The position numbers and the translations under genes were made by a program. From positions 2,170,001 through 2,234,000 of the forward strand of contig NZ_JNIF01000003.1 in NCBI RefSeq assembly GCF_000702445.1: a DNA stretch of 64,000 nt, in the 5' to 3' direction. Below, one piece after another: positions 1 to 64,000 of this stretch; the stretch's first letter is position 1; each line of letters starts with the position of its first letter. Under the pieces are notes generated by a model. That model saw nothing but the letters and a program-made list of their open reading frames with translations. It ran no database searches and was not told the origin of the DNA. This stretch comes from Bryobacter aggregatus MPL3 (GTDB lineage Bacteria; Acidobacteriota; Terriglobia; Bryobacterales; Bryobacteraceae).

Positions 1-2
1 GC

Positions 3-2627
3 TCCCGCGAAGTGGTGTACTCGCTCACGCTGCCCGACCTTCCGGACAAGAGCTGGGATGCGCCGTCGACGATTGCAAGCGGCATTCCGCCAGAGGGCGT
101 ATCATCTCCCGAGGCGAAGGATCTTTGGCGTTGGCTTGCGGTAGCTGGCGGCCTGATTCTGTTGCTCGAGTGGTGGCTGTATGCCAAGCGGCAGCGACTG
201 TGGTGGAAGGTGGCGGCACTTGCCGCCATCGCCATTGCATTGTTTGGACCGGCGATGTCCTTGTTTGAGACCAAGATCGCGGTGACGATTCTGGCCGATA
301 CCTCGCAGAGCCTGACGCCGCAGGATGTGGAAGCGATGGGCGACCGCATTGGCCAGATCCAATCGGCACGGGGCCGGCATCTGGTGCGTGTGCTGCCCTT
401 TGCACGCGGTGTGCGTGCGATCTCGCCAGACGAGGCAACGGGCCGGCTGAAGCTGAGCGCGGGGGACCAGGGGCGGGGGACCAATATCGAATCGGCGATT
501 CGCGATGCCATTGCCTCGACGCCTGCCGATCTGGTGCCGCACCTTGTATTGATCAGCGACGGGATGGAGACCGAAGGCAATGCGATGCAGGGCCTGTGGC
601 AGGCGCAGCAGTTGCATATTCCTATTGACACCTATGCGCTGAAGGGACGGCAGAAGCCGCAACTCTCGATCGAATCGGTGAAGATGCCGCCCCAGGCCTT
701 TGCCGGGGAAAAGTTTCCGGTGGAGATCAGCCTCAAGGCGCCGCGCGACACGAGCGCGAAGCTGGAATTGAAGGCTGAAGGCAAGACTATTGGCGCAGGG
801 GAAGTGAAGCTGAAGCCGGGGACCAATGAGTTGACGGTGACTTCTTCGGTCACCACATCCGGAGTGATCCATTTGTCGGGAAGCGTTTCAACGGCCGATC
901 TGGGCGAGGCGACTTTCGATCAGGCCGTCTACATCCAGAAGCCGCGGATGCTCTATGTTTCGCAGGATCCGGCCGGTACGGATAGCAACCTGATGCGGGC
1001 CGTCGAATCCTACCAGTTCGATGTCACCAAGGTGAGCGAGGCGCCGATCGACGCGCTGAGCAAGTACGAAGTGGTGGTGCTGAATAATCAGGATCTTGAA
1101 GGCTATTCGCCTGCGCTGAAGGGCGCAATCGAAACTTATGTGAAGCGGGGCGGCGGGCTGCTGACCATTGGCGGCGAACGCAATCAATATGTCGAGAAGA
1201 AGCCCGGTACGCCGGAGGATGCGCTCGAGCGGACGCTGCCGGCGAAGCTGGCGCCGCCGCGCAGTCCGGAAGGCACCTGCGTTGTGTTGATTATCGACAA
1301 AAGCTCTTCGATGGAAGGCCGCAAGATGGAATTGGCGCGCATCGCCTCCATCGGCGTGATCGATAACCTGCGGCATATCGATCTAATCGGCGTTTTGATT
1401 TTCGACAACTCGCACCAGTGGGCGGTGCCCATTCGCAAGGCCGAAGATAAGACGCTCATCAAGCGACTGGTGGCGGGAATCACGCCGGACGGCGGCACGC
1501 AGATTGCGCCTGCCTTGAACGAGGCGTACAAGAAGATTGTGCCGGTGAAGGCGACCTTCAAGCACATTGTGCTGTTGACGGACGGGATTTCCGAAGAAGG
1601 CGATTCGATCAATCTGGCGCGCGAGGCAGGCGCGCAGCATGTGACGATTTCGACGGTGGGCTTGGGGCAGGATGTGAACAAGGGCTATCTCGAAAAGGTG
1701 GCGCAGTTCTCCAAAGGCAAGAGCTACTTCCTGACAGACCCGGCAGGACTTGAACAGATTCTGTTGCGCGACGTCATGGAGTTCACCGGATCGACCGCGG
1801 TGGAGAAGCCGACGCAGCCGATTCTGATGCGGGCCGCCGAGATTCTGGAAGGCACCGGCATTGAGAAGGCGCCCGCGCTGAAGGGCTATGTGAAGTACGA
1901 TCCAAAACCGTCTGCCGATATGCTGCTGATGGTGCCGGGTGAGAAGGCGAACACGAAGGATCCGCTGCTGGCCCGCTGGCAGTATGGCCTGGGCCGCGTT
2001 TCCGTGTTTACTTCGGACGCGAAAAGCCGCTGGGCCGAGAACTGGGTTTCCTGGCCGGGTTTCGACCGCTTCTGGGGCAATGTGTTTCGCGACCTACTGC
2101 CGCATTCGGCAACCGAGGATGCGTCGCTGACCTTTGATCCGACCAATCGCGAACTGGAAGTGATCTATCGCCTGCCTTCGAGCGAAGATGCAAAAACGAA
2201 GCCACCGGCGCTGTTCATCTTTGGGCCCAATGGCTTCCAGCTTCCGGTTGTTGTGCAGAAGGTTGCGGCAGGTGTCTATCGCGGCCGCATCGGGATTGGC
2301 GATCGCACCGGCTTATTCCGCGTGCGCCCTGCGGAAACTACCCGGCTCTTCCCGGAGGTTGGCTATTACCGCCAAGAGACCGAGATGGTGGAGTATGGCA
2401 ACAACCCAGCGTTGCTGCAGCAGATTGCCAGCTTCAGCAACGGGCGGGTGGACCCCAAGGCGAGCGATGTTTTCCGGAGTGGTGGGCGGCAGATTGAAAC
2501 CGCGCTCGCCCTTTGGCCCTTACTGTTGGGATTGGCGATTCTGCTGAATCTGATCGAGCTATTCCTTCGCAAGGGTGCGAAAGAATACTTCCGCCGTGGC
2601 GAGCTTAGCCCAGCCGAAGCTTCGTAA
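3..2627 (+). CDS. Double VWA-domain membrane protein (5' end outside window)
   Basis: The frame is open from the left edge; the first start codon inside the window is the GTG at 12, but residues coded before it continue the protein, so the true start is probably outside. Two membrane segments near residues 40-75 precede a first von Willebrand A domain whose metal site reads DTSQS. A glutamine-amidotransferase-like segment follows (about 310-400), then a second VWA domain with the MIDAS motif DKSSS near residue 430 and LLTDG further on. A last membrane helix lies close to the C-terminus (WPLLLGLAILLNLIELFL). This layout matches large acidobacterial and planctomycete membrane proteins of unknown role that resemble BatA/BatB aerotolerance proteins. 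Its end overlaps the convergent methyltransferase gene by 23 bases. Family assignment is firm; function is not known. Confidence 0.85.
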   Translation, partial: SREVVYSLTLPDLPDKSWDAPSTIASGIPPEGVSSPEAKDLWRWLAVAGGLILLLEWWLYAKRQRLWWKVAALAAIAIALFGPAMSLFETKIAVTILADTSQSLTPQDVEAMGDRIGQIQSARGRHLVRVLPFARGVRAISPDEATGRLKLSAGDQGRGTNIESAIRDAIASTPADLVPHLVLISDGMETEGNAMQGLWQAQQLHIPIDTYALKGRQKPQLSIESVKMPPQAFAGEKFPVEISLKAPRDTSAKLELKAEGKTIGAGEVKLKPGTNELTVTSSVTTSGVIHLSGSVSTADLGEATFDQAVYIQKPRMLYVSQDPAGTDSNLMRAVESYQFDVTKVSEAPIDALSKYEVVVLNNQDLEGYSPALKGAIETYVKRGGGLLTIGGERNQYVEKKPGTPEDALERTLPAKLAPPRSPEGTCVVLIIDKSSSMEGRKMELARIASIGVIDNLRHIDLIGVLIFDNSHQWAVPIRKAEDKTLIKRLVAGITPDGGTQIAPALNEAYKKIVPVKATFKHIVLLTDGISEEGDSINLAREAGAQHVTISTVGLGQDVNKGYLEKVAQFSKGKSYFLTDPAGLEQILLRDVMEFTGSTAVEKPTQPILMRAAEILEGTGIEKAPALKGYVKYDPKPSADMLLMVPGEKANTKDPLLARWQYGLGRVSVFTSDAKSRWAENWVSWPGFDRFWGNVFRDLLPHSATEDASLTFDPTNRELEVIYRLPSSEDAKTKPPALFIFGPNGFQLPVVVQKVAAGVYRGRIGIGDRTGLFRVRPAETTRLFPEVGYYRQETEMVEYGNNPALLQQIASFSNGRVDPKASDVFRSGGRQIETALALWPLLLGLAILLNLIELFLRKGAKEYFRRGELSPAEAS

Positions 2628-3831
2628 CCGTTTCGATGTGAAAGGTCTGCGGGAACAGATCGATCAGGGTCAGCCCTTCGATCTTGTAGCCGGCTGCGAT
2701 TAAGATGCCGAGGTCGCGGACGAGCGTCGAGGGATCGCAGGAAACCAAGCGGATTTCGGGGGCCTTTACGCGGGCCAGTTGTTCGGTGGAGATCTTGCCG
2801 CAGCCGGAACGGGGCGGGTCTGCAATGATGACTTCCGGCGTTTCCTGCAGGTCAGTCAAATAGGCATCGACATTCGCTTGGACGATGCGGACGTTGTCGA
2901 TCTTGTAGGTCTTTGAATTCGCCTCGAGATCGTACATCGCCACCTTGCCGCTTTCGACCGCAGTGACGCGCTCAAAGCTTTTGGAGAGGGGGATGCTGAA
3001 GAGGCCGACTCCGGCGTAGAGATCGAGGACATGTGCGCCGCTCAGGCCTTCGATGGCGAGATTGGTGAGCGCATCGACGAGGAAGCGGTTGACCTGGAAG
3101 AAGCTGCGATAGCTGACCTTCCAGTCATAGCCCACGGCCGGATAGCTGATCGCGCCGGACTTGACTCCTTCTACTTCGTGACCGAGCCAGTCGAAGAAAT
3201 GCTTCGCGATCGGGGCGTTGGTCTCGGTGACGTTGAACTGCACGTCCGTCTCGTTGGTGAAGATCTCGAGCGATTTCAGGAACTTGGGGAAGCGATGGTC
3301 TTTGGCCATCTTCAGTAGCACGCCGAGGATTTCGTTGATCTTCGGCGACGACACGGGGCACTGCGTAATCGGCACCAGCTTGTGGCTGGACTCTTCGCGG
3401 AAGCCAACCATGCCGTCGTGGAAATGGAATTGGGTTCGATTGCGATAGCCGAAGGGTTCGGCGCTGACCGTTTGGATTTCGACATCGAGATCGAGCTTGG
3501 CGCGCTGGAAGAGTTCGCGCAGGATCTCGCGCTTCCAGTGGAGTTGCAGCTCATAGGGCAGTTGCTGGTAGTCGCAACCGCCGCAGCGCTCAAAGTGGGG
3601 ACAAGGCGCCGGGACGCGATCGGGCGAGGGCGTCACGACGCGAGTGACAGCGGCCTGCACCATGTTCGATTTCGTCTTCATGGCCACGGCTTCCACGGTG
3701 TCGCCAGGGGCAACCTTGGGCAGCATATAGACGCGGCCCTCGTGACGGGCAAGACCATTGCCGCCGTAAACAAGCTTTTCGACGTTCAGGGTCTCGGTGG
3801 AAATATCAGTGAGAGAATTGGAATTCGACAT
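2605..3831 (-). CDS. rlmD: 23S rRNA/tRNA (uracil-C5)-methyltransferase, RlmD/TrmA family
   Basis: SAM-dependent RNA m5U methyltransferase of 408 residues. A TRAM-like RNA-binding domain occupies about residues 12-70. Cys77, Cys83, Cys86 and Cys158 form the C-X5-C-X2-C...C pattern that binds a 4Fe-4S cluster in RlmD. The SAM loop is DLYAGVGLFS (270-279), followed by ADPPRSG (337-343) and the nucleophile Cys365 in SCDPSTLVRDL; the C-terminal FHIETV resembles the base-catalytic tail of the family. I start it at the ATG at 3831, where the TRAM-like N-terminus begins, rather than at the upstream alternative inside trpS. That ATG overlaps the start codon of divergent trpS. Whether the target is 23S U1939, U747 or tRNA U54 cannot be told from sequence, so the symbol is a best guess. 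Confidence 0.88.
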   Translation of the reverse strand: MSNSNSLTDISTETLNVEKLVYGGNGLARHEGRVYMLPKVAPGDTVEAVAMKTKSNMVQAAVTRVVTPSPDRVPAPCPHFERCGGCDYQQLPYELQLHWKREILRELFQRAKLDLDVEIQTVSAEPFGYRNRTQFHFHDGMVGFREESSHKLVPITQCPVSSPKINEILGVLLKMAKDHRFPKFLKSLEIFTNETDVQFNVTETNAPIAKHFFDWLGHEVEGVKSGAISYPAVGYDWKVSYRSFFQVNRFLVDALTNLAIEGLSGAHVLDLYAGVGLFSIPLSKSFERVTAVESGKVAMYDLEANSKTYKIDNVRIVQANVDAYLTDLQETPEVIIADPPRSGCGKISTEQLARVKAPEIRLVSCDPSTLVRDLGILIAAGYKIEGLTLIDLFPQTFHIETVTKLRLG

Positions 3832-4816
3832 GAAAAAGAGAGTCTTCTCCGGTGTGCAGCCGACAGGAAATCTGCACATCGGCAACTATTTGGGCGCGTT
3901 AAAAAATTGGACGAAGGTGCAGTATGACTACGAGAGCATCTTCTGCATCGTCGACCTACACGCGATTACAGTCTACCAGTCGCCGGAGGAGCTGAAAGCG
4001 AAGATCCTCGAGATTGCCGCCTTGTTCCTGGCCGCGGGCATCGATCCGGCCCATTCGACAGTGATGGTGCAGTCGTCCGTGGCGGGGCATGCCGAGTTGT
4101 CGTGGTTGTTGACTTGCGTCACCCCGGTGGGTTGGCTGGAGCGCATGACGCAGTACAAAGCGAAGTCGGCGCTGCAGGAGACGATTGGCTCCGGGCTGAT
4201 GCAATATCCGGTGTTGATGGCTGCCGACATTCTGCTGTATCAGGCTGGGGTTGTGCCGGTGGGGGACGATCAGAGCCAGCATCTCGAGCTGACGCGGGAC
4301 ATTGCGCAACGCTTCAATTCGCTATATGGCGAAACCTTTGTCATGCCGGAGACGAAGCTGCCAACGGTGGGGGCGCGCGTCATGGGCTTGGATGAGCCGG
4401 ACAAGAAGATGAGCAAGTCTGCTCCGGGCAGCAACCATGCGATTGGAATCCTCGATCCGCCAGAGTTGATTAAGAAAAAGCTGAGCCGCGCCACCACGGA
4501 CTCGAATCCTCATGTCGATTTCGATACGATGGGCCCCGGCGTGCAAAATCTACTGGGCATCTATCAGGCCTTTGGAAGTGTGAGCGAGGACGACATGAAG
4601 GCGAAGTTTGCCGGCATGCGTTATGGCGACCTCAAGAAGAACGTGACCGAAATGATTGTCAGTCACCTGGAGCCGATCCAGCAGCGCTATCGCGAGATCA
4701 CCGCTGACCCTGCGTATCTGCTTTCGATCCTCACTGCCGGACGGGACCGTGTGGCTCCAATTGCTGAATCGACCGTTCGTCTGACGAAGCAACGGATGGG
4801 CGTCTTTACGAGCTAA
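3830..4816 (+). CDS. trpS: Tryptophanyl-tRNA synthetase
   Basis: Class I aminoacyl-tRNA synthetase that charges tRNA-Trp in the cytoplasm; 328 residues, the normal bacterial TrpRS length. The N-terminus MKKRVFSGVQPTGNLHIGNY is diagnostic, with the HIGH-equivalent HIGN at 16-19; the second signature KMSKS is at 193-197. The central stretch GLMQYPVLMAADILLYQ is typical of the tryptophan pocket. The ATG at 3830 fits the family start. It shares two bases with the start codon of the divergent methyltransferase gene, so its promoter must lie inside that gene. Its stop codon overlaps the ATG of the next gene (TAATG), suggesting coupling with the transporter downstream. Confidence 0.97.
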   Translation: MKKRVFSGVQPTGNLHIGNYLGALKNWTKVQYDYESIFCIVDLHAITVYQSPEELKAKILEIAALFLAAGIDPAHSTVMVQSSVAGHAELSWLLTCVTPVGWLERMTQYKAKSALQETIGSGLMQYPVLMAADILLYQAGVVPVGDDQSQHLELTRDIAQRFNSLYGETFVMPETKLPTVGARVMGLDEPDKKMSKSAPGSNHAIGILDPPELIKKKLSRATTDSNPHVDFDTMGPGVQNLLGIYQAFGSVSEDDMKAKFAGMRYGDLKKNVTEMIVSHLEPIQQRYREITADPAYLLSILTAGRDRVAPIAESTVRLTKQRMGVFTS

Positions 4817-6093
4817 TGGCCGGGGCTTCCATCCGCTCCTACTCCCAGCTCATTCGCAGCAACCGGAATGTGCGGCTGATGTGGCTTGCTCAGGTGGTGA
4901 GCGAGTTGGGGGATTGGTTCTATGCGGTTGCAATTTATAGCCTGCTCCTAGAACTGACGGGTTCGGCCCGCAGTGTGGCGGCGGCCACCGTTGCAATGGT
5001 GTTTCCGCAGGTGCTGGTTTCGCCGATGGCCGGAGTGATCAACGATCGGTTGCGCCGCAAGCAAGTGATGATTGCAGCGGACCTGGCTCGCTTCTTCATC
5101 GTGGGTGCGATGCTGTTTGCGCAAAGTGCAGACCGCATCTGGATGGTCTATCTGCTGATGACTTTCGAGACCATGATGTGGGCCTTCTTCGAGCCGGGCC
5201 GTTCAAGCGTGATGCCGAATCTTTGCCGCAATCCGCAGGAGGTTCTGGTGGCAAACGGGTTGGGCGCTACCACCTGGGCGGTGAACTTTTTTCTGGGCTC
5301 GGCCTTGGGCGGGCTGGTGGCCGCGCTGTTTGGACGCAATGTGGTGTTTGTCGTGAACGCGTGCAGTTTTCTGTTGTCCGCCTGGATGATTACACGTACG
5401 AGCTTTGAGGAGCCTCATCTGGAAGGGCAGGGGCCGCTGCGCTGGCGCGAGCTCTTCAATTTTTCACCGCTGACCGAAGGGTGGCGCTACATTCGCGAAC
5501 ATCAGAACTTAAAGCCGATTCTGCTGATCAAGGGCGGGGTGGGCTTGATTGGCGCCAATTGGGTGTTGTTACCGGTGCTGGGCGAAGGGACTTTTCGCAT
5601 GGCAGGCTATGGCCTGACTGAGAGCCAGGCGGGTATGTTGAGCATGAGTGCCCTGATGGGAGCCCGAGGGGTAGGCAGTTTTATTGGGCCGATGCTGGGG
5701 AGTCCTTTTCTCTCCACGCAGCTCTCGCGGCTGCGCTGGTCGATCACGATTGGCTTCTCCATCGCCAGTGTGGGCTATCTCGGCCTGGGATTGGCCAGTT
5801 CACTGCCCGTGGCCGCCTTCGCTGTGCTGGTGGGGCATTGCGGCACCTCAATGAACTATGTCTTCTCTTCGACATTGGTGCAGACTCTCAGTGAAGATCG
5901 ATTTCGCGGCCGGGTGACGAGCGCGGAGTTCGCGCTGATGATGACCTCCATCTCGATCTCCAGCTATGCCTCGGGCGTGGCGATTGATCGGGGCTATGCT
6001 GCGCAATCGGTCGCATTTGTGGTGGGTTGTCTGATGATGCTTCCGATTGTCTTTTGGCTGTGGACTACGAAGAAATGGTCCGAATTGCGCTGA
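4816..6093 (+). CDS. MFS transporter
   Basis: Integral inner-membrane protein of 425 residues with about twelve hydrophobic helices, of the major facilitator superfamily (MFS_1/MFS_3, EntS-like branch). The loop between helices 2 and 3 carries the positively charged DRLRRKQ, corresponding to the MFS motif A. The N-terminal LMWLAQVVSELGDWFYAVA is typical of this exporter group. Its ATG overlaps the trpS stop codon by one base. The substrate cannot be predicted; siderophore or drug export are the commonest roles in the branch. The 3' end overlaps the convergent kinase gene by 29 bases. Confidence 0.88.
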   Translation: MAGASIRSYSQLIRSNRNVRLMWLAQVVSELGDWFYAVAIYSLLLELTGSARSVAAATVAMVFPQVLVSPMAGVINDRLRRKQVMIAADLARFFIVGAMLFAQSADRIWMVYLLMTFETMMWAFFEPGRSSVMPNLCRNPQEVLVANGLGATTWAVNFFLGSALGGLVAALFGRNVVFVVNACSFLLSAWMITRTSFEEPHLEGQGPLRWRELFNFSPLTEGWRYIREHQNLKPILLIKGGVGLIGANWVLLPVLGEGTFRMAGYGLTESQAGMLSMSALMGARGVGSFIGPMLGSPFLSTQLSRLRWSITIGFSIASVGYLGLGLASSLPVAAFAVLVGHCGTSMNYVFSSTLVQTLSEDRFRGRVTSAEFALMMTSISISSYASGVAIDRGYAAQSVAFVVGCLMMLPIVFWLWTTKKWSELR

Positions 6094-6511
6094 AGCCTTC
6101 CTCTTGGGTGGGTGGCTGCAGGCGCTCTTGCAGCATTTGAATGACATCGGCGGGCACGACTCTGTCCCGTTTGGCATTGCGGGCTAGGGCCAACTCGAGC
6201 GGTACGTCAAAATAAACTGCCTCGGCTGTGACGCCGAATTGCTTGGCGATCTGGAGCCAGGGGCGACGGTCGCGCCGCCGCAGATTGGTGGCGTCAACAA
6301 TGGTGGGCGCGGGATCCGTCTGCAGCCGCGTCCGCAGCAGATGCCGCATGGTCGCAAAGACCGGGCCATGGATGCTCTGATTGGTTTCGTCTCCGCTCAG
6401 CAGCTTGCGGATCTCATCCGAACTGAGGGTCTGCATGGCCTGTGTGCGGGCCCACGTGGATTTGCCAGACCCCGGTAATCCAACGAGCACAATCACCCGA
6501 GCCTGTGTCAC
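6065..6511 (-). CDS. Small P-loop kinase (AAA_33 / T4 PNK-kinase-like)
   Basis: A 148-residue single-domain ATP-binding protein. The Walker A motif GLPGSGKST lies near residues 11-19. IVDATNLRRRDR resembles the substrate-side DATN motif of the T4 polynucleotide-kinase/zeta-toxin-like kinase family, and the C-terminal half has the arginine-rich lid (LARNAKRDR). The start is a GTG at 6511. It is a lone domain with no antitoxin partner beside it, so a housekeeping kinase with an unknown small-molecule or nucleic-acid substrate is more likely than a toxin. Its start lies 19 bases from the divergent TTG start of the next gene. Confidence 0.8.
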   Translation of the reverse strand: MTQARVIVLVGLPGSGKSTWARTQAMQTLSSDEIRKLLSGDETNQSIHGPVFATMRHLLRTRLQTDPAPTIVDATNLRRRDRRPWLQIAKQFGVTAEAVYFDVPLELALARNAKRDRVVPADVIQMLQERLQPPTQEEGFSAIRTISS

Positions 6512-6530
6512 TCTTTGAAGTTAGAACAAG

Positions 6531-7814
6531 TTGAGCAAGCGCAGCAAATTTCTTTGGCTTCTTCTCTTCCTCTGCCCCATTGTGTGGCAGCTTTGGGTGC
6601 CTCCCTATACAGGGCTGGCCGACAACGGGGACTTTGCCAAGGTGGTGGGTCGATATTCTCTCGCTCCGACCGCACCCGGGCCGCAGCAGACGTTTTACTA
6701 CTTCAATCGCATCTGGGAAGTTTCGCCGGCTGCGTTCTGGCTGAGTCCTTATTGGGGTGTTGAGGTCTGGCTGACGCGGTTTGCGATCTGGATCGGCGGT
6801 ACGGCGCCGTTTGACATGCGTTGGCTGGGGCTGTTGCATACCGCGATCTTTTCCGTGGCTGCGTGGTTCTTTCTGAGCCAGCGCGCCATTCCAAATCTGT
6901 TTGCGATTGTCGCGTTCACGGATGCGGCCTATGTCACTTACTTCCAGAGTTTCTATTTCGATGCGGCGAGCCTGATCTTTCTGTTGGTGTTCTTTGCCAG
7001 TTGGATTGCCGGGCAACCGGTGGCGCTCGCTTTGGGGGCAGTGGGCTTCTCCTTATCGAAAGGGCCGCACGCGCCTGTTGCCGTTCTGCTGGGGCTCATT
7101 CTGCTTGCGCAGGGGCGCCGGAGTTTTCTGCCTGCCGCGCTCGCTCTTCTGGTGGGCGGTGGCTATCTGCTGAGCCAGACTCGCGATGAATACAAGGCGA
7201 CCGCCTATTACAATCTGGCGTTCTTCAAGCTTGGCGTTGTCGATCCGTCCTCGCTGGAGGATTTGAAGGTTGCCCCCGCCAACAGGCGATGGATCGGCAC
7301 CCATGCCTTTATGCCCGAGAGCCCGGCGCAGAGTGAGGTCTGGTTGCGCAGCTTTTTTCCGGCGGGTGGCTATGGCAATGCCGCCAAGTACTATCTGACG
7401 CATCCATGGACGGCGGTGAAGATTCTGTATGCCGATCTGGCGACCGAGGCACCGCAGATTCGGGCCCAGAATCTGGGGAACTACGAGCCTTCTACGGGCA
7501 AAGCTTATGGCTCCAGGTCCAAGAGCTTCGGCTGGTATAGCGAAGCGAAGAGCTGGTTTTTTACCGCGGCGCCTTGGCATCTTTTTCTACTGGTTCCAAC
7601 TGCTGCCTGGCTTGTCTGGCGCGTGGCGGCTTTGCGCTGGCCGCTCGCCGGAGTGCTGCTGGTGGGGAGTTATGAATTTGCAGTCGCCTCTCTGGCCGAT
7701 GCCTGCGAAACCTACCGGCATCTCCTGCTGTTTCATGTCTCCTACGACCTTCTGCTCTTTCTTGCCTTGACGGCATGGCTTGTTACCCAATCGAAACGGC
7801 CTTCATCGCTATGA
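6531..7814 (+). CDS. Polytopic membrane protein, possible GT-C type glycosyltransferase
   Basis: A 427-residue protein with roughly nine to eleven hydrophobic segments. After the first helix comes the acidic, polar stretch GLADNGDFAKV in the first external loop. An acidic first loop of this sort is where GT-C glycosyltransferases place their catalytic residues, but I cannot assign a family. The C-terminal half has a large soluble loop (about 200-330). The best start is the TTG at 6531. It heads a tight cluster with an LPG-synthase-like protein (6-base gap) and a PIG-L deacetylase (6-base gap), which together suggest lipid-linked glycan or glycolipid work. This role is inference from context. 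Confidence 0.6.
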   Translation: MSKRSKFLWLLLFLCPIVWQLWVPPYTGLADNGDFAKVVGRYSLAPTAPGPQQTFYYFNRIWEVSPAAFWLSPYWGVEVWLTRFAIWIGGTAPFDMRWLGLLHTAIFSVAAWFFLSQRAIPNLFAIVAFTDAAYVTYFQSFYFDAASLIFLLVFFASWIAGQPVALALGAVGFSLSKGPHAPVAVLLGLILLAQGRRSFLPAALALLVGGGYLLSQTRDEYKATAYYNLAFFKLGVVDPSSLEDLKVAPANRRWIGTHAFMPESPAQSEVWLRSFFPAGGYGNAAKYYLTHPWTAVKILYADLATEAPQIRAQNLGNYEPSTGKAYGSRSKSFGWYSEAKSWFFTAAPWHLFLLVPTAAWLVWRVAALRWPLAGVLLVGSYEFAVASLADACETYRHLLLFHVSYDLLLFLALTAWLVTQSKRPSSL

Positions 7815-7820
7815 TGGAAC

Positions 7821-8819
7821 TTGGAGCGCATCAAGCTAAGCTGGCAGAGCATTCTCCTGCTGGTGCTAACGAATCTTGCCTCGTTGGGGATCCTGTTCTG
7901 GGTTCTCCAGGACGTCCACCTTTCGGAGTTATGGCCGGAGATCCAGCAAATGCAATGGGGCTGGGTGGCTATTGCCGCGGTTACGGACATTCTGGTTTAC
8001 GTGATTCAGGGTTGGCGTTGGAGTATTCTGTTGCGCCCGGTCTCCCGCATTCCTGTGATGCGCAGCGTGCGCGCGATCTATGTCGGCCTCTACGCAAACG
8101 AGGTGCTGCCCTTCCGCAGTGGCGAAATTATTCGCAGTTATCTCCAGTCGCGCTGGGGGCACCTGCCGTTTAGCGTTGTGCTTTCGAGCATTGCGATCGA
8201 GCGGATCTTCGATGGCATTTGGCTCGTTCTGTACCTGAGCATTGTGGTGCAGTTTGTCGACCTGCCGCGCCGCATCCGCGATGGCGGCTATGTGCTGATT
8301 CTGGTGGTGGGGCTGCTGGCAGCCGCTCTTGCCTTTATCATTGCTTTCCAGACCAAGGCGAAGGAACTGGCAAAGCATTGGCGTTGGGGCGACAAGGCGC
8401 GCATCTTTGTGGATGACTTGCAGGCGATGGGCGCTTCGCGCAGTTTCTTTTTATCCTGGCTGGCCAGCTTGCCGCACCTGCTTCTGATGGCCGTGCCGAT
8501 CTATTGTGTGATGCGGGCTTATGGGTTGACTGGCTTTACGCTCTGGGATGCGGCGGTGGTCAACGTGATCGTCCGGCTTGGAACGATTGTTCCTGGGGCT
8601 CCGGGGAATCTGGGTGTTTATCAGGGGTTGATCGTGTTTGCGCTGATGTTTTTTGGCATCGATGCGGATGTGGCCAAACGTTTTAGCCTGATCGTCTGGG
8701 CGATTGTCACGTTGCCGCTTCTGATTGCCGGAGTTGTGGCCTTGTCCGTCACCGGCTTCAATCTGCGGGAACTCCAGAAAACTGCCACCGCCGTGAAGGC
8801 TGATGAACACCTAAAATAG
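7821..8819 (+). CDS. Lysylphosphatidylglycerol synthase-like TM protein (UPF0104/YbhN family)
   Basis: A 332-residue integral membrane protein matching the LPG_synthase_TM (flippase-like) family. The conserved YANEVLPFRSGEIIRSYLQSR-like segment (first half) and GTIVPGAPGNLGVYQGLIVF (about residues 253-272) are family signatures. There is no C-terminal soluble aminoacyl-transferase domain as in MprF, so it is the flippase-like half alone, probably moving a lipid or glycolipid. It starts at the TTG at 7821, six bases after the previous stop, and is followed by a PIG-L deacetylase. Confidence 0.85.
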   Translation: MERIKLSWQSILLLVLTNLASLGILFWVLQDVHLSELWPEIQQMQWGWVAIAAVTDILVYVIQGWRWSILLRPVSRIPVMRSVRAIYVGLYANEVLPFRSGEIIRSYLQSRWGHLPFSVVLSSIAIERIFDGIWLVLYLSIVVQFVDLPRRIRDGGYVLILVVGLLAAALAFIIAFQTKAKELAKHWRWGDKARIFVDDLQAMGASRSFFLSWLASLPHLLLMAVPIYCVMRAYGLTGFTLWDAAVVNVIVRLGTIVPGAPGNLGVYQGLIVFALMFFGIDADVAKRFSLIVWAIVTLPLLIAGVVALSVTGFNLRELQKTATAVKADEHLK

Positions 8820-8825
8820 TGTTCC

Positions 8826-9680
8826 ATGCGTCTTCTATGTTTTCTTCTGCTCTCTACCCTCGCGATGTCCGCTCAGATTCGAGTGATCGCGTTCGGGGCT
8901 CATCCTGACGATTGCGATATTGGTTCTGCCGGTCTTGCGGCGAAGTTTGCTGCGATGGGGCATAAGGTGAAGTTTGTCGCCTTGACGAATGGCGACGCCG
9001 GACACCAAACCACGGGAGGTGGCGCGCTCGCCAAGCGCAGGCGCTTGGAGGCGCAGGAGAGCGGCCGGCGGTTGGGGATCGAATATGAAGTGCTCGACAA
9101 TCACGATGGCGAATTGTTCCCGACGCTCGATGTGCGCCTCCAGGTGATCCGGCGCATTCGAGACTGGAATGCCGACATCGTTCTGTCGCCGCGTTCAAAT
9201 GACTATCATCCGGACCATCGCAACACCGGCCTGGTGGTGCAGGATGCGGCGTTCATGGTGATGGTTCCGAATGTGGCGCCCGACACTCCGCCGCTCAAGA
9301 AGAATCCGGTTTTTCTGCACTATCAGGATCGCTTCCAGAAGCCCGAGCCGTTTCACCCCGATATTGCCATCGACATCACCGATACCTTTGACAAGAAGAT
9401 TGATGCTCTTGATGCGCATGTGAGCCAGGTGTATGAATGGTTGCCGTGGGTGGGGCAGATGCCGGGTGAGGTGCCCACGAATCCGGCAGAGCGCCGCGCC
9501 TGGTTAAAGAAGTCGCGGACGAGAACGATTACGCCTGCGATCCGGGCCTCTCTGGAGAAGTGGTACGGCAAGGAGCGTGCAGCCCGTGTGGAGCATGCGG
9601 AGGCGTTCGAGGTCTCCGAGTATGGCACGCAGCCGGATGAGGCGCTGTTGCGCAAGCTGTTCCCGATGGTCGGCAAATAG
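8826..9680 (+). CDS. Exported PIG-L family N-acetyl-sugar deacetylase
   Basis: A 284-residue LmbE/PIG-L zinc deacetylase with an N-terminal signal peptide (MRLLCFLLLSTLAMSAQ). The zinc-site motif AHPDDCD appears near residues 25-31, and the second metal histidines sit in YHPDHRNTG (about residue 130). Family members remove acetyl groups from GlcNAc-linked lipids or thiols. Many bacillithiol and mycothiol enzymes of the family are cytoplasmic; the signal peptide here points to a periplasmic substrate such as a glycolipid or glycan. It is the last gene of a three-gene cluster and is followed by a strong hairpin terminator. Confidence 0.88.
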   Translation: MRLLCFLLLSTLAMSAQIRVIAFGAHPDDCDIGSAGLAAKFAAMGHKVKFVALTNGDAGHQTTGGGALAKRRRLEAQESGRRLGIEYEVLDNHDGELFPTLDVRLQVIRRIRDWNADIVLSPRSNDYHPDHRNTGLVVQDAAFMVMVPNVAPDTPPLKKNPVFLHYQDRFQKPEPFHPDIAIDITDTFDKKIDALDAHVSQVYEWLPWVGQMPGEVPTNPAERRAWLKKSRTRTITPAIRASLEKWYGKERAARVEHAEAFEVSEYGTQPDEALLRKLFPMVGK

Positions 9681-9691
9681 CTTCGCCTCCC

Positions 9692-9738
9692 AAAAGAAAA
9701 TCGCGCCGCCAGCATGAGCTTGGGGCGCGATTTCTTTT
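9692..9738. terminator. Bidirectional intrinsic terminator
   Basis: The arms AAAAGAAAATCGCGCC (9692-9707) and GGCGCGATTTCTTTT (9724-9738) pair with one bulged A. The A-rich and T-rich ends provide a T-run in both directions. It sits between the convergent PIG-L and efp genes and should end both. Confidence 0.85.
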
Positions 9739-9752
9739 GCAATAGCGGAGAG

Positions 9753-10310
9753 TTATGCGCGTTCCATGTAGGTGCCTTCGGCGGTGTTGATGCGGATCTT
9801 CTCGCCCTGCTCGATGAACTGCGGAACAGTGACCATCATGCCGGTCTCGAGCTTGGCCTGCTTGCCGACGTTGGAGACGCTGGCGCCCTTGATGCTGGGT
9901 TCGGTTTCGACAATGCGCAGGTCGACGGTGGGGGGAGGCTCCACGCTGATGGGACGGCCGTCATAGTAGGTGACGACGACGGGAAGGTTGTCGATCAGGT
10001 AGTTGACAGAATCGCCCAGGAACTCGCCCGCGAGCTGTACCTGTTCGTAAGTCTCTGTGTTCATGAAGTAGTAGAACTCAGAGTCGTTGTACATGTACTC
10101 CATTTTGTGTTCATCCATCTGCGCCTTTTCGACTTTGTCTTCGGAGGCGAAGCGGTGTTCATTCATGGAGCCGCTGCGGAGGTTGCGCATCTTGACTTGA
10201 ACGAAGCCACGCAGGTTCCCCGGAGTACGGTGAGTCATCGTAAATACGGAATAGAGTTCGCCATTGAACTTGATGACCATGCCCGGGCGAATTTGTGTTG
10301 CTGCAATCAT
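9753..10310 (-). CDS. efp: Elongation factor P
   Basis: Translation factor that relieves ribosome stalling at polyproline stretches; 185 residues from the ATG at 10310, the canonical EF-P size, with GGACAG-type ribosome binding sequence upstream. Three parts are visible: the KOW-like N-terminal domain (IRPGMVIKFNGELYSV), the central OB domain and the C-terminal OB domain ending GEKIRINTAEGTYMERA. The loop that carries the modified lysine or arginine reads TPGNLRGF, so the usual Lys of the PGKG type is absent. In-frame ATGs upstream (10328, 10367) would add 6-19 residues that do not resemble EF-P. It faces guaB across a 74-base divergent gap. Confidence 0.96.
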   Translation of the reverse strand: MIAATQIRPGMVIKFNGELYSVFTMTHRTPGNLRGFVQVKMRNLRSGSMNEHRFASEDKVEKAQMDEHKMEYMYNDSEFYYFMNTETYEQVQLAGEFLGDSVNYLIDNLPVVVTYYDGRPISVEPPPTVDLRIVETEPSIKGASVSNVGKQAKLETGMMVTVPQFIEQGEKIRINTAEGTYMERA

Positions 10311-10333
10311 ATCTGTCCAGCCATACATTTTAG

Positions 10334-11851
<1,518 letters not shown>

Positions 11852-11873
<22 letters not shown>

Positions 11874-13243
11874 CGGCGTGCCGGCGTCTTTCCTGTTCCG
11901 ACAACCACCCCGAACTCGCCGCTGGCAACGCGCACCTGCAGTGCTTGTCCGTCGCTAACGGCCTTCGCATCGCGAATCACTTTGCGGTCTGCATCGAAAA
12001 CCAGCGCGAAGCCGCGATCGAGGATGCGGGTGGGGTTGAGATTCGACAATTGGCCTTCCAGCGATTTCTGCCGGAGGGCCTTTTCACTGAGGATCGCTGT
12101 CACGCGGCGATCGAGCTTGGCCTGCATGCTCCAAAGGCGCTCGCGCAGCATCATGAAGCGGATGCGCTGGTCCTTCAGCATCAGATCGAAGGTCCACTTC
12201 TGGTAGCGGAGCTGAAGATTCCAGAGCCGGTTCTTGAGCAATCCGTTCATACGGGCATCCTTCTCGTCGATGGTCTGGCTTAAGCGATTCAAGCGCCGCA
12301 CCAGCAGCGTACGTGCTCGTTCGACGCCTTGCCGGAAAAACATCTCGCGCCGCGTAGCGATGCTATGCCGTACACTGCGCGCCATGCTCCGCTCGAGGCC
12401 TTCGATGCGCTCGATCAGCGCTGTGACATCGGGGGCGATGATTTCGGCCGCGGCAGACGGCGTGGGGGCGCGAAGGTCGGCGACAAAGTCGGCGATGGTG
12501 AAGTCGGTTTCGTGGCCGACTGCGGAAACCACGGGCATGGCGCTCGCAGCAATGGCGCGGGCGACGCTTTCTTCGTTGAAGCTCCAGAGGTCTTCGATCG
12601 AGCCGCCGCCGCGGGCGACGACAATCACATCCGGCCAGCCACTTTCGGTAAAGTAGCGCAGCCCGTCGCAAAGTTGCTCCGCACTGCCCGCGCCCTGGAC
12701 GAGCGCCGGATAGATGCGAATCTCGAGGCCAGGGGAGCGGCGCGCAAAGACGTGCAGCATGTCCTGGATGACGGCGCCGGTAGGCGAGGTGACGATGCCA
12801 ATCCGGCGTGGGTACTTGGGCAGCGGACGCTTGCGCGCGGCCTCAAAAAGGCCTTCCTCCTGGAGCCGCCGCTTTAATGCCTCAAAGGCCTGCTGTAAGG
12901 CTCCGGCGCCCTGCAATTCCACGTGTTCCACCAGAAATTGATAGGCTCCGCGCGGTTCATAAATGTCGATCGAACCGCGCGCCTGCACTTGCATGCCATC
13001 GCGCAGCGCCGTCTTTAAGAGGCGCGCATTCTGCTTGTACATCGCACAGGAGAGGACGGTATCCTCTTCCTTGAGATTGAAGTAGAGGTGACCGCTTGCG
13101 GCAACCTTAAGCGCTGAAATCTCGCCCGATACCGAAATGTTCGAATACTTCTCCCGCAATAAGCGCTTCAACTGCGCGGTGATTTGCTTTACGCTGAACT
13201 TTTCTGGCGTCCAGGGCTTCCACTCCAACCCAATCTGTTCCAC
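11852..13243 (-). CDS. xseA: Exodeoxyribonuclease VII large subunit
   Basis: Catalytic subunit of the ssDNA exonuclease that makes short oligonucleotides in repair; 463 residues. The N-terminal OB-fold (about 10-105, with FSVKQITAQLKRLLREKY and VSGEISALKVAASGHLYF) is followed by the catalytic domain with IGIVTSPTGAVIQDML, VIVVARGGGSIEDLWSFNEE and PVVSAVGHETDFTIADFVAD, all diagnostic. A long coiled-coil region and a short basic tail complete it. It starts at the GTG at 13243. The small subunit gene xseB is not next to it in this window. The stop codon is three bases from that of convergent guaB. Confidence 0.96.
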
Positions 13244-13270
13244 TCACTCGATACTATCGGAAGTAGCAGC

Positions 13271-14410
13271 ATGTCTACTCTGACCCGGCAAGTTCCGCTC
13301 CTCGACCTCGTTGCGCAACACGCGCAGATCCGTGAAGAGATCCTCGCGGAATTGATTCCACTCATCGATTCACAGCGCTTCATCATGGGGCCGGCGGTGG
13401 CCGAACTGGAACACCAGATTGCCGGCTACACGCAGTCAAAGTACGCGATTGGCTGCGCAAGCGGCAGCGATGCTCTGCTGCTGGCCTGGATGGCACTTGA
13501 ACTTGGCCCGGGCGACAAGGTGATTACGACGCCTTTTTCGTTCTTTGCAACGGCTGGGTCGCTTTCTATCCTCGGCATCGAGCCGGTTTTTGTCGATATC
13601 GACCCGGTCACCTTCAATCTCGATCCGAATCAGGTTGAAGACGTGCTGAAGAAGACTTCGGGAGTCTGGGCGATCCAGCCTGTGCATCTCTATGGGGCTG
13701 CTGCCGACATGGACCCGCTGCTTGCACTGGGCGCCCAGTACGGTGCGGTGGTTGTCGAGGACGCGGCGCAGGCCATTGGTGCCGAGTACAAGGGGCGCCG
13801 CTGCGGCTCGATCGGCGCTATAGGCTGCTTTAGCTTTTATCCGGGCAAGAATCTGGGCGGCTATGGCGACAGTGGCATCGTCACCACCAATGACCCGACC
13901 CTGGCGGAAACGCTGGTGAAGCTGCGCCAACATGGTGGCCGCGACAAGTACATGCACGAACTGGTCGGCATCAATTCGCGCATCGATACGATGCAGGCCG
14001 CTGTCCTCAATGTGAAGATGCGCCATCTCGATGCCTGGACCCGGCGTCGCCAGGAGAATGCTGCCCGCTATGTCGAACTCTTTGCCGCCTTCGATCTCCC
14101 CATCGTCCTGCCGTCGATTGCACCCTACCAGACCCGCCACGTCTTCAACCAGTTCACCCTCCGCTGCCAGCGCCGCGATGCATTGAAAGCGCATCTGCAG
14201 GCGCACGGCGTGGGTTGCGAAATCTACTATCCACTGCCTCTGCACCTGCAGGAATGCTATGCCGACCTGGGCTATCAGCGGGGAGATTTGCCGGTGAGTG
14301 AATTGCTGGCTGCTGAGGCGCTGAGCCTTCCCATCTATCCGGAACTGACGCCGGACGATCAAGCCTATGTCGTTGAGACGGTGGCCGGCTTCTATCGCGA
14401 TTCGAAGTAA
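13271..14410 (+). CDS. DegT/DnrJ/EryC1/StrS family PLP aminotransferase
   Basis: A 379-residue sugar aminotransferase or dehydratase. The PLP-binding Asp lies in VVEDAAQ (about 162-168), and the Schiff-base Lys193 in FSFYPGKNLGGYGDSG. The N-terminal VPLLDLVAQH and the late EIYYPLPLHLQECY are hallmarks of the DegT family. Such enzymes transaminate keto-UDP/dTDP-hexoses for surface polysaccharides. The convergent neighbour is a UDP-GlcNAc 2-epimerase, so both may serve nucleotide-sugar synthesis, although they are not co-transcribed. The two genes overlap by 19 bases. The ATG at 13271 begins the family N-terminus. Confidence 0.92.
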   Translation: MSTLTRQVPLLDLVAQHAQIREEILAELIPLIDSQRFIMGPAVAELEHQIAGYTQSKYAIGCASGSDALLLAWMALELGPGDKVITTPFSFFATAGSLSILGIEPVFVDIDPVTFNLDPNQVEDVLKKTSGVWAIQPVHLYGAAADMDPLLALGAQYGAVVVEDAAQAIGAEYKGRRCGSIGAIGCFSFYPGKNLGGYGDSGIVTTNDPTLAETLVKLRQHGGRDKYMHELVGINSRIDTMQAAVLNVKMRHLDAWTRRRQENAARYVELFAAFDLPIVLPSIAPYQTRHVFNQFTLRCQRRDALKAHLQAHGVGCEIYYPLPLHLQECYADLGYQRGDLPVSELLAAEALSLPIYPELTPDDQAYVVETVAGFYRDSK

Positions 14411-15498
14411 GCGCGAACGGCCGTTTCGATCCGGGGACAGGCCCGTCCATCGCCATAAGGATTGTGGATGTGGCTGCGGCGCTCATATTCCACTGGATCG
14501 TCGAGAAGCAGGCTTGCCTCGTGAACGATTTTCTCTTCGTCGGTGCCTACCAGGCGCACGGTTCCGGCCGCGACTGCTTCCGGCCGCTCGGTGACCTCGC
14601 GGGTCACTAGGATCGGTTTGCCAAGCGAAGGCCCTTCTTCTTGCACGCCGCCGGAATCAGTCACGATGAAGAAGCTGCGGTGCATCAGGTCGAGGAAGGG
14701 CAGATAGTCCTGGGGCGCAATCAGATGGACATTCGTCTTTCCGCGGAGCAGTTCTTCCACTGGGCCGCGCACCTTGGGGTTGGGATGCACGGGGTAGACG
14801 AGTTCCACATCTGGCCGTGCGGCCAAGCGGGCGAGGGCACGGCAAAGACGTTCTAGGCCGTCGCCAAAATTCTCCCGCCGGTGCCCGGTCACCAAAATGA
14901 GCCGCTTGCTTGCATCGAGAAAAGGCCAATCAAAAGCGGGCAGGCTCTGCATCGTGAGCAGTAGCGCATCGATTCCCGTATTGCCTGTGACGGAGATCGT
15001 ACTCTCGGGTACTCCTTCGCGGCGCAGATTTTCTGCCGCCCATGGGGTGGCCGCCAGATGCAGGTTGGCGAGCTTGCAGGCGAGTTGGCGATTTGCCTCT
15101 TCGGGAAACGGCCGCGCGAGATCCCAGGTGCGCAGGCCAGCCTCAATGTGAGCGACGGGCACCCCTGCATAGAAGGCCCCCAGCGCGCCGCAGAGCGTCG
15201 TGGTGGTGTCTCCCTGAACCAATACCAGGTCAGGCTGGAGGGAGAAAAACACACCCTCCAGCGCGCTGAGAATTCGGGATGTCGATTGGAAGAGCGTTTG
15301 TCCGGGCAGCATCAAATCGAGATCGATGTCCGGAACAATGCCAAACACTGCCAGCGCCTGGCGCGCCATTTCGCGGTGTTGTCCGGTGGTGCACACGCAT
15401 ACGAGAAACTCCGCGGGCAGTTTCTGAAAGTGCAGAATGACCGGACTCAGCTTGATCGCCTCAGGCCGGGTGCCAAGAATGAAGAGCAGCGTCTTCAT
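14392..15498 (-). CDS. wecB: UDP-N-acetylglucosamine 2-epimerase (non-hydrolysing)
   Basis: Interconverts UDP-GlcNAc and UDP-ManNAc for surface glycans; 368 residues. The signature N-terminus ILGTRPEAIKLSPVI is intact. The C-terminal half carries FFIVTDSGGVQEEGPSLGKPILVTREVTERPEAV, typical of the UDP-binding GT-B fold (given here in parts: TDSGGVQEEGP and TREVTERPEA are the key stretches). I start it at the ATG at 15498 because the 13 upstream codons do not resemble the family. A cytochrome gene ends four bases upstream, so it may be read from that operon. Confidence 0.94.
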   Translation of the reverse strand: MKTLLFILGTRPEAIKLSPVILHFQKLPAEFLVCVCTTGQHREMARQALAVFGIVPDIDLDLMLPGQTLFQSTSRILSALEGVFFSLQPDLVLVQGDTTTTLCGALGAFYAGVPVAHIEAGLRTWDLARPFPEEANRQLACKLANLHLAATPWAAENLRREGVPESTISVTGNTGIDALLLTMQSLPAFDWPFLDASKRLILVTGHRRENFGDGLERLCRALARLAARPDVELVYPVHPNPKVRGPVEELLRGKTNVHLIAPQDYLPFLDLMHRSFFIVTDSGGVQEEGPSLGKPILVTREVTERPEAVAAGTVRLVGTDEEKIVHEASLLLDDPVEYERRSHIHNPYGDGRACPRIETAVRAYFESR

Positions 15499-15502
15499 GG
15501 GC

Positions 15503-16078
15503 TTAGTGGCAGCCCTGACAGGTGAAGCGCTTGCCATGGCAGGAGGCGCAGGTGGTCTTGTCGAGATTCATCTTGCCGGTGGTGTGCCGGTCGAGAAAGT
15601 CCGGCGTATGGTTGGGAGGCCGCAAGTTCATCGTGTCGGCGTGGCATTTACTGCAACTGAAGGGTGCGTCGATCTTGTTGTGGCAGACCAGACAATCTTC
15701 CATGTTCGGGAAGTTCGCCTTGGTCAAGGGACCGGTGGCATTCGCTACGCCGCGATGGCAGGCGCTGCAGGCATTGTCCGTAACCAAGTCCGCCCGCAAC
15801 CTGAGAATGTCAATGTGATTCGGGGAACCGATATATTCCTTGCGATCGATGGCGCCAGCAAGGATCGGCGCCAGATTGCCAAAACTGAGATGGCGGGCGT
15901 GATTGAAGTCTTTGAGGATCTTGCCCCGATGCTTGTCACTCAGACTGGTTGAGTTCTTCTGTGGGGCATGGCAAGTGAGGCACTCGACTTTCTTGTCGAG
16001 TGCCTCCTTGTGAGAAAACTGCGCCTGCAGAAGCAGCGGCGCAAGGAGTAGGACTAGCCCTTGTAGCTGACGCGCCAA
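15503..16078 (-). CDS. Exported six-heme c-type cytochrome
   Basis: A 191-residue secreted multiheme cytochrome. A signal peptide (about residues 1-20, ending LLLQAQ) is followed by six CXXCH sites at 33-37, 104-108, 129-133, 142-146, 177-181 and 187-191; the last one is the very C-terminus. The chain has several more His residues that can be distal ligands (KHRGK, FNHARH, PNHTPDFLDRH). The layout recalls the cytochrome c7/c3-like multiheme group. The start is the TTG at 16078, which lies inside the last 25 bases of the sugar dehydrogenase gene, so the two are probably translationally coupled and the cytochrome may accept its electrons. Confidence 0.85.
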   Translation of the reverse strand: MARQLQGLVLLLAPLLLQAQFSHKEALDKKVECLTCHAPQKNSTSLSDKHRGKILKDFNHARHLSFGNLAPILAGAIDRKEYIGSPNHIDILRLRADLVTDNACSACHRGVANATGPLTKANFPNMEDCLVCHNKIDAPFSCSKCHADTMNLRPPNHTPDFLDRHTTGKMNLDKTTCASCHGKRFTCQGCH

Positions 16079-17244
16079 ACTTTGTTCCCACCGTCATCGC
16101 TGATTAGAAGGCTGCCGTCCGGCAATTGCAGAAGTCCCACGGGGCGGCCCCAGACTTCACGCTGGTCGGGCGCCAGCATCCAGCCCTGCAGAAACTCTTT
16201 GGGCTGACCGGCTGGCTTGCCATTCTTAAACGGAACGAACATCACGTTGTAGCCAACGCGCTTGGACCGGTTCCAGGAACCATGCTGGGCAATGAATGCG
16301 CCGCCCTGGTAGTCCTTCGGGAATTGCTTGCCGGTGTAGAACAGGAAGTCGAGCACGGCAACGTGTGCGCCGAGCGGGAGGTCAGGAGTGATCGTCTTTG
16401 CCACCAGTTCCGGCTTCTCCCCTTTTCGGCGGGGGTCTTCATTCTGACCGATGTAGGAATAAGGCCAGCCGTAAAAGCCGCCCTGCTTGATGCTGGTGAA
16501 GTAATCGGGGACCAGGTCATCGCCGAGTCCGTCCCGTTCCTGGACGGCGGCCCAGACTTCACCGGTGCCAGGTTGCAGGTGCAGCCCGATGGGGTTGCGC
16601 GTTCCGGAAGCGTAGATGTCCTTGGTCTTGCCGTCAGGGCTGATCCTGACGATTGCCGCGCGCATTTCCGGTTCCCCCGCGTCGACGTTGCTGCGTGAGC
16701 CGATGCCTACCAGGATGTTCTCGCCCTTTTTATCCAGGCTCAAACTACGCGTCCAATGGCCGGCGCCAAAGTCTTTCATGTTGAGAACTTCTTCTCCGGG
16801 GCCGACGCTGAAGGCCTTGGTGTTGTATTTATAGCGCTTCAGGGAAGTGGTTTCGCCGACATAAAGATAGTCCTTCCAGAGCAGCAGGCCATAGGGACGA
16901 TCGAGACCTTTCAGGATCTCCTTGCGGTCATCGATCTTGCCATCCTTGTTGGTATCGAGCAGAACAAAGACCGAGCCGTTGTTCATCGAATCGCTCAACA
17001 GAATCTCGTTGGACGGACCCAGCATCATGTAGCGCGGCTTCTGGAATCCGGTTGCGAATTCTTCGACTGTAAAACCGGCAGGCAGCGTGAGCTTGGCGCC
17101 AGTCGGCTTTTCGACAACCTGCGGACGGTTATTGGCGGATGGGGTTTGGAAGGGGGGCGGCAGTTTTACTTGAGCCTGCCAGGCCACAAGGCCCAGGCTA
17201 CACAACGATGCAGCGGCGATTGCTATAAGCAGCTTTTGAGTCAT
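16054..17244 (-). CDS. PQQ-type sugar (glucose/sorbosone) dehydrogenase, exported
   Basis: A 396-residue periplasmic beta-propeller of the GSDH/L-sorbosone dehydrogenase family. The signal peptide is at 1-24. Landmarks are LPAGFTVEEFATGFQKPRYM at the start of the propeller, the EF-hand-like calcium loop DTNKDGKIDD, the family block YASGTRNPIGL and the later AFIAQHGSWNRSKRVGYNV. Family enzymes oxidise aldoses or sorbosone with bound PQQ. No heme motif is present in this protein, but the co-directional six-heme cytochrome overlaps its 3' end. glnD diverges from it with 45 bases between start codons. Confidence 0.88.
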   Translation of the reverse strand: MTQKLLIAIAAASLCSLGLVAWQAQVKLPPPFQTPSANNRPQVVEKPTGAKLTLPAGFTVEEFATGFQKPRYMMLGPSNEILLSDSMNNGSVFVLLDTNKDGKIDDRKEILKGLDRPYGLLLWKDYLYVGETTSLKRYKYNTKAFSVGPGEEVLNMKDFGAGHWTRSLSLDKKGENILVGIGSRSNVDAGEPEMRAAIVRISPDGKTKDIYASGTRNPIGLHLQPGTGEVWAAVQERDGLGDDLVPDYFTSIKQGGFYGWPYSYIGQNEDPRRKGEKPELVAKTITPDLPLGAHVAVLDFLFYTGKQFPKDYQGGAFIAQHGSWNRSKRVGYNVMFVPFKNGKPAGQPKEFLQGWMLAPDQREVWGRPVGLLQLPDGSLLISDDGGNKVWRVSYKG

Positions 17245-17289
17245 AGTCTTTCGTCTCCAATTCTAACGGCGTCTCGGGTACATTTGGAT

Positions 17290-19605
17290 ATGGGTCCAAC
17301 CGCAGCCAGAATGCTGGCGCGTTCGAGTGAAGTTGACCGTTTTGTTCTCGCGGCCTGGGAGCAGTCCGTTGTACCAGCGCAGCGCTTGAGAAGTTGTGTT
17401 TTTGCTGTTGGGGGCTATGGCCGCCAGGAGCTTTTTCCTTACTCCGATATTGACCTTCTGATTCTCGAGGAGCCGAACACTTTTGTTGCTGGAGAACTGA
17501 GCGAGTTCCTCCGCGTACTGTGGGATGGCGGCTTCCGGGCAAGCCACAGCGTCCACACGGTTGCAGACTGCAAGCGCATCAGTCCGGGGAATGTCGAGTT
17601 CAGTATCAGCCTGCTCGATCGCCGTTTTCTCACCGGAAATACCGCATTGGCCAAGAGTTGTGAGGATGTCTGCCGCAAGCCTCCTAATGATCTGGCCGCC
17701 GAACTGGCGCGGATGACCGATCGCCGGCACGAGCGCTTCCAGCATACGATCCAACACCTCGAGCCCGATATGAAGGACACTTGCGGGGGCTTGCGCGATC
17801 TGAACACCATCCGTTGGTTTGCGAAGCTTGGCGTGGAGGCGGCGCCTGATCTCGAGGCCGAGAGCGAAGTGCTATTCGCCATTCGCTGGGCGCTGCATGT
17901 CCATGCTGGCCGGGATCAGAATGTTCTTCGCTTTGAGGAACAGGATGCGCTCTCTGACACTCCGGAAAGCTGGATGCGTATTTATTTCCGGCAGGCGCGC
18001 CGGATCTACGCTTGTTGCCGGGAATTGAAAGAACGTGTGCTCGACCGGCGTCCCGGCTTGGTGGGAACTTTCTTTGAGTCGCGCTCAAAGCTCTCGAATA
18101 GTGAATTTACGGTTTCGCGTGAGCAGATTCTGCTGCGTCATCCCGCGGCCTTTCAGACTGATCCTGGGGCGACCCACCGGCTCTTCGTATTTCAGGCTCG
18201 TCATGGACTCCGCTTGGCCCGCGATACGCAGAAGCGCATTACCGCCACTCCTCAGTGGACCTGGCAGGAATGGCGCACGCTGCTGGAGCTTCCGCACGCT
18301 GCCATCGCTTTGCGCGCGATGGCAGAAACCGGCTTTCTCAATACGCAGCTTCCCGAGTGGGAGCATATCGACTGTTTGGTGGTTCGCGATTTCTATCATC
18401 GCTATACGGTGGATGAGCATACGATGATTGCGCTCGAAGGCTTGGAGTCGCTGGGCTTTGAAGAGGCGCAGTTTGGCGCGCTCTGGCTCAATTGCGATAC
18501 CAAGCCGCTGTTGCGCTTTGCGTTGCTGCTGCACGATATCGGCAAGGGCATGGGCGGCGATCATGATGCGCGCGCTGTTGCGATTGCCCAAGAAGTGGGA
18601 GGGCGCATCGGGATTCCCGCAGAAGATCTATCGGTGATCGAGCGGCTGATTGGCGAGCATTTGTTCTTATCGACACTGATCTCGACGCGCGATGTCGGCG
18701 ACCCGGAGGTGGCTGCACAGGCTGCGCATCGCATGGAGACCAAAGAGTATCTGGGGATGCTGACCTTGCTGACAATTGCGGATTCGAGTGCCGTGTTTCC
18801 GGGTGCCATGACGACCTGGCGCCGAACGCAGCTGTGGCACGCGCACACTGCCATCGAACGGGAATTGACGAAAGAGCTGGAGGATGACCGCATTGCCTCG
18901 CCGCCCGATGTCTCAGGCGCCATGGCGGAGTTTGCGAAAGGCTTTCCCACCCGTTACTGGTTCCGCACCACAGATGGAGATCGCGCACTGCATCTCTCGC
19001 TTTCGACGGCGGCTCTGCATATTGGCGTTGCTTGTGATCTTCGCCGCCGCCAGGATGATTGGCAGTTGATTGTGGTGGCCCAGGACCGGCCGCGCCTGCT
19101 GGCAGATCTCGCGGGAACTCTTGCCAGTTTCGGGATGAACATCTTAAAGGCAGAAGCTTTCGGCAATGCGCGCCAGGAGGTGCTGGATCTCTTTGTTTTT
19201 ACCGATCCGGTACGGACCCTGGAACTCAACCCACCCATTGTCAATGAGGTGAAGGAGGCCATCCGGCGGGTCGTCTTGGGAAAGGAAACAGCGGAACGGC
19301 TGTTGCGCCGCCGCTCGAAGCCAAACATCCGTTACCGCATGCAGATCGATACAGTGCTTCGCTTCGACAACGAAACTTCGCAGCATGCCACTCTGCTGGA
19401 ATTGCAGGCTCAGGATCGGCCCGGTCTGCTCTATGATGTCGCGCGTACCATCTCGGAACAAGGCTGCGAGATTGATACCGTGTTGCTGCACACGGAAGGG
19501 CAACGTGCCGTCGACGTCTTCTACTTGCGCTCCGGCGGCGCAAAGCTGCTGCCGGAGCGCATGGAACAACTCACGGAGAATCTCCGGCAGGCTATGGCAA
19601 ACTGA
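17290..19605 (+). CDS. glnD: [Protein-PII] uridylyltransferase / uridylyl-removing enzyme
   Basis: Bifunctional nitrogen sensor that uridylylates and deuridylylates PII; 771 residues from the ATG at 17290, short compared with the roughly 860-890 residues of enterobacterial GlnD. The nucleotidyltransferase signature GGYGRQELFPYSDIDLLIL is at 41-59, with metal aspartates at about 53 and 55. The HD hydrolase motif HDIGKGMGGDH begins at about residue 415. Two ACT domains follow, with QDRPRLLADLAGTLASFGMN near 595 and QDRPGLLYDVARTISEQGCE near 705. No glnB or amtB lies nearby. The frame stays open far upstream, but that stretch is antisense to the sugar dehydrogenase. A TTG at 17284 is an alternative start. 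Confidence 0.92.
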   Translation: MGPTAARMLARSSEVDRFVLAAWEQSVVPAQRLRSCVFAVGGYGRQELFPYSDIDLLILEEPNTFVAGELSEFLRVLWDGGFRASHSVHTVADCKRISPGNVEFSISLLDRRFLTGNTALAKSCEDVCRKPPNDLAAELARMTDRRHERFQHTIQHLEPDMKDTCGGLRDLNTIRWFAKLGVEAAPDLEAESEVLFAIRWALHVHAGRDQNVLRFEEQDALSDTPESWMRIYFRQARRIYACCRELKERVLDRRPGLVGTFFESRSKLSNSEFTVSREQILLRHPAAFQTDPGATHRLFVFQARHGLRLARDTQKRITATPQWTWQEWRTLLELPHAAIALRAMAETGFLNTQLPEWEHIDCLVVRDFYHRYTVDEHTMIALEGLESLGFEEAQFGALWLNCDTKPLLRFALLLHDIGKGMGGDHDARAVAIAQEVGGRIGIPAEDLSVIERLIGEHLFLSTLISTRDVGDPEVAAQAAHRMETKEYLGMLTLLTIADSSAVFPGAMTTWRRTQLWHAHTAIERELTKELEDDRIASPPDVSGAMAEFAKGFPTRYWFRTTDGDRALHLSLSTAALHIGVACDLRRRQDDWQLIVVAQDRPRLLADLAGTLASFGMNILKAEAFGNARQEVLDLFVFTDPVRTLELNPPIVNEVKEAIRRVVLGKETAERLLRRRSKPNIRYRMQIDTVLRFDNETSQHATLLELQAQDRPGLLYDVARTISEQGCEIDTVLLHTEGQRAVDVFYLRSGGAKLLPERMEQLTENLRQAMAN

Positions 19606-20494
19606 GGCTCGCCGTGGCCGAGAACTTCTGGCCATTCCGGGTCATGAGCACAGCTTCCACTGAATAGAGGCCGACTGTCTTTGCGTGGAAGGGGAGCGTC
19701 TCCTGCCACACCTCTTCGCCGAAGAGACGAATCTGCTTTGCTTCTGCGGTGAACAGCTTATCGGCGCTCCAGCGATAGGCCACTTCGCCAGCTTCGTCCC
19801 GAATGATGAAGTCATAGATCTGACCGGAGGCGAACTGCAGAATTAAGGGCAACTCGTTCCGGTTGGTCAAGGTCAGACGTGCGCCCACCTTGCCCTCGCC
19901 CAGATTGGTGACTGAGATCGAAGCACTCACCCCGGCTTCGTTCAGATAGGTGATGCCGCCGATTTGCGCATAGATCAACTCGAATACGCGCTCGCCGGTA
20001 AAGGAAGTCTGGGCACGGCGAACCAGCCCCAAGTTCGGCACAAAGGTTTCGCTGGTCAGCCCTGTGTCGGCACAGTTGCCCCCAGAGTATTCGATGGTGG
20101 CAGCTCCTTCAAAGTAACCAATTGGCCCGTGATAGCTGTCGAGCTTTTGAGTGAACAGGCCATTTTCATAGCAGGGCGCAATGTCGCGGGCAAACTTGAG
20201 ACCATCGAAGAAGAGGAAGGGGGATTCCAGTTTATTTACCGGATGAATCTGTTGGAAGCCGCCATCTTCGTCACGACGGATCAGAACTTCTGCCGCCGCA
20301 TAGCCAGTCAGGCGATGATAGGTTTTGTTCTTCAGTTGTACGGATTCGCCAAGTTTGAGTGTCAGCGTTTCCTGTCCGGTGCCGGATGTCTGGCGATAGA
20401 TCCAGGTGCTTCCCGGCACGAGCGGGAAATAATCTTGTGCGGAGGCCCCAAGGCTCGCAAGGAAAAATACAAGTAGGGTAAGCGTTTGTTTCAT
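19592..20494 (-). CDS. Secreted protein with C-terminal BsuPI (proteinase-inhibitor-like) domain
   Basis: A 300-residue protein starting at the ATG at 20494 with a clear signal peptide (MKQTLTLLVFFLASLGASAQ). The middle part starts DYFPLVPGSTWIYRQ, a motif of many secreted acidobacterial proteins of unknown role. The last 100 residues match the BsuPI domain: GQIYDFIIRDEAGEVAYRWS, then KLFT and a Gly-Leu-Tyr-Ser-Val-Glu-Ala segment. BsuPI was named after a Bacillus intracellular protease inhibitor; in secreted proteins it is mostly an Ig-like fold of unknown role. The start lies nine bases from the divergent nadB start. Its 3' end overlaps glnD by 14 bases. Confidence 0.8.
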   Translation of the reverse strand: MKQTLTLLVFFLASLGASAQDYFPLVPGSTWIYRQTSGTGQETLTLKLGESVQLKNKTYHRLTGYAAAEVLIRRDEDGGFQQIHPVNKLESPFLFFDGLKFARDIAPCYENGLFTQKLDSYHGPIGYFEGAATIEYSGGNCADTGLTSETFVPNLGLVRRAQTSFTGERVFELIYAQIGGITYLNEAGVSASISVTNLGEGKVGARLTLTNRNELPLILQFASGQIYDFIIRDEAGEVAYRWSADKLFTAEAKQIRLFGEEVWQETLPFHAKTVGLYSVEAVLMTRNGQKFSATASLSLP

Positions 20495-20503
20495 AAAGAA
20501 AAA

Positions 20504-22045
20504 ATGTCCTTCGACTTTCTGGTCGTGGGCGCGGGTGTGGCGGGATTGAGAGCAGCGATCACCTTGGCCGAGCATGGGACGGTACTCGTGGTGGCCAAGG
20601 ACACAATCGAAGAGTCTTCTACGGAATACGCGCAAGGTGGCATCGCAGTAGCTCTCTCCGATGATGATAATTTTACGTTGCATTTCCAGGACACCTTGCT
20701 TGCGGGCGATGGTTTGTGTTACGAACCGGCGGTTGCAGCCCTGGTTCAAGAGGGTCCAGCCCGAATCGAAGAATTACTGGCCTGGGGAGCGAATTTCGAT
20801 AAGGAAAATGGGCAGTTTCTCATGGCCCGGGAAGGGGCGCATAGCCGGAGCCGCGTGCTGCATGCGGGGGGCGATTCCACCGGGCACGAGATTGCCCGGT
20901 CTCTGTATGAGAAGGCTCGCTCACTGCCGAACCTACGCTTTGAGAGTTTTGCCGCTGTCACCGACCTGTTGATCGAAGACGGGCAAGTCATTGGCGCTGT
21001 CGCCTATGACCAGAAGGCGCGGGTCCGGGTCAACGTCTATTCGCGAGCGGTGCTGCTGGCCACCGGCGGGGCAGGGCAGCTCTTTCTCAATACCACCAAC
21101 CCGAGCGTTGCAACGGGCGATGGCATCGGGATTGCTTATCGAGCCGGGGCAGAAGTGGCGGATGTCGAATTTATCCAGTTTCATCCCACTGCTTTATACA
21201 TTCCGGGCCGTCCTCGATTCCTGCTCAGCGAGGCTCTGCGCGGCGAGGGCGCGTTGCTGCGGAACATTAACGGTGAGCGCTTCATGCAGCGCTATCACCC
21301 AATGGAAGAACTGGCGCCGCGCGATGTGGTGAGCCGCTCGATCGTCGCTGAAATGCGTGCGACGCACTCGACTCATGTTCTCCTCGACCTGAGCCATAAG
21401 GATGCAGCCTGGATCCGCCAGCGCTTTCCCACCATTTATGAGACCTGCTTCCGCTTTGGAATCGATCTCACCAAGCAAGCCGCTCCTGTACATCCTGCGG
21501 CCCACTACATCATGGGCGGTGTGCGTACCGATCTTCATGGCCGCACCAGTGTCAACGGCCTCTTTGCCGCTGGCGAAGCTGCCTGTACAGGTGTTCATGG
21601 GGCGAATCGATTGGCGAGTAATTCGCTGCTCGAAGGTGTTGTTTTCGGTGCCCGCGCCGGCGAAGCGATGCTTGGCGCCGCGAAGGGCCCCGAGCTTGGC
21701 CGTACCTTTGGCGATGAGCAGTTTCCGCTGCTCAAGCGCGAGCAACTCCAGACTCTGGCCTGGGACGGTTGCGGCATTCTGCGCGATGCCGCAGGCATCT
21801 CGGCCGTATTGCATGCCGTGGATCAGGGCGGACGCGAATTGATCGAGGAGCCGGATCGCAAGGATTACGAACGCCGCAATCTGGCGACAGTGCTGCGGCT
21901 GGTAGCAAAGGCGGCACTGCTGCGCGAGGAGTCGCGCGGGGGCCACTACCGCTTAGATTTTCCAGCCAAGCAAGACCCTCCCCGTCACTCGCAACTGAAG
22001 CGCGGTGTGCCCACCAGCCTCATTTCGTGGACAGAGTCTTCTTAA
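20504..22045 (+). CDS. nadB: L-aspartate oxidase
   Basis: FAD enzyme that oxidises L-aspartate to iminoaspartate, the first step of NAD synthesis; 513 residues. The dinucleotide fold FLVVGAGVAGLRAA is at the N-terminus. QFHPTALY, RYHPMEELAPRDVVSR, PAAHYIMGGVRTD and GVHGANRLASNSLLEG are the conserved flavin and substrate blocks of the NadB/fumarate reductase family. The next NAD gene (nadA or nadC) is not adjacent. The start codon at 20504 is nine bases from a divergent start, so the promoter probably extends into the neighbour. The 3' end overlaps the convergent hydrolase by 26 bases. Confidence 0.96.
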   Translation: MSFDFLVVGAGVAGLRAAITLAEHGTVLVVAKDTIEESSTEYAQGGIAVALSDDDNFTLHFQDTLLAGDGLCYEPAVAALVQEGPARIEELLAWGANFDKENGQFLMAREGAHSRSRVLHAGGDSTGHEIARSLYEKARSLPNLRFESFAAVTDLLIEDGQVIGAVAYDQKARVRVNVYSRAVLLATGGAGQLFLNTTNPSVATGDGIGIAYRAGAEVADVEFIQFHPTALYIPGRPRFLLSEALRGEGALLRNINGERFMQRYHPMEELAPRDVVSRSIVAEMRATHSTHVLLDLSHKDAAWIRQRFPTIYETCFRFGIDLTKQAAPVHPAAHYIMGGVRTDLHGRTSVNGLFAAGEAACTGVHGANRLASNSLLEGVVFGARAGEAMLGAAKGPELGRTFGDEQFPLLKREQLQTLAWDGCGILRDAAGISAVLHAVDQGGRELIEEPDRKDYERRNLATVLRLVAKAALLREESRGGHYRLDFPAKQDPPRHSQLKRGVPTSLISWTESS

Positions 22046-23285
22046 GCCAGGTCTGAACGGTTTCGATCGCCACCGGCGAGAGAGTCTCTTCGATCTTGCC
22101 GTATTCCTGGCCACTGCCGGTCTGCGCGGTTTGGAAGAGATGGTTCAGTTTGGGCAGCGTCTCGATGGTGACGTTCTTGTTGCCGCCTTCGCGGAGCGCC
22201 GCTCCGATGGCTGTCAGGTTCTCGTCCGCGTTCACCTGCTTGTCGAGTGACCCATTCAATGCAAGCACTGGACACTTCACCTTCTGCAGCGTCGGTGCCG
22301 GATCGTAGGCCCAGAAGTGCTTGAGCCAAAGGTCGCTCGACAGATTTGCTTGCATCTTCTCGAGGGTCTTCTTCGCATTCTCCTGTGCCATCTCTTCGTT
22401 GAGTCCGGCGGCGCGAGCCAGATCGGGGAGTTGGCGCCGCAGCACTTTTTCGCCCGTCACTCCGGTGCCTGCCAGCAATACGATGCCTGCCAGCTTCGGG
22501 TCCGCGGCGGCCACGATGGGCGCGATGAGCCCGCCCTCGCTATGCCCCATCACGACGATCTTCGTTGCATCGATATCCTTACGCGTTCGAAGATAAGTCA
22601 CCGCTCCCGCGGCATCAAGCGCAAAATCGTTCGAGGTAGAGCCCTTAAATTTTCCGGTCGATTTTGCGGTGCCCCGGTCGTCATAACGCAACACTGTAAA
22701 GCCGGCGCGGGTGAGCGCATCGGCCCAGATCCAAAAGGGCTTGTGGCCGGCCAGTTCCTCGTCGCGATTCTGCGGGCCAGACCCAGATACCAACACCACT
22801 GCCGCAAACCGGCCTGCGCCCTTCGGCTTGGTGAGTGTCGCGGCCAGGGTGACGTCCGGCGCGCCTCCGGTGAAGCTCACTTCTTCGACTTCATACACAA
22901 AAGGCGGCTTCGGCTCCTGTGGCCTTGCCGGCCTGGGTAACTCCGCGACGCGCTTGAGCACCAGTTCCAAGGCTGCGCCCTGTGTGAAGGTGCCGGTGAT
23001 GGTTTTTCCATCCTCGCTGAAGCTGCCTTCATAGCTTGCGCCGATTACCGGCAAGCTGATTTTTAGAAGCTTCCCTTCCACCTGCACGCTTGCCGCCGGA
23101 ATGTTGGCATAGCCTTGGTCGATCGAGACGATCTCGCCGCTGAGCTTGCCTTCGCTGGACTGGCGTAATTCTAGACCCAGCCGAAGCTTGCCCGCAAAGC
23201 CGGCATCCAATTGGCCGAGATAAGTTCCTGCGACTGATTGTCCGAACAATCCTGACACGGCCAGCAGCAGAATGAGGAGTTTCAT
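22020..23285 (-). CDS. Secreted alpha/beta hydrolase
   Basis: A 421-residue exported hydrolase. After the signal peptide (1-19) comes a 100-residue all-beta region of the type that precedes the catalytic domain in many acidobacterial hydrolases (VAGTYLGQLDAGFAGKLRL). The alpha/beta hydrolase domain starts near residue 135. The nucleophile Ser is in GHSEGG, the probable acid in NGSLDKQV and the His in LPKLNHLFQ, so the triad is complete. VLVSGSGPQNRDEE is the oxyanion-side strand. Family members are esterases or acyl-peptidases; the substrate is unknown. It diverges from the DUF1549 gene by 62 bases. Confidence 0.85.
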   Translation of the reverse strand: MKLLILLLAVSGLFGQSVAGTYLGQLDAGFAGKLRLGLELRQSSEGKLSGEIVSIDQGYANIPAASVQVEGKLLKISLPVIGASYEGSFSEDGKTITGTFTQGAALELVLKRVAELPRPARPQEPKPPFVYEVEEVSFTGGAPDVTLAATLTKPKGAGRFAAVVLVSGSGPQNRDEELAGHKPFWIWADALTRAGFTVLRYDDRGTAKSTGKFKGSTSNDFALDAAGAVTYLRTRKDIDATKIVVMGHSEGGLIAPIVAAADPKLAGIVLLAGTGVTGEKVLRRQLPDLARAAGLNEEMAQENAKKTLEKMQANLSSDLWLKHFWAYDPAPTLQKVKCPVLALNGSLDKQVNADENLTAIGAALREGGNKNVTIETLPKLNHLFQTAQTGSGQEYGKIEETLSPVAIETVQTWLKKTLSTK

Positions 23286-23347
23286 ACAGATATCCTAGTC
23301 CTCTGGACTGGCGATTGCGATAGATTAGGGGCAGGTTTTAGCATCCC

Positions 23348-26300
23348 GTGAAAGCTGTCCTCACTGCGGCCATCGCCGCTCTCATCGTATTTGCCTCCTT
23401 GGCGCAGAACAGTAGTCCGCCCGCCGATCCTAGCCCGGTCGACTTCGAACGCGACGTCCAGCCGATCCTCCGCCGCAATTGCCAGGGTTGCCATGGTGCG
23501 GCGCAACAGTCGGGAGGACTGCGTCTGGATGCGAAGTCTGCGGCTTTCAGCGGAGGCATCTCCGGGCCGAGTATCAAGCCCAGTCATGCTGTGGAGTCGC
23601 TTCTCTACACCCGCGTCATTGGTGCTGGAGAGCTAACCCGCATGCCGATGGGCAACAAGCCGCTCCCTGCTGAGCAGATTGCCATCCTCAAGCGCTGGAT
23701 TGACGAAGGGGCAAAGTGGCCCGATCATATCGGCGCCAAAGTCGTGGAGGTAAAGAAGCACTGGGCTTTTGTGCCGCCCGAGCGTCCGGCCACTCCATCT
23801 GTTTCGATGCCCGCCTGGCCGCGCAACCCGATCGACAATTTCATCCTCGCCAAGCTCGACAAAGAACAGATCAAACCGGCGGAGGAAGCTGATCGCATCA
23901 CGCTGCTGCGCCGTCTTTCTCTCGACCTGATCGGGCTGCCGCCGACCATCGCCGAAGTCGACGCCTTTCTCAAGGACAAATCGAAGAACGCTTATGAGAA
24001 GCAGGTGGATCGCCTGCTCGCCTCGCCCCATTACGGCGAGCGTTGGGGCCGTCACTGGCTCGATGCTGCGCGTTATGCGGATTCCGACGGCTACGAAAAA
24101 GACAAGATGCGGCAGGTCTGGTTCTATCGCGATTACGTGATCAATGCTCTGAACAAAGATCTGCCTTACGACCAGTTTGTCCGCGAGCAGATTGCGGGCG
24201 ATCTGATGCCAAATCCGACGCAGGATCAACTGGTGGCCACAGGCTTCCTGCGCAATTCGATGGTGAATGAAGAAGGTGGTATCGATCCCGAACAGTTCCG
24301 CATGGAGGCGATGTTCGATCGCATTGACGCAATTGGCAAATCGATTCTCGGTCTCACCATTGCCTGCGCGCAATGCCACAACCATAAGTTCGATCCGCTC
24401 CGCCAGGAAGAGTATTACCAGATCTTTGCCTATCTCAATAACACGCATGAGTCGAATGTTGCCGTCTACACGCCGCAGGAACAGATGCAGCGCGCCAACA
24501 TCTTCGCCAAGATCAAGACGGCCGAAGCGGAGCTCCAGCATCGCAATCCGGATTGGCGCAATCGCATGCATGCCTGGGAAGCGACCGCCAAGTATGAAAC
24601 GCCATGGGAAGTGGTGAAGCCCGTTGTCGACGATATCTCGACCGGCGGACAACGCTATATCGCGCAAAGCGACGGTTCGATGGTGGGTGCCGGTTATGCG
24701 CCTACCAAGCATCGGGCAAAGCTCACCATCCAGCCCAGCACCAAGACGATCGCCTCGTTCCGGCTGGAGTTGCTGAATGATCCAAATCTGCCGCTCGGCG
24801 GCCCGGGCCGCTCGACGCTTGGCACCAGTGCACTCACTGAGTTCGAGGTGGAGGTCGCGCGTCCGGGGCAAGAGAAGCCGCAGCTTTTGAAGATCGCGCA
24901 CGCCTCTGCCGACATCAATCTTCCAGAGAAGGAACTCGAGCCGGTCTACAACGACAAGACGACGAAACGTCGTGTCACCGGCCCCATCGAGTTTGCCTAT
25001 GATGGTAAAGAAGAAACCAGTTGGGGGCATGACGCGGGGCCGGTGCTGCGCAATCTGCCGCGCAATGCCGTCTTCAACCTTGCAACGCCCATCGACAACT
25101 CCGATGGCAAGACAGTCATCAACGTCTACCTCAGCCAGAAGGCTGGCGGGTGGAACAGCGATGCGAATCAGAACCAGAATCTGGGCCGCATGCGCCTTTC
25201 GGTGAGTGCCGATCCCAATGCGGCCGCCGACATGGTGCCACAGCGCGTGCGCGAGATCATAAGTATACCGGCGGCTTCCCGCACTCCCGAGCAGGAGCAA
25301 CTGGTCTTCAGCTATTGGCGCAGCACCGTGCCAGCCTTCCGTGACGCCAACGCGCAGATCGACGATCTCTGGCACAGTCTGCCTTCGGGCTCCTCGCAGC
25401 TCACGATGATGGACCGCTCGGAGATGCGGACCACCAGCATTCTCGAGCGTGGCGACTTCCTGAAGCCGAGGAAGCAGGTTTCGCCCGGTGTGCCTGCCTT
25501 CCTCAATCCGCTGCCCGCGGGAGCCGGAGGCACGCGTCTCGATTTTGCTAAGTGGCTGACCGCCCGCAACGCGCCCACCACCGCGCGCTCTTTCGTGAAC
25601 CGCGTGTGGCAGTCCTACTTCGCTACAGGAATTGTGGAAACCAGCGAAGATCTTGGAAAGCAGACGGCCGCGCCCTCGCATCCGGAACTGCTCGATTGGC
25701 TCGCCGTCGAGTTTATGGATTCAGGCTGGAGCATCAAGAAGCTGCACCGCCTGATCGTTACTTCGAGCACCTATCGGCAATCGTCAAAGGTGACTCCGGA
25801 ACTGTTGTCCAAAGATCCGAACAATCGCCTGCTTGCGCGTGGGCCGCGCTTCCGTGTCGAAGGCGAAATCGTGCGCGATATTGCGCTCGCCGCCAGCGGC
25901 TTGCTGAATGAGAAGATCGGCGGCCCCAGCGTCTTCCCGCCTGCGCCTGCCTTCCTGTTTCTTCCTCCGGCCAGCTATGGCCCCAAGAACTGGTTCGAGG
26001 AGAAGGACGCGCAGCGCTATCGCCGTGCGCTCTACACCTTCCGCTATCGCAGCGTGCCTTATCCGGCGCTGATGACTTTCGATACTCCCAATGGCGACGT
26101 CTCCTGTGTGCGCCGCACGCGCTCCAATACGCCGCTCCAGGCGCTGACGGCGCTGAACGAACCGCTCTTCCTCGAGACGGCAAAAGCACTCGCCGACAAG
26201 ACACTGAAGGAAGGTGGCACGACCGAAGACTCGCGCATTGTCTTTGCCTTCAGACGAACCCTTTCCCGGCCTCCCCAGGCGGCGGAGCTTGCCGAACTGA

Positions 26301-26407
26301 AGAGCTTTCTCAACAAACAACTTGATCGGAAACTGCCTGCCGAGCAAGCCTGGATGGCGCTGGCTCGCGTCATCCTGAACCTCGACGAAACGATTACGAA
26401 GGAATAG
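23348..26407 (+). CDS. Planctomycete-type cytochrome c + DUF1549 + DUF1553 protein
   Basis: A 1019-residue exported protein starting at the GTG at 23348, with a signal peptide ([20 protein letters not shown]). The N-terminal PSCyt1 domain carries the single heme motif CQGCH near residue 45. The PSCyt2/DUF1549 domain spans about 140-350, with [26 protein letters not shown] and [23 protein letters not shown]1553 (PSD1) covers about 690-960, with [23 protein letters not shown]-like and [20 protein letters not shown]-like blocks. Such proteins are abundant in Planctomycetes and Solibacter-type Acidobacteria and are almost always paired with DUF1501, as here. A role in polysaccharide breakdown has been proposed for such systems but is unproven. 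The DUF1501 start touches its stop. Confidence 0.93.
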
Positions 26408-26409
26408 TG

Positions 26410-27780
26410 ATGCAGGATAAATTGTCCGTCGCGCGACGTTGGTTCATGAAAGATTGTGGCGTTGGCCTCGGGGCTCTCGCCCTGCGGGGGCTGGCCCAAG
26501 CCTCGACGAAGCAGCCGCATTTCCCCGCAAAAGCAAAGCGTGTCATCTACCTTTTTATGGCCGGTGCGCCGAGCCATCTGGAACTCTTCGATTACAAGCC
26601 GCAACTCGCCAAGTTTGACGGCACGCTGCCTCCTGCCGATCTGCTCAAGGGCTATCGCGCAGCCTTCATCAACCCGAACTCCACGCTGCTGGGCCCGAAG
26701 TTCAAGTTTGCCAAGTACGGGCAGAACGGCGCCGAGCTGAGTGAACTGCTGCCTCATCTCGCGACAGTTGTCGACGACATCGCCATCGTCAAATCGATGA
26801 ACACCGATGCCTTCAACCACGCACCCGGTCAACTGCTGATGAACACCGGCAGCATGATCTTCGGACGCCCCAGCTTTGGCGCCTGGACCACCTATGGCCT
26901 CGGAAGCGAATCAGAAGATCTTCCGGCCTTCGTTGTCTTTTCGACCGGCAAGAAGGGGCCCTCCGGCGGCAACTCCTGCTGGGGTTCCGGCTTTCTGCCC
27001 ACGGTGCATCAGGGCGTGCAGTTCCGTGCCTCCGGCGATCCGGTGCTCTATCTCTCGAATCCCGAAGGCGTCGATGCGCGCCTGCAGCGCGACTCGCTTG
27101 ATTCGATTGGCCGCCTCAACAAGATGAAGCTCGATCAAGTGGGTGACCCTGAAATCTCCACTCGCATCAGTTCCTACGAGATGGCTTTCAAGATGCAGTC
27201 CAGTGCGCCTGATCTAATGGATATCTCGAAGGAACCGAAGCACATCCTCGACATGTACGGCGCTGAGCCCGGCAAGCCGTCCTTCGCAAATTGTCTGTTG
27301 CTCGCCCGCCGCATGGCCGAGCGCGGGGTGCGCTTCACGCAGATCTTCCACGAGGCTTGGGATCAGCACGGCGCGCTCACCAAGGACATCAAACAGAATT
27401 GCCAGGATACCGATCAAGCTTGCGCCGCGCTGGTCAAAGATCTCAAGCAGCGTGGCATGCTCGAGGATACGCTCGTGGTCTGGGGCGGGGAATTCGGCCG
27501 CACTCCGATGACCCAGGGCGGCAACGATGGCCGCGATCATCACCCCAATGCCTTCACCATGTGGATGGCGGGCGGCGGCACCAAGCCCGGCCTTGTCATG
27601 GGGGCAACCGATGAGCTCGGCTTCAATGTCACCGAAGACAAGGTGCACGTCCACGATCTCCACGCCACCTTGCTCCACTTGCTTGGCTTCGATCACACCC
27701 GGCTGACCTACCGCTCCCAGGGCCGTAATTTCCGGCTCACCGATGTCCATGGCCAAGTCGTAAAGAAACTCTTGGCCTGA
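26410..27780 (+). CDS. DUF1501 family protein with Tat-like signal
   Basis: A 456-residue protein of the DUF1501 family (alkaline-phosphatase/sulfatase-like fold). It begins [20 protein letters not shown]; the RRWF stretch before a hydrophobic segment resembles a twin-arginine signal, as is usual in the family. [20 protein letters not shown], the [13 protein letters not shown] block and the late [24 protein letters not shown] are family signatures, with metal-ligand-like Asp and His residues in the last. A GTG at 26407 overlaps the previous stop and could also start it. It forms a two-gene unit with the cytochrome/DUF1549/DUF1553 gene. Confidence 0.93.
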
Positions 27781-27789
27781 TCTCAATCC

Positions 27790-27828
27790 GGTTCAACTTC
27801 CGCGTAATCAAGCGTAGGAAGTTGAACC
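27790..27828 (+). promoter_or_regulatory. Perfect inverted repeat covering the RBS of the TonB-C-like gene
   Basis: GGTTCAACTTC (27790-27800) and GAAGTTGAACC (27818-27828) are exact reverse complements, 11 pairs with a 17-base loop. The right arm ends at the base before the ATG at 27829 and includes most of the ribosome binding sequence AGGAAG (27816-27821). In RNA the hairpin would hide the RBS; as DNA it could be an operator. There is no T-run, so it is a poor terminator. Confidence 0.6.
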
Positions 27829-28155
27829 ATGAAATCCACTCTATTGCTACTCCTCTTTGCCGCTTGCGCCCTGTTTGGGGATTCTCAAGTGGAAGCTGCC
27901 CGCATCACGCACCGCACTCCTGCCGTGTCAAAAGCCCTCAACAATGCAACACCGCGCAATGGCACGGTTACCCTTGGCCTGTTGATCGATAAGCGCGGCC
28001 ACCTCTCTCGCGTACAAGTAGTAACAGGCCGTCCTGATTTGATTCACGGCGCCCTCCGCACCGTACAGAATTGGCAGTTTGCTCCAGCGACTGTCGATGG
28101 CCGGGCCGTCGATTCTACGCTGCAAGTGGAACTTGCTTTCCGTTTTCCCTCCTAA
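27829..28155 (+). CDS. Small secreted TonB C-terminal-domain-like protein
   Basis: A 108-residue protein: a signal peptide (about 1-23) followed by one domain that resembles the C-terminal domain of TonB, with NGTVTLGLLIDKRGHLSRVQ, VTGRPDLIHGALRTVQNWQF and the closing strand LQVELAFRFP. True TonB proteins have an uncleaved membrane anchor, a proline-rich spacer and this domain; here the anchor and spacer are missing, so it cannot transduce energy alone in the usual way. It lies 94 bases before a TonB-dependent receptor gene, in the same direction. Confidence 0.75.
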   Translation: MKSTLLLLLFAACALFGDSQVEAARITHRTPAVSKALNNATPRNGTVTLGLLIDKRGHLSRVQVVTGRPDLIHGALRTVQNWQFAPATVDGRAVDSTLQVELAFRFPS

Positions 28156-28164
28156 CCCGCGTGT

Positions 28165-28240
28165 CCTCCTGAGCGTATCTACGCCTCGCAATCCTTGATG
28201 ACCTGTTATAGAATTGCACCCAATATACGCGCTCAGGAGG
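28165..28240 (+). promoter_or_regulatory. Long-range inverted repeat masking the receptor's Shine-Dalgarno
   Basis: CCTCCTGAGCG (28165-28175) is the exact complement of CGCTCAGGAGG (28230-28240). The right arm contains the strong Shine-Dalgarno AGGAGG of the receptor that starts at 28250. The 54 bases between could hold a second start of transcription that would leave out the left (anti-SD) arm. Function is inferred. Confidence 0.5.
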
Positions 28241-28249
28241 CGTACCCCT

Positions 28250-31200
28250 ATGTACAGGTTGTTGCTCCGTGGCAGTATCTCGTATTTGCTTTTACTGGCG
28301 AATCCGCTTTATCCGCAAGCAGTCAACGGTACTCTCGTTGGGACCGTTACCGATTCTTCTGGTGCGTCTGTTGGGGGTGCGAAGGTCACTGCCCTTGAAG
28401 TCAACACGGGTGTGAGCCGTCCGGCAGAAACAAACGCAAGCGGCAATTACTCTTTCTTGAACCTTGCCCCAGGCCTCTACACCGTCTCGGTCGAACTGAC
28501 TGGTTTTCGCAAGGCCGTTCGTGAGAACGTGGATGTCGTTCTCAACTCCACCGTTCGAATTGATCTCGCCTTGCAGCCCGGTCAGGTGACGGAGCAGATT
28601 GTCGTTACTGCTGATGTTCCGCTCCTCCAGACGGATCGCACTGATACGGGCCGGAAAATCGAGCAGCGGCAAATGTCAGAAATGCCGCTCACCCAAAATC
28701 GCAACTTCCAGTCCTTACTGAATCTTGTCCCTGGCGCCGCCCGGGCCCAACGCAATCACTCGGAGTTCTTCAACTCCAACGACTCGCTGCAGTCGCGCGT
28801 CAACGGACAGAGCCGTCTCGCCAACAACGTCCAGTTTGAAGGCGTCGACAACAACCAGCGCACAGGCCTTCTCACTGCGCTGGTGCCGCCGATTGAGGCG
28901 CTGCAATCGGTCGACATCACGACCTCAAACTACGATGCAGAACTCGGGCGTGCCGGTGGTGCTGTGACGAACGTGAACCTGAAGTCCGGCAGCAACGACT
29001 TTCATGGCAGTGTCTACTGGTTCAACAAAGTGAGCGCGCTGAATGCCCGCCGTACCGATCTGCTGGTCAAGCCGCCGGTCACCTACAACTATGCCGGCGC
29101 GACCTTCGGCGGCGCGATCATCAAGAACAAGACCTTCTTCTTTGCCGACTATCTCGGCGTGCGGGACCGGCTTGGCAAGGGCTATCGCTTCACGATTCCA
29201 ACCACTGACTTCCGTACGGGCAACCTGTCCAGCGGCCCGACCATCATCTACGACCCGTCCACTGGCAACGCGGACGGATCGGGACGCACGCCTTTCGCCA
29301 ACAACATCATTCCGGCTGCCCGCATCAGTCCAATCGCCGCCAAGCTGGTTGCGATGATCCCCAACCCGACGCAAGCCGGCACCGCTAACAACTTCTCAGG
29401 CGGCACCACGCGATCGAAAGACACCGACTCGATGGATGCAAAAGTCGATCATAACTTTGGCGCCAACGACCGCATCAGCGTCCGCTTCAGCTTTCAGAAG
29501 CCAAGCCTGATCGATCCGCCGATCTTTGGACTTGCTGGTGGCCCGGCCAATGGAGGCTTCGGTGGGACCGGTGTGCAGAAGACCGTGTCTGCGGGCATCA
29601 ACTATACGAAGGTCTTCAACCCCACCCTCATCACAGAGTTACGCGTCGGCTTTACTCGTTACCGCAATGACGCGCAGAACAGCGACATCAATACGAAAGC
29701 CAGCGATGCCGTGGGGATCAAGGGCATCAATATTTCACCCTTCAATGGTGGCTTGGCAGGCTTCGATATCAGCGGCTACTCCAATCCGATTCTCGGCTAT
29801 TCCGCCAGCTTGCCCTGGATCCGTTTTGAGCAGAACTGGACCGTCGTCAACAACTGGACCAAGACTCTCAACAATCACACTCTCAAGTTCGGCTTCGATT
29901 TCCGTAACACGCGCGATGGTCTCTACCAGACGCAAGTCTACTCCACACGCGGCCTCTATCGCTTCCGTTCCGGACAGACCTCGATTCCCGGCGCGGCCAA
30001 CGGCTTTGCCAATGCCTGGGCTTCGTTCCTGCTCGATCAACCGAATGACTATGGCCGCGATCTTGTCTATGCCTTCCCGGAGTATCTCCAGAAGCCGCTG
30101 TTCACTTATATTCAGGACAAGTGGCAGCTCAACAAGCGCGTCACGATCGACATCGGAATGCGGCATGAACTGTATCCGCCCGCCACGCCCCGCTCGAAGG
30201 GTGGCTTCTCCAATTTCAACCCGGGTGACAACTCGCTCACAGTCACTGGCTTTGGCAACAATCCGGCCAATCTCGGCCGGCAGACGAAGTATCTATTCTT
30301 TGCGCCACGCGTGGGCATCAGTGCGCGCCTGAACGAGAAGACTGTCATCCGTGCGGGCTTCGGCATCTCCTATATGCCCTTTCCCGACAATAGCTATGCC
30401 TATAACTTCCCCGTCCGGCAGAATAACGCTTACAACCCGCTCAACTCCTTTGTAGCCGCAGGGCGCATGGCTGATGGCTTCCCTGCGCCCGATCCGTTTA
30501 CGATTCCATCGAATGGCATCATCGCGCTCAATGGACTCCCGGCCAGCATCCGCAATCAGAACTTCGATGTCATTCCGCTGAACTTCCGTGAAGGTCTGGT
30601 GCAGTCTTATAACTTTGCCATCCAGCGCGCGCTGGGCCGCAGCTATACGCTCGATGTTGCCTATGTCGGCAATGGCGGGCGGCGCGTTCCCACCGTCTTC
30701 AATCTCAACGCAGGCATCATTCCTGGCCAGGGCGCGAATGGGCAGCCACTCTATGCGGCTTATGGCCGTACTGCGGAAACAAATCTTCGCTTCATTGGCA
30801 CCTCCACCAACTACAACTCGCTGCAAGTGAAGTTCGATCGCAAGTTCAACAATGGCTTCTTGTTCACCACCGCCTACACCTGGTCCAAGGCGATCGATTA
30901 CTCCAACGACAACACCGGCCTTGCTCTCTACATCAACACCGGCCGCAACCGCGCCCGCAGCGATTTCGACCGGCGCCACATGTTCAACCAGAGCATCCTC
31001 TATGAATTGCCTTTTGGCAAAGGCAAACAGTTCCTCACCTCTGGTCCTGGAGCGATGCTTCTCGGTGGCTGGCAGGTGAATACGATCCTCACGCTAATGA
31101 CCGGCTCACCCTTCAGCGTGACGGCTCCGGCATCGACATTGAATGCTCCTGGCAACACGCAGTACGCCAACTGGGTGGGTTCCGGCCCGCTAAAGGTGAC

Positions 31201-31537
31201 CGGGCAGGTGAGTCTCAACGGAGAAGGCACCTGGTTCGACACCTCATCGTTTGCGACCCCGAAGCAGGACACCATTGGCAACCTGGGCCGCAACCCCTTC
31301 ACCGGACCTGGCTTCTTCAATGCGGACTTCAGCATCTTCCGGCGCTTTAAGTTTTCCGAGCGCTTTACTGCTGAACTGCGTGGTGAAAGTTTCAACGTGA
31401 CCAATACGCCTCAATACGCCAATCCGGACGGTGGGCTGGCGAACGCAACCTTCGGAAAAGTGACCAGCGCGGGGATCGGCAATGCGGCCGACCCTGGAGC
31501 GCGCAATCTCCAACTCGGGGTACGCCTCCTCTTCTAA
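28250..31537 (+). CDS. TonB-dependent receptor, Oar-like (first of three)
   Basis: A 1095-residue outer-membrane protein. After a signal peptide (to about residue 24, LYPQAVNG) comes a carboxypeptidase-regulatory-like Ig domain (GTVTDSSGASVGGAKVTALE, about 28-105), then the plug (about 110-225) and a long beta-barrel ending in the sorting signal LLF. The receptors of this Oar-like type are expanded in Acidobacteria and are thought to take up oligomers or act in surface functions; the substrate is unknown. The ATG at 28250 is chosen because an AGGAGG lies at 28235-28240, nine bases upstream. Confidence 0.92.
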   Translation: MYRLLLRGSISYLLLLANPLYPQAVNGTLVGTVTDSSGASVGGAKVTALEVNTGVSRPAETNASGNYSFLNLAPGLYTVSVELTGFRKAVRENVDVVLNSTVRIDLALQPGQVTEQIVVTADVPLLQTDRTDTGRKIEQRQMSEMPLTQNRNFQSLLNLVPGAARAQRNHSEFFNSNDSLQSRVNGQSRLANNVQFEGVDNNQRTGLLTALVPPIEALQSVDITTSNYDAELGRAGGAVTNVNLKSGSNDFHGSVYWFNKVSALNARRTDLLVKPPVTYNYAGATFGGAIIKNKTFFFADYLGVRDRLGKGYRFTIPTTDFRTGNLSSGPTIIYDPSTGNADGSGRTPFANNIIPAARISPIAAKLVAMIPNPTQAGTANNFSGGTTRSKDTDSMDAKVDHNFGANDRISVRFSFQKPSLIDPPIFGLAGGPANGGFGGTGVQKTVSAGINYTKVFNPTLITELRVGFTRYRNDAQNSDINTKASDAVGIKGINISPFNGGLAGFDISGYSNPILGYSASLPWIRFEQNWTVVNNWTKTLNNHTLKFGFDFRNTRDGLYQTQVYSTRGLYRFRSGQTSIPGAANGFANAWASFLLDQPNDYGRDLVYAFPEYLQKPLFTYIQDKWQLNKRVTIDIGMRHELYPPATPRSKGGFSNFNPGDNSLTVTGFGNNPANLGRQTKYLFFAPRVGISARLNEKTVIRAGFGISYMPFPDNSYAYNFPVRQNNAYNPLNSFVAAGRMADGFPAPDPFTIPSNGIIALNGLPASIRNQNFDVIPLNFREGLVQSYNFAIQRALGRSYTLDVAYVGNGGRRVPTVFNLNAGIIPGQGANGQPLYAAYGRTAETNLRFIGTSTNYNSLQVKFDRKFNNGFLFTTAYTWSKAIDYSNDNTGLALYINTGRNRARSDFDRRHMFNQSILYELPFGKGKQFLTSGPGAMLLGGWQVNTILTLMTGSPFSVTAPASTLNAPGNTQYANWVGSGPLKVTGQVSLNGEGTWFDTSSFATPKQDTIGNLGRNPFTGPGFFNADFSIFRRFKFSERFTAELRGESFNVTNTPQYANPDGGLANATFGKVTSAGIGNAADPGARNLQLGVRLLF

Positions 31538-31553
31538 TCGAGGGCAGTGCTAT

Positions 31554-31577
31554 TCTCGAAAAACTCAATGTTCGAGA
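31554..31577 (+). other. Short hairpin after the first receptor gene
   Basis: TCTCGAA (31554-31560) and TTCGAGA (31571-31577) form a perfect 7-pair stem with a 10-base loop, 17 bases after the receptor stop codon. There is no T-run, so termination would be weak or factor-assisted. Confidence 0.35.
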
Positions 31578-31633
31578 CTATCCGGGTCGACTGTTTCGCT
31601 CCATAACATCAGATCTCATTCTCGGGAGTTACG

Positions 31634-34600
31634 ATGAAAAGTCTTCAAGTTGTCTTTGCTTTCTTCCTTGCCACCTCCTCTCTGGTTCTGGCACAAACTA
31701 CTGCAAGTTCTATCCTCGGTACCCTCACGGATTCGACCGGTGCTGTTGTCGCCAACGCGAGGGTGATCCTCACCAATCTCCGCACGGCTGTGAAGGCGGA
31801 GACCGTTTCTACATCGTCGGGAGACTATCTCTTCCCACTTGTCGATGTCGGTGAGTACAGCGTTGCGGTGGAAGCCCCTGGCTTCAAATCAGAGCTGCGC
31901 CGTGGCGTTCAGGTGCAGGTCACTGAAAAGGTTCGTGTCGATTTCACTCTGCAAGTCGGACAAGTCACAGACCGCGTCGAAGTGACGGCAGAGACAGCGG
32001 CACTGAAAACTGACGAGTCCACCCTTGGCAATGTTGTCGAACAGCGCCGTCTCGTCGAGCTTCCCATCAATGGCCGCAATGTTGGCAATTTCGCGGCGCT
32101 GCAGCCCGGTGTAATGTTTGGCTCGCGGGGCGGCCTCGATGGACAGAGCGGCACGGGCGGTGGTGTGCCGATTCCGGGGCAAACGATCGCGATTGTCGCC
32201 AATGGGCAACGCGAGACGAACATGCACGCCACTCTCGACGGCGTGATCGCAACGGAGGCGCGTGTCAATACGGTGCCCTTCTCACCTTCGCCCGAAGCGA
32301 TGGAAGAAGTGAAGGTGCTCACCGGTTCGTACTCCGCTGAATACGGTTTCAACTCCGGCGCGCAACTCATCATGGTGATGCGTTCGGGCGGCAATGACTT
32401 CCATGGTGCCGCTTACGAGTTTCTCCGGAACGACAAACTCGATGCGGAGAACTACTTCCAGAACTACTTCACTCCGGCAGGCGCCGCCCGCGTTCCAAAG
32501 CAGAATCTGCGGCAGAACCAGTACGGTGGCGTCCTGAGTGGCCCGGTCTGGATTCCGAAACTTTATAACGGGCGGAACAAGACCTTCTTCATGTTCAATT
32601 ACGAAGGCCGCCGTCGCAGCAATCCAGGCGTCACTGGCAGTGGCCTGGTGCCCAGCGACGCCATGCGGACGGGAGACTTCTCCGCGTTGCTGAATCGCAC
32701 GAATGCGGCGGGGGCGGCGCTCGCGCCAGTCTTGATTTATGATCCGCTCTCCAACACGGCAGCGCCTACGCCTTTCCCCGGGAACATCATTCCTGCAAAC
32801 CTCATTAGTTCCACGGCCAAAGCGCTCCTGTCCTTCTGGCAGAAGCCGCAAGTGGTGCTGCCCGATCCTCTCACCGGCACCAACTACCAGGGCGTCGGAG
32901 GCCAGCGGATCGAGGACGATCAATACTTCACCCGCATCGATCACAACATCTCCGACAAAGACAAGGTGATGTTCCGCTATGCAACCAACATCCCCTATTA
33001 CCTCACCGTTCCTGGGGCCTCCCCGCAGTTCACCTACCGGGTGGTGGCGCGCAACAACAACATTGCGACACAATGGATTCACGTATTCAGTCCGACGATT
33101 GTGAATGAAGCGCGCTACGGTTACTCCACCTCACGCGATGATAGTTTCAACCCGCGCGCCAATACCAACTTCGATCTGAGCGCGATTGGCCTGGATGCCT
33201 TCCGTGTTGTGAACGATGGCAATCGAAAGCTCACCCCGCGCGAGGCGGGTCTTCCCACCATGAATGTGGCGCCCTTCCTGAGTCTGGCTGAGCAGGATGG
33301 AGGCAACGGCTTTGATGACAATCGCGTGCACCAGATTGGCGACAATCTTTCCTGGAGCTTCGGGCGCCATAGCTTGAAGTTCGGTGGAGAGTTCCGTCGC
33401 GTCTCGCTGTTCCGTGGCGCTGCCAATGTGCCCCGTGGCTCTTTCGATTTCACCGGCAATCTTGCCAACAATGGCTTTGCCGCCTTCCTCCTCGGAGTGC
33501 CCAGTGCCACCAACACGCCGGAAGGCCTTCCTCTAACGGACATCCGCCAGAACCGCATTGGATTCTTTGGGCAGGATGATTTCAAGGTCTCGAAGCGCCT
33601 CACCTTGAACCTGGGTCTCCGCTACGAGTTCAACAGTGCCGCCACGGACATCCGTGGTCTGTGGCGCTCTTTCGAATGGCAGAACGGGCTCAACAACCCC
33701 CCGGTCTTTGTCCCCAATCAGATCCGCACCGTCTATGACTTCTACAAGCCACAGAAGAACATGTTCATGCCGCGCATCGGCATCGCCTATCGGCCAACCG
33801 AGGCTTGGGTGGTTCGCGCTGGCTACGGCATCTATTACAACGTTCACCAACTGAACAACTACTCCATCCTCAATCTGAATCCGCCGCTCTCGGGCAGTTC
33901 GAATTTCTCGAACGACGCCCGCAGCAATACACTCGTCAACCCAGTGAACTTCCTCAGTTTCAGCAATCCCTTTGGTGTGATCAACAACGCCAGTGCGGTG
34001 AGCGCGAACGTTCTCAATACCGATAACTTCCAGCCGCAGGTGAACCAGTGGAGCCTGGACGTCCAACGCCGTCTTGTTGCGGGCATGGTTCTCTCGGTTG
34101 GCTATGTGGGGTCGAAGACCTCGCATCTCGATACCACCATGGAGCGCAACTCTCCCGACCCTGCTTTCAATACGACCTCGAGTACTCTCCAATCCCGCCG
34201 TCCCATCCAATTTGTCGTCGACAGCGGCGTGCTGCGGCCCTTGACGCGGGTTCGTTTTCTCGATTCGGGAGGCAACTCGTCTTACCAGGGCTTGCAACTC
34301 TCTCTGCAGAAGCGCTTTGCTCACGGCTTCAGCTTCAGCATCGCCCACACCATGTCCAAGACCCTGATTGAAGGCTACGGACGGAATGAGACCGACGGCT
34401 ACAACCCGAACGCCTCACAAAACCCCCGCAACCGCGCGGCAGATAAGGGCCGTGTTGGCTTTGATGCCACGCACAACATGGTCAACAGCTTTATCTACGA
34501 GATCCCGATGTTTGCCGCACTCCAGAAAGGCGTTGCAGGCGCCATCTTCAACGGCTGGCAATCCAATGGCATCATCACTTTGCGCACGGGTTTCCCCATG

Positions 34601-35077
34601 ACGGTCACGCAAGGTGCGATCACGAATACGGCGAACGTCACCATCCGCCCCGACCGCGTCGGCAAGGGAAGCGTCTCTAACCCCACCGTAAACCAGTGGT
34701 ACAACCCCGACGACTTCCGCATTGTTTCCTGTCAGGATCCCACCATCCCTGAGGCCTGCAAGTACGGCAACGCGGGCGTTGGCATCCTCGAAGGTCCGGG
34801 CTTTGCCAACGTTGACTACTCGATGTTCAAGAACTTCCGGGTGAGCGAAAGGATCAAGGTGCAGTTTCGCTCGGAGTTCTACAACGTTTTCAATACCCCA
34901 CAATTCGCGCGGCCCAACGGCGTGCTGAATACAGGGGGCGGATTCCTGCCCACGCGCAATGCTTCGGGGACTCTCGTCTATCCGTCGCAGGCGAATATCG
35001 CGCGTGGTCCCGGAGCGATCACCTCGACGGTGTCGCCAAACCGTCAGATCCAGTTTGGACTCAAGATCCTCTTCTAG
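31634..35077 (+). CDS. TonB-dependent receptor, Oar-like (second of three)
   Basis: A 1147-residue outer-membrane receptor with the same build: signal peptide (1-20, ending LVLAQ), regulatory-like domain (ILGTLTDSTGAVVANARVIL, about 25-105), plug beginning near residue 115 (VEQRRLVELPINGRNVGNFA) and barrel ending ILF. GGGAG-like ribosome binding sequence (GGGAG) precedes the ATG at 31634. It has 96 bases between it and the preceding receptor, and its sequence is clearly divergent from that receptor, so the two are not a recent tandem copy. A bidirectional terminator follows. Confidence 0.92.
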   Translation: MKSLQVVFAFFLATSSLVLAQTTASSILGTLTDSTGAVVANARVILTNLRTAVKAETVSTSSGDYLFPLVDVGEYSVAVEAPGFKSELRRGVQVQVTEKVRVDFTLQVGQVTDRVEVTAETAALKTDESTLGNVVEQRRLVELPINGRNVGNFAALQPGVMFGSRGGLDGQSGTGGGVPIPGQTIAIVANGQRETNMHATLDGVIATEARVNTVPFSPSPEAMEEVKVLTGSYSAEYGFNSGAQLIMVMRSGGNDFHGAAYEFLRNDKLDAENYFQNYFTPAGAARVPKQNLRQNQYGGVLSGPVWIPKLYNGRNKTFFMFNYEGRRRSNPGVTGSGLVPSDAMRTGDFSALLNRTNAAGAALAPVLIYDPLSNTAAPTPFPGNIIPANLISSTAKALLSFWQKPQVVLPDPLTGTNYQGVGGQRIEDDQYFTRIDHNISDKDKVMFRYATNIPYYLTVPGASPQFTYRVVARNNNIATQWIHVFSPTIVNEARYGYSTSRDDSFNPRANTNFDLSAIGLDAFRVVNDGNRKLTPREAGLPTMNVAPFLSLAEQDGGNGFDDNRVHQIGDNLSWSFGRHSLKFGGEFRRVSLFRGAANVPRGSFDFTGNLANNGFAAFLLGVPSATNTPEGLPLTDIRQNRIGFFGQDDFKVSKRLTLNLGLRYEFNSAATDIRGLWRSFEWQNGLNNPPVFVPNQIRTVYDFYKPQKNMFMPRIGIAYRPTEAWVVRAGYGIYYNVHQLNNYSILNLNPPLSGSSNFSNDARSNTLVNPVNFLSFSNPFGVINNASAVSANVLNTDNFQPQVNQWSLDVQRRLVAGMVLSVGYVGSKTSHLDTTMERNSPDPAFNTTSSTLQSRRPIQFVVDSGVLRPLTRVRFLDSGGNSSYQGLQLSLQKRFAHGFSFSIAHTMSKTLIEGYGRNETDGYNPNASQNPRNRAADKGRVGFDATHNMVNSFIYEIPMFAALQKGVAGAIFNGWQSNGIITLRTGFPMTVTQGAITNTANVTIRPDRVGKGSVSNPTVNQWYNPDDFRIVSCQDPTIPEACKYGNAGVGILEGPGFANVDYSMFKNFRVSERIKVQFRSEFYNVFNTPQFARPNGVLNTGGGFLPTRNASGTLVYPSQANIARGPGAITSTVSPNRQIQFGLKILF

Positions 35078-35093
35078 GCTCTGGTTCCAAACA

Positions 35094-35128
35094 CGAAAAA
35101 GGGCCGTCCGATTGGGCGGCCCTTTTCG
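35094..35128. terminator. Bidirectional intrinsic terminator
   Basis: CGAAAAAGGGCCG (35094-35106) pairs with CGGCCCTTTTCG (35117-35128) around a ten-base loop, with one extra A on the left. A and T runs flank the GC stem in both directions. It lies between the convergent second receptor and the esterase-propeller gene. Confidence 0.85.
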
Positions 35129-35130
35129 AA

Positions 35131-36801
35131 TTACTTCACGACGTCGATGCTGGCGAAGGTTCGCTCGCCACTTCTCATTTCATTCACCAGCTTGCCCTTC
35201 GGATCCACCTCAACCACCCGGCGGCCGGTATAGTCGACGATCAGCAGATTGCCATTCGGCATCTGCGCGATGCCACTGGCCCAGCCAAACTGTAGATCCA
35301 TCTTTGTGCCTGCGATCGAACGGACGACACTCCCGTTCGGCGCAACCTCTACCACTTCTCCCGGATCGCTGATGCTCACCAGCGTATTACCGTTCGCCAG
35401 ACGAATGGCCTGGTAGGCGCGGCGTTGCGCTCCGTTCGGAGCCTGCCACTGCCAGATCACTTTGCCGCTGGCATCCACTTCCAAGATCTTCGCAATGGCT
35501 TCTTCCGCAATGAGCGTCGTGTTCTGGGCGGTTCTGCGGCTATTGCGCATCCGCATATTGGACAGATTCTCCGCCTCATACTTCCACACCACCTTCTTTG
35601 CGGGCGTCACCTCAATCACCTTGCCCAGCTTGGCATCGCCAATGAGCGTGTTGCCGTTCGCGAGGCGCTGGGCGCTGAGCGGGTGCTCGAGTCCTTCTCC
35701 ATAGCTCCACACTTCCTGTTGCTTGTCATCGAGCTCAACGACACGCTTCTCTGGAGCAATGGTGAACAGCACATGGCCGTTCGCCAGGCTCTGGACATCG
35801 TGTCCGCGGCCATTCTTTTTGGTCCAATAGACCTTGCCGGAGGGCCAGTCCATCGAAAGGATCTCCCCCCGCACGCCGTGATCGCTCAGCAGCAGGCGCG
35901 TCTGGGGAATCACAGTCTTAAACTGCTTGTCGAGAAACGCAAAGGCTACGGTTTCGGCGCGTTCTGCGTCAGCGCCCTTGAAGCCGTGTCCTGCCCCCGA
36001 AATCGTTTCCATCTCGGCATCCACACCCGCATTCAGCAGGCGCTCGGTGATGGCGACGCTGTGCTCATAGGCAACGTAGGTGTCTTTTGTCCCGTGGATG
36101 GAAATTGTTGGGGCCGCGTTCGGCGTCACCCAGTTGATCGGGCTGGCCTTCTGATGGATCTTGCGGTTCTGATCGAGATGCCCACCCATCCAGAGGGGTA
36201 GCACTTGCGCGGCATCGACACTCTTGGAGTAGCTCTGGGTGAAGTCCGTCGGACCGTAATAGTTGACGACGCACTGCACCTTGCTCGAAAACTCGCGATT
36301 GGGGCCGGTGCCCTCAAATTCGGCCACATCACCGGTGAGGCCCAGCATCAACACCAGATGCCCGCCGGCGCTTCCACCCCAGGCGGCAATGTGTTCCGGA
36401 TCGATGCCGTACTTTGCTGCGTTTGCTCGCAGATAGCGTACGGCTGCTTTGGCGTCTTCGAGTCCGGAGGGGAACTGATTCCTAGGCGCCAAGCGATAGC
36501 TGGCTGTAGCCGTTACATAGCCGCGCTGCGCCAGTTTTGCTGCCAGGGCCAGATAGCTCTGCCGGTTTCCGGCTCGAAATCCTCCACCGTGGATGAAAAG
36601 GACCGCCGGGGCGAGACCACTCAGATTCTGTGGCCGGAGAATATCCATCTCCAACTTCCCGCCGACATTGGAATATTCCAGGTTCGGTGTGTAGCTCAGG
36701 CCGGCTGGCGCCTGAAACGGAGTGGGACTTTGAGAGAATGCGAGGTGTGAAAACGTAAGAAATGCAATCAGCAGCATGCGTCGAGACATGCTCGGGAGCA
36801 T
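35131..36801 (-). CDS. Exported esterase fused to a C-terminal propeller-like domain
   Basis: A 556-residue protein with a signal peptide (to about residue 23) and two parts. Residues about 30-300 are an alpha/beta hydrolase of the BD-FAE/HSL-like type: oxyanion motif FIHGGGFRAGN, nucleophile in WGGSAGGH, acid in HGTKDTYV and histidine in GAGHGF. Residues about 310-556 are a repeat-built region with recurring LANGNTLI/LPNGNLLIVD and KVIEV/RVVEVDPKGK units, like PQQ-like or NHL-type beta-propeller blades. The hydrolase half resembles acetyl-xylan or carbohydrate esterases. It begins one base after the stop of the upstream glycosyltransferase; an internal ATG at 36789 is also possible. Confidence 0.85.
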   Translation of the reverse strand: MLPSMSRRMLLIAFLTFSHLAFSQSPTPFQAPAGLSYTPNLEYSNVGGKLEMDILRPQNLSGLAPAVLFIHGGGFRAGNRQSYLALAAKLAQRGYVTATASYRLAPRNQFPSGLEDAKAAVRYLRANAAKYGIDPEHIAAWGGSAGGHLVLMLGLTGDVAEFEGTGPNREFSSKVQCVVNYYGPTDFTQSYSKSVDAAQVLPLWMGGHLDQNRKIHQKASPINWVTPNAAPTISIHGTKDTYVAYEHSVAITERLLNAGVDAEMETISGAGHGFKGADAERAETVAFAFLDKQFKTVIPQTRLLLSDHGVRGEILSMDWPSGKVYWTKKNGRGHDVQSLANGHVLFTIAPEKRVVELDDKQQEVWSYGEGLEHPLSAQRLANGNTLIGDAKLGKVIEVTPAKKVVWKYEAENLSNMRMRNSRRTAQNTTLIAEEAIAKILEVDASGKVIWQWQAPNGAQRRAYQAIRLANGNTLVSISDPGEVVEVAPNGSVVRSIAGTKMDLQFGWASGIAQMPNGNLLIVDYTGRRVVEVDPKGKLVNEMRSGERTFASIDVVK

Positions 36802-36802
36802 A

Positions 36803-37801
36803 TCACTTCAGCTCTTCACCTGCCGCCAACTCTGGGATGGGGCCCGCCAGAACATGCTGGCTGAATCCAATCGCAAAGCCTAAACCGCTATAGAAGTAGT
36901 ACAGGAAATGAACCGGCATGGCTCCAATCGCTCCGCCCCAATGCCATTGCCGGGCCAGGAACGAGTAGACCGGCCAATTGATGGCGATCACGCACAGCCA
37001 GCAAAGTACAGCAAGCCCCCAACCCAGAAACAGTGCCGGAAGCGCTACCATCGCCAGTGCCACCGAGAGCCGCTGGCTCCATTGCACGTTCAGATCGTTG
37101 GGCATTTCGCCTTCACGCAGAATGAGACGTGTCCAGGGGATCGCCCGGTCGAAAAGATCCGTCTTGACCATGTTGGACAATGTCCAGACTTTTAGGTGCT
37201 TCACATGAATACTGGGGTCCAGCGCGATGCGCGAACCGTTTTTCTTCATGCGATATCCGAGTTCGATGTCTTCAATGGAAGGCCGGCCGAAGCTGACATC
37301 AAAGCCTCCCACGGCAAGAAATGCATCCTTCCGAACGGCTCCGCACGCGCCCCAGAATGCAATCGTCTCCCGTTTGCCCTGTTGATGGAAATAGCTATGT
37401 AGCAGATTGCGGTAGCGAGAGATGAAGCCACGCCCGTCAGGCGCAAAATCATAGGATCCGATCAGCGCATCCAGTTGCGGATCTTCCTCGAAGCTCTTCA
37501 CAATCTTCTCAATCGCGTCCGGACAGGCCTCTACATCAGAGTCCAAGAAGAGAATCAAGTCCCCTTGCGCCGCTTTTGCGCCGATGTTCCGCGCCACAGC
37601 CGGTCCGCTTTGCACCGACGTTTGTAGAACCGTGGCTCCGAATTGTTCTGCGATCGATACGGTATTATCCGTTGAGCTATCACTGACAACAATCAGCTCA
37701 CCGGGCAACAGCGTAGAACGCTGGATCGCTCCGAGACAACGCGGCAAGACCGCCGCAGCGTTGTAGGCCGGAACGACAATTGTCAAATACTCACAACGCA
37801 C
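36803..37801 (-). CDS. Family 2 glycosyltransferase with membrane helices
   Basis: A 332-residue GT-A enzyme. The N-terminal LTIVVPAYNAAAVLPRCL starts the nucleotide-sugar fold; the metal-binding motif is FLDSDVEACPDAIEKI, followed by GGFDVSFGRPSIEDIELGYRM, the acceptor-side ED motif. Two or three hydrophobic segments near the C-terminus (about 245-315) place it on the inner membrane. The start is the GTG at 37801. It is transcribed with the esterase-propeller gene, one base downstream. The donor and acceptor are unknown. Confidence 0.88.
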   Translation of the reverse strand: MRCEYLTIVVPAYNAAAVLPRCLGAIQRSTLLPGELIVVSDSSTDNTVSIAEQFGATVLQTSVQSGPAVARNIGAKAAQGDLILFLDSDVEACPDAIEKIVKSFEEDPQLDALIGSYDFAPDGRGFISRYRNLLHSYFHQQGKRETIAFWGACGAVRKDAFLAVGGFDVSFGRPSIEDIELGYRMKKNGSRIALDPSIHVKHLKVWTLSNMVKTDLFDRAIPWTRLILREGEMPNDLNVQWSQRLSVALAMVALPALFLGWGLAVLCWLCVIAINWPVYSFLARQWHWGGAIGAMPVHFLYYFYSGLGFAIGFSQHVLAGPIPELAAGEELK

Positions 37802-38096
37802 TTTAGGGCCCTCCTCCCTGCATGCTCTTCCGCTCTCAAATTAGAACCGCGACTGTCCTCATTTCAATTGAGCGATTTTCATGAAGACCATCCATCGAAA
37901 AGTCTCTCACAGTGATGGCCAAAACGCGACTGCCGGTGGTCCAACGGATAGCAGTGATCGACTCAATGATTCAACCTAGATCTCTGATGTTTCTACCTTA
38001 TATCGGATTAGTACTAGAGAACTGTAGGGATAGATGGAGGTACCGAGGCCGCTTGTCCGATGGGAGCCGAAAGCTTACACTTCACTGGCAAAGTCT
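37802..38096. other. Divergent intergenic region, nothing definite
   Basis: A 295-base gap between the divergent glycosyltransferase and the next plus-strand gene. It should hold both promoters, but no convincing -35/-10 pair or repeat was found. Short open frames within it lack a ribosome binding site. Confidence 0.5.
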
Positions 38097-38543
38097 ATGA
38101 TTCGCTACTCCCTGATCGTTGTCGTTCTAGGCCTCCTCGCCTTTGCGGCATACTCCCTTTTGCGAACCCGAACCGTCGACGAAAAGCTCGCGGCATTGCG
38201 AAAAGAAATGGCCCCCAAAGGGGCAACGATCTTTGAGACAGTGATCCAGGGGAAGGCGGCAGCCTTTCTCTTGCGGGACTGCGCTGTCTATTCCATCGAC
38301 TTGAACTCCGAAAAGCTGGACCAGACGAAGGTGCTGAAGCCCGGCTTCTATCCGTGGTTCACCGTCTGCACCGATCAGACGATTCGCTCTGAGAATGGCT
38401 ACATTCTTGTCCATTTGGCGAATCAGGCGATCGGCGCCGGGGGCGGCAATATCTCTGGAGGCGACTACCGCAGCCTGGATGGAAGCATCTGGGAGAAGCG
38501 ATCCGGTCGGGTTTGGTTGCCTGTCGAGAAGGCGCAAAACTAA
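38097..38543 (+). CDS. Hypothetical protein with N-terminal membrane anchor
   Basis: A 148-residue protein that I do not recognise. The ATG at 38097 begins one hydrophobic segment (MIRYSLIVVVLGLLAFAAYSLL), followed by a basic-acidic linker (RTRTVDEKLAALRKEM) and a soluble domain with two cysteines (RDCAVYSID, TVCTDQTIR) and a glycine-rich turn (IGAGGGNISGG). It is probably anchored to the inner membrane with the domain outside. No strong ribosome binding site is visible. The next gene starts 66 bases later in the same direction. Confidence 0.6.
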   Translation: MIRYSLIVVVLGLLAFAAYSLLRTRTVDEKLAALRKEMAPKGATIFETVIQGKAAAFLLRDCAVYSIDLNSEKLDQTKVLKPGFYPWFTVCTDQTIRSENGYILVHLANQAIGAGGGNISGGDYRSLDGSIWEKRSGRVWLPVEKAQN

Positions 38544-38609
38544 GCCATTTTTCTTGGTCAGAAAAAGGGTTTGAATTGGGCGATCTCCTGTACACTACTC
38601 GGAGCCCGC

Positions 38610-39056
38610 ATGAACTCCAATATCCAAAAACCGACACCGGCATTTATCGGCGCCTCCTGGCTTGCCCTCCTGGTGGGGGCTTCGACCTTCTCGATTGGAC
38701 TTTGGAATGCAGAAATGCAGCTGAATGAGAAGGGCTACTACTTCACCATCCTCATGTACGGTCTGTTCTCTTCCGTCTCTTTACAAAAGTCGGTACGCGA
38801 CCGTCTGGAAGGGATCCGGGTGACCGGGCTGTACTTTGGCCTCTGCTGGCTTTCGGTCGGTCTCTGCATGCTGCTCCTGGCCGTCGGGCTCTGGAACGCC
38901 ACCCTCTCGGCAAGCGAGAAGGGCTTCTATGCAATGGCCTTTTTGCTCAGTCTCTTCGGCGGAGTTGCGGTGCAGAAGAATGTCCGTGATCTCGCACTCT
39001 TCGGCGAGCAACATGGGTCCGTTTCGGCTGTTCCGGTGAAGGACAGCCTCTCGTAA
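38610..39056 (+). CDS. YiaA/YiaB family inner membrane protein
   Basis: A 148-residue protein made of two copies of the two-helix YiaAB unit. Each copy ends in a matching polar motif: NEKGYYFTILMYGLFSSVSLQKSVRD and, about 65 residues later, SEKGFYAMAFLLSLFGGVAVQKNVRD (shared core: EKG-Y/F, then S/A-V-QK-VRD). This gives four helices in all. The family function is unknown. The ATG at 38610 has CGGAG just upstream; the 13 preceding codons in frame are not family-like. Confidence 0.88.
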   Translation: MNSNIQKPTPAFIGASWLALLVGASTFSIGLWNAEMQLNEKGYYFTILMYGLFSSVSLQKSVRDRLEGIRVTGLYFGLCWLSVGLCMLLLAVGLWNATLSASEKGFYAMAFLLSLFGGVAVQKNVRDLALFGEQHGSVSAVPVKDSLS

Positions 39057-39095
39057 AGATCTGCCGGCTGGATTCTCCCTCTGGGAAGGGGTGCT

Positions 39096-39212
39096 ACTTT
39101 AGAGGAAGGGGCCTCGCCTGCCGCTCCATCTATCTGCTTGTTTTCAAAAGAGTTAGATGAAGCACAATTCTTGTTCCAATCCAGGAGCAGAATGCAGACG
39201 CCCCTCTAAAGT
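39096..39212. repeat. Spaced inverted repeat upstream of the di-heme peroxidase
   Basis: ACTTTAGAGGAAGGGGC (39096-39112) is matched, with a short gap, by GCCCCTCTAAAGT (39200-39212) on the other strand. It lies in the 204-base gap between the YiaA-like gene and the peroxidase; the second arm ends 48 bases before the peroxidase ATG. It may be a regulatory site or a leader structure. Confidence 0.45.
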
Positions 39213-39260
39213 CCCCATGTAACGCGGCTCCCTGCCGTTTCGGAGGTAGAAATAGAATCC

Positions 39261-40316
39261 ATGAAAAAGACCGAACCACTCCTTGCCACGCTCGCAGGTG
39301 CAATGCTGATCCTCGGCGCCACTGTGATCGCCAACGCGGCTGAGCCGGTCTCCATTGACCCTTCCCACCTGAAAGCCTTTAAACCTTTACCGGAGAGCTC
39401 CATTCCGGGAGATCGAAAGATTGAAGATGCCCAGGTGTCCCTCGGGCGCATTCTTTTCTACGACACGCGTTTTTCGAAGAGCCAGACGATTTCTTGCAAT
39501 TCCTGCCACAACCTCTCCACCTACGGAGTCGACAACCAGCCGACGTCGACCGGTTTTCAGGGACAGAAGGGGGGACGGAATTCGCCTACGGTCTATAACG
39601 CCGCCGGACATTTCCTGCAGTTCTGGGATGGCCGGGCCAAGGACGTAGAAGAGCAGGCCAAGGGCCCCGTTCTGAACCCTGTCGAGATGGCGATGGCCTC
39701 CGACAAGGAAGTTCTCGCGATCATCAACTCCATGCCGGAATATGTCACCGCGTTCCAGCGTGCGTTTCCGGGTGAGCCGAATCCGGTGACTTACGACAAC
39801 TTTGGCATCGCCATCGGCGCCTTTGAGCGCAAGCTGCTCACTCCTTCGCGCTGGGACAAGTTCCTGGCTGGAGACCAGAAGGCTCTGACCAATGCGGAAA
39901 AGGCTGGTTTCAATGCCTACTATGCCGCTGGCTGCGCCTCCTGTCATGCCGGTGCTTATCTGGGCGGAAACCTGTTCCAGAAGGTAGGGGCTAAGAAGAC
40001 CTGGCCGAATACCTCAGACTCCGGCCGTCGCGAAGTCACCAAAAATGCTGCAGACGATATGATGTTCAAGGTTCCCTCGCTCCGCAATATCGCCAAGACC
40101 GGGCCGTATTTCCATGACGGAAAGACGGTCAAGCTTTCGGAAGCGATTGAGAAGATGGGGGAGTATCAGTTGGGACAATCCCTGACGCCCCAGCAGGTGG
40201 CCTCGATTGAAGTCTTCTTGAATTCGCTCACCGGACAGGTGCCGGTTGCGCTGATCAAGAAGCCCAAGATGCCGAAGAGCACTGCTTCCACTCCAAAGCC
40301 AAGCAACGCAAACTAA
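39261..40316 (+). CDS. Di-heme cytochrome c peroxidase (CcpA/MauG family)
   Basis: A 351-residue periplasmic enzyme with a signal peptide (1-27, ending IANAA). The first heme site is CNSCH (79-83) and the second CASCH near 225-229. LGRILFYDTRFSKSQTISC, SPTVYNAAGHFLQFWDGRA and the late MFKVPSLRNIAKTGPYFHDG are characteristic of bacterial di-heme peroxidases, and the last supplies the heme-domain histidine region. Members reduce hydrogen peroxide with electrons from small cytochromes or carry out MauG-type oxidations. A GGAGG stretch sits about 15 bases upstream of the ATG. A strong hairpin follows the stop. Confidence 0.93.
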   Translation: MKKTEPLLATLAGAMLILGATVIANAAEPVSIDPSHLKAFKPLPESSIPGDRKIEDAQVSLGRILFYDTRFSKSQTISCNSCHNLSTYGVDNQPTSTGFQGQKGGRNSPTVYNAAGHFLQFWDGRAKDVEEQAKGPVLNPVEMAMASDKEVLAIINSMPEYVTAFQRAFPGEPNPVTYDNFGIAIGAFERKLLTPSRWDKFLAGDQKALTNAEKAGFNAYYAAGCASCHAGAYLGGNLFQKVGAKKTWPNTSDSGRREVTKNAADDMMFKVPSLRNIAKTGPYFHDGKTVKLSEAIEKMGEYQLGQSLTPQQVASIEVFLNSLTGQVPVALIKKPKMPKSTASTPKPSNAN

Positions 40317-40320
40317 CGGC

Positions 40321-40361
40321 AGCAACCAGGAACCAGGCTTTGTGTCTGGTTCCTGGTTGCT
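40321..40361 (+). terminator. Hairpin terminator after the peroxidase gene
   Basis: AGCAACCAGGAACCAG (40321-40336) and CTGGTTCCTGGTTGCT (40346-40361) are perfect complements, a 16-pair stem with a nine-base loop. Only GTTT follows, so termination may need a factor. It lies just before the serine hydrolase start at 40385. Confidence 0.65.
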
Positions 40362-40384
40362 GTTTCCGCATGTATGCTCTAGAC

Positions 40385-41611
40385 ATGCGTTTTTTGATTC
40401 CGGTCTTACTCTGTATTGCCGCACCCGTCTTCGGCGAAGACTATTTCCCCAAGCCAGATAGCGCTGGAGGTTGGCGCACCCTCAAGGATGCGGCTGCCAT
40501 TCGCAAGACGGCCGGTCTCGATTTGAGGCGCCTCGATCAGGCCTTCGACTACGCTACACGGACGAGCCAGCATGGTGGGCTCCTGGTCGTGCGTCACGGC
40601 TGGCTGGTCTATGAACGGTATTACGGGAGAGGGAATCGCGAAGCCATCCCTGCCACCGCTTCCGTCGGCAAGGTGTATACCAGTATTGCCGTCGGGATGG
40701 GGCTCACCGAAAAGAAAGCGGCCATCCCCGACGGCCTCGACACCAAAGTCTTCAACTCCAAATACCTGCCCCAGGCCATGCCTCTCGACGATCCGGCGAA
40801 GGCAGAGATCACTCTCGGCCAACTGCTCTCGATGTCGGCTGGCCTCCATGGTGAAGGCTCCAATCCTGGCTTCATTGGCGGTGTTCCCTCCGTCAAACTG
40901 AATCCCATCCCTCGTCCCGCAACCCCACTCGATCAGGATCTCGCCGCTCTCCGCACTCCCCTCTGGACGCAGCCTGGTGGCGGTTATTCCTATGCCTCTT
41001 CTTCTCCCCACATTGCCTCGATCGTCCTGCGCAATCTCACCGGCATGGAAATGGACGACTATCTCGACAAGCGTCTTGCAAAGCCAATGGGCTGGGGCCA
41101 ATGGGCCTGGGCTAAGCGGAGGGGCGACGTTGTGCTGCCGCACGCGGCTGGTGGGGGTGACATTGCCTTGCGCTCCACAGACCACTTGCGTTTCCTCTAC
41201 AGCGTTCTCCACAAGGGCCGTTGGGGCAATCAGCAACTGATTCCCGCCGACTACATTGCACTTTGTGGCAAACCTACCAAGTGGAACACTCATGCCCCGA
41301 TGAGTCTGATGTGGGAGAACAACGCGGATGGTCATCTCGCAGGCGCGCCGAAAGATGCCTTCTTCAAATCGGGCGGCGGCGGCTATGGCGTCATCGTCAT
41401 TCCGTCGCTTGACATGATCATCTACAAAATGTCCGGCGACGATTCTCAATATGACCCCGCCCGCACCGGCTTGAAGCAAGACTATCCCTACGATGGCTCG
41501 CGTGAGGGTTGGACGCCCGCCCTGCGGAGCCAGTTCAGCGACGGCCCCATCGGTACCGATGACGGTGTGCGCCGCATTGTCGAGATGGTGTCTGCCGCAG
41601 TGGTGGATTAG
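40385..41611 (+). CDS. Exported serine hydrolase (class C beta-lactamase-like)
   Basis: A 408-residue protein of the beta-lactamase/penicillin-binding-protein-like superfamily, with a signal peptide (MRFLIPVLLCIAAPVFGED). The catalytic SxxK is SVGK (Ser93-Lys96), and the second motif is probably YSYASSSPH (tyrosine-type YxS). The third, KTG-like box is unclear; FFKSGGGGYGV is the likely equivalent. Members are esterases, D-aminopeptidases or transpeptidase-like enzymes rather than resistance enzymes in most soil bacteria. The ATG at 40385 starts the signal peptide. Confidence 0.86.
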   Translation: MRFLIPVLLCIAAPVFGEDYFPKPDSAGGWRTLKDAAAIRKTAGLDLRRLDQAFDYATRTSQHGGLLVVRHGWLVYERYYGRGNREAIPATASVGKVYTSIAVGMGLTEKKAAIPDGLDTKVFNSKYLPQAMPLDDPAKAEITLGQLLSMSAGLHGEGSNPGFIGGVPSVKLNPIPRPATPLDQDLAALRTPLWTQPGGGYSYASSSPHIASIVLRNLTGMEMDDYLDKRLAKPMGWGQWAWAKRRGDVVLPHAAGGGDIALRSTDHLRFLYSVLHKGRWGNQQLIPADYIALCGKPTKWNTHAPMSLMWENNADGHLAGAPKDAFFKSGGGGYGVIVIPSLDMIIYKMSGDDSQYDPARTGLKQDYPYDGSREGWTPALRSQFSDGPIGTDDGVRRIVEMVSAAVVD

Positions 41612-41614
41612 GCG

Positions 41615-42151
41615 CTATCGCTTGGCCGGCCGGATGAATGGGTCAGGAACGGTGAGAAAGCCGTTCCGATTCGGCATCACTACGGACGGCAAGCTCTTCT
41701 CGTTGAGCTCTTGTGACTCGGTGACAATCCCGTTCAATTGCAGCACAAACGCCGTGACGGAATAGACTTCGTCCGTCGAAAGGCTGCGCGGATGATCGAA
41801 GGGCATCGCGCGTCGAATGTAATCAAACACCGTTGTGGCATAAGGCCAGTAGCTCCCCACGGTTTTCACTGGCTTGGCCGTCGCCAGACTGCCGATGCCG
41901 CCTGCCAGGGCGGGGTATTGCGCCTCACGCCCCTCGCCTCGATCATTGTGGCATTCGGCGCATTTCTCTTTGTAGATCGGGGCTCCTGTCTTGGCGGTGC
42001 CATGGCCTTTGGGCAGTCCCCGCCCGTTCGGATAGACCGTCAAATTCACGCGGGCGATTTCTTCCGCCGTGGCAGGCCGCCCAATCCCCAATGGCTTCGT
42101 TTGTGCAAAAACACTGAGTGCCAGCAGTGCCAAGAGCGTGCTTCTAAACAT
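41615..42151 (-). CDS. SoxD/SorB-like monoheme cytochrome c
   Basis: A 178-residue exported cytochrome with a signal peptide (1-16) and one heme site, CAECH (64-68). The stretch before it (GRPATAEEIARVNLTVYPNGRGLPKG, quoted in part: PNGRGLPKGHG and APIYKEKCAECH are the key parts) is characteristic of the cytochrome subunits of sulfane/sulfite dehydrogenases. A distal Met is likely in YIRRAMPFDHP. Its start overlaps the end of the molybdenum-enzyme gene by eight bases, so the two form one translationally coupled unit in which it takes the electrons. Confidence 0.85.
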   Translation of the reverse strand: MFRSTLLALLALSVFAQTKPLGIGRPATAEEIARVNLTVYPNGRGLPKGHGTAKTGAPIYKEKCAECHNDRGEGREAQYPALAGGIGSLATAKPVKTVGSYWPYATTVFDYIRRAMPFDHPRSLSTDEVYSVTAFVLQLNGIVTESQELNEKSLPSVVMPNRNGFLTVPDPFIRPAKR

Positions 42152-43349
42152 GTTTCACCTCGCCAGACGCATTCACAAACCATGATTTGATCGCGTGATA
42201 GTGATAACCGCTGTGCTTTCCATAGGCCGCGAGGAACTGCTCGTGCGTTGGTTGCACATAGCCGGTCTCATCGGTACAGCGCGATTGCAGGACCGCGGCC
42301 TGCCCCTCCCAGTGCCACGGATAGCGAAAACGGACCGTTGCCCGGGATAGCACCGGTGTCTGCAACTCCGCGTCAGTCCAAGTTTTGCCCCCATCGACCG
42401 ACACTTCCACTCGCGCGATCTTTCCATGTCCAGACCAGGCAAGTCCCGTGATTTCCTGGAAGCCCGGTCCGCGCAAGCGATGCCCGCCGGAGGGCCGTGT
42501 GATCACAGACCGCGCATCCATCACAAAGCTAAACTGCCTGGCCTTTCCATCTGCCAGGAGCTCGGTGTAGTAGGCAGTCTCTTTCACCGACTGGGCTGGC
42601 TCGGTTGTCAATTCCAGGCGTTGCAACCACTTCACATTCGCGTTGCCTTCCCAACCCGGCAACAACAGACGCAAGGGATAACCCTGTTCCGGACGGAGAG
42701 CTTCGCCATTTTGACCATAGACCAGGAGCGCATCGTCGAGAGCCTTTGCGATGGGAATGCTCCGCGCCATGCGCGCCGAATCCGCTCCCTCCGCGATCAT
42801 CCAAGTGGCCTCGGGGGCTAAGCCCGCCTCCTGCAGCAGCAAGCGGAGCGAGACGCCGGTCCATTCGGAGCAACTCAACAAGCCGTGGCTCCGTTGGACA
42901 TCGGGCGGCGGATTTCCGTTCGCATCTCCGACGCTGTTGCCGCCACACTCGAGAAAGTAGGTGCGGGAGATCGAGGGAAACTGCTTCAAATCTTCCATGG
43001 AGAAGACCAGTGGTTTGGCGACCAAGCCATGGACAAGAAGAGAATGTTGCGCCGGGTCAATCGAGGGCACCCCGGCATGATGCCGCTCAAAGTGCAATGC
43101 GGACGGGGTGATGGTGCCATGCAGATCCTGCAGCGGAGTGCGGCTCGATCCTGTGCCAGGGCTCTTGGTCAGTTCGCGGATGACCCGCACTGATTTCTCT
43201 TGTGGTGCTCTCTCTCCATAGGCCCGCATGGAGGCGCCTGACTCTGAGGCAATCGTGGGTTTTGTGCAGGAAGCGCCTGCCGCGAGTCCTGCGCCCATTG
43301 CGAGGAAATTCCTACGGTGGGTCCTGCTGTCTTTCCGTTTCCAGGCCAT
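42144..43349 (-). CDS. SoxC-like molybdenum sulfane/sulfite dehydrogenase
   Basis: A 401-residue enzyme of the sulfite oxidase family. The N-terminus [16 protein letters not shown] is a Tat signal. [15 protein letters not shown] is the SoxC hallmark, and the Mo-ligand cysteine is Cys135 in FLECGGNS. The C-terminal dimerisation domain carries [16 protein letters not shown] and the closing [18 protein letters not shown]. Sulfite oxidase-family enzymes oxidise sulfite or protein-bound sulfane sulfur in the periplasm and pass electrons to a cytochrome, here the next gene. No soxXYZAB genes are in the window, so a stand-alone sulfite dehydrogenase is the simplest reading. Confidence 0.9.
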
Positions 43350-43403
43350 AGGCTTTACATTACAACCCCATTCGTGGAAAACAGGTCCACAATCAAAGAT
43401 GAT

Positions 43404-45047
43404 ATGGAAAACACGCCTCTGTCACTCGTGGATCGTTCTGCCTGGCAAAGCCTGAAGACTCACTTTGAAACCATCAGCAAATCCCACCTTCGGGAACTTT
43501 TTGCGAATGATCCGGAGCGAGGTACCCGGCTCAGCGCAGAAGCCGTGGGGATCTTTCTCGATTACTCAAAGAATCGTATCGATGCGAAGACTCTCGAGCT
43601 GCTGCTGCAACTCGCGAAGGAGTCGAAGCTCCGCGAACGCATGGACGCGATGTTCAGTGGAGAGAAGATCAATACCACTGAGAACCGTGCGGTTCTCCAT
43701 GTCGCTCTACGAGCCCCGAAGACGGCCTCGATCCTGGTGGATGGGCAGGACGTCATCCCAGGCGTCCACGAAGTACTCGACAAAATGGCTTCGTTTTGTG
43801 AGCGCATCCGCTCCAAGGCCTGGAGCGGACATACCGGCAAGCCCATCAAGAATCTGGTCAATATTGGAATCGGCGGTTCTGACCTGGGCCCGGTGATGGC
43901 TTATGAGGCGCTTCGCCACTATAGCGACCGTTCGCTCACCTTCCGCTTTGTTTCGAACATTGACGGCACCGACTTTGCCGAAGCTGTTTTGGATCTCGAT
44001 CCTGCCGAGACCCTCTTCATCGTCTCTTCAAAAACCTTCACGACGCTCGAAACGATGACCAATGCCCATACCGCTCGCGCCTGGCTGCTGCAAGGTCTCG
44101 GCGGGGACGAGAGCGCGGTGGCCAAACATTTTGTGGCGGTCTCGACCAATGCGAAGGAAGTTTCGAAGTTCGGGATCGACACGGCGAACATGTTTGGCTT
44201 TTGGGACTGGGTGGGTGGCCGCTATTCGATGGATTCCGCCATTGGCCTGTCGACGATGCTTGCGATTGGTCCGGATAATTTCCGCGCCATGTTGCAAGGT
44301 TTCCACGAGATGGATGAGCACTTCCGGAGCGCCCCCTTTGAGAGCAATCTGCCGGTCTTAATGGGGCTCCTGGCCCTCTGGTACAGCAATTTCTTTGAGG
44401 CGTCCACTGTTGCCGTACTACCTTATGAGCAATATTTGAAGCGCTTCCCTGCCTATCTGCAGCAGCTCACCATGGAGAGCAACGGCAAGCATGTCACTCT
44501 CGATGGTGCTGTCGTCGGCTACCAGACCGGGGCGATCTATTGGGGGGAACCCGGAACCAATGGCCAACATTCCTTCTACCAACTGATCCACCAGGGCACC
44601 CGTCTGATCCCTTGCGACTTTATCGCCTTCAATCAGCCCTTGAACCAGGTGGGCCGGCACCATGACATCCTGCTGGCGAATGTTTTTGCCCAGGCAGAAG
44701 CACTGGCTTTTGGAAAGACCAGCGATGAGGTGAAGGCCGAGGGCACGCCGGACTGGCTTGTTCCTCATCGTGTCTTTGAGGGCAATCGTCCCTCCAACCT
44801 GCTCCTCATCGACGAACTCACCCCAAACACCTTAGGGAAACTGGTGGCGCTCTATGAGCATTCCGTCTTCACCCAGGGCGTGATCTGGAATATCGATTCG
44901 TTTGATCAGTGGGGAGTTGAACTTGGTAAGGTTCTTGCGAACCGGATCGTGCCAGAATTGGAAGGCCAGGACGAACCCAATCTCGCTCACGATAGCTCGA
45001 CGAACAACCTGATCCGCCGCTATCGACGCGCGAAGCAGTCGGCCTAG
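43404..45047 (+). CDS. pgi: Glucose-6-phosphate isomerase
   Basis: Interconverts glucose-6-phosphate and fructose-6-phosphate; 547 residues, the E. coli-type length. [62 protein letters not shown] and [20 protein letters not shown] are the diagnostic blocks, covering the sugar-phosphate site and the catalytic Glu and His. The ATG at 43404 is the best start; upstream codons in frame lie antisense to the SoxC-like gene. Spacing to that divergent gene is 54 bases. Confidence 0.97.
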
Positions 45048-45198
45048 TAGACGCTTTGCGGCGCAAAGCAAAATAGTCTTCTCTCCTCCGCTCAGTAAAA
45101 ATATCCATTTTCCTGAGTGAAAACGAGGGCTGCGTTCGAAAGCAGACGCAGCGCTCCATTCGATATATGATGCTTTCAACATCAGGAGTCTTTACTTA

Positions 45199-48100
45199 GT
45201 GCGTATACTGACCTCATTAGTATTTTTAATACTGTCATGTAGTTTTCTCCCCGCTCAGGAATTTCGAGCCAGCCTCAGCGGGCGAGTGATTGATCCATCT
45301 GCCGCAGGCATCGCGGACGCGAATGTCATGGCTCGCTCAAACACCACGGGGGACGAGTACCGCGCTGTCACCGATAGTGATGGCCGCTACAACATCCCAT
45401 TTCTGAACCCCTCTTCTTACACCGTGACCGTTGAGAAGCAAGGTTTCAAGAAGAGTGTCCAGCAAGGGTTGACCCTTCAGGTTGCCGAGCGCGCGAATCT
45501 CGACATTAAGCTCGAGATCGGTGCCGTTACGGAAGCCTTGACCGTGGAAGCCAATGCGGGCGTCGTCGAAGTGGAGAGCGCAGATCGCGGTCTCACGATC
45601 GACAGCCGCCGCGTTGAAGCGGTTCCGCTCCAGGGTCGTAATATCATTGCGATGGCCTGGACCACCCCTGGCGTTGCCGTGACCGGTGGCGTCACCCGCT
45701 TGCGTCCCTTTGACACCGGCGGTTCCTCTGGCATGTCCATCAATGGCAGCCGTCCGTCGATGAACGAAGTGCTGATTGACGGTGTCTCGAATCTGTCGAA
45801 GGCATCGAGCGTAGCCTACGTTCCCCCTGTCGAAGCGACCGACGAGTTCAAAGTGCAAACCACGAACTACGACGCGCAGTATGGCTGGACTACCGGCGGC
45901 GTTGTGAACATCCTCACCAAGAGTGGTTCCAACGAATGGCACGGCAGCCTCTTTGAGTTCTTCCAGAACACCCATCTGAACGCGAACACCTTTGAGAACA
46001 ACCGCAACGGTGTGCGCCGCAGCTCTTCGCATATCAACACCTTTGGCGGTTACCTCGGTGGCGCCATCATCAAGAACAAGCTGTTCTTCCTCGGAAGCTA
46101 CGAGAACCTTCGTCAGGTCATCCCTGATCCTTTCGTCACCTCGGTTCCCACTGCGCTCCAGCGCGCTGGTGATTTTTCGCAGACCTACTACGCTGCGGGC
46201 CAGGTGCAGACGATTTACGATCCTTTCACCACGCGGCTTGTTAATGGGCAGTATGTGCGTGATGCCTTCCCCAACAACGTGATCCCGTCCAACCGGATCA
46301 ACCCGATCGCGGCTAAGGTGCTCAGCATCGTTCCGCTTGGCAACACGGCAGGCAATCCGATCACCGGGCTCAACAATTTGGCCACCTCCGGTGGGTCGCG
46401 CAAGTTCACTGACTTCTTCCCGTCCTACACGAGCCGTGTGGACTACAGTCTCGATCAGAATACGCGCATCTTTGTTCGTTATTCGCGCAATGCGCTTGCC
46501 GAACAGCGGAGCTTCAAGTACTCCACCAATAGCGCGCTGAACATTGCGGACACCGGCGGCAACAGCCCCTTCACCCGTGAGAATCACAGCGCGACCATCC
46601 AGCTCACCAAGACCTTGAACCCCAGCACTGTCGTCGACGTGCGACTCGGTCTGGCCCGCTTTAAGTCGCAGGGTGGTTCTTCGGTTGGTCTCGGCGCCAT
46701 TGGCGGCCTGGGCTTCTCTTCGCAATACCTGAGCCAAGCCAGCACCTACTTCCCGCGTTTTGCCTGGAACAACTACGAAGGCGCCGGAGCCCAGCCTTCC
46801 TCTGTCGATCCGACGGCCCAGACGAATTCCTTCCAGGCCTCGCTGTTTAAGATCGTTTCGCGTCACTCGCTGAAGTTTGGTGGCGAGTATCGTCTGCAGC
46901 GTGCTTATGCACAGAACCCTGGCTACTCCGCCGGCAACTTCACCTTCACGCAGCAGTTCACGGGCAGCAACCCCACTGCTGTGAACTCGAACTCGGGCAA
47001 TTCCGTCGCCAGCTTCCTGTTGGGTACCCCGCAGGAAGGCTACATCGACGTCAATAGCCAACCCGCCCGCCAGCAGAAGCTCTTCTCGTTGTACTTCAAC
47101 GATGACTTCCGTCTGACTGAAAAGCTGAAACTCACTCTCGGCGTTCGTTGGGACTACCTTGGTCCGCTTACCGATCGCTTTGATGCCCTGACTGTTGGTT
47201 TTGACAAAACATCCGCATTCCCCATCCAGGTGCCGAATCTGGGACTGAAGGGTGGTCTTCGCTTTGCCGGTGTGAATAACAACCCGCGCGGCGCATTCGA
47301 CAACGATTGGAACAACATCGCTCCCCGCGTTGGCTTTGCCTACAAGCTGGACGAAAAGACCGTTCTCCGTGGCGGCTACGGACTCATGTACGCCCAGGTC
47401 TTTGATGATCCGGGTGGCGCACCGGGCTTTAGCCAGAGGACGAACATCGTGAGCTTTGTTGACACCGGTGTTCCCTTCAACACTCTGACCAACCCCTTCC
47501 CGTCGGGAATCCTGACGCCTGTTGGAAACAAGAATGGTCTGGCTACCTTCCTCGGCCAGTCCTTCAGCTTCTCCAACCCGAATCGTAAGCTTCCCTATAC
47601 GAACCAGTTCTCGTTTGAAATCCAACGGGAATTGCCCTTCCGCCTGCTCGTCACTGCCGGTTATGTCGGCAGCCGTGTGAACAATCTCTCGGTGAGCAAG
47701 CCGTTCAACGACATCTCTCTCGATTCGTTGAACAAGGGCACTGCGTTCCTGTCGGCCTCGGTAGCCAATCCGTTCTTCGGGTTGGTTCCTGCCGGAACCG
47801 CGATCAGCAACGCAACCACCACCAATCGCCAACTGCTGCGCGCCTATCCGCAGTTCCTCGACATCACGGAAATGAATCGTTCCGAGGGCAAGACCCGTTA
47901 CGACGGCTTCCAGTTCCTCGTATCCCGCCGCTTCTCCAAGGGCGTCAGCGCAAGTGCGTCCTACACCTACTCGCGTACGCTCGAGTGGATGAACTACCGC
48001 AATGCCCAGGACACCCAATTGGAAAAGGTAGTTGCTGCCTGGGACGTTCCCCAGAGCCTGCAGCTCAGCGGTGTTTGGGAATTGCCGGTTGGTAAGGGGC

Positions 48101-48630
48101 GCGCCTTCTTCTCCAGCACGCCGAAGGTTGTTGGCCATCTGATCAGTGGATGGGAAATGAGCGGAATCGCTCGTTTGCAGAGTGGCATGCCGCTCACCAT
48201 CGCAACCTCGAGCAGCGCTAACAGCGTGCCGACTGGCGTCAGCCCTGTCTACGCCGGTCAGAACCTGGACCGTTACTTCAACACCTGTACGCTGCTTGCC
48301 AACGGAAACACGGCAAACTGCCTCCAGGGTGAAACTCCGGCCTGGTCGGTCCGTCCTGCAAACACCTTGCAGACCTGGTCGAGCCGTATTACCTCCGTCC
48401 GTACGATGGGCATCCGCAACCTGGACGTTGCGCTGATGAAGCGTACCGCGATCACGGAACGCATCACTCTCACCTTCCGTGGCGAGCTGATGAACGCAAC
48501 CAACACGCCTCAGTTCTTTAATGGTCCCAGCACCGATGTGAACAATGGCAATTTCGGAAGAATCTCTGGCGCACTGAGCCAGTCGAATCTTCCGCGCTTT
48601 GGTCAGCTTTCCCTCAAGCTGCAGTTCTAG
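45199..48630 (+). CDS. TonB-dependent receptor, Oar-like (third of three)
   Basis: A 1143-residue outer-membrane receptor starting at the GTG at 45199, with AGGAG about ten bases upstream. A signal peptide (1-20, ending FLPAQ) precedes the regulatory-like domain (LSGRVIDPSAAGIADANVMA, about 26-108), the plug (from about 115; VPLQGRNIIAMAWTTPGV) and the barrel, which ends LQF. It stands as a single gene with its own strong terminator, unlike the first two receptors. Substrate unknown. Confidence 0.92.
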   Translation: MRILTSLVFLILSCSFLPAQEFRASLSGRVIDPSAAGIADANVMARSNTTGDEYRAVTDSDGRYNIPFLNPSSYTVTVEKQGFKKSVQQGLTLQVAERANLDIKLEIGAVTEALTVEANAGVVEVESADRGLTIDSRRVEAVPLQGRNIIAMAWTTPGVAVTGGVTRLRPFDTGGSSGMSINGSRPSMNEVLIDGVSNLSKASSVAYVPPVEATDEFKVQTTNYDAQYGWTTGGVVNILTKSGSNEWHGSLFEFFQNTHLNANTFENNRNGVRRSSSHINTFGGYLGGAIIKNKLFFLGSYENLRQVIPDPFVTSVPTALQRAGDFSQTYYAAGQVQTIYDPFTTRLVNGQYVRDAFPNNVIPSNRINPIAAKVLSIVPLGNTAGNPITGLNNLATSGGSRKFTDFFPSYTSRVDYSLDQNTRIFVRYSRNALAEQRSFKYSTNSALNIADTGGNSPFTRENHSATIQLTKTLNPSTVVDVRLGLARFKSQGGSSVGLGAIGGLGFSSQYLSQASTYFPRFAWNNYEGAGAQPSSVDPTAQTNSFQASLFKIVSRHSLKFGGEYRLQRAYAQNPGYSAGNFTFTQQFTGSNPTAVNSNSGNSVASFLLGTPQEGYIDVNSQPARQQKLFSLYFNDDFRLTEKLKLTLGVRWDYLGPLTDRFDALTVGFDKTSAFPIQVPNLGLKGGLRFAGVNNNPRGAFDNDWNNIAPRVGFAYKLDEKTVLRGGYGLMYAQVFDDPGGAPGFSQRTNIVSFVDTGVPFNTLTNPFPSGILTPVGNKNGLATFLGQSFSFSNPNRKLPYTNQFSFEIQRELPFRLLVTAGYVGSRVNNLSVSKPFNDISLDSLNKGTAFLSASVANPFFGLVPAGTAISNATTTNRQLLRAYPQFLDITEMNRSEGKTRYDGFQFLVSRRFSKGVSASASYTYSRTLEWMNYRNAQDTQLEKVVAAWDVPQSLQLSGVWELPVGKGRAFFSSTPKVVGHLISGWEMSGIARLQSGMPLTIATSSSANSVPTGVSPVYAGQNLDRYFNTCTLLANGNTANCLQGETPAWSVRPANTLQTWSSRITSVRTMGIRNLDVALMKRTAITERITLTFRGELMNATNTPQFFNGPSTDVNNGNFGRISGALSQSNLPRFGQLSLKLQF

Positions 48631-48664
48631 TCCAATTGAGCGCGGGTCTCCCGCAATCGAGAGA

Positions 48665-48700
48665 AAGGCGTCCGGTTCCCCCGGACGCCTTTTTTCTTTT
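48665..48700 (+). terminator. Strong rho-independent terminator
   Basis: AAGGCGTCCGG (48665-48675) and CCGGACGCCTT (48681-48691) make an 11-pair stem with a five-base loop, followed by a T-rich run to 48700. It ends the third receptor gene just before the convergent AraC gene. Confidence 0.92.
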
Positions 48701-49559
48701 AGGCGTTCTGGCGATACTCTTTCGGGGGGACTCCGAAGCGCTTCCGGAAGCAGGTGGTCAGGTGGCCATGACTGGAGAAGCCACTCTCGAAAGCAATCGA
48801 AGCGATGTCCTGGCGCGATGTGACCAGTAACCAGCGCGCTCGGCCCAGACGCTGTTCGAGAATGTATTGCGCCGGAGTGGTTCCAAACGAGATCCGAAAT
48901 GCAGATAGCAACTGATGAGAACTCATCCGGACCAATGCCGCCAATTCCCCGAGGCGGATTGTGCTACCCAGGCGATCTGCAATATACTCTCGCAACCGGC
49001 TCTCGTCCGCTGCAAGTAAGCGCGGCCCCACATTCCTGGGGCTCGCCGCCAAAGTTCCCTGCGCATGCTCCCGGAAAAAATGAAGATAGATGCTCTGGCT
49101 CAAGGCCGCGGCGCTGAGGCGGGCCAAATCATCCGATTGCTGGTGGAGAAGCTGGAGGTGTTGGACCGCTCGATAGAGGAAGTCGTCGTAGTGGCCCGCT
49201 CGGGCTCGCACGGGGGGAGCCTCCATCTGTTTTCCGGCGACTGTAGAAAGCTGATGCGGATCCAGGAAAAGTTCTGCATAGCGGACCAACTTGCCCTGGG
49301 CCAGACTGGAGTAGCGCGTTTGCGCTGGCACGACCCAGGCTTCACCAGCCAACGGCGGATGAAGGAGTGCGCCGGCACCCTTCAATTCCGTCTCCAACCG
49401 GTGGATTGGCCCGCCCAGATGCACGATCAGGACATGGTCAGGAACATGGATCGACCATGTGGTCAGCCGTGAGATGTCCTGCTCTTTGACAAAAAGCTGG
49501 AGTCCAGGCCATGATGCGTGGCAAAGGGGACGCGGAGAATCTGGAAGTGCTCCGGACAT
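48699..49559 (-). CDS. AraC family transcriptional regulator
   Basis: A 286-residue regulator. The last 100 residues form the AraC double helix-turn-helix: IRLGELAALVRMSSHQLLSAFRISFG (first helix pair) and the family signature in DIASIAFESGFSSHGHLTTCFRKRFGVPPKEYR (key parts IASIAFESGFSS and FRKRFGVPPKEYR). The N-terminal 180 residues resemble the cupin-type ligand-sensing half but show no clear family. It diverges from the SDR gene by 85 bases, so it probably controls that gene. Confidence 0.9.
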   Translation of the reverse strand: MSGALPDSPRPLCHASWPGLQLFVKEQDISRLTTWSIHVPDHVLIVHLGGPIHRLETELKGAGALLHPPLAGEAWVVPAQTRYSSLAQGKLVRYAELFLDPHQLSTVAGKQMEAPPVRARAGHYDDFLYRAVQHLQLLHQQSDDLARLSAAALSQSIYLHFFREHAQGTLAASPRNVGPRLLAADESRLREYIADRLGSTIRLGELAALVRMSSHQLLSAFRISFGTTPAQYILEQRLGRARWLLVTSRQDIASIAFESGFSSHGHLTTCFRKRFGVPPKEYRQNA

Positions 49560-49644
49560 GTTGGAAGCATAACATCCGGGATTTCATGGATGATGGCACT
49601 AGCGGCTCTCTTTGAGCCTGAGGAAGAGGAGGGAAGAGAAATCG

Positions 49645-50400
49645 ATGGCAAATCACTCATTACAAGGAAAGGCTGTTCTCATCGGAGGAGGCGCGAAGAA
49701 TCTGGGTGGGCTCTTGAGCCGGACTTTTGCGGCCAAGGGAGCAAAAATCTGTGTGCACTACAACAGTGCGGCCACCCAAGCAGATGCCGATAAGACAGTT
49801 GCTGCGATCCAGGCCGACGGTGGAACGGCCTTCGCGATTCAGGGAGATTTTACCAAGGTGGCGGATGTGGTGCGGGTTTTTGCCGCGGCGAAAGAGCGCT
49901 TTGGCGGTCTTGATATCGCGATCAATACGGTAGGAAAGGTATTGAAAAAGCCCTTTGTGGAAACTACGGAAGAAGAATACGATTCCATGGCCGCGATCAA
50001 TGCGAAGGCCGCTTACTTCTTCATCCAGGAAGCAGGCAAGCAACTCAATGATCATGGCAAGATCTGTACGATCGTCACTTCCTTGCTTGCTGCCTACACC
50101 GGACTCTACTCGACTTACGGCGGCCTGAAGGCTCCAGTGGAGCATTTCACGCGTGCCGCATCGAAAGAATTTGGTCCGCGCGGAATTTCTGTTACTGCCG
50201 TGGGGCCGGGACCAATGGACACGCCGTTCTTTTACGGTCAGGAGACGCCGGAAGCGGTTGCCTATCACAAGTCTGCTTCCGCGCTCGGCGGACTGACGAA
50301 GATCGAAGATATCGTGCCGCTTGTAGAGCTCCTGGTCACTGATGGTTGGTGGATCACGGGCCAAACAATCTTTGCGAACGGCGGCTATACGACTCGCTAA
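49645..50400 (+). CDS. Short-chain dehydrogenase/reductase (SDR)
   Basis: A 251-residue NAD(P)-dependent oxidoreductase. The nucleotide loop is VLIGGGAKNLGGLLSR, where GGGxxxLGG stands in place of the usual TGxxxGIG. NTVG is the second motif and the catalytic pair lies in YSTYGGLKAPVEHF (Tyr-x-x-x-Lys), with the Ser in VTSLLAAYT. ITGQTIFANGGY ends the family core. The ATG at 49645 follows GGAGGGAAGAG. The substrate is unknown; the divergent AraC gene is the probable regulator. Confidence 0.92.
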   Translation: MANHSLQGKAVLIGGGAKNLGGLLSRTFAAKGAKICVHYNSAATQADADKTVAAIQADGGTAFAIQGDFTKVADVVRVFAAAKERFGGLDIAINTVGKVLKKPFVETTEEEYDSMAAINAKAAYFFIQEAGKQLNDHGKICTIVTSLLAAYTGLYSTYGGLKAPVEHFTRAASKEFGPRGISVTAVGPGPMDTPFFYGQETPEAVAYHKSASALGGLTKIEDIVPLVELLVTDGWWITGQTIFANGGYTTR

Positions 50401-50445
50401 CTCGCTTGGGGATGCTGTGGCGCTGCAGGATTCGTACTGCTCAAA

Positions 50446-50900
50446 CTATTCCCCACGCAGCGCCACCAGCGGATCCACCCGCGTCGGAATCCAAAGATTG
50501 CAGGATCGGTCGGCGGGGATTCACCCGATGGCTGTGGCCAATGGCGCAATGCTGCCAGGATTCGCTTCCCAATTGGATCCTTATCCCCAAATACGAGACA
50601 GACATAGCGCTCATTGATCATCACGATTGAGGCCTTCTCTTGATCTGAGATCCAGTGCCCTCGAAGCAGCGGTGCTCCAAGCACACCAGCCGTACGATGT
50701 CGCGATCCTGTAGCGTTATATTTGTGGAGCGACCAAGTACCAGGGTGCTCTGCACTTGACCAATATTGCAAGTTGTTGGACCTCTCCCACAGCGGAAAAT
50801 CGCGCTGCGGGGCTCTTCTCCATCCATGTCAGATCGGGTACTGCAACGCCTATTCTGCGTCACTGAGCTCGGTCTGGTATTGTTTGGGGCCATCCTTCTA
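50446..50900 (-). pseudogene. Decayed ADOP/MacB-type ABC permease remnant
   Basis: Two pieces of an acidobacterial duplicated orphan permease can be read on the minus strand. GVLGAPLLRGHWISDQ...VMINERYV...FGDKDPIGKRI (about 50540-50730) matches the periplasmic PLLRGR-DPIGKRI block of the family. WIPTRVDPLVALRGE and a stop (50446-50490) match the usual C-terminus (xRVDPLVALR). In real proteins these blocks lie hundreds of residues apart, and here they are also in different frames, so a large internal deletion and a frameshift are implied. Upstream, DGEEPRSAIFR-like (about 50800) may belong to it. The exact 5' limit is uncertain. Confidence 0.7.
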
Positions 50901-50924
50901 TCGTCCCAAGGGGAATGACAGCCT

Positions 50925-53900
50925 CTAGATCTTGAAGCTGGAATTCTCCATTCTGCTGCTCCTCATGCGAACACCGATTACGCAAGCATAGGCTGCAATC
51001 ATTGCTAACCAGGCCCAGGGTGGGATGGAGTCTGCGATCCACTGGACGCGCATTCTCCGAACCCAGGTAATCGCGTGGGACTGTAAGGATCGAAGTTTGG
51101 AGAGTGGGGTCGGTGTTGGCTTGGGAGGCGCGGGCTCAGCCGACTGGACGGTCTTACCCAGGGTCTTGCTCAGCGACTCTTCCATGTTCTGCAACTCCTC
51201 CCTCTTTCCACTCTGGCGAAGCTGCTGCGTGACATGCGAGCGAAGCGCAAGGTTGGCGCAGACCTGCGCATTGCAGGCTGCACCGATTTCCGCAATGCTG
51301 CGCGCATACTCCCCAGCGAGCATCTGACGGTCGGCGGTGCTGAAGTGATGGATGCCTTGCCGGTCCACTTCGAGCAGGCGGGCCAGGATTGTCTGCTTGG
51401 CATGCGGATTCTGGTCGCGGAAGAATTTCTGCAACCCCAGCTTGTAGCGATCTTTCACAAACACATCGAGCACAGTGTTCCAGGTTCGTTCGTCGAGATG
51501 TTCTGGCGCAGTCTTCTGAAATCCGTACAAGTGCTCGATCTCTTTTGAGATCTGGCGTGCCCCGGCGTAGCCTGATTCCTTCATCTCTCCAATCCACTTC
51601 GGATTGAATTGCCGGGAGTGGAGCTCGACGGCCAGCCACTCCCGTAACGCGGTCATGTGCGTGGTGCCGGCCTGGCGCAGATTGTGAAGATAGACATCGG
51701 GCGCCTGCTTCCGAAACTGCTGGATGGCGGTCCGAAGGCCACCGACGTACTGATAGCTGTCGTCGTTATCCAAGGAGCCATAGAGATTAGAAGATCGTGA
51801 AAACTGCACCGAATCAATGGAGCTGAGATTCGCCTGGAGTGCTTTGAGGCCTTCCACTCCCCATTGCTCTCCCGAGAATCCAAACCCCATATTCGCGGCA
51901 TAGAGAGCGGCTACATTCGAGGCCCGGTCGGCTCCTCCTGACTTCTCGATCAGGTGTTGTACGCCAACACCATAGGCTCCCGGTTTGGCGCTGAAGATCC
52001 GCAGCTTCGATAGTTTTGCCGCGTCTTCCGCTCCGACTCCTTGTGCCTGCATCTGGGCTGCTAGTTTGCGATCTTGATCCGCAATGGTCTGATCGGCGGC
52101 GCTGGCTGCGAGACGAATTGCCTTGTCGAGCAGATGCAGTTTGTCGGCAAAGCCATCCCGATAGTTTCCTGAAACGGTGAAGACAACATCGACACGATCC
52201 CGCCCGAGGCTTTCCCGTGGGATCAGTTTCAGATCTTCCACCACGCCTCGCTGATTCCAAACGGGCTGCACTCCAAGCAGTGCGAGCGCCATGCATTCCA
52301 TGGCCCCCTGATGCCGTTCCGTCTCGCCATACCAGAGCACCAGTGAGACTCGCTTGGGCTCTTGATGATGTGTTTCCTGATAGCGCTGGAGGAATTCCTT
52401 TGCCATCTGCTGGCCGACAACCCAGGCGGCCTCGGTGGGAATGCGCGCTGCATCGACTGCATGTAGATTCTGTCCGACCGGGAGTGATTCCGGTTTGCGG
52501 AGCGGGTCGCCGAGCAGGTTCGATGGCACATGACGGCCGTCGAGGGCATTGGCCAGGCCTTCTATCTCGGCTGGCCCGCTGCTGCGCAGTGCCGCAATCC
52601 AGGCGGGCAGTGCTTTGGCTGCCTTGGCCAGCAGGGCTGTGAGTTCCGGGCTCAATTCGCCAGCGCGTGGTTCACGGCCTGCGAGGAGTTCCTCCGCCCA
52701 GATTGGAATCGATGGCTCGACGGTATCGTGCGAGTCTTTGGGGAACGAAGAGAAAAGATAAGCACTCACGGCCTCTTTCAATCGCTCCTCTGTCGGGGAA
52801 CTGCCAAAGACCGGGAGCCCTGCCGGTAGCGGGGCGTCTTCAATCTCATGGAGAAAACGGTGCAAGGCAGGGGACATCTTGGTCCAACTTCCGGTGGTGT
52901 CGAGTTGGAGTTGGCGATCCAGTCCCAGGCGTTTCACTTCTTCCCTGGCTACCTTTTCGTATTCGCGAGCGAGATTGGGCGCCAGAGAATCGCCGCGATC
53001 GACGAGTTCGTGAAAGGCGAGGTGCAGTTTCTCGAATTCGGCACGGCCACCGGTGCGCCAGATCATCGGTGTGAGGTGGCTGATCAGGGTGGCAAAGCCC
53101 CGGCGTTTGGCCTGAATCGCTTCGCCGCCACCATCCATGACATAGACATTGAAGTTTGGCAGATCGCCGAGAACCAGGGCGGGTGCGTCATCTGGGGCTA
53201 GCGCCACTTGCTTGCCGGGAAGCCATTCGAGGGTGCCGTGCCTACCCAGGTGGATGACGGAGTCCGCTGCCCAAACATGACGGAGCCAGAGATAGAAAGC
53301 GATGTATTGGTGGGGCGGGGGAGTGACAGTGACGTGTCCGGGGTCGCTCGCTTGATCGGAAGTGGTACGAAGGGGTTGGGGGGCGAGCAACAGATTGCCT
53401 TGCTCGATCGCTGGTAGAAGGAAGCAGCGGCTGTGATGGCAATCAGTTGTCATCAACCGGGAAACACCAGGTGCGCCCCAGGTTGCTTCCACTTGATCGC
53501 GAAAGGACTGCGGCAGCAGATCATAGTGCTTGCGATACTCTTCCAGTGGCCAGAGGACCGGGTCTCCGGAGTGACCGAGCCGTTCCTTTTCACCCTCCGC
53601 CCAAAGTTCCAGATTGCGGCCATTGTTTTCAATCAGCCGCCGGATGACGGTTTCGTCCGGCAAGGGATGCGATACCTGATAGCCGCGTTTTTCAAGGCCG
53701 CTCAGAATGTTGGCGATGCTGGGGAAAACCTGCAGATAGCTGGCGCCGACATTGCCTTTGCCAGCGGGATTATTGTAGTAAATCACGGCGACACGCTTGC
53801 TGGAATTTGGCTTTGTTTGGAGCGCAATCCAACGGGAAACACGGTCGAGGAGGCTGTCGAGGCCAGCATGGAACGGAAGCGTCATCTTCGCGCCATTGGC

Positions 53901-54836
53901 AGAGCTTTCTGTAGTGGCCACCAGAGTGGGGGCCACGAGTCCGGAGCGTTCCGGGAAGCTCAAATGAGGGGCAATCCGATCGGGCGCCAAGCCTTTGGGA
54001 CTCGACTGCCACTGCTCCAGAGAATCTCGTGTCACCAGTCCATTGAAGACCGGCACCTTCCAGGAGGTGTAGATGTCCGCATCTTTCACAGAGGACAGTG
54101 TGGCATTGAGCGTAATGACTGCTGCAGGCTGAATGTTCCCTTGGTGTTGCAGGAGGGGTGTGAATCGATCTGTCGGATAGCCAAAAACAGGGATGGGCAG
54201 ATAGCCGCGTGCTTCCAGTTTCCGGACACCGGCATCGACTACGGCAAGATCGCGGCCTCGAAGCCAGCTACTGAAGAAGGCCAGCGCGACGGCAGGGGGC
54301 GCGGCTTGCCGTCCTGCGCGTTGGAGCCACCAGTTGCGATAGGCCTCGAAGCTTGAAAATAGTTCCTCTGCATCGGGATGATAGATGCCGGATTGTGGGC
54401 CTTTGAGAGGCGCCTCGGGACTGAGTTTCCAGTTGGGCCTGACGAGATCACAAAGATAGGCCACCAGACGCACGCCATTTTCAACACCCCCCTCATCGAG
54501 ATAAGCAGAGGCTTTGACGCTGGCCTGGGGATCAATCGTCCTGCGCCATAGCGGCGCGGCAAACTCCTGCGGCTGCGCCAGTGACTTGTCAGGCAAGTAG
54601 GAAAGGGAGGCTTGTAACTCCTCTGGGGTCGGGTAGTAGGCGAAGACAATATCAACCGGAACGGGAGCTGTTGGCGCGGTGGTGAGTAACTGAATCTCAC
54701 GGCCGGGATAACGTTTGGCGAATTCTGTCGTAATACGCGGCCATAATTGTTGCGGCCCACCGACAATCGCAAGACGCGGCGCCGGTTGGGCGAAAATGAC
54801 ACACGTATAGAAAAAAACGGAGAGTAATATCTTCAC
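50925..54836 (-). CDS. Exported, membrane-anchored CobN/HmuS-family chelatase-like protein
   Basis: A 1303-residue protein of the CobN/BchH (class I chelatase large subunit) family. Family blocks are VIYYNNPAGKGNVGASYL (351-368), PPPHQYIAFYLWLRHVW (507-522), the core IHLGRHGTLEWLPGK (528-542) and the late AKPGAYGVGVQHL. Unlike cytoplasmic CobN it opens with a signal peptide (MKILLSVFFYTCVIFAQPAP) and ends with a proline-rich hinge and one membrane helix (about 1272-1289, PPWAWLAMIAAYACVIGV) followed by basic residues. The bulk should therefore be periplasmic. This fits HmuS-type proteins, which are linked to heme dechelation, more than B12 synthesis. No CobS/CobT, ChlI/ChlD or cob genes lie nearby. 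It starts at the GTG at 54836 behind GGGAAGGG, under a cobalamin riboswitch. It could act on corrinoids, heme or cobalt; the riboswitch favours corrinoid or cobalt. Confidence 0.88.
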   Translation of the reverse strand: MKILLSVFFYTCVIFAQPAPRLAIVGGPQQLWPRITTEFAKRYPGREIQLLTTAPTAPVPVDIVFAYYPTPEELQASLSYLPDKSLAQPQEFAAPLWRRTIDPQASVKASAYLDEGGVENGVRLVAYLCDLVRPNWKLSPEAPLKGPQSGIYHPDAEELFSSFEAYRNWWLQRAGRQAAPPAVALAFFSSWLRGRDLAVVDAGVRKLEARGYLPIPVFGYPTDRFTPLLQHQGNIQPAAVITLNATLSSVKDADIYTSWKVPVFNGLVTRDSLEQWQSSPKGLAPDRIAPHLSFPERSGLVAPTLVATTESSANGAKMTLPFHAGLDSLLDRVSRWIALQTKPNSSKRVAVIYYNNPAGKGNVGASYLQVFPSIANILSGLEKRGYQVSHPLPDETVIRRLIENNGRNLELWAEGEKERLGHSGDPVLWPLEEYRKHYDLLPQSFRDQVEATWGAPGVSRLMTTDCHHSRCFLLPAIEQGNLLLAPQPLRTTSDQASDPGHVTVTPPPHQYIAFYLWLRHVWAADSVIHLGRHGTLEWLPGKQVALAPDDAPALVLGDLPNFNVYVMDGGGEAIQAKRRGFATLISHLTPMIWRTGGRAEFEKLHLAFHELVDRGDSLAPNLAREYEKVAREEVKRLGLDRQLQLDTTGSWTKMSPALHRFLHEIEDAPLPAGLPVFGSSPTEERLKEAVSAYLFSSFPKDSHDTVEPSIPIWAEELLAGREPRAGELSPELTALLAKAAKALPAWIAALRSSGPAEIEGLANALDGRHVPSNLLGDPLRKPESLPVGQNLHAVDAARIPTEAAWVVGQQMAKEFLQRYQETHHQEPKRVSLVLWYGETERHQGAMECMALALLGVQPVWNQRGVVEDLKLIPRESLGRDRVDVVFTVSGNYRDGFADKLHLLDKAIRLAASAADQTIADQDRKLAAQMQAQGVGAEDAAKLSKLRIFSAKPGAYGVGVQHLIEKSGGADRASNVAALYAANMGFGFSGEQWGVEGLKALQANLSSIDSVQFSRSSNLYGSLDNDDSYQYVGGLRTAIQQFRKQAPDVYLHNLRQAGTTHMTALREWLAVELHSRQFNPKWIGEMKESGYAGARQISKEIEHLYGFQKTAPEHLDERTWNTVLDVFVKDRYKLGLQKFFRDQNPHAKQTILARLLEVDRQGIHHFSTADRQMLAGEYARSIAEIGAACNAQVCANLALRSHVTQQLRQSGKREELQNMEESLSKTLGKTVQSAEPAPPKPTPTPLSKLRSLQSHAITWVRRMRVQWIADSIPPWAWLAMIAAYACVIGVRMRSSRMENSSFKI

Positions 54837-54865
54837 GGAGCCCTTCCCTCGAAGTCCATGGGGTA

Positions 54866-54882
54866 GCCGTCACAAGGACGGC
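54866..54882 (-). other. Hairpin between riboswitch aptamer and start codon
   Basis: GCCGTC and GACGGC form a perfect six-pair stem with a five-base loop, 30 bases upstream of the CobN-like GTG. No T-run follows, so it is probably part of a translational (RBS-access) switching region rather than a terminator. Inferred. Confidence 0.4.
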
Positions 54883-54887
54883 GACTC

Positions 54888-55045
54888 TGGCAGGTCTTCG
54901 GGCTTACAGGCTGGATACAAACCTACTAGCCAAGCCTTCCCAAGCTGTGAGCTCAGTGGCGGATGATTGGCGTTCGTTCCTGCTTACCGCTGCGGGGCAG
55001 CTCCGGAATTGCACCGGATTCCCTTTTCAGCCAGACACCGCGACG
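54888..55045 (-). ncRNA. Cobalamin (B12) riboswitch
   Basis: Read on the minus strand, the region carries the full set of conserved cobalamin-aptamer blocks in order: GGGAATCCGGTGCAATTCCGG, shortened here to GGGAATCCGGTGCAATTCC, then GCTGCCCCGCAGCGGTAAGC, GCCACTG, CTTGGGAAGG and the closing B12-box part GCCCGAAGACCTGCC. These are the signatures of the AdoCbl-type class. The start codon of the exported CobN-like gene is about 50 bases downstream, so the gene should be turned off when cobalamin is plentiful. The outer limits are approximate. Confidence 0.93.
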
Positions 55046-55346
55046 AATCGCCGAGTCCAGCACCAAGAGACAATCCGAGGGTATCACGGATGCCTGTTGG
55101 TTTCGCCGCGGGAAGCGACTGAAGGAGGATGTGAGTGAAGAACTCGTTCGTTGTGCGAAGGAACGGCAACTCCGGGTCGCGGCAGCTTTGCGCGGGCCGT
55201 TTTTCCAGATGGTCTGCTGGCTGCTTCCGGTGTGCCTGTTCAGATCGGCGTTTTGCCGATGTTCCTATTGATGGCGTGAGAAGACAAGCTCTGAGTTCGC
55301 CGCGCTTCTGCCTTCAATCGGGAACAGCGCACCCAATCTGCATTCG
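55046..55346. other. Gap upstream of the riboswitch
   Basis: About 300 bases between the riboswitch and the stop of the VWFA-related gene. It should hold the minus-strand promoter of the riboswitch transcript, but I see no convincing -35/-10 pair. The one structure is a hairpin, ATCGGC (55244-55249) with GCCGAT (55255-55260), which has no T-run. Confidence 0.45.
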
Positions 55347-56309
55347 CTATGGCTTGGTAGCTGTGCCGGCAGCGAGATAGAATCTGCGGGCGGCGAGGAA
55401 CTGGATATTCGGGAGCCGTGAGCGGATTGCGATCCGTTGGTACGCGCTTCTTTCTCCGGGTTTCTCCTCGAGAGGGATGGCGAGAAATTTGACGCGGTAC
55501 TGTTGAGCGAGATGTTTGGCCGCATCGGCCAGATAGGGCGTAAACGACTGCGCATTCCCCTGATCGCTCAGATACGCTTCTCCGCCGGTTTGCTCGGCGA
55601 GTTCGGCAAGATAGGCCTGCCCCCCCCGGACCAATGCAGGGCTATGGCTGGCATGGCCGAGACTGGGTGCATAAATACAAAAGACTTGCACTCCAGCATA
55701 CTGTGCTGCCGCGATTGCATCGTCCAGATACATGCTTGCCCCGCCAACATCTTCAAAAACGTCAACGCCATCGGACACTAAGAGCACTTCACGCCGCAGG
55801 GCCCCCTGGGGCCACTCATTGATCAACTTGCTCAAGGAATTAAACGGACTGGCACCGGCACTGTCGTTGCCCGAAGGCATTCGAAGGACCTTCGCTGCCT
55901 TGTCGTGATCCTTGGTTGGGGCCTGCACGACGTGTGCTTCCCCATTCTCCATATAAGCAACTCCAATCGCGGTGGTTGGCGGCTGAGAAGAGATGAAGCG
56001 GCGAAGCTCTTCAAATCGCGTCACCGCTCCAGGATCTCCTCGCTCATCGATCAGGATGTAGAGGTCAAGACCCGCCATTTCCCCTCGAAATGGCGCCCAG
56101 TCTAGGGCCTCTTTCATCGTTCCACCCTGCAATACCCTGACATCAGACTTGCCAATCGAAGGCAACTCGCTACCGTGTATTTCTTCTGCGGTCACTACCA
56201 GTTGCACCGGGACTTCGTTTGCCCCGGCGGAGGGCCGAGGGCTGTTCTGCGCAAACGCCAGTAAAAAGATCGTGGAACTGACTACTGCGATCTTGCATGT
56301 GGTGTTCAT
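55347..56309 (-). CDS. Acidobacterial VWFA-related secreted protein
   Basis: A 320-residue exported protein of the VWFA-related family found mainly in Acidobacteria. The signal peptide is at 1-20 (ending LLAFAQ). It continues VPVQLVVTAEEIHGSELPSI, the usual beta-rich part, and a von Willebrand A-type fold whose first strand reads LDLYILIDERGDPG. The normal DxSxS metal motif is replaced by DERGD, so metal binding is doubtful. LLVSDGVDVFEDVGG is the second strand-loop. The function of this family is unknown. It lies upstream of, and parallel to, the CobN-like gene, separated by about 500 bases. Confidence 0.8.
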   Translation of the reverse strand: MNTTCKIAVVSSTIFLLAFAQNSPRPSAGANEVPVQLVVTAEEIHGSELPSIGKSDVRVLQGGTMKEALDWAPFRGEMAGLDLYILIDERGDPGAVTRFEELRRFISSQPPTTAIGVAYMENGEAHVVQAPTKDHDKAAKVLRMPSGNDSAGASPFNSLSKLINEWPQGALRREVLLVSDGVDVFEDVGGASMYLDDAIAAAQYAGVQVFCIYAPSLGHASHSPALVRGGQAYLAELAEQTGGEAYLSDQGNAQSFTPYLADAAKHLAQQYRVKFLAIPLEEKPGERSAYQRIAIRSRLPNIQFLAARRFYLAAGTATKP

Positions 56310-56393
56310 ATGTCCTTGTCGAGGTATTGGGGATGGAACCTTCGTTGACCATACTTGCGAATGATAGAAACGAACCCACCTGATCGAGCAGAC

Positions 56394-56804
56394 TTACCTC
56401 TGCTTTTTAGGAACGTGAATCACGTGGTGTTCGTGTGCTCCTCTTGTTGCATGAACCAGGATTCCGTCTTCACCCGGTTGCCAAATTTCCGAAAGGGTAT
56501 AGTTGTTTCCTACTTTGTCAAAGACAATATGATTGTCTGTAGCCGTCGAGTGTGTCGTTGCCGCCATTGTGGTGATGAACGGCACGAATCCAGCGGCTCC
56601 TTTGGGATCTTGTGTGACCTTCACGACCCGCGAAGCTAAATCCACCCGGAACTCGTACATTCCGGCCGGATAGACCTTTTCTCCGGCGGTGAACTGGAAT
56701 GGAATATTAGCCTTTTCTATCTCGTCAGCAGACAGAAAGGGCGTTACCAACAATGCGATTCCTGCAAATGCAACTAGCAGTGTGTTCTTCCATGTGTTTT
56801 TCAT
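56394..56804 (-). CDS. Small secreted acidobacterial protein of unknown role
   Basis: A 136-residue protein with a signal peptide (about 1-26, ending PFLSADE). The mature part opens IPFQFTAGEKVYPAGMYEFRVD, a pattern seen in many small Acidobacteriota secreted proteins, and then looks all-beta (VVKVTQDPKG, HIVFDKVGNNYTLSEIW). The C-terminus is basic and His-rich (HEHHVIHVPKKQR). No catalytic motif is visible. It may be part of a series of exported proteins with its two neighbours, but the 84-base gap downstream suggests separate transcription. Confidence 0.72.
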   Translation of the reverse strand: MKNTWKNTLLVAFAGIALLVTPFLSADEIEKANIPFQFTAGEKVYPAGMYEFRVDLASRVVKVTQDPKGAAGFVPFITTMAATTHSTATDNHIVFDKVGNNYTLSEIWQPGEDGILVHATRGAHEHHVIHVPKKQR

Positions 56805-57108
56805 TTTCTTATCGCTTTCTGTTGAATCTCAATCATGGTTCGGAGTCGACAGGAGATGCGCTCCGATCTTGCCTACAAAGAGTTCAAACTGCTAAACTCT
56901 GCCTCGGAATCGCGCTGGAGATCCGGCGTGCTCCCATTCCTGAGCCATTCCTTCCGACACGTTCAATCTTCCTTGTTGATGGTTTCCATCTTTGCGGAAA
57001 TGTATTGTGCGAAAACTAACCGTAAGAGTAAGGGATGTGTCCATTGTTACGATTAAATTTTTCATATTGGGATGAGCGTTTGTAGATCGTCTGTCTTTCC
57101 TCGAGAGA
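56805..57108. other. Intergenic region, nothing definite
   Basis: Roughly 300 bases between two minus-strand secreted-protein genes. It is AT-richer towards 57000-57070, where a promoter for the 56804 gene is plausible, but no clear -35/-10 pair was found. No repeats or open frames with a ribosome binding site were seen. Confidence 0.45.
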
Positions 57109-57657
57109 TTAAAGACCGAGGTATTCAATGTGGGCATAAGTGCCCAGCCGCGAGTTGTATCCGAGATACCAGCCTACGTGGACCGGATCTTCATAAATCA
57201 CAATCTGGTCGCCGGCCCAGTTCCAGTCATCGACGATGCTGTAGTCAAAAGGTGCGACGGCCCAGTAGAAGTTATTGAACCAGAAGCGGTTCCGGTTGCC
57301 ACCAGTCAGCACAAACACATGTTGTGGCCCAAAACCACCAGAAAAGCGGCCATGAGCCCAGGGGTGATCCAAATGGTAGTGGGGATCATTCGCGCCGCTG
57401 CGATGCCCTACCCATTCGTCATTTTTTGCATGGACATGCGGGAGATTCGGGTGCCCCTTCTGATCGACGGCAATCCTGTTCTCTTTCGTATCGCGGGACT
57501 CGTTCTCACGCATCGGAGCCCGATTCGCAACCGGGCCATGGGCAGGAATATGTCCCCCTCCTACCCCTCCTTCGCGCCCCCCTCCCTCGCGATGCTGGCC
57601 GATGGCTCCCACGGCGCCGATGCCGATCGCGATTGCTGTAATGAGTAATTTGTTCAT
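57109..57657 (-). CDS. Secreted His/Gly-rich protein of unknown role
   Basis: A 182-residue protein from the ATG at 57657, with GAGGAG eight bases upstream. The signal peptide is about 1-20. The next 25 residues are Gly/His-rich ([20 protein letters not shown]), followed by a segment with many His ([39 protein letters not shown]) and an aromatic-rich C-terminal part ([23 protein letters not shown]). The last part resembles the Trp/Tyr-rich domain of various small exported proteins. Metal binding by the His stretch is possible, and the neighbouring genes handle arsenic and heavy metals, but this is inference. Confidence 0.72.
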
Positions 57658-57938
57658 TTTGATACTCCTCTGCCTTTTCTTATGCAATTCGAGCCCCAAT
57701 CTTCCCTTTCAATCCGACGAAATTCTCTGTGGCTCTTCCAGAAGAGGACCGTGGTTTCCAGGTTCAAGTTGGTGCGGCGATTTGATTGCGTGGTTTTCAT
57801 GTGCAACCACTCGAAGGTCTTCTGATGGACGAATGGGGACCCCGGCTGCAGCTCGTGGAGGTGGCAAAATGTCCGGAACGCTGCTGACCGCCATTCGTCA
57901 CCCTGACCATATATCGGCATGCCTTCTCAGAAAGAAGC

Positions 57939-57973
57939 TTGCCTATTTTAATATTTCAATTATTATAGAAATA
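57939..57973 (+). promoter_or_regulatory. arsR promoter with palindromic operator
   Basis: A -35 box TTGCCT (57939-57944) and a -10 box TATTAT (57961-57966) are 16 bases apart. The inverted repeat TATTTC (57952-57957) / GAAATA (57968-57973) spans the -10 region. Transcription should begin about seven bases after the -10 box, at or next to the GTG start codon at 57974, so the mRNA is probably leaderless. The repeat is the natural binding site for the dimeric ArsR. Confidence 0.65.
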
Positions 57974-58321
57974 GTGAATCAAGAAGATGAAAACGAGCGG
58001 ACGATCCGCTTCGCCGATATGTTTGCGGCGATGGGCACGGAGTCCCGTCTCCGCATCATGCAAGTTCTTCTCTCGGCCCATCCTGCGGGAATGGTAGTTG
58101 GAGAGATTCAATCGGAACTCGGAATCTCGGCCTCAAACCTTTCCCATCATCTGGAGAAGCTGAAGAATGAGGACTTGGTGCTGGTGCAGCGGGAAGGGAC
58201 TTTTCTTCGTTACACGGCCAATACCGCTGCTCTGGAAGCGGTGTTGTCTTTCCTCTACGCAGAGTGTTGCACCCGTAACAAGGCGATCCGGCCCGAGGCG
58301 ATTGTCCCGCTCTGTAAGTAG
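57974..58321 (+). CDS. arsR: ArsR family arsenic-responsive repressor
   Basis: A 115-residue winged-helix repressor, the usual ArsR size. The HTH reads VVGEIQSELGISASNLSHHLEKLKNEDLV (key parts GEIQSELGISASNLSHHL and EKLKNEDLVLVQREG). Cys98 and Cys99 (YAECCTRN) and the late Cys114 can form the arsenite-sensing trio, as in ArsR types with a C-terminal cysteine set. I start it at the GTG at 57974, which fits both size and the promoter just upstream. The frame is open further upstream to an ATG at 57868, but the extra residues are not ArsR-like. It heads the operon arsR-arsM-acr3-arsC. Confidence 0.88.
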   Translation: MNQEDENERTIRFADMFAAMGTESRLRIMQVLLSAHPAGMVVGEIQSELGISASNLSHHLEKLKNEDLVLVQREGTFLRYTANTAALEAVLSFLYAECCTRNKAIRPEAIVPLCK

Positions 58322-58331
58322 GGAGAGCATG

Positions 58332-59135
58332 ATGAACAAGATAGACATCAAGGCAGTAGTGCAAGAGAAGTACGGCCTGGCGGCTCTTCGATCTGCCCAT
58401 GGAGCATCCTCCTGCTGCGATCCAATCACCAGCAATCTCTACGATCAGGAACAACGCCGGCAAGTGCCCGAAGCGGCGCTTCTTGCCTCGCTTGGTTGTG
58501 GCAACCCGACCGCGCTGGCAGACTTGCAGCCCGGAGAGACGGTGCTGGACCTGGGTTCGGGTGGTGGCATCGATGTGTTGCTTTCGGCCCGGCGTGTGGG
58601 GCCTACCGGAAAGGCCTATGGCCTGGATATGACAGATGAGATGCTGGCGCTGGCAAACGAGAATCAGCGGCAGGCGGGCGCGGCGAATGTGGAGTTTTTA
58701 AAAGGCGAGATCGAGTCCATTCCCCTTCCAGATCACTCCGTGGACGTGATCCTCTCGAACTGTGTGATTAACCTTAGTGCAGACAAGGACCGGGTGCTGC
58801 AAGAAGCCTTCCGGGTGCTGAAGCCTGGTGGCCGCTTTGCGGTTGCCGATGTTGTGACCCGTGGGGAGATGTTGCCTGAGATCCGGAGCAGCATGGGGCT
58901 GTGGGTGAGATGTCTTGCCGGAGCGCTGGACGAGAACGAGTATGCCGCCAAGCTGCAGGCAAGCGGTTTTGAGGAGATCCACATCGAAGCCACCCGTATC
59001 TACCGCGTAGAGGAGGCTCGTAGTTTTCTGAGTGGCCAGGGGTTGGATATTGATGCGATTGCGCTGCAGGTGGACGGAAAGTTTATGGGCGCCTTCATCC
59101 GTGCGCTCAAACCCCGTATTGTGGCGCATGATTAG
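58332..59135 (+). CDS. arsM: Arsenite S-adenosylmethionine methyltransferase
   Basis: A 267-residue SAM enzyme that methylates As(III). The SAM loop is [16 protein letters not shown], with [19 protein letters not shown] downstream. Conserved cysteines used to bind arsenite are present in SSCCDP (about 29-30), LGCGNP (about 56), LSNCVINLS and WVRCLAGAL, in the order typical of ArsM. I prefer the second of two tandem ATGs (58332), as it is better spaced from GGGAG. It is 10 bases after arsR. Its stop overlaps the ACR3 start by eight bases. Confidence 0.93.
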
Positions 59136-60198
59136 GGCAGCGCGAAAGCAGCTTGCATTCTTTGAACGCTATCTCACGCTCTGGGTTACGCTGTGCATGG
59201 CCGTGGGGCTGGCTTGCGGCAAGATGCTGCCTAGTGTTGTCCACAGTCTGCGCGGCTGGGAACTCGGGGAATCGAGCCAGATCAACCTACCCATCGCGAT
59301 TCTGATCTGGTTAATGATCACGCCGATGATGATGAAAGTCGACTTTGGCGCGGTTCGCGATGTGGGTCGCAGGCCCGCAGCTTTGGTGGTGACGCTGATC
59401 GTCAATTGGCTGGTGAAGCCATTCTCCATGGCTTTTCTCACGTGGTTCTTTTTCCGATTTGTTTTCTCTTCCTTCATTGCGCCCGCAGAAGCGGATCAGT
59501 ACATTGCGGGCTGCATCATTCTGGCGGCCGCTCCCTGTACTGCGATGGTGTTTGTGTGGAGCCATTTGACGGATGGGGATCCCGCTTACACGCTGGTTCA
59601 GGTTGCCGTCAATGACTTGTTGATGCTGGTGTTGTTTGTCCCGATTGTCCAGTATCTGGTGACCGGCGCTTCCTCGCTCACCATTCCCTTTGCCGTCCTG
59701 CTTGACTCCGTGCTGGTCTTTATCGTTATTCCCTTGGCCGCAGGCGCCGTGCTGCGACGCCTTCTGATTCGCAAGCGCGGGCGGGACTGGTTTGAAATGG
59801 AGCAACTGCCGCGTTTTGCGCCTCTGACGATGACGGCCCTGCTGGCGACCTTGGTGCTGTTGTTTGCCTTTCAGGCAGACAACATCACCGCACGGTGGTT
59901 CCACGTTCTTTTGATTGCTGTGCCGATCACCTTGCAGGTCTATCTGAACTCTTCGCTTGCCTATGGGCTGATGCGGCTGCTGCGAGTGAATTACTCTATT
60001 GCGGCGCCAGGCGCACTGATCGGCGCTAGCAACTTCTTTGAACTGGCCGTTGCAACTGCGATTGCTTTGTTCGGACCGGAGTCCGGCGCGGCGCTGGCAA
60101 CCGTGGTTGGCGTGCTGGTTGAGGTTCCGGTGATGCTCTCGGTTTGTGCCGTGTGCAATCAGACCCGTCATTGGTTTCCAACTCCACTTGAAAGGTAA
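59128..60198 (+). CDS. acr3: ACR3 family arsenite efflux permease
   Basis: A 356-residue inner-membrane arsenite exporter with about ten helices. MMKVDFGAVRDV, the key AAAPCTAMVFVWSHL stretch (catalytic Cys in the fourth helix), DPAYTLVQVAVNDLLML and APGALIGASNFFELAVATAI are typical of ACR3/ArsB-type BASS-fold transporters. The start codon overlaps the arsM stop (ATGATTAG, eight bases). arsC follows six bases downstream. The enzyme exports arsenite produced by ArsC and unmethylated As(III). Confidence 0.94.
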   Translation: MIRAARKQLAFFERYLTLWVTLCMAVGLACGKMLPSVVHSLRGWELGESSQINLPIAILIWLMITPMMMKVDFGAVRDVGRRPAALVVTLIVNWLVKPFSMAFLTWFFFRFVFSSFIAPAEADQYIAGCIILAAAPCTAMVFVWSHLTDGDPAYTLVQVAVNDLLMLVLFVPIVQYLVTGASSLTIPFAVLLDSVLVFIVIPLAAGAVLRRLLIRKRGRDWFEMEQLPRFAPLTMTALLATLVLLFAFQADNITARWFHVLLIAVPITLQVYLNSSLAYGLMRLLRVNYSIAAPGALIGASNFFELAVATAIALFGPESGAALATVVGVLVEVPVMLSVCAVCNQTRHWFPTPLER

Positions 60199-60203
60199 TT
60201 TCG

Positions 60204-60620
60204 ATGTCCCCCAAGAGCATACTCATTCTTTGTACCGGGAACTCCGCCAGAAGCCAGATGGCAGAAGGCATTCTCCGGCAGGAGGCGAAGGGCCGATTGG
60301 AAGTCCATTCCGCCGGCACCAAGCCCAGCATTGTTCGCCCTGAGGCGATTGCCGTCCTGCGCGAGATCGGGATCGACATTTCCGGCCATCGCTCGAAGTC
60401 TGTCGATCAATTTGCCGGAACAGCGCTCGATCTCGTGATCACGGTTTGCGACAACGCGGAAGAGTCCTGTCCTGTCTTTCCCGTCGCCACGCAGCGGCTC
60501 CATTGGCCCTTTGAGGACCCGACTGCTGTCGAAGGGTCGGAAGAAGAACGAATGGCCGCATTCCGCAAGGTGCGCGATCAGATTCGCCGGAAGATCCTGC
60601 TGTACTTAGGCGAAGGTTAG
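60204..60620 (+). CDS. arsC: Arsenate reductase (thioredoxin-type, low-Mr phosphatase fold)
   Basis: A 138-residue reductase of As(V) to As(III). The P-loop is [15 protein letters not shown], with nucleophile Cys10 and Arg16. The second and third redox cysteines are in [14 protein letters not shown], the thioredoxin-coupled pair. HWPFEDP is the usual Asp-containing general-acid loop (DP). It ends the operon, and its stop overlaps the convergent RND pump gene by four bases. Confidence 0.95.
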
Positions 60621-63600
60621 GCATTCGGCTCCTGCTGGAAGTGGCCAAAGCGCAGGCTTAACACTGGAAGCACAAAGAGATTGAGCAGTGTCGAGGTGGC
60701 GAGGCCCCCCAGAATCACAACCGCCATGGGGTGTTCGATCTCATGACCGGGCTTGTTGCCACCAAGCACGATCGGAAGCAATGCCAGCGCCGTTGCCGCA
60801 GCCGTCATCAGAATGGGCACCAGCCGCTCCTCGGCGCCACGCAGGATCATATGCGGCCCGAAGGATTCGCCTTCCTGCTCCTGGAGATGGCGGTAGTGGC
60901 TCACCATCATGACGCCGTTGCGCGCGGCGATTCCCAGCACGGTGACGAATCCTACCAGTGATCCGAGCGATAGCACACCGCCCGTTGCGAGGACGCAGGC
61001 AACACCGCCCACCAGCGCAAAGGGCAGGCTGACGAAGACCAGCCCGGCCAGGCGCGGCGACCGGAAGTCCGTATAAAGCACAATCAAAATGCCCAGCAGC
61101 GACAGGCCGGAGAGTGCGAAGAGCCGTTGCTGGCCGGCTTGGCGCGCCGCATATTCGCCGAGCAGTTCGGGATGGTAGCCCGGCTCAAAAGGCAGCGCGT
61201 GGACGCGTTGTTCGATCTCTCTTGCGACACTGCCGAGATCGCGTCCCTTCACATTGCAGGAGACGTCGATCTTGCGGCTTGCATTCTCATGCTGGATCAG
61301 ATTCGGTGTGGGGGCGATGCGCAGTTCTGCGACATCCTCGAGCGGAATCTTCGCGCCCAAGGGCGCATCGATCCACAGTTTCCCCAGGCTAGCGATATCG
61401 TTGCGCGTGGCTTCCTCCGTCCAGACGGAGACATCGAAGATGCGCTGGTCTTCATAGATCTCGCCGACCTTTGTGCCACGGATCAAGGTCATGGCCGCGC
61501 GGCGGACATCGCCGGCGGTGAGCCCGAAGCGCTGCGCCGCTTCGGGACGCACGCGGATCTCAATCTGCGGCACATCCACTTGCGGCTCGACAATCAGATT
61601 CGCGATGCCGTCGATCTTTGCAATGGTTCCGCTGACCTCTGCCGCCTTCTGCCGGAGGACTTCAAGATTGGGTCCGTAGAGACGGACGACGATGGCGCCG
61701 CTGCCTCCGGACAGCACCTCCTTGATTCGCTCCTTCAGGTAAGTCAATAGATCGCGGTAGAGCCCGGGATAGCCGTCGACCACTTCCTGGATCTTGGCCA
61801 CCGTCGGCGCGTAGGGCACCTTGGGGTCGAGACTGATCCAGAGTTCCGTGAAGTTTGGCCCCACTACTTCATCGGCCACCTCAGCCCGTCCAATGTGCGA
61901 GCCGAAATTGCGCACTCCGGGAATGGCACGCAACTCGCGGCTGACCCGGGCCGTGATGCGCTGCATGGCGGACAGTGAAGTGCCCGGCTTCTCCACCCAG
62001 TGCATCAGGAAGTCGTACTCCTGAAAATGCGGCAGAAACTCCTCTCCCAATCGAGTGACGGCAAAGCCTGTCGTCAGGAAAATACAGACAAGGCTAACGA
62101 TGATCGTCTTGGGGCGTGCGAGAAGCGGCGGCAGCAGTCGGCGATAGACGCTCTTGATTCCTCGCACGAGCGCGGTCTCCTTGTGGCCTCCGGTCGTCTG
62201 TCCAAACTTTGGCAGCAGGAGCAGGCAAAGCGCCGGTGTGACGGTGAGGGCAATGGCCAGCGAAGCAAGGACGGCGAGGATGTAGGATAAAGCGAGCGGC
62301 CGGAAGAAAGTGCCGGCCAGGCCGTCGAGGAAGAAGACGGGCAGGAAGACGAGTACGACAATGATGGTGGCGTAGACCACCGCGCTGCGCACCTCAAGCG
62401 ACGCCTCCAGGACCACTTTCCATGCAGGTTGTGGATTGCCGGAATCGTGATTCATGCGCAAGCGGCGCAGGACGTTTTCGACATCGATGATTGCATCGTC
62501 CACTACTTCGCCCAATGCGATGGCCAGCCCGGCAATCACCATCGTATTCAGGGTGGCGCCACGCCAATGGAGGACCAGCGCCGCTGTGATAAGCGAGAGC
62601 GGAATGGCGGTGAGGCTGATGGCCGCCGTGCGCCATTCAAACAGGAACAGAATCAGAATGGCAGCTACCAGAATGCAGCCCCAGATCAGCGCCTGCTTCA
62701 GGTTCTCAAGCGACATCTCGATGAAGGTGGCGGGGCGGAAGATGCTGGTGTCGAGTTGCACGCCTTGCAGGCCGGGGCCCAGTTGCGCGACCGCCTTCTC
62801 GACATTGCGGGTGACCTCGAGCGTGTTCGCTCCCAGTTGCTTTTCGACGATGAGGAGCAGACCTGGCTGGTCGTTGATCACTGCATCGCCAATTGGGGCC
62901 TGGTGCCCTTCGGTGACATTTGCCACGCGGCCGAGCAGCAGGGGCGCTCCATTGCGGAAGGCAACAGGCACTTCCTTGAGGTCCTCGGCCGAGTGCACGG
63001 CGGGCATGTGGGTGACAGAGAGCCGCTGGTTTGCCGTCTCGACAAAGCCACCGGCTGCGGGCATGGTGGCGTCCTGGGTGACGCGAATGATTTCGGCGAG
63101 ACTGAGCTTGTAATCGCGCAAACGGTCTGGGTCGACCAGCACCTGGACTTGCCGGTCCCGCTGGCCCCAGATGGCGACGTTGGCGACGCCAGGCACGGAC
63201 ATCAGCCGGGGGCGCACGGTCCACCGGATGAGCGTGGTCATTTCAGTTTGGGAGAGTTTGCCGGACCATACGCCGATCTTCATCACACGGCTGGTGGAGG
63301 AGAGCGGGGAGAGGATGACGGGAGTCTTGGCGAGGATCGGGAGTTGACCGCTCAAGGTGAGCAAGCGCTCTTGCACGAGTTGCCGGTCTGCCATCAGTTC
63401 AGTGTCGGGCCCGAAGATCAGCACCACTGAGGACAGGCCGAGCACGGACTTCGAGCGCATCGTCTTCATCCCCTTCACCCCGTTGAGCGCGTTCTCAATC
63501 GGAGTGGTGATGAGCGACTCGACTTCGGTGGTGGAGAGCCCGGGCGCCTCTGTCTGCACCTCCACGAGGATGGGCGAGAACTCAGGGAAAACATCGAGCG

Positions 63601-63700
63601 GCGCTTTCTGGATCACCTGCCAGCCAACGAGGAGTAGCAGGATGGACAATGCCACCACCACCCAACGCAGGCGAAGCGCGGTTGCAACGAGGGTTCTCAA
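60617..63700 (-). CDS. Heavy-metal RND efflux pump, CusA/CzcA family
   Basis: A 1027-residue inner-membrane transporter, with twelve helices and two large periplasmic loops. The proton-relay helix 4 carries [20 protein letters not shown], the heavy-metal (HME) type rather than the drug type. The N-terminal [22 protein letters not shown] and the periplasmic [13 protein letters not shown] are characteristic. Whether it moves Cu/Ag or Co/Zn/Cd was not resolved; methionine ligands were not mapped. Its ATG overlaps the stop of the adaptor gene by four bases, so the two are one operon, and it converges on arsC. Confidence 0.93.
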
Positions 63701-64000
63701 TGTCCTGCTCCAAATTCTGTTCCAAACAATTCGGCAGCCCCTGCCGTCACCACCCTCATCCCGGCGCTCACGCCCCTTGCAAAGTAGACTGTGCTCCCGG
63801 CGGTCTCAATCAGATCCACACGCTGGCGGCGATAGAGTTGCGGGCCTGCTTGCACGTACACCCAGGTGCCGCCATAGCTGTCATAGATGAGGGACGAGGC
63901 CGGGGCGGCCAGGCCCTTTCGAGTTTGCGATTGCAGGGGCAAGGAGACAGAAAGCCTGTGCCCGGGGCGCAGCATCAGATCGGAGTTGGGAAGCTCAAAG
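63697..64000 (-). CDS. RND periplasmic adaptor (CusB-like), C-terminal part only
   Basis: The C-terminal 100 or so residues of a membrane-fusion adaptor; the 5' part lies beyond the right edge and the frame stays open to it. [34 protein letters not shown] (the usual VP..A...G...VFV block) and [16 protein letters not shown], the C-terminal beta-barrel/membrane-proximal strands, are typical of heavy-metal adaptors. It hands metal or connects the CusA-like pump next to it. Overlap of the two genes is four bases (ATGA). Confidence 0.88.

Follow-up and report, generated by a model that had tools for sequence, protein, structure and literature searches.

An exported CobN-like protein behind a predicted cobalamin riboswitch in Bryobacter aggregatus: a candidate for B12 salvage

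Cobalt insertion by the cytosolic CobN requires CobS/CobT and ATP (PMC7689651), while its exported relative HmuS takes iron out of heme (PMC12583661). The latter is defined by His254 (in HGR), Met79 and a methionine-rich insert, according to section 23 of the same paper, where about 10,000 superfamily sequences were surveyed and most of the bacterial and archaeal ones are considered not reliably annotatable. Another exported CobN-like protein, BtuS1, is described in Bacteroides fragilis (PMC6460266, PMC10100974), the name BtuS going back to a comparative-genomics paper of 2003 as cited in PMC6460266. In B. fragilis NCTC 9343, a cobalamin riboswitch reportedly precedes an hmu-like operon (PMC6460266, PMC10100974), presumably the btuS1 operon. 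The biochemical role of Glov_3671 from Trichlorobacter (Geobacter) lovleyi, an organism with reported de novo B12 genes, is termed unknown in PMC3403914. Exported, even riboswitch-linked, CobN-like genes are therefore already published and the gene described below varies a known theme: the first-pass annotation, which saw in it a candidate for an undescribed system, was too strong in this respect, since riboswitch-led hmu-like operons are in print (PMC10100974).

The following features were recognized in the 64-kb window, i.e., the whole stretch of B. aggregatus MPL3 DNA that was analysed:

54873..55082, minus strand: predicted cobalamin riboswitch aptamer, leader of the CobN-like gene (cmscan against Rfam RF00174)
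54841..54850, minus strand: ribosome-binding-like stretch GAGGGAAGGG ahead of the GTG start (read from the sequence)
50925..54836, minus strand: predicted exported CobN-family (PF02514) protein of 1303 aa, apparently a single-gene unit (ORF and Pfam)
54786..54836, minus strand: signal-like sequence MKILLSVFFYTCVIFAQ, about residues 1–17 (hydropathy; similar start in the 62% orthologue)
53238..53240, minus strand: codon of His533 (RHGTLEW), counterpart of the HmuS central-cleft His538 (alignments)
51738..51800, minus strand: branch motif SRSSNLYGSLDNDDSYQYVGG, residues 1013–1033 (alignment of 51 proteins)
50970..51026, minus strand: C-terminal membrane anchor, residues 1271–1289, followed by a positive tail (hydropathy; counterpart in both orthologues)

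The aptamer matched the complete RF00174 model (positions 1–189 of 189) with 106.9 bits against a cut-off of 31.5 (E 8.5e-26), was the sole match at the gathering threshold within the window and was recovered again by a whole-genome search; the shorter region called before (54888–55045) falls within it. It is a predicted cobalamin riboswitch, whose cobalamin binding and expression control are read from the RNA family. Its position just ahead of the CobN-like gene was confirmed, but the gap between the aptamer end and the GTG start at 54836 measured 36 nt instead of the suggested 50 or so. A clear expression platform was not found, the fold of 54806–54900 being no more stable than shuffled sequences (z −0.33).

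The assignment of the 1303-residue product to the CobN/BchH family held: its residues 111–1164 matched positions 2–1084 of the 1090 in PF02514 with 878.9 bits against a cut-off of 24.5 (E 7.2e-264). Nine CobN/BchH equivalog models also matched, none of them at its cut-off (best 743.9 against 1248 bits), and an identity as BchH was set aside on these scores and on the tree position. Downstream are a 124-aa ORF without a Pfam match and then a plus-strand SDR gene. The export-type ends, judged by hydropathy only, agreed with the signal peptide and C-terminal anchor proposed previously: the Kyte-Doolittle value was 2.52 over 12 residues in the N-terminal stretch and 1.71 over 19 residues in the C-terminal stretch IPPWAWLAMIAAYACVIGV, which is followed by RMRSSR. 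Since the interior maximum reached 1.42, the anchor call leans also on conservation: the anchor was kept in both orthologues, and the signal-like start in the only one with a complete N-terminus. An AlphaFold model of residues 20–1212 from a four-row alignment was too poor for use (mean pLDDT 47.9, pTM 0.32).

Among solved structures, HmuS gave the highest whole-sequence score (460.7 bits), followed by CobN (372.3 bits). In common with HmuS of Bacteroides thetaiotaomicron (PDB 9d26) the protein has the CobN-like body and both cleft histidines, His506 and His538, retained as His501 and His533; the latter HmuS residue is placed in the central cleft (PMC12583661). The signal-like start and C-terminal anchor are shared with the hmu proteins (topology from those of B. 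finegoldii, Prevotella and Aureibacter). The HGTLEWLPGK region, indicated previously as a possible metal site, does include the cleft-histidine counterpart but is diagnostic of little, because CobN, HmuS and ChlH have its His-Gly core in common. In contrast to HmuS, the columns of HGR254 were occupied by Ala-Thr-Leu and the His1209 position by Asp1026 (alignment of 51 proteins), as in CobN, while the segment aligned with the methionine-rich insert had 103 residues and not a single Met, compared to 172, 277 and 361 residues with 9, 32 and 11 Met, respectively, in three hmu-operon proteins. Pro in the Met79 column weighs little, since the region is poorly aligned and some rows of the same branch have Met. 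Furthermore, the hmuYRSTUV operon was not matched: neither HmuY, ExbB nor DUF2149 gave a BLAST match within the window, DUF2149 was not found in the whole host genome, and the gene has a cobalamin riboswitch instead. Compared by description, it also differs from BtuS1 and the riboswitch-led hmu-like operons in standing alone. Glov_3671 is likewise exported, with the DNDD motif and cobalamin riboswitches, but is only 33% identical and located with DUF2162-ExbB-DUF2149.

The cytosolic CobN of CobNST (PDB 7c6o, 9uk9) has a homologous body, the HGxLEWLPGK region and Asp at the HmuS His1209 position, but differs from the window protein, which has export-type ends with an anchor and Ser-Ser-Tyr where CobN has Asp-Asn-His. 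The absence of its chelatase partners, noted from the window, extended to the three genomes carrying this protein lineage: CobT was found in none and CobS over the cut-off in none, with one weak 22-bit match in the genome of the partial orthologue (G094); a fused or adjacent CobS/CobT pair was looked for in close relatives and none was found. A CobNST subunit was rejected on the missing CobT and over-cut-off CobS, the equivalog scores and the lack of CbiC in the host.

By its sequence, the protein belongs to a separate exported branch with the motif SRSSNLYGxLDNDD, and this residue fingerprint separates the branch from both HmuS and CobN. A careful tree of 25 of the 51 rows placed it in a separate core clade with 100/100 support, apart from the hmu-operon proteins, with no resolved position for Trichlorobacter and Runella. 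The 49-row tree, built without the fragment from G094 and without L055, whose reading frame has a single in-frame stop, put Marinobacter beside CobN/BchH; the placement of the long Marinobacter, Pseudoalteromonas and Comamonad rows is unsure.

The nearest complete relative was an orthologue with 62% identity in genome G168, where it is the last of 13 genes in a one-strand operon behind a 125.9-bit cobalamin riboswitch: CobU, TonB receptor (BtuB), BtuF-type substrate-binding protein, AAA_33 kinase, adenosyltransferase, nitroreductase (BluB-like), CbiP, CbiB, aminotransferase, CobT, CobS, CobC and the CobN-like gene. The operon contains five successive 4-bp overlaps, the last one joining the CobN-like start. 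The second orthologue is a fragment at a contig edge, leaving two genomes assessable for the riboswitch/operon linkage of this lineage. A wider orthologue search in a collection of 84,980 species, made with two peptide patterns only, returned two loci, and a phylum sample at E 1e-150 yielded the window gene, a paralogue in the host and two 38–40% relatives already in the set. The locus connects one exported branch with B12 salvage, the same orthologue being under riboswitch control in two different arrangements. Because the nearest complete relative ends a B12 salvage operon and the window gene has its own riboswitch, the protein probably works outside the cytoplasm, on B12-type molecules that have been scavenged, which supports the B12-repressed salvage role proposed from the window.

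The claim that all other cob genes are missing was correct for the neighborhood, but not for the genome: another cobalamin riboswitch heads a separate set of TonB receptor (BtuB), adenosyltransferase, CbiZ, CbiP, CbiB, aminotransferase and BtuF-type protein. CbiC was found in none of the three carrier genomes, and for this reason they are probably unable to make the corrin ring; tetrapyrrole methylases numbered 1–3 in each of the 11 genomes (two in the host genome, which is 98.2% complete).

As to the function, we give about even chances to a periplasm-facing, inner-membrane-anchored CobN-family protein of a B12-salvage regulon which alters the metal state of corrins. Under this proposal the riboswitch, judging from its RNA family, would permit synthesis when cobalamin is scarce, BtuB-type TonB receptors would bring corrinoids in, and the ring would be bound in the central cleft of the CobN body, its metal state changed in the periplasm and the edited ring handed to BtuF, adenosyltransferase, CbiP, CbiB and CobU/S/T. 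A corrinoid substrate is fairly likely, and catalysis rather than binding is presumed. As to direction, the tentative choice is that cobalt is inserted into metal-free corrins or exchanged for the metal of wrong-metal ones, since the product of CobN is precisely where the salvage enzymes begin and no corrin synthesis that could use free cobalt is apparent in these genomes. Against this choice, no ATPase partner was found, and the only characterised exported relative works in the direction of removal.

That direction is the essence of a dechelatase stripping cobalt or nickel in the periplasm from an imported corrinoid or other tetrapyrrole and feeding metal uptake. It would need no ATPase, has a precedent in HmuS with heme iron (PMC12583661) and fits the metal-hungry contexts of some relatives: the Runella copy sits among nickel-hydrogenase and hyp genes, the Trichlorobacter copy shares its plasmid stretch with a cobalt ECF transporter led by a riboswitch, and CobW follows the gene in two Cupriavidus records. 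However, the freed cobalt would have no evident use, since corrin-ring synthesis seems to be missing from the window genome and from those of both orthologues, and the G168 operon rebuilds a cobamide instead; we regard this version as unlikely. It is also rather doubtful that the chelatase fold was turned into a non-catalytic, membrane-anchored trap passing corrinoids from BtuB to BtuF, albeit the G168 location agrees with it and the head and neck domains are described as distantly similar to periplasmic binding proteins (PMC12583661). Moreover, the exported Marinobacter protein from a receptor-BtuFCD-type-cobB-cobO-cobQ-bluB operon has HST for HGT and Ala at the His506 position, so that binding alone may suffice there. 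The retained His501 and His533, the DNDD motif identical in both orthologues and the BtuF-type protein already present in the G168 operon argue against such a relay. Finally, an HmuS-like heme dechelatase placed under a cobalamin riboswitch by chance would explain the best-scoring structure and the same topology, but is highly improbable and was rejected: the missing HGR254, His1209 and methionine-rich insert, the operon comparison and the separate clade speak against the heme link raised earlier. In addition, HGR and His1209 do occur together in the same order, in 12 other proteins which cluster with the hmu proteins of Bacteroidota, although the methionine-rich insert, Met79, Gln1198 and Trp1202 are absent from them too.

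For the wider branch (window's order and class), the B12 link is suggestive only. A listed B12 gene was present within 7 kb in 5 of 25 loci, compared with 1 of the 12 HmuS-type loci (Fisher p 0.64), which does not support a general enrichment. None of 23 scanned relatives had a riboswitch ahead of the CobN-like gene, while two had one nearby, on the other strand (L068) or behind the gene (L112). No cobalamin riboswitch was detected near the 12 HmuS-type loci or in the Runella, Pseudoalteromonas, Marinobacter and both Cupriavidus stretches. In C. campinensis, CobW is followed by a second CobN without a signal-like start. In favor of the proposed salvage role, a 58.6-bit cobalamin riboswitch in G291 begins about 160 nt behind the CobN-like gene, ahead of the next receptor on the same strand. 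Trichlorobacter has two cobalamin riboswitches ahead of receptor-DUF2162-ExbB-DUF2149-CobN-like; this receptor and the one located before the host paralogue share 35% identity across 729 aa.

A broader and quite speculative idea is that a third exported class of the chelatase family, acting in the periplasm with no AAA+ motor, edits the metal of imported corrins, ring auxotrophs thereby rescuing cobalt-free or wrong-metal corrins; in some genomes an exported CbiZ would trim the nucleotide loop alongside, so that part of B12 remodelling would be extracytoplasmic. The locus names testable substrates for the branch and, if true, extracytoplasmic corrin metal editing would be an added step in bacterial B12 sharing and repair. 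The arrangement ExbB-DUF2149-CobN-like-CbiZ, which also speaks for the main proposal, was present in two same-genus genomes (G047 and G048), whose CbiZ has a signal-like start and is apparently exported; the receptor on the opposite strand scored 729 and 669 bits, respectively, against the riboswitch-led BtuB of the host.

The cobalamin riboswitch and the exported CobN-family gene proposed in the first-pass annotation proved to be real, judging from a high-scoring aptamer (the sole Rfam match at the gathering threshold in the whole 64 kb window), a high-scoring Pfam match and export-type ends of the protein:

54873-55082, minus strand: full-length cobalamin aptamer, 106.9 bits (Rfam)
50925-54836, minus strand: CobN-like open frame with a GTG start, 1303 residues

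The aptamer ends 36 nt before the GTG start, and the Pfam CobN/Mg-chelatase match (878.9 bits) covers residues 111-1164. The protein begins with a short signal-like hydrophobic stretch; at its C-terminus lies a hydrophobic segment of 19 residues, followed by a positive tail. The hydropathy of this C-terminal stretch reached 1.71 vs 0.29-1.07 in four cytosolic CobN and BchH controls, the interior maximum of the protein being 1.42; by hydropathy alone the predicted anchor is not overwhelming, and its conserved position in both orthologues adds to it. An eight-codon ATG frame (54833-54859, minus strand) over the ribosome-binding stretch ends across the GTG and may be due to chance.

Orthologues with approximately 62% identity were found solely in genomes G168 and G094 among 257 genomes of the order, 57 of which had some match at E 1e-50. 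Evenly drawn samples of the class (399 genomes, E 1e-100) and the phylum (396 genomes, E 1e-150) yielded no further orthologues, and a two-pattern scan of an 84,980-species collection returned two loci, taken as those of G168 and G094. The anchor was kept in both orthologues and the signal-like start in that of G168. In G168, a cobalamin riboswitch (125.9 bits) located 81 nt upstream of CobU was followed on one strand by CobU, a TonB receptor, a BtuF-type protein, an AAA_33 kinase, an adenosyltransferase, a BluB-like nitroreductase, CbiP, CbiB, an aminotransferase, CobT, CobS, CobC and, as the 13th and final gene, the CobN-like gene. Every gene from the aminotransferase onward overlapped the preceding one by 4 bp, assuming for the CobN-like gene a start at the methionine preceding the signal-like stretch. 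The G094 copy was truncated at a contig end with its leader out of view; a cobalamin riboswitch thus led the gene or its operon in both genomes of this lineage with a visible leader, in two differing arrangements.

The earlier claim that the gene lacks any B12 partners held for its surroundings, where no Pfam-matching gene followed on its strand up to a plus-strand SDR gene, but not for the genome (5.75 Mb, four contigs, 98.2% complete). Four cobalamin riboswitches were detected there, including that of the window. One preceded a salvage set of a TonB receptor, adenosyltransferase, CbiZ, CbiP, CbiB, aminotransferase and BtuF-type protein, and the other two were the following:

G000:C3:1135528-1135731 (excerpted locus L006:5642-9221): cobalamin riboswitch ahead of the class I ribonucleotide reductase pair NrdA-NrdB
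G000:C3:1373497-1373694 (excerpted locus L007:4811-8628): cobalamin riboswitch ahead of a TonB receptor and a PepSY_TM protein

The former is a common arrangement for a B12-independent isozyme. The latter pair is usual for siderophore reduction and, under a cobalamin riboswitch, could serve corrinoid uptake and reduction. Neither CbiC/CobH nor the chelatase CobT was found in the three genomes carrying the window protein or its orthologues, nor CobS above the cut-off (a single 22-bit match in G094). All 11 tested carriers of the wider branch of exported CobN-like proteins sharing the window protein's motif had merely 1-3 tetrapyrrole methylases per genome and look like corrin-ring auxotrophs salvaging corrinoids, although the absence of ring genes is a condition rather than a correlation, because the pathway may be missing from this group in any case.

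Alignment of 51 CobN-family proteins, classified by residues in the columns of the exported heme dechelatase HmuS (PMC12583661, PMC13227078), separated this branch from the HmuS type. HGR at 254-256 together with His at 1209 was present in 15 proteins (three from Bacteroidota hmu operons and 12 from the order of the window's genome); three cytosolic CobN had Asp in the 1209 column and His at the Trp1202 position, and one BchH had His1209 without HGR. The remaining 32, including the window protein, its orthologues and the paralogue in the same genome, lacked HGR and had Asp (29) or Glu (3) in the 1209 column; in the Trp1202 column 31 of them had Tyr and one had Ile, usually within the motif SR[ST][ST]NLYGxxDN[DE][DE]. 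Of the features that define HmuS in PMC12583661, HGR/His254 and the Met-rich insert were missing from the window protein; Met79 falls in a poorly aligned region, where the window protein has Pro and some other branch rows show Met. The 12 HGR-bearing proteins from the order likewise have neither the insert nor Met79. A 49-row tree split off CobN/BchH, with a Marinobacter protein among them, and the HGR group (support 99), and grouped 29 branch rows (93), 25 of which formed a core that included the window protein (100). A more careful 25-row tree recovered both groups, at 100/100 for the core and 100/99 for the HGR proteins, did not settle the placement of Trichlorobacter and Runella, and placed the window protein with that of G168 as a deep lineage of their own (100/100).

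Membrane-anchored periplasmic CobN-like proteins have been described as BtuS1/BtuS2 in PMC6460266, which credits a third CobN type to a 2003 study, and riboswitch-led hmu-like operons have been suspected of cobalamin service (PMC10100974). Among the matches listed in a literature search covering few subscription journals, none was recognised as an account of the branch fingerprint (DNDD), the salvage-operon orthologue or CbiZ next to an exported CobN.

Immediately upstream of the CobN-like gene, 16 of the 25 branch loci from the order and class had a TonB receptor, always from a single family, a count taking in the pair of the window genome's paralogue, locus L055 as two pieces and locus L059 with an overlong ORF start. 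The paralogue's receptor shared 35% identity over 729 aa with that of Trichlorobacter, whose CobN-like gene, given an unknown role in PMC3403914, lies in a receptor-DUF2162-ExbB-DUF2149-CobN-like operon behind two cobalamin riboswitches. These and a riboswitch in genome G291 were positioned as follows:

L082:7149-7340 and 7441-7615: two cobalamin riboswitches in tandem that precede a single operon, Trichlorobacter lovleyi plasmid
L112:6720-6916: cobalamin riboswitch (58.6 bits) just behind the receptor/CobN-like pair of G291 and apparently the leader of the following TonB receptor on that strand

Genomes G047 and G048, of the same genus, had the order ExbB-DUF2149-CobN-like-CbiZ. CbiZ (L052:4898-6133 and L053:11758-12948) had a signal-like N-terminus and a frame overlapping the end of the CobN-like gene; export of a cobinamide amidohydrolase would be unusual. 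A BtuB-like receptor, which precedes the set in G048 and follows it in G047, was encoded on the opposite strand and matched the riboswitch-led BtuB of the window's genome (669 and 729 bits). B12 clusters were also present in G208 (CobC-CobS-CobT-CobD-CbiB-BluB-like, opposite strand) and G142 (CbiZ-CbiB-ATR plus a riboswitch). On two Cupriavidus replicons CobW was next to the CobN-like gene, followed in one by a second CobN without a signal-like start. The Marinobacter plasmid protein (L089:5994-10196) has a signal-like start but lacks an anchor, and its cleft residues are altered; it is encoded in a receptor-BtuFCD-type-cobB-cobO-cobQ-bluB operon for B12 salvage and is possibly a non-catalytic corrinoid binder. 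The Runella plasmid (L083:1418-15676) had a DNDD-motif exported CobN-like protein with a TonB receptor, ExbB and DUF2149 inside a hyp/nickel-hydrogenase cluster, which suggests a nickel role.

No listed B12 gene occurred within 7 kb at 20 of the 25 branch loci, and one of 12 HmuS-type loci had such a neighbor, a CobW-family protein; the difference was not significant (p 0.64). None of the 23 relatives scanned in the order and class had a riboswitch ahead of its CobN-like gene, and no riboswitch lay close to that gene in the stretches from Cupriavidus, Runella, Pseudoalteromonas and Marinobacter or at the order's 12 HmuS-type loci. For the lineage of the window protein, two genomes make the corrinoid link firm; for the branch as a whole it is plausible rather than proven.

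The cobalamin-type RNA leader, the export-type ends, the CobN body with cleft histidines and the salvage-operon orthologue are established. A corrin entering via a BtuB-type receptor would be the substrate, and the window protein would change its metal state. The direction of this step is the weak point of the mechanism. The protein may insert or exchange metal: the salvage enzymes present work on what cytosolic CobN makes, no ring would be available to released cobalt, and Asp1026, the window residue at HmuS His1209, resembles CobN. Against insertion or exchange stand the lack of an ATPase and the opposite direction in which HmuS works. In favor of insertion or exchange, corrin repair would be useful, because metal-free corrins acquire Ni or Cu, and such metal analogues have been studied as potential antivitamins B12 (PMC7693184, PMC12174906, PMC7756841). 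For Chlorobaculum tepidum, it has been speculated that chelatases beside a cobalamin receptor put cobalt into acquired cobalamin (PMC8620254).

Elsewhere in the window (57602-60198), consecutive genes encoded an ArsR-type regulator, a SAM methyltransferase and an SBF-family transporter. We take this set to be probably an arsenic cluster.
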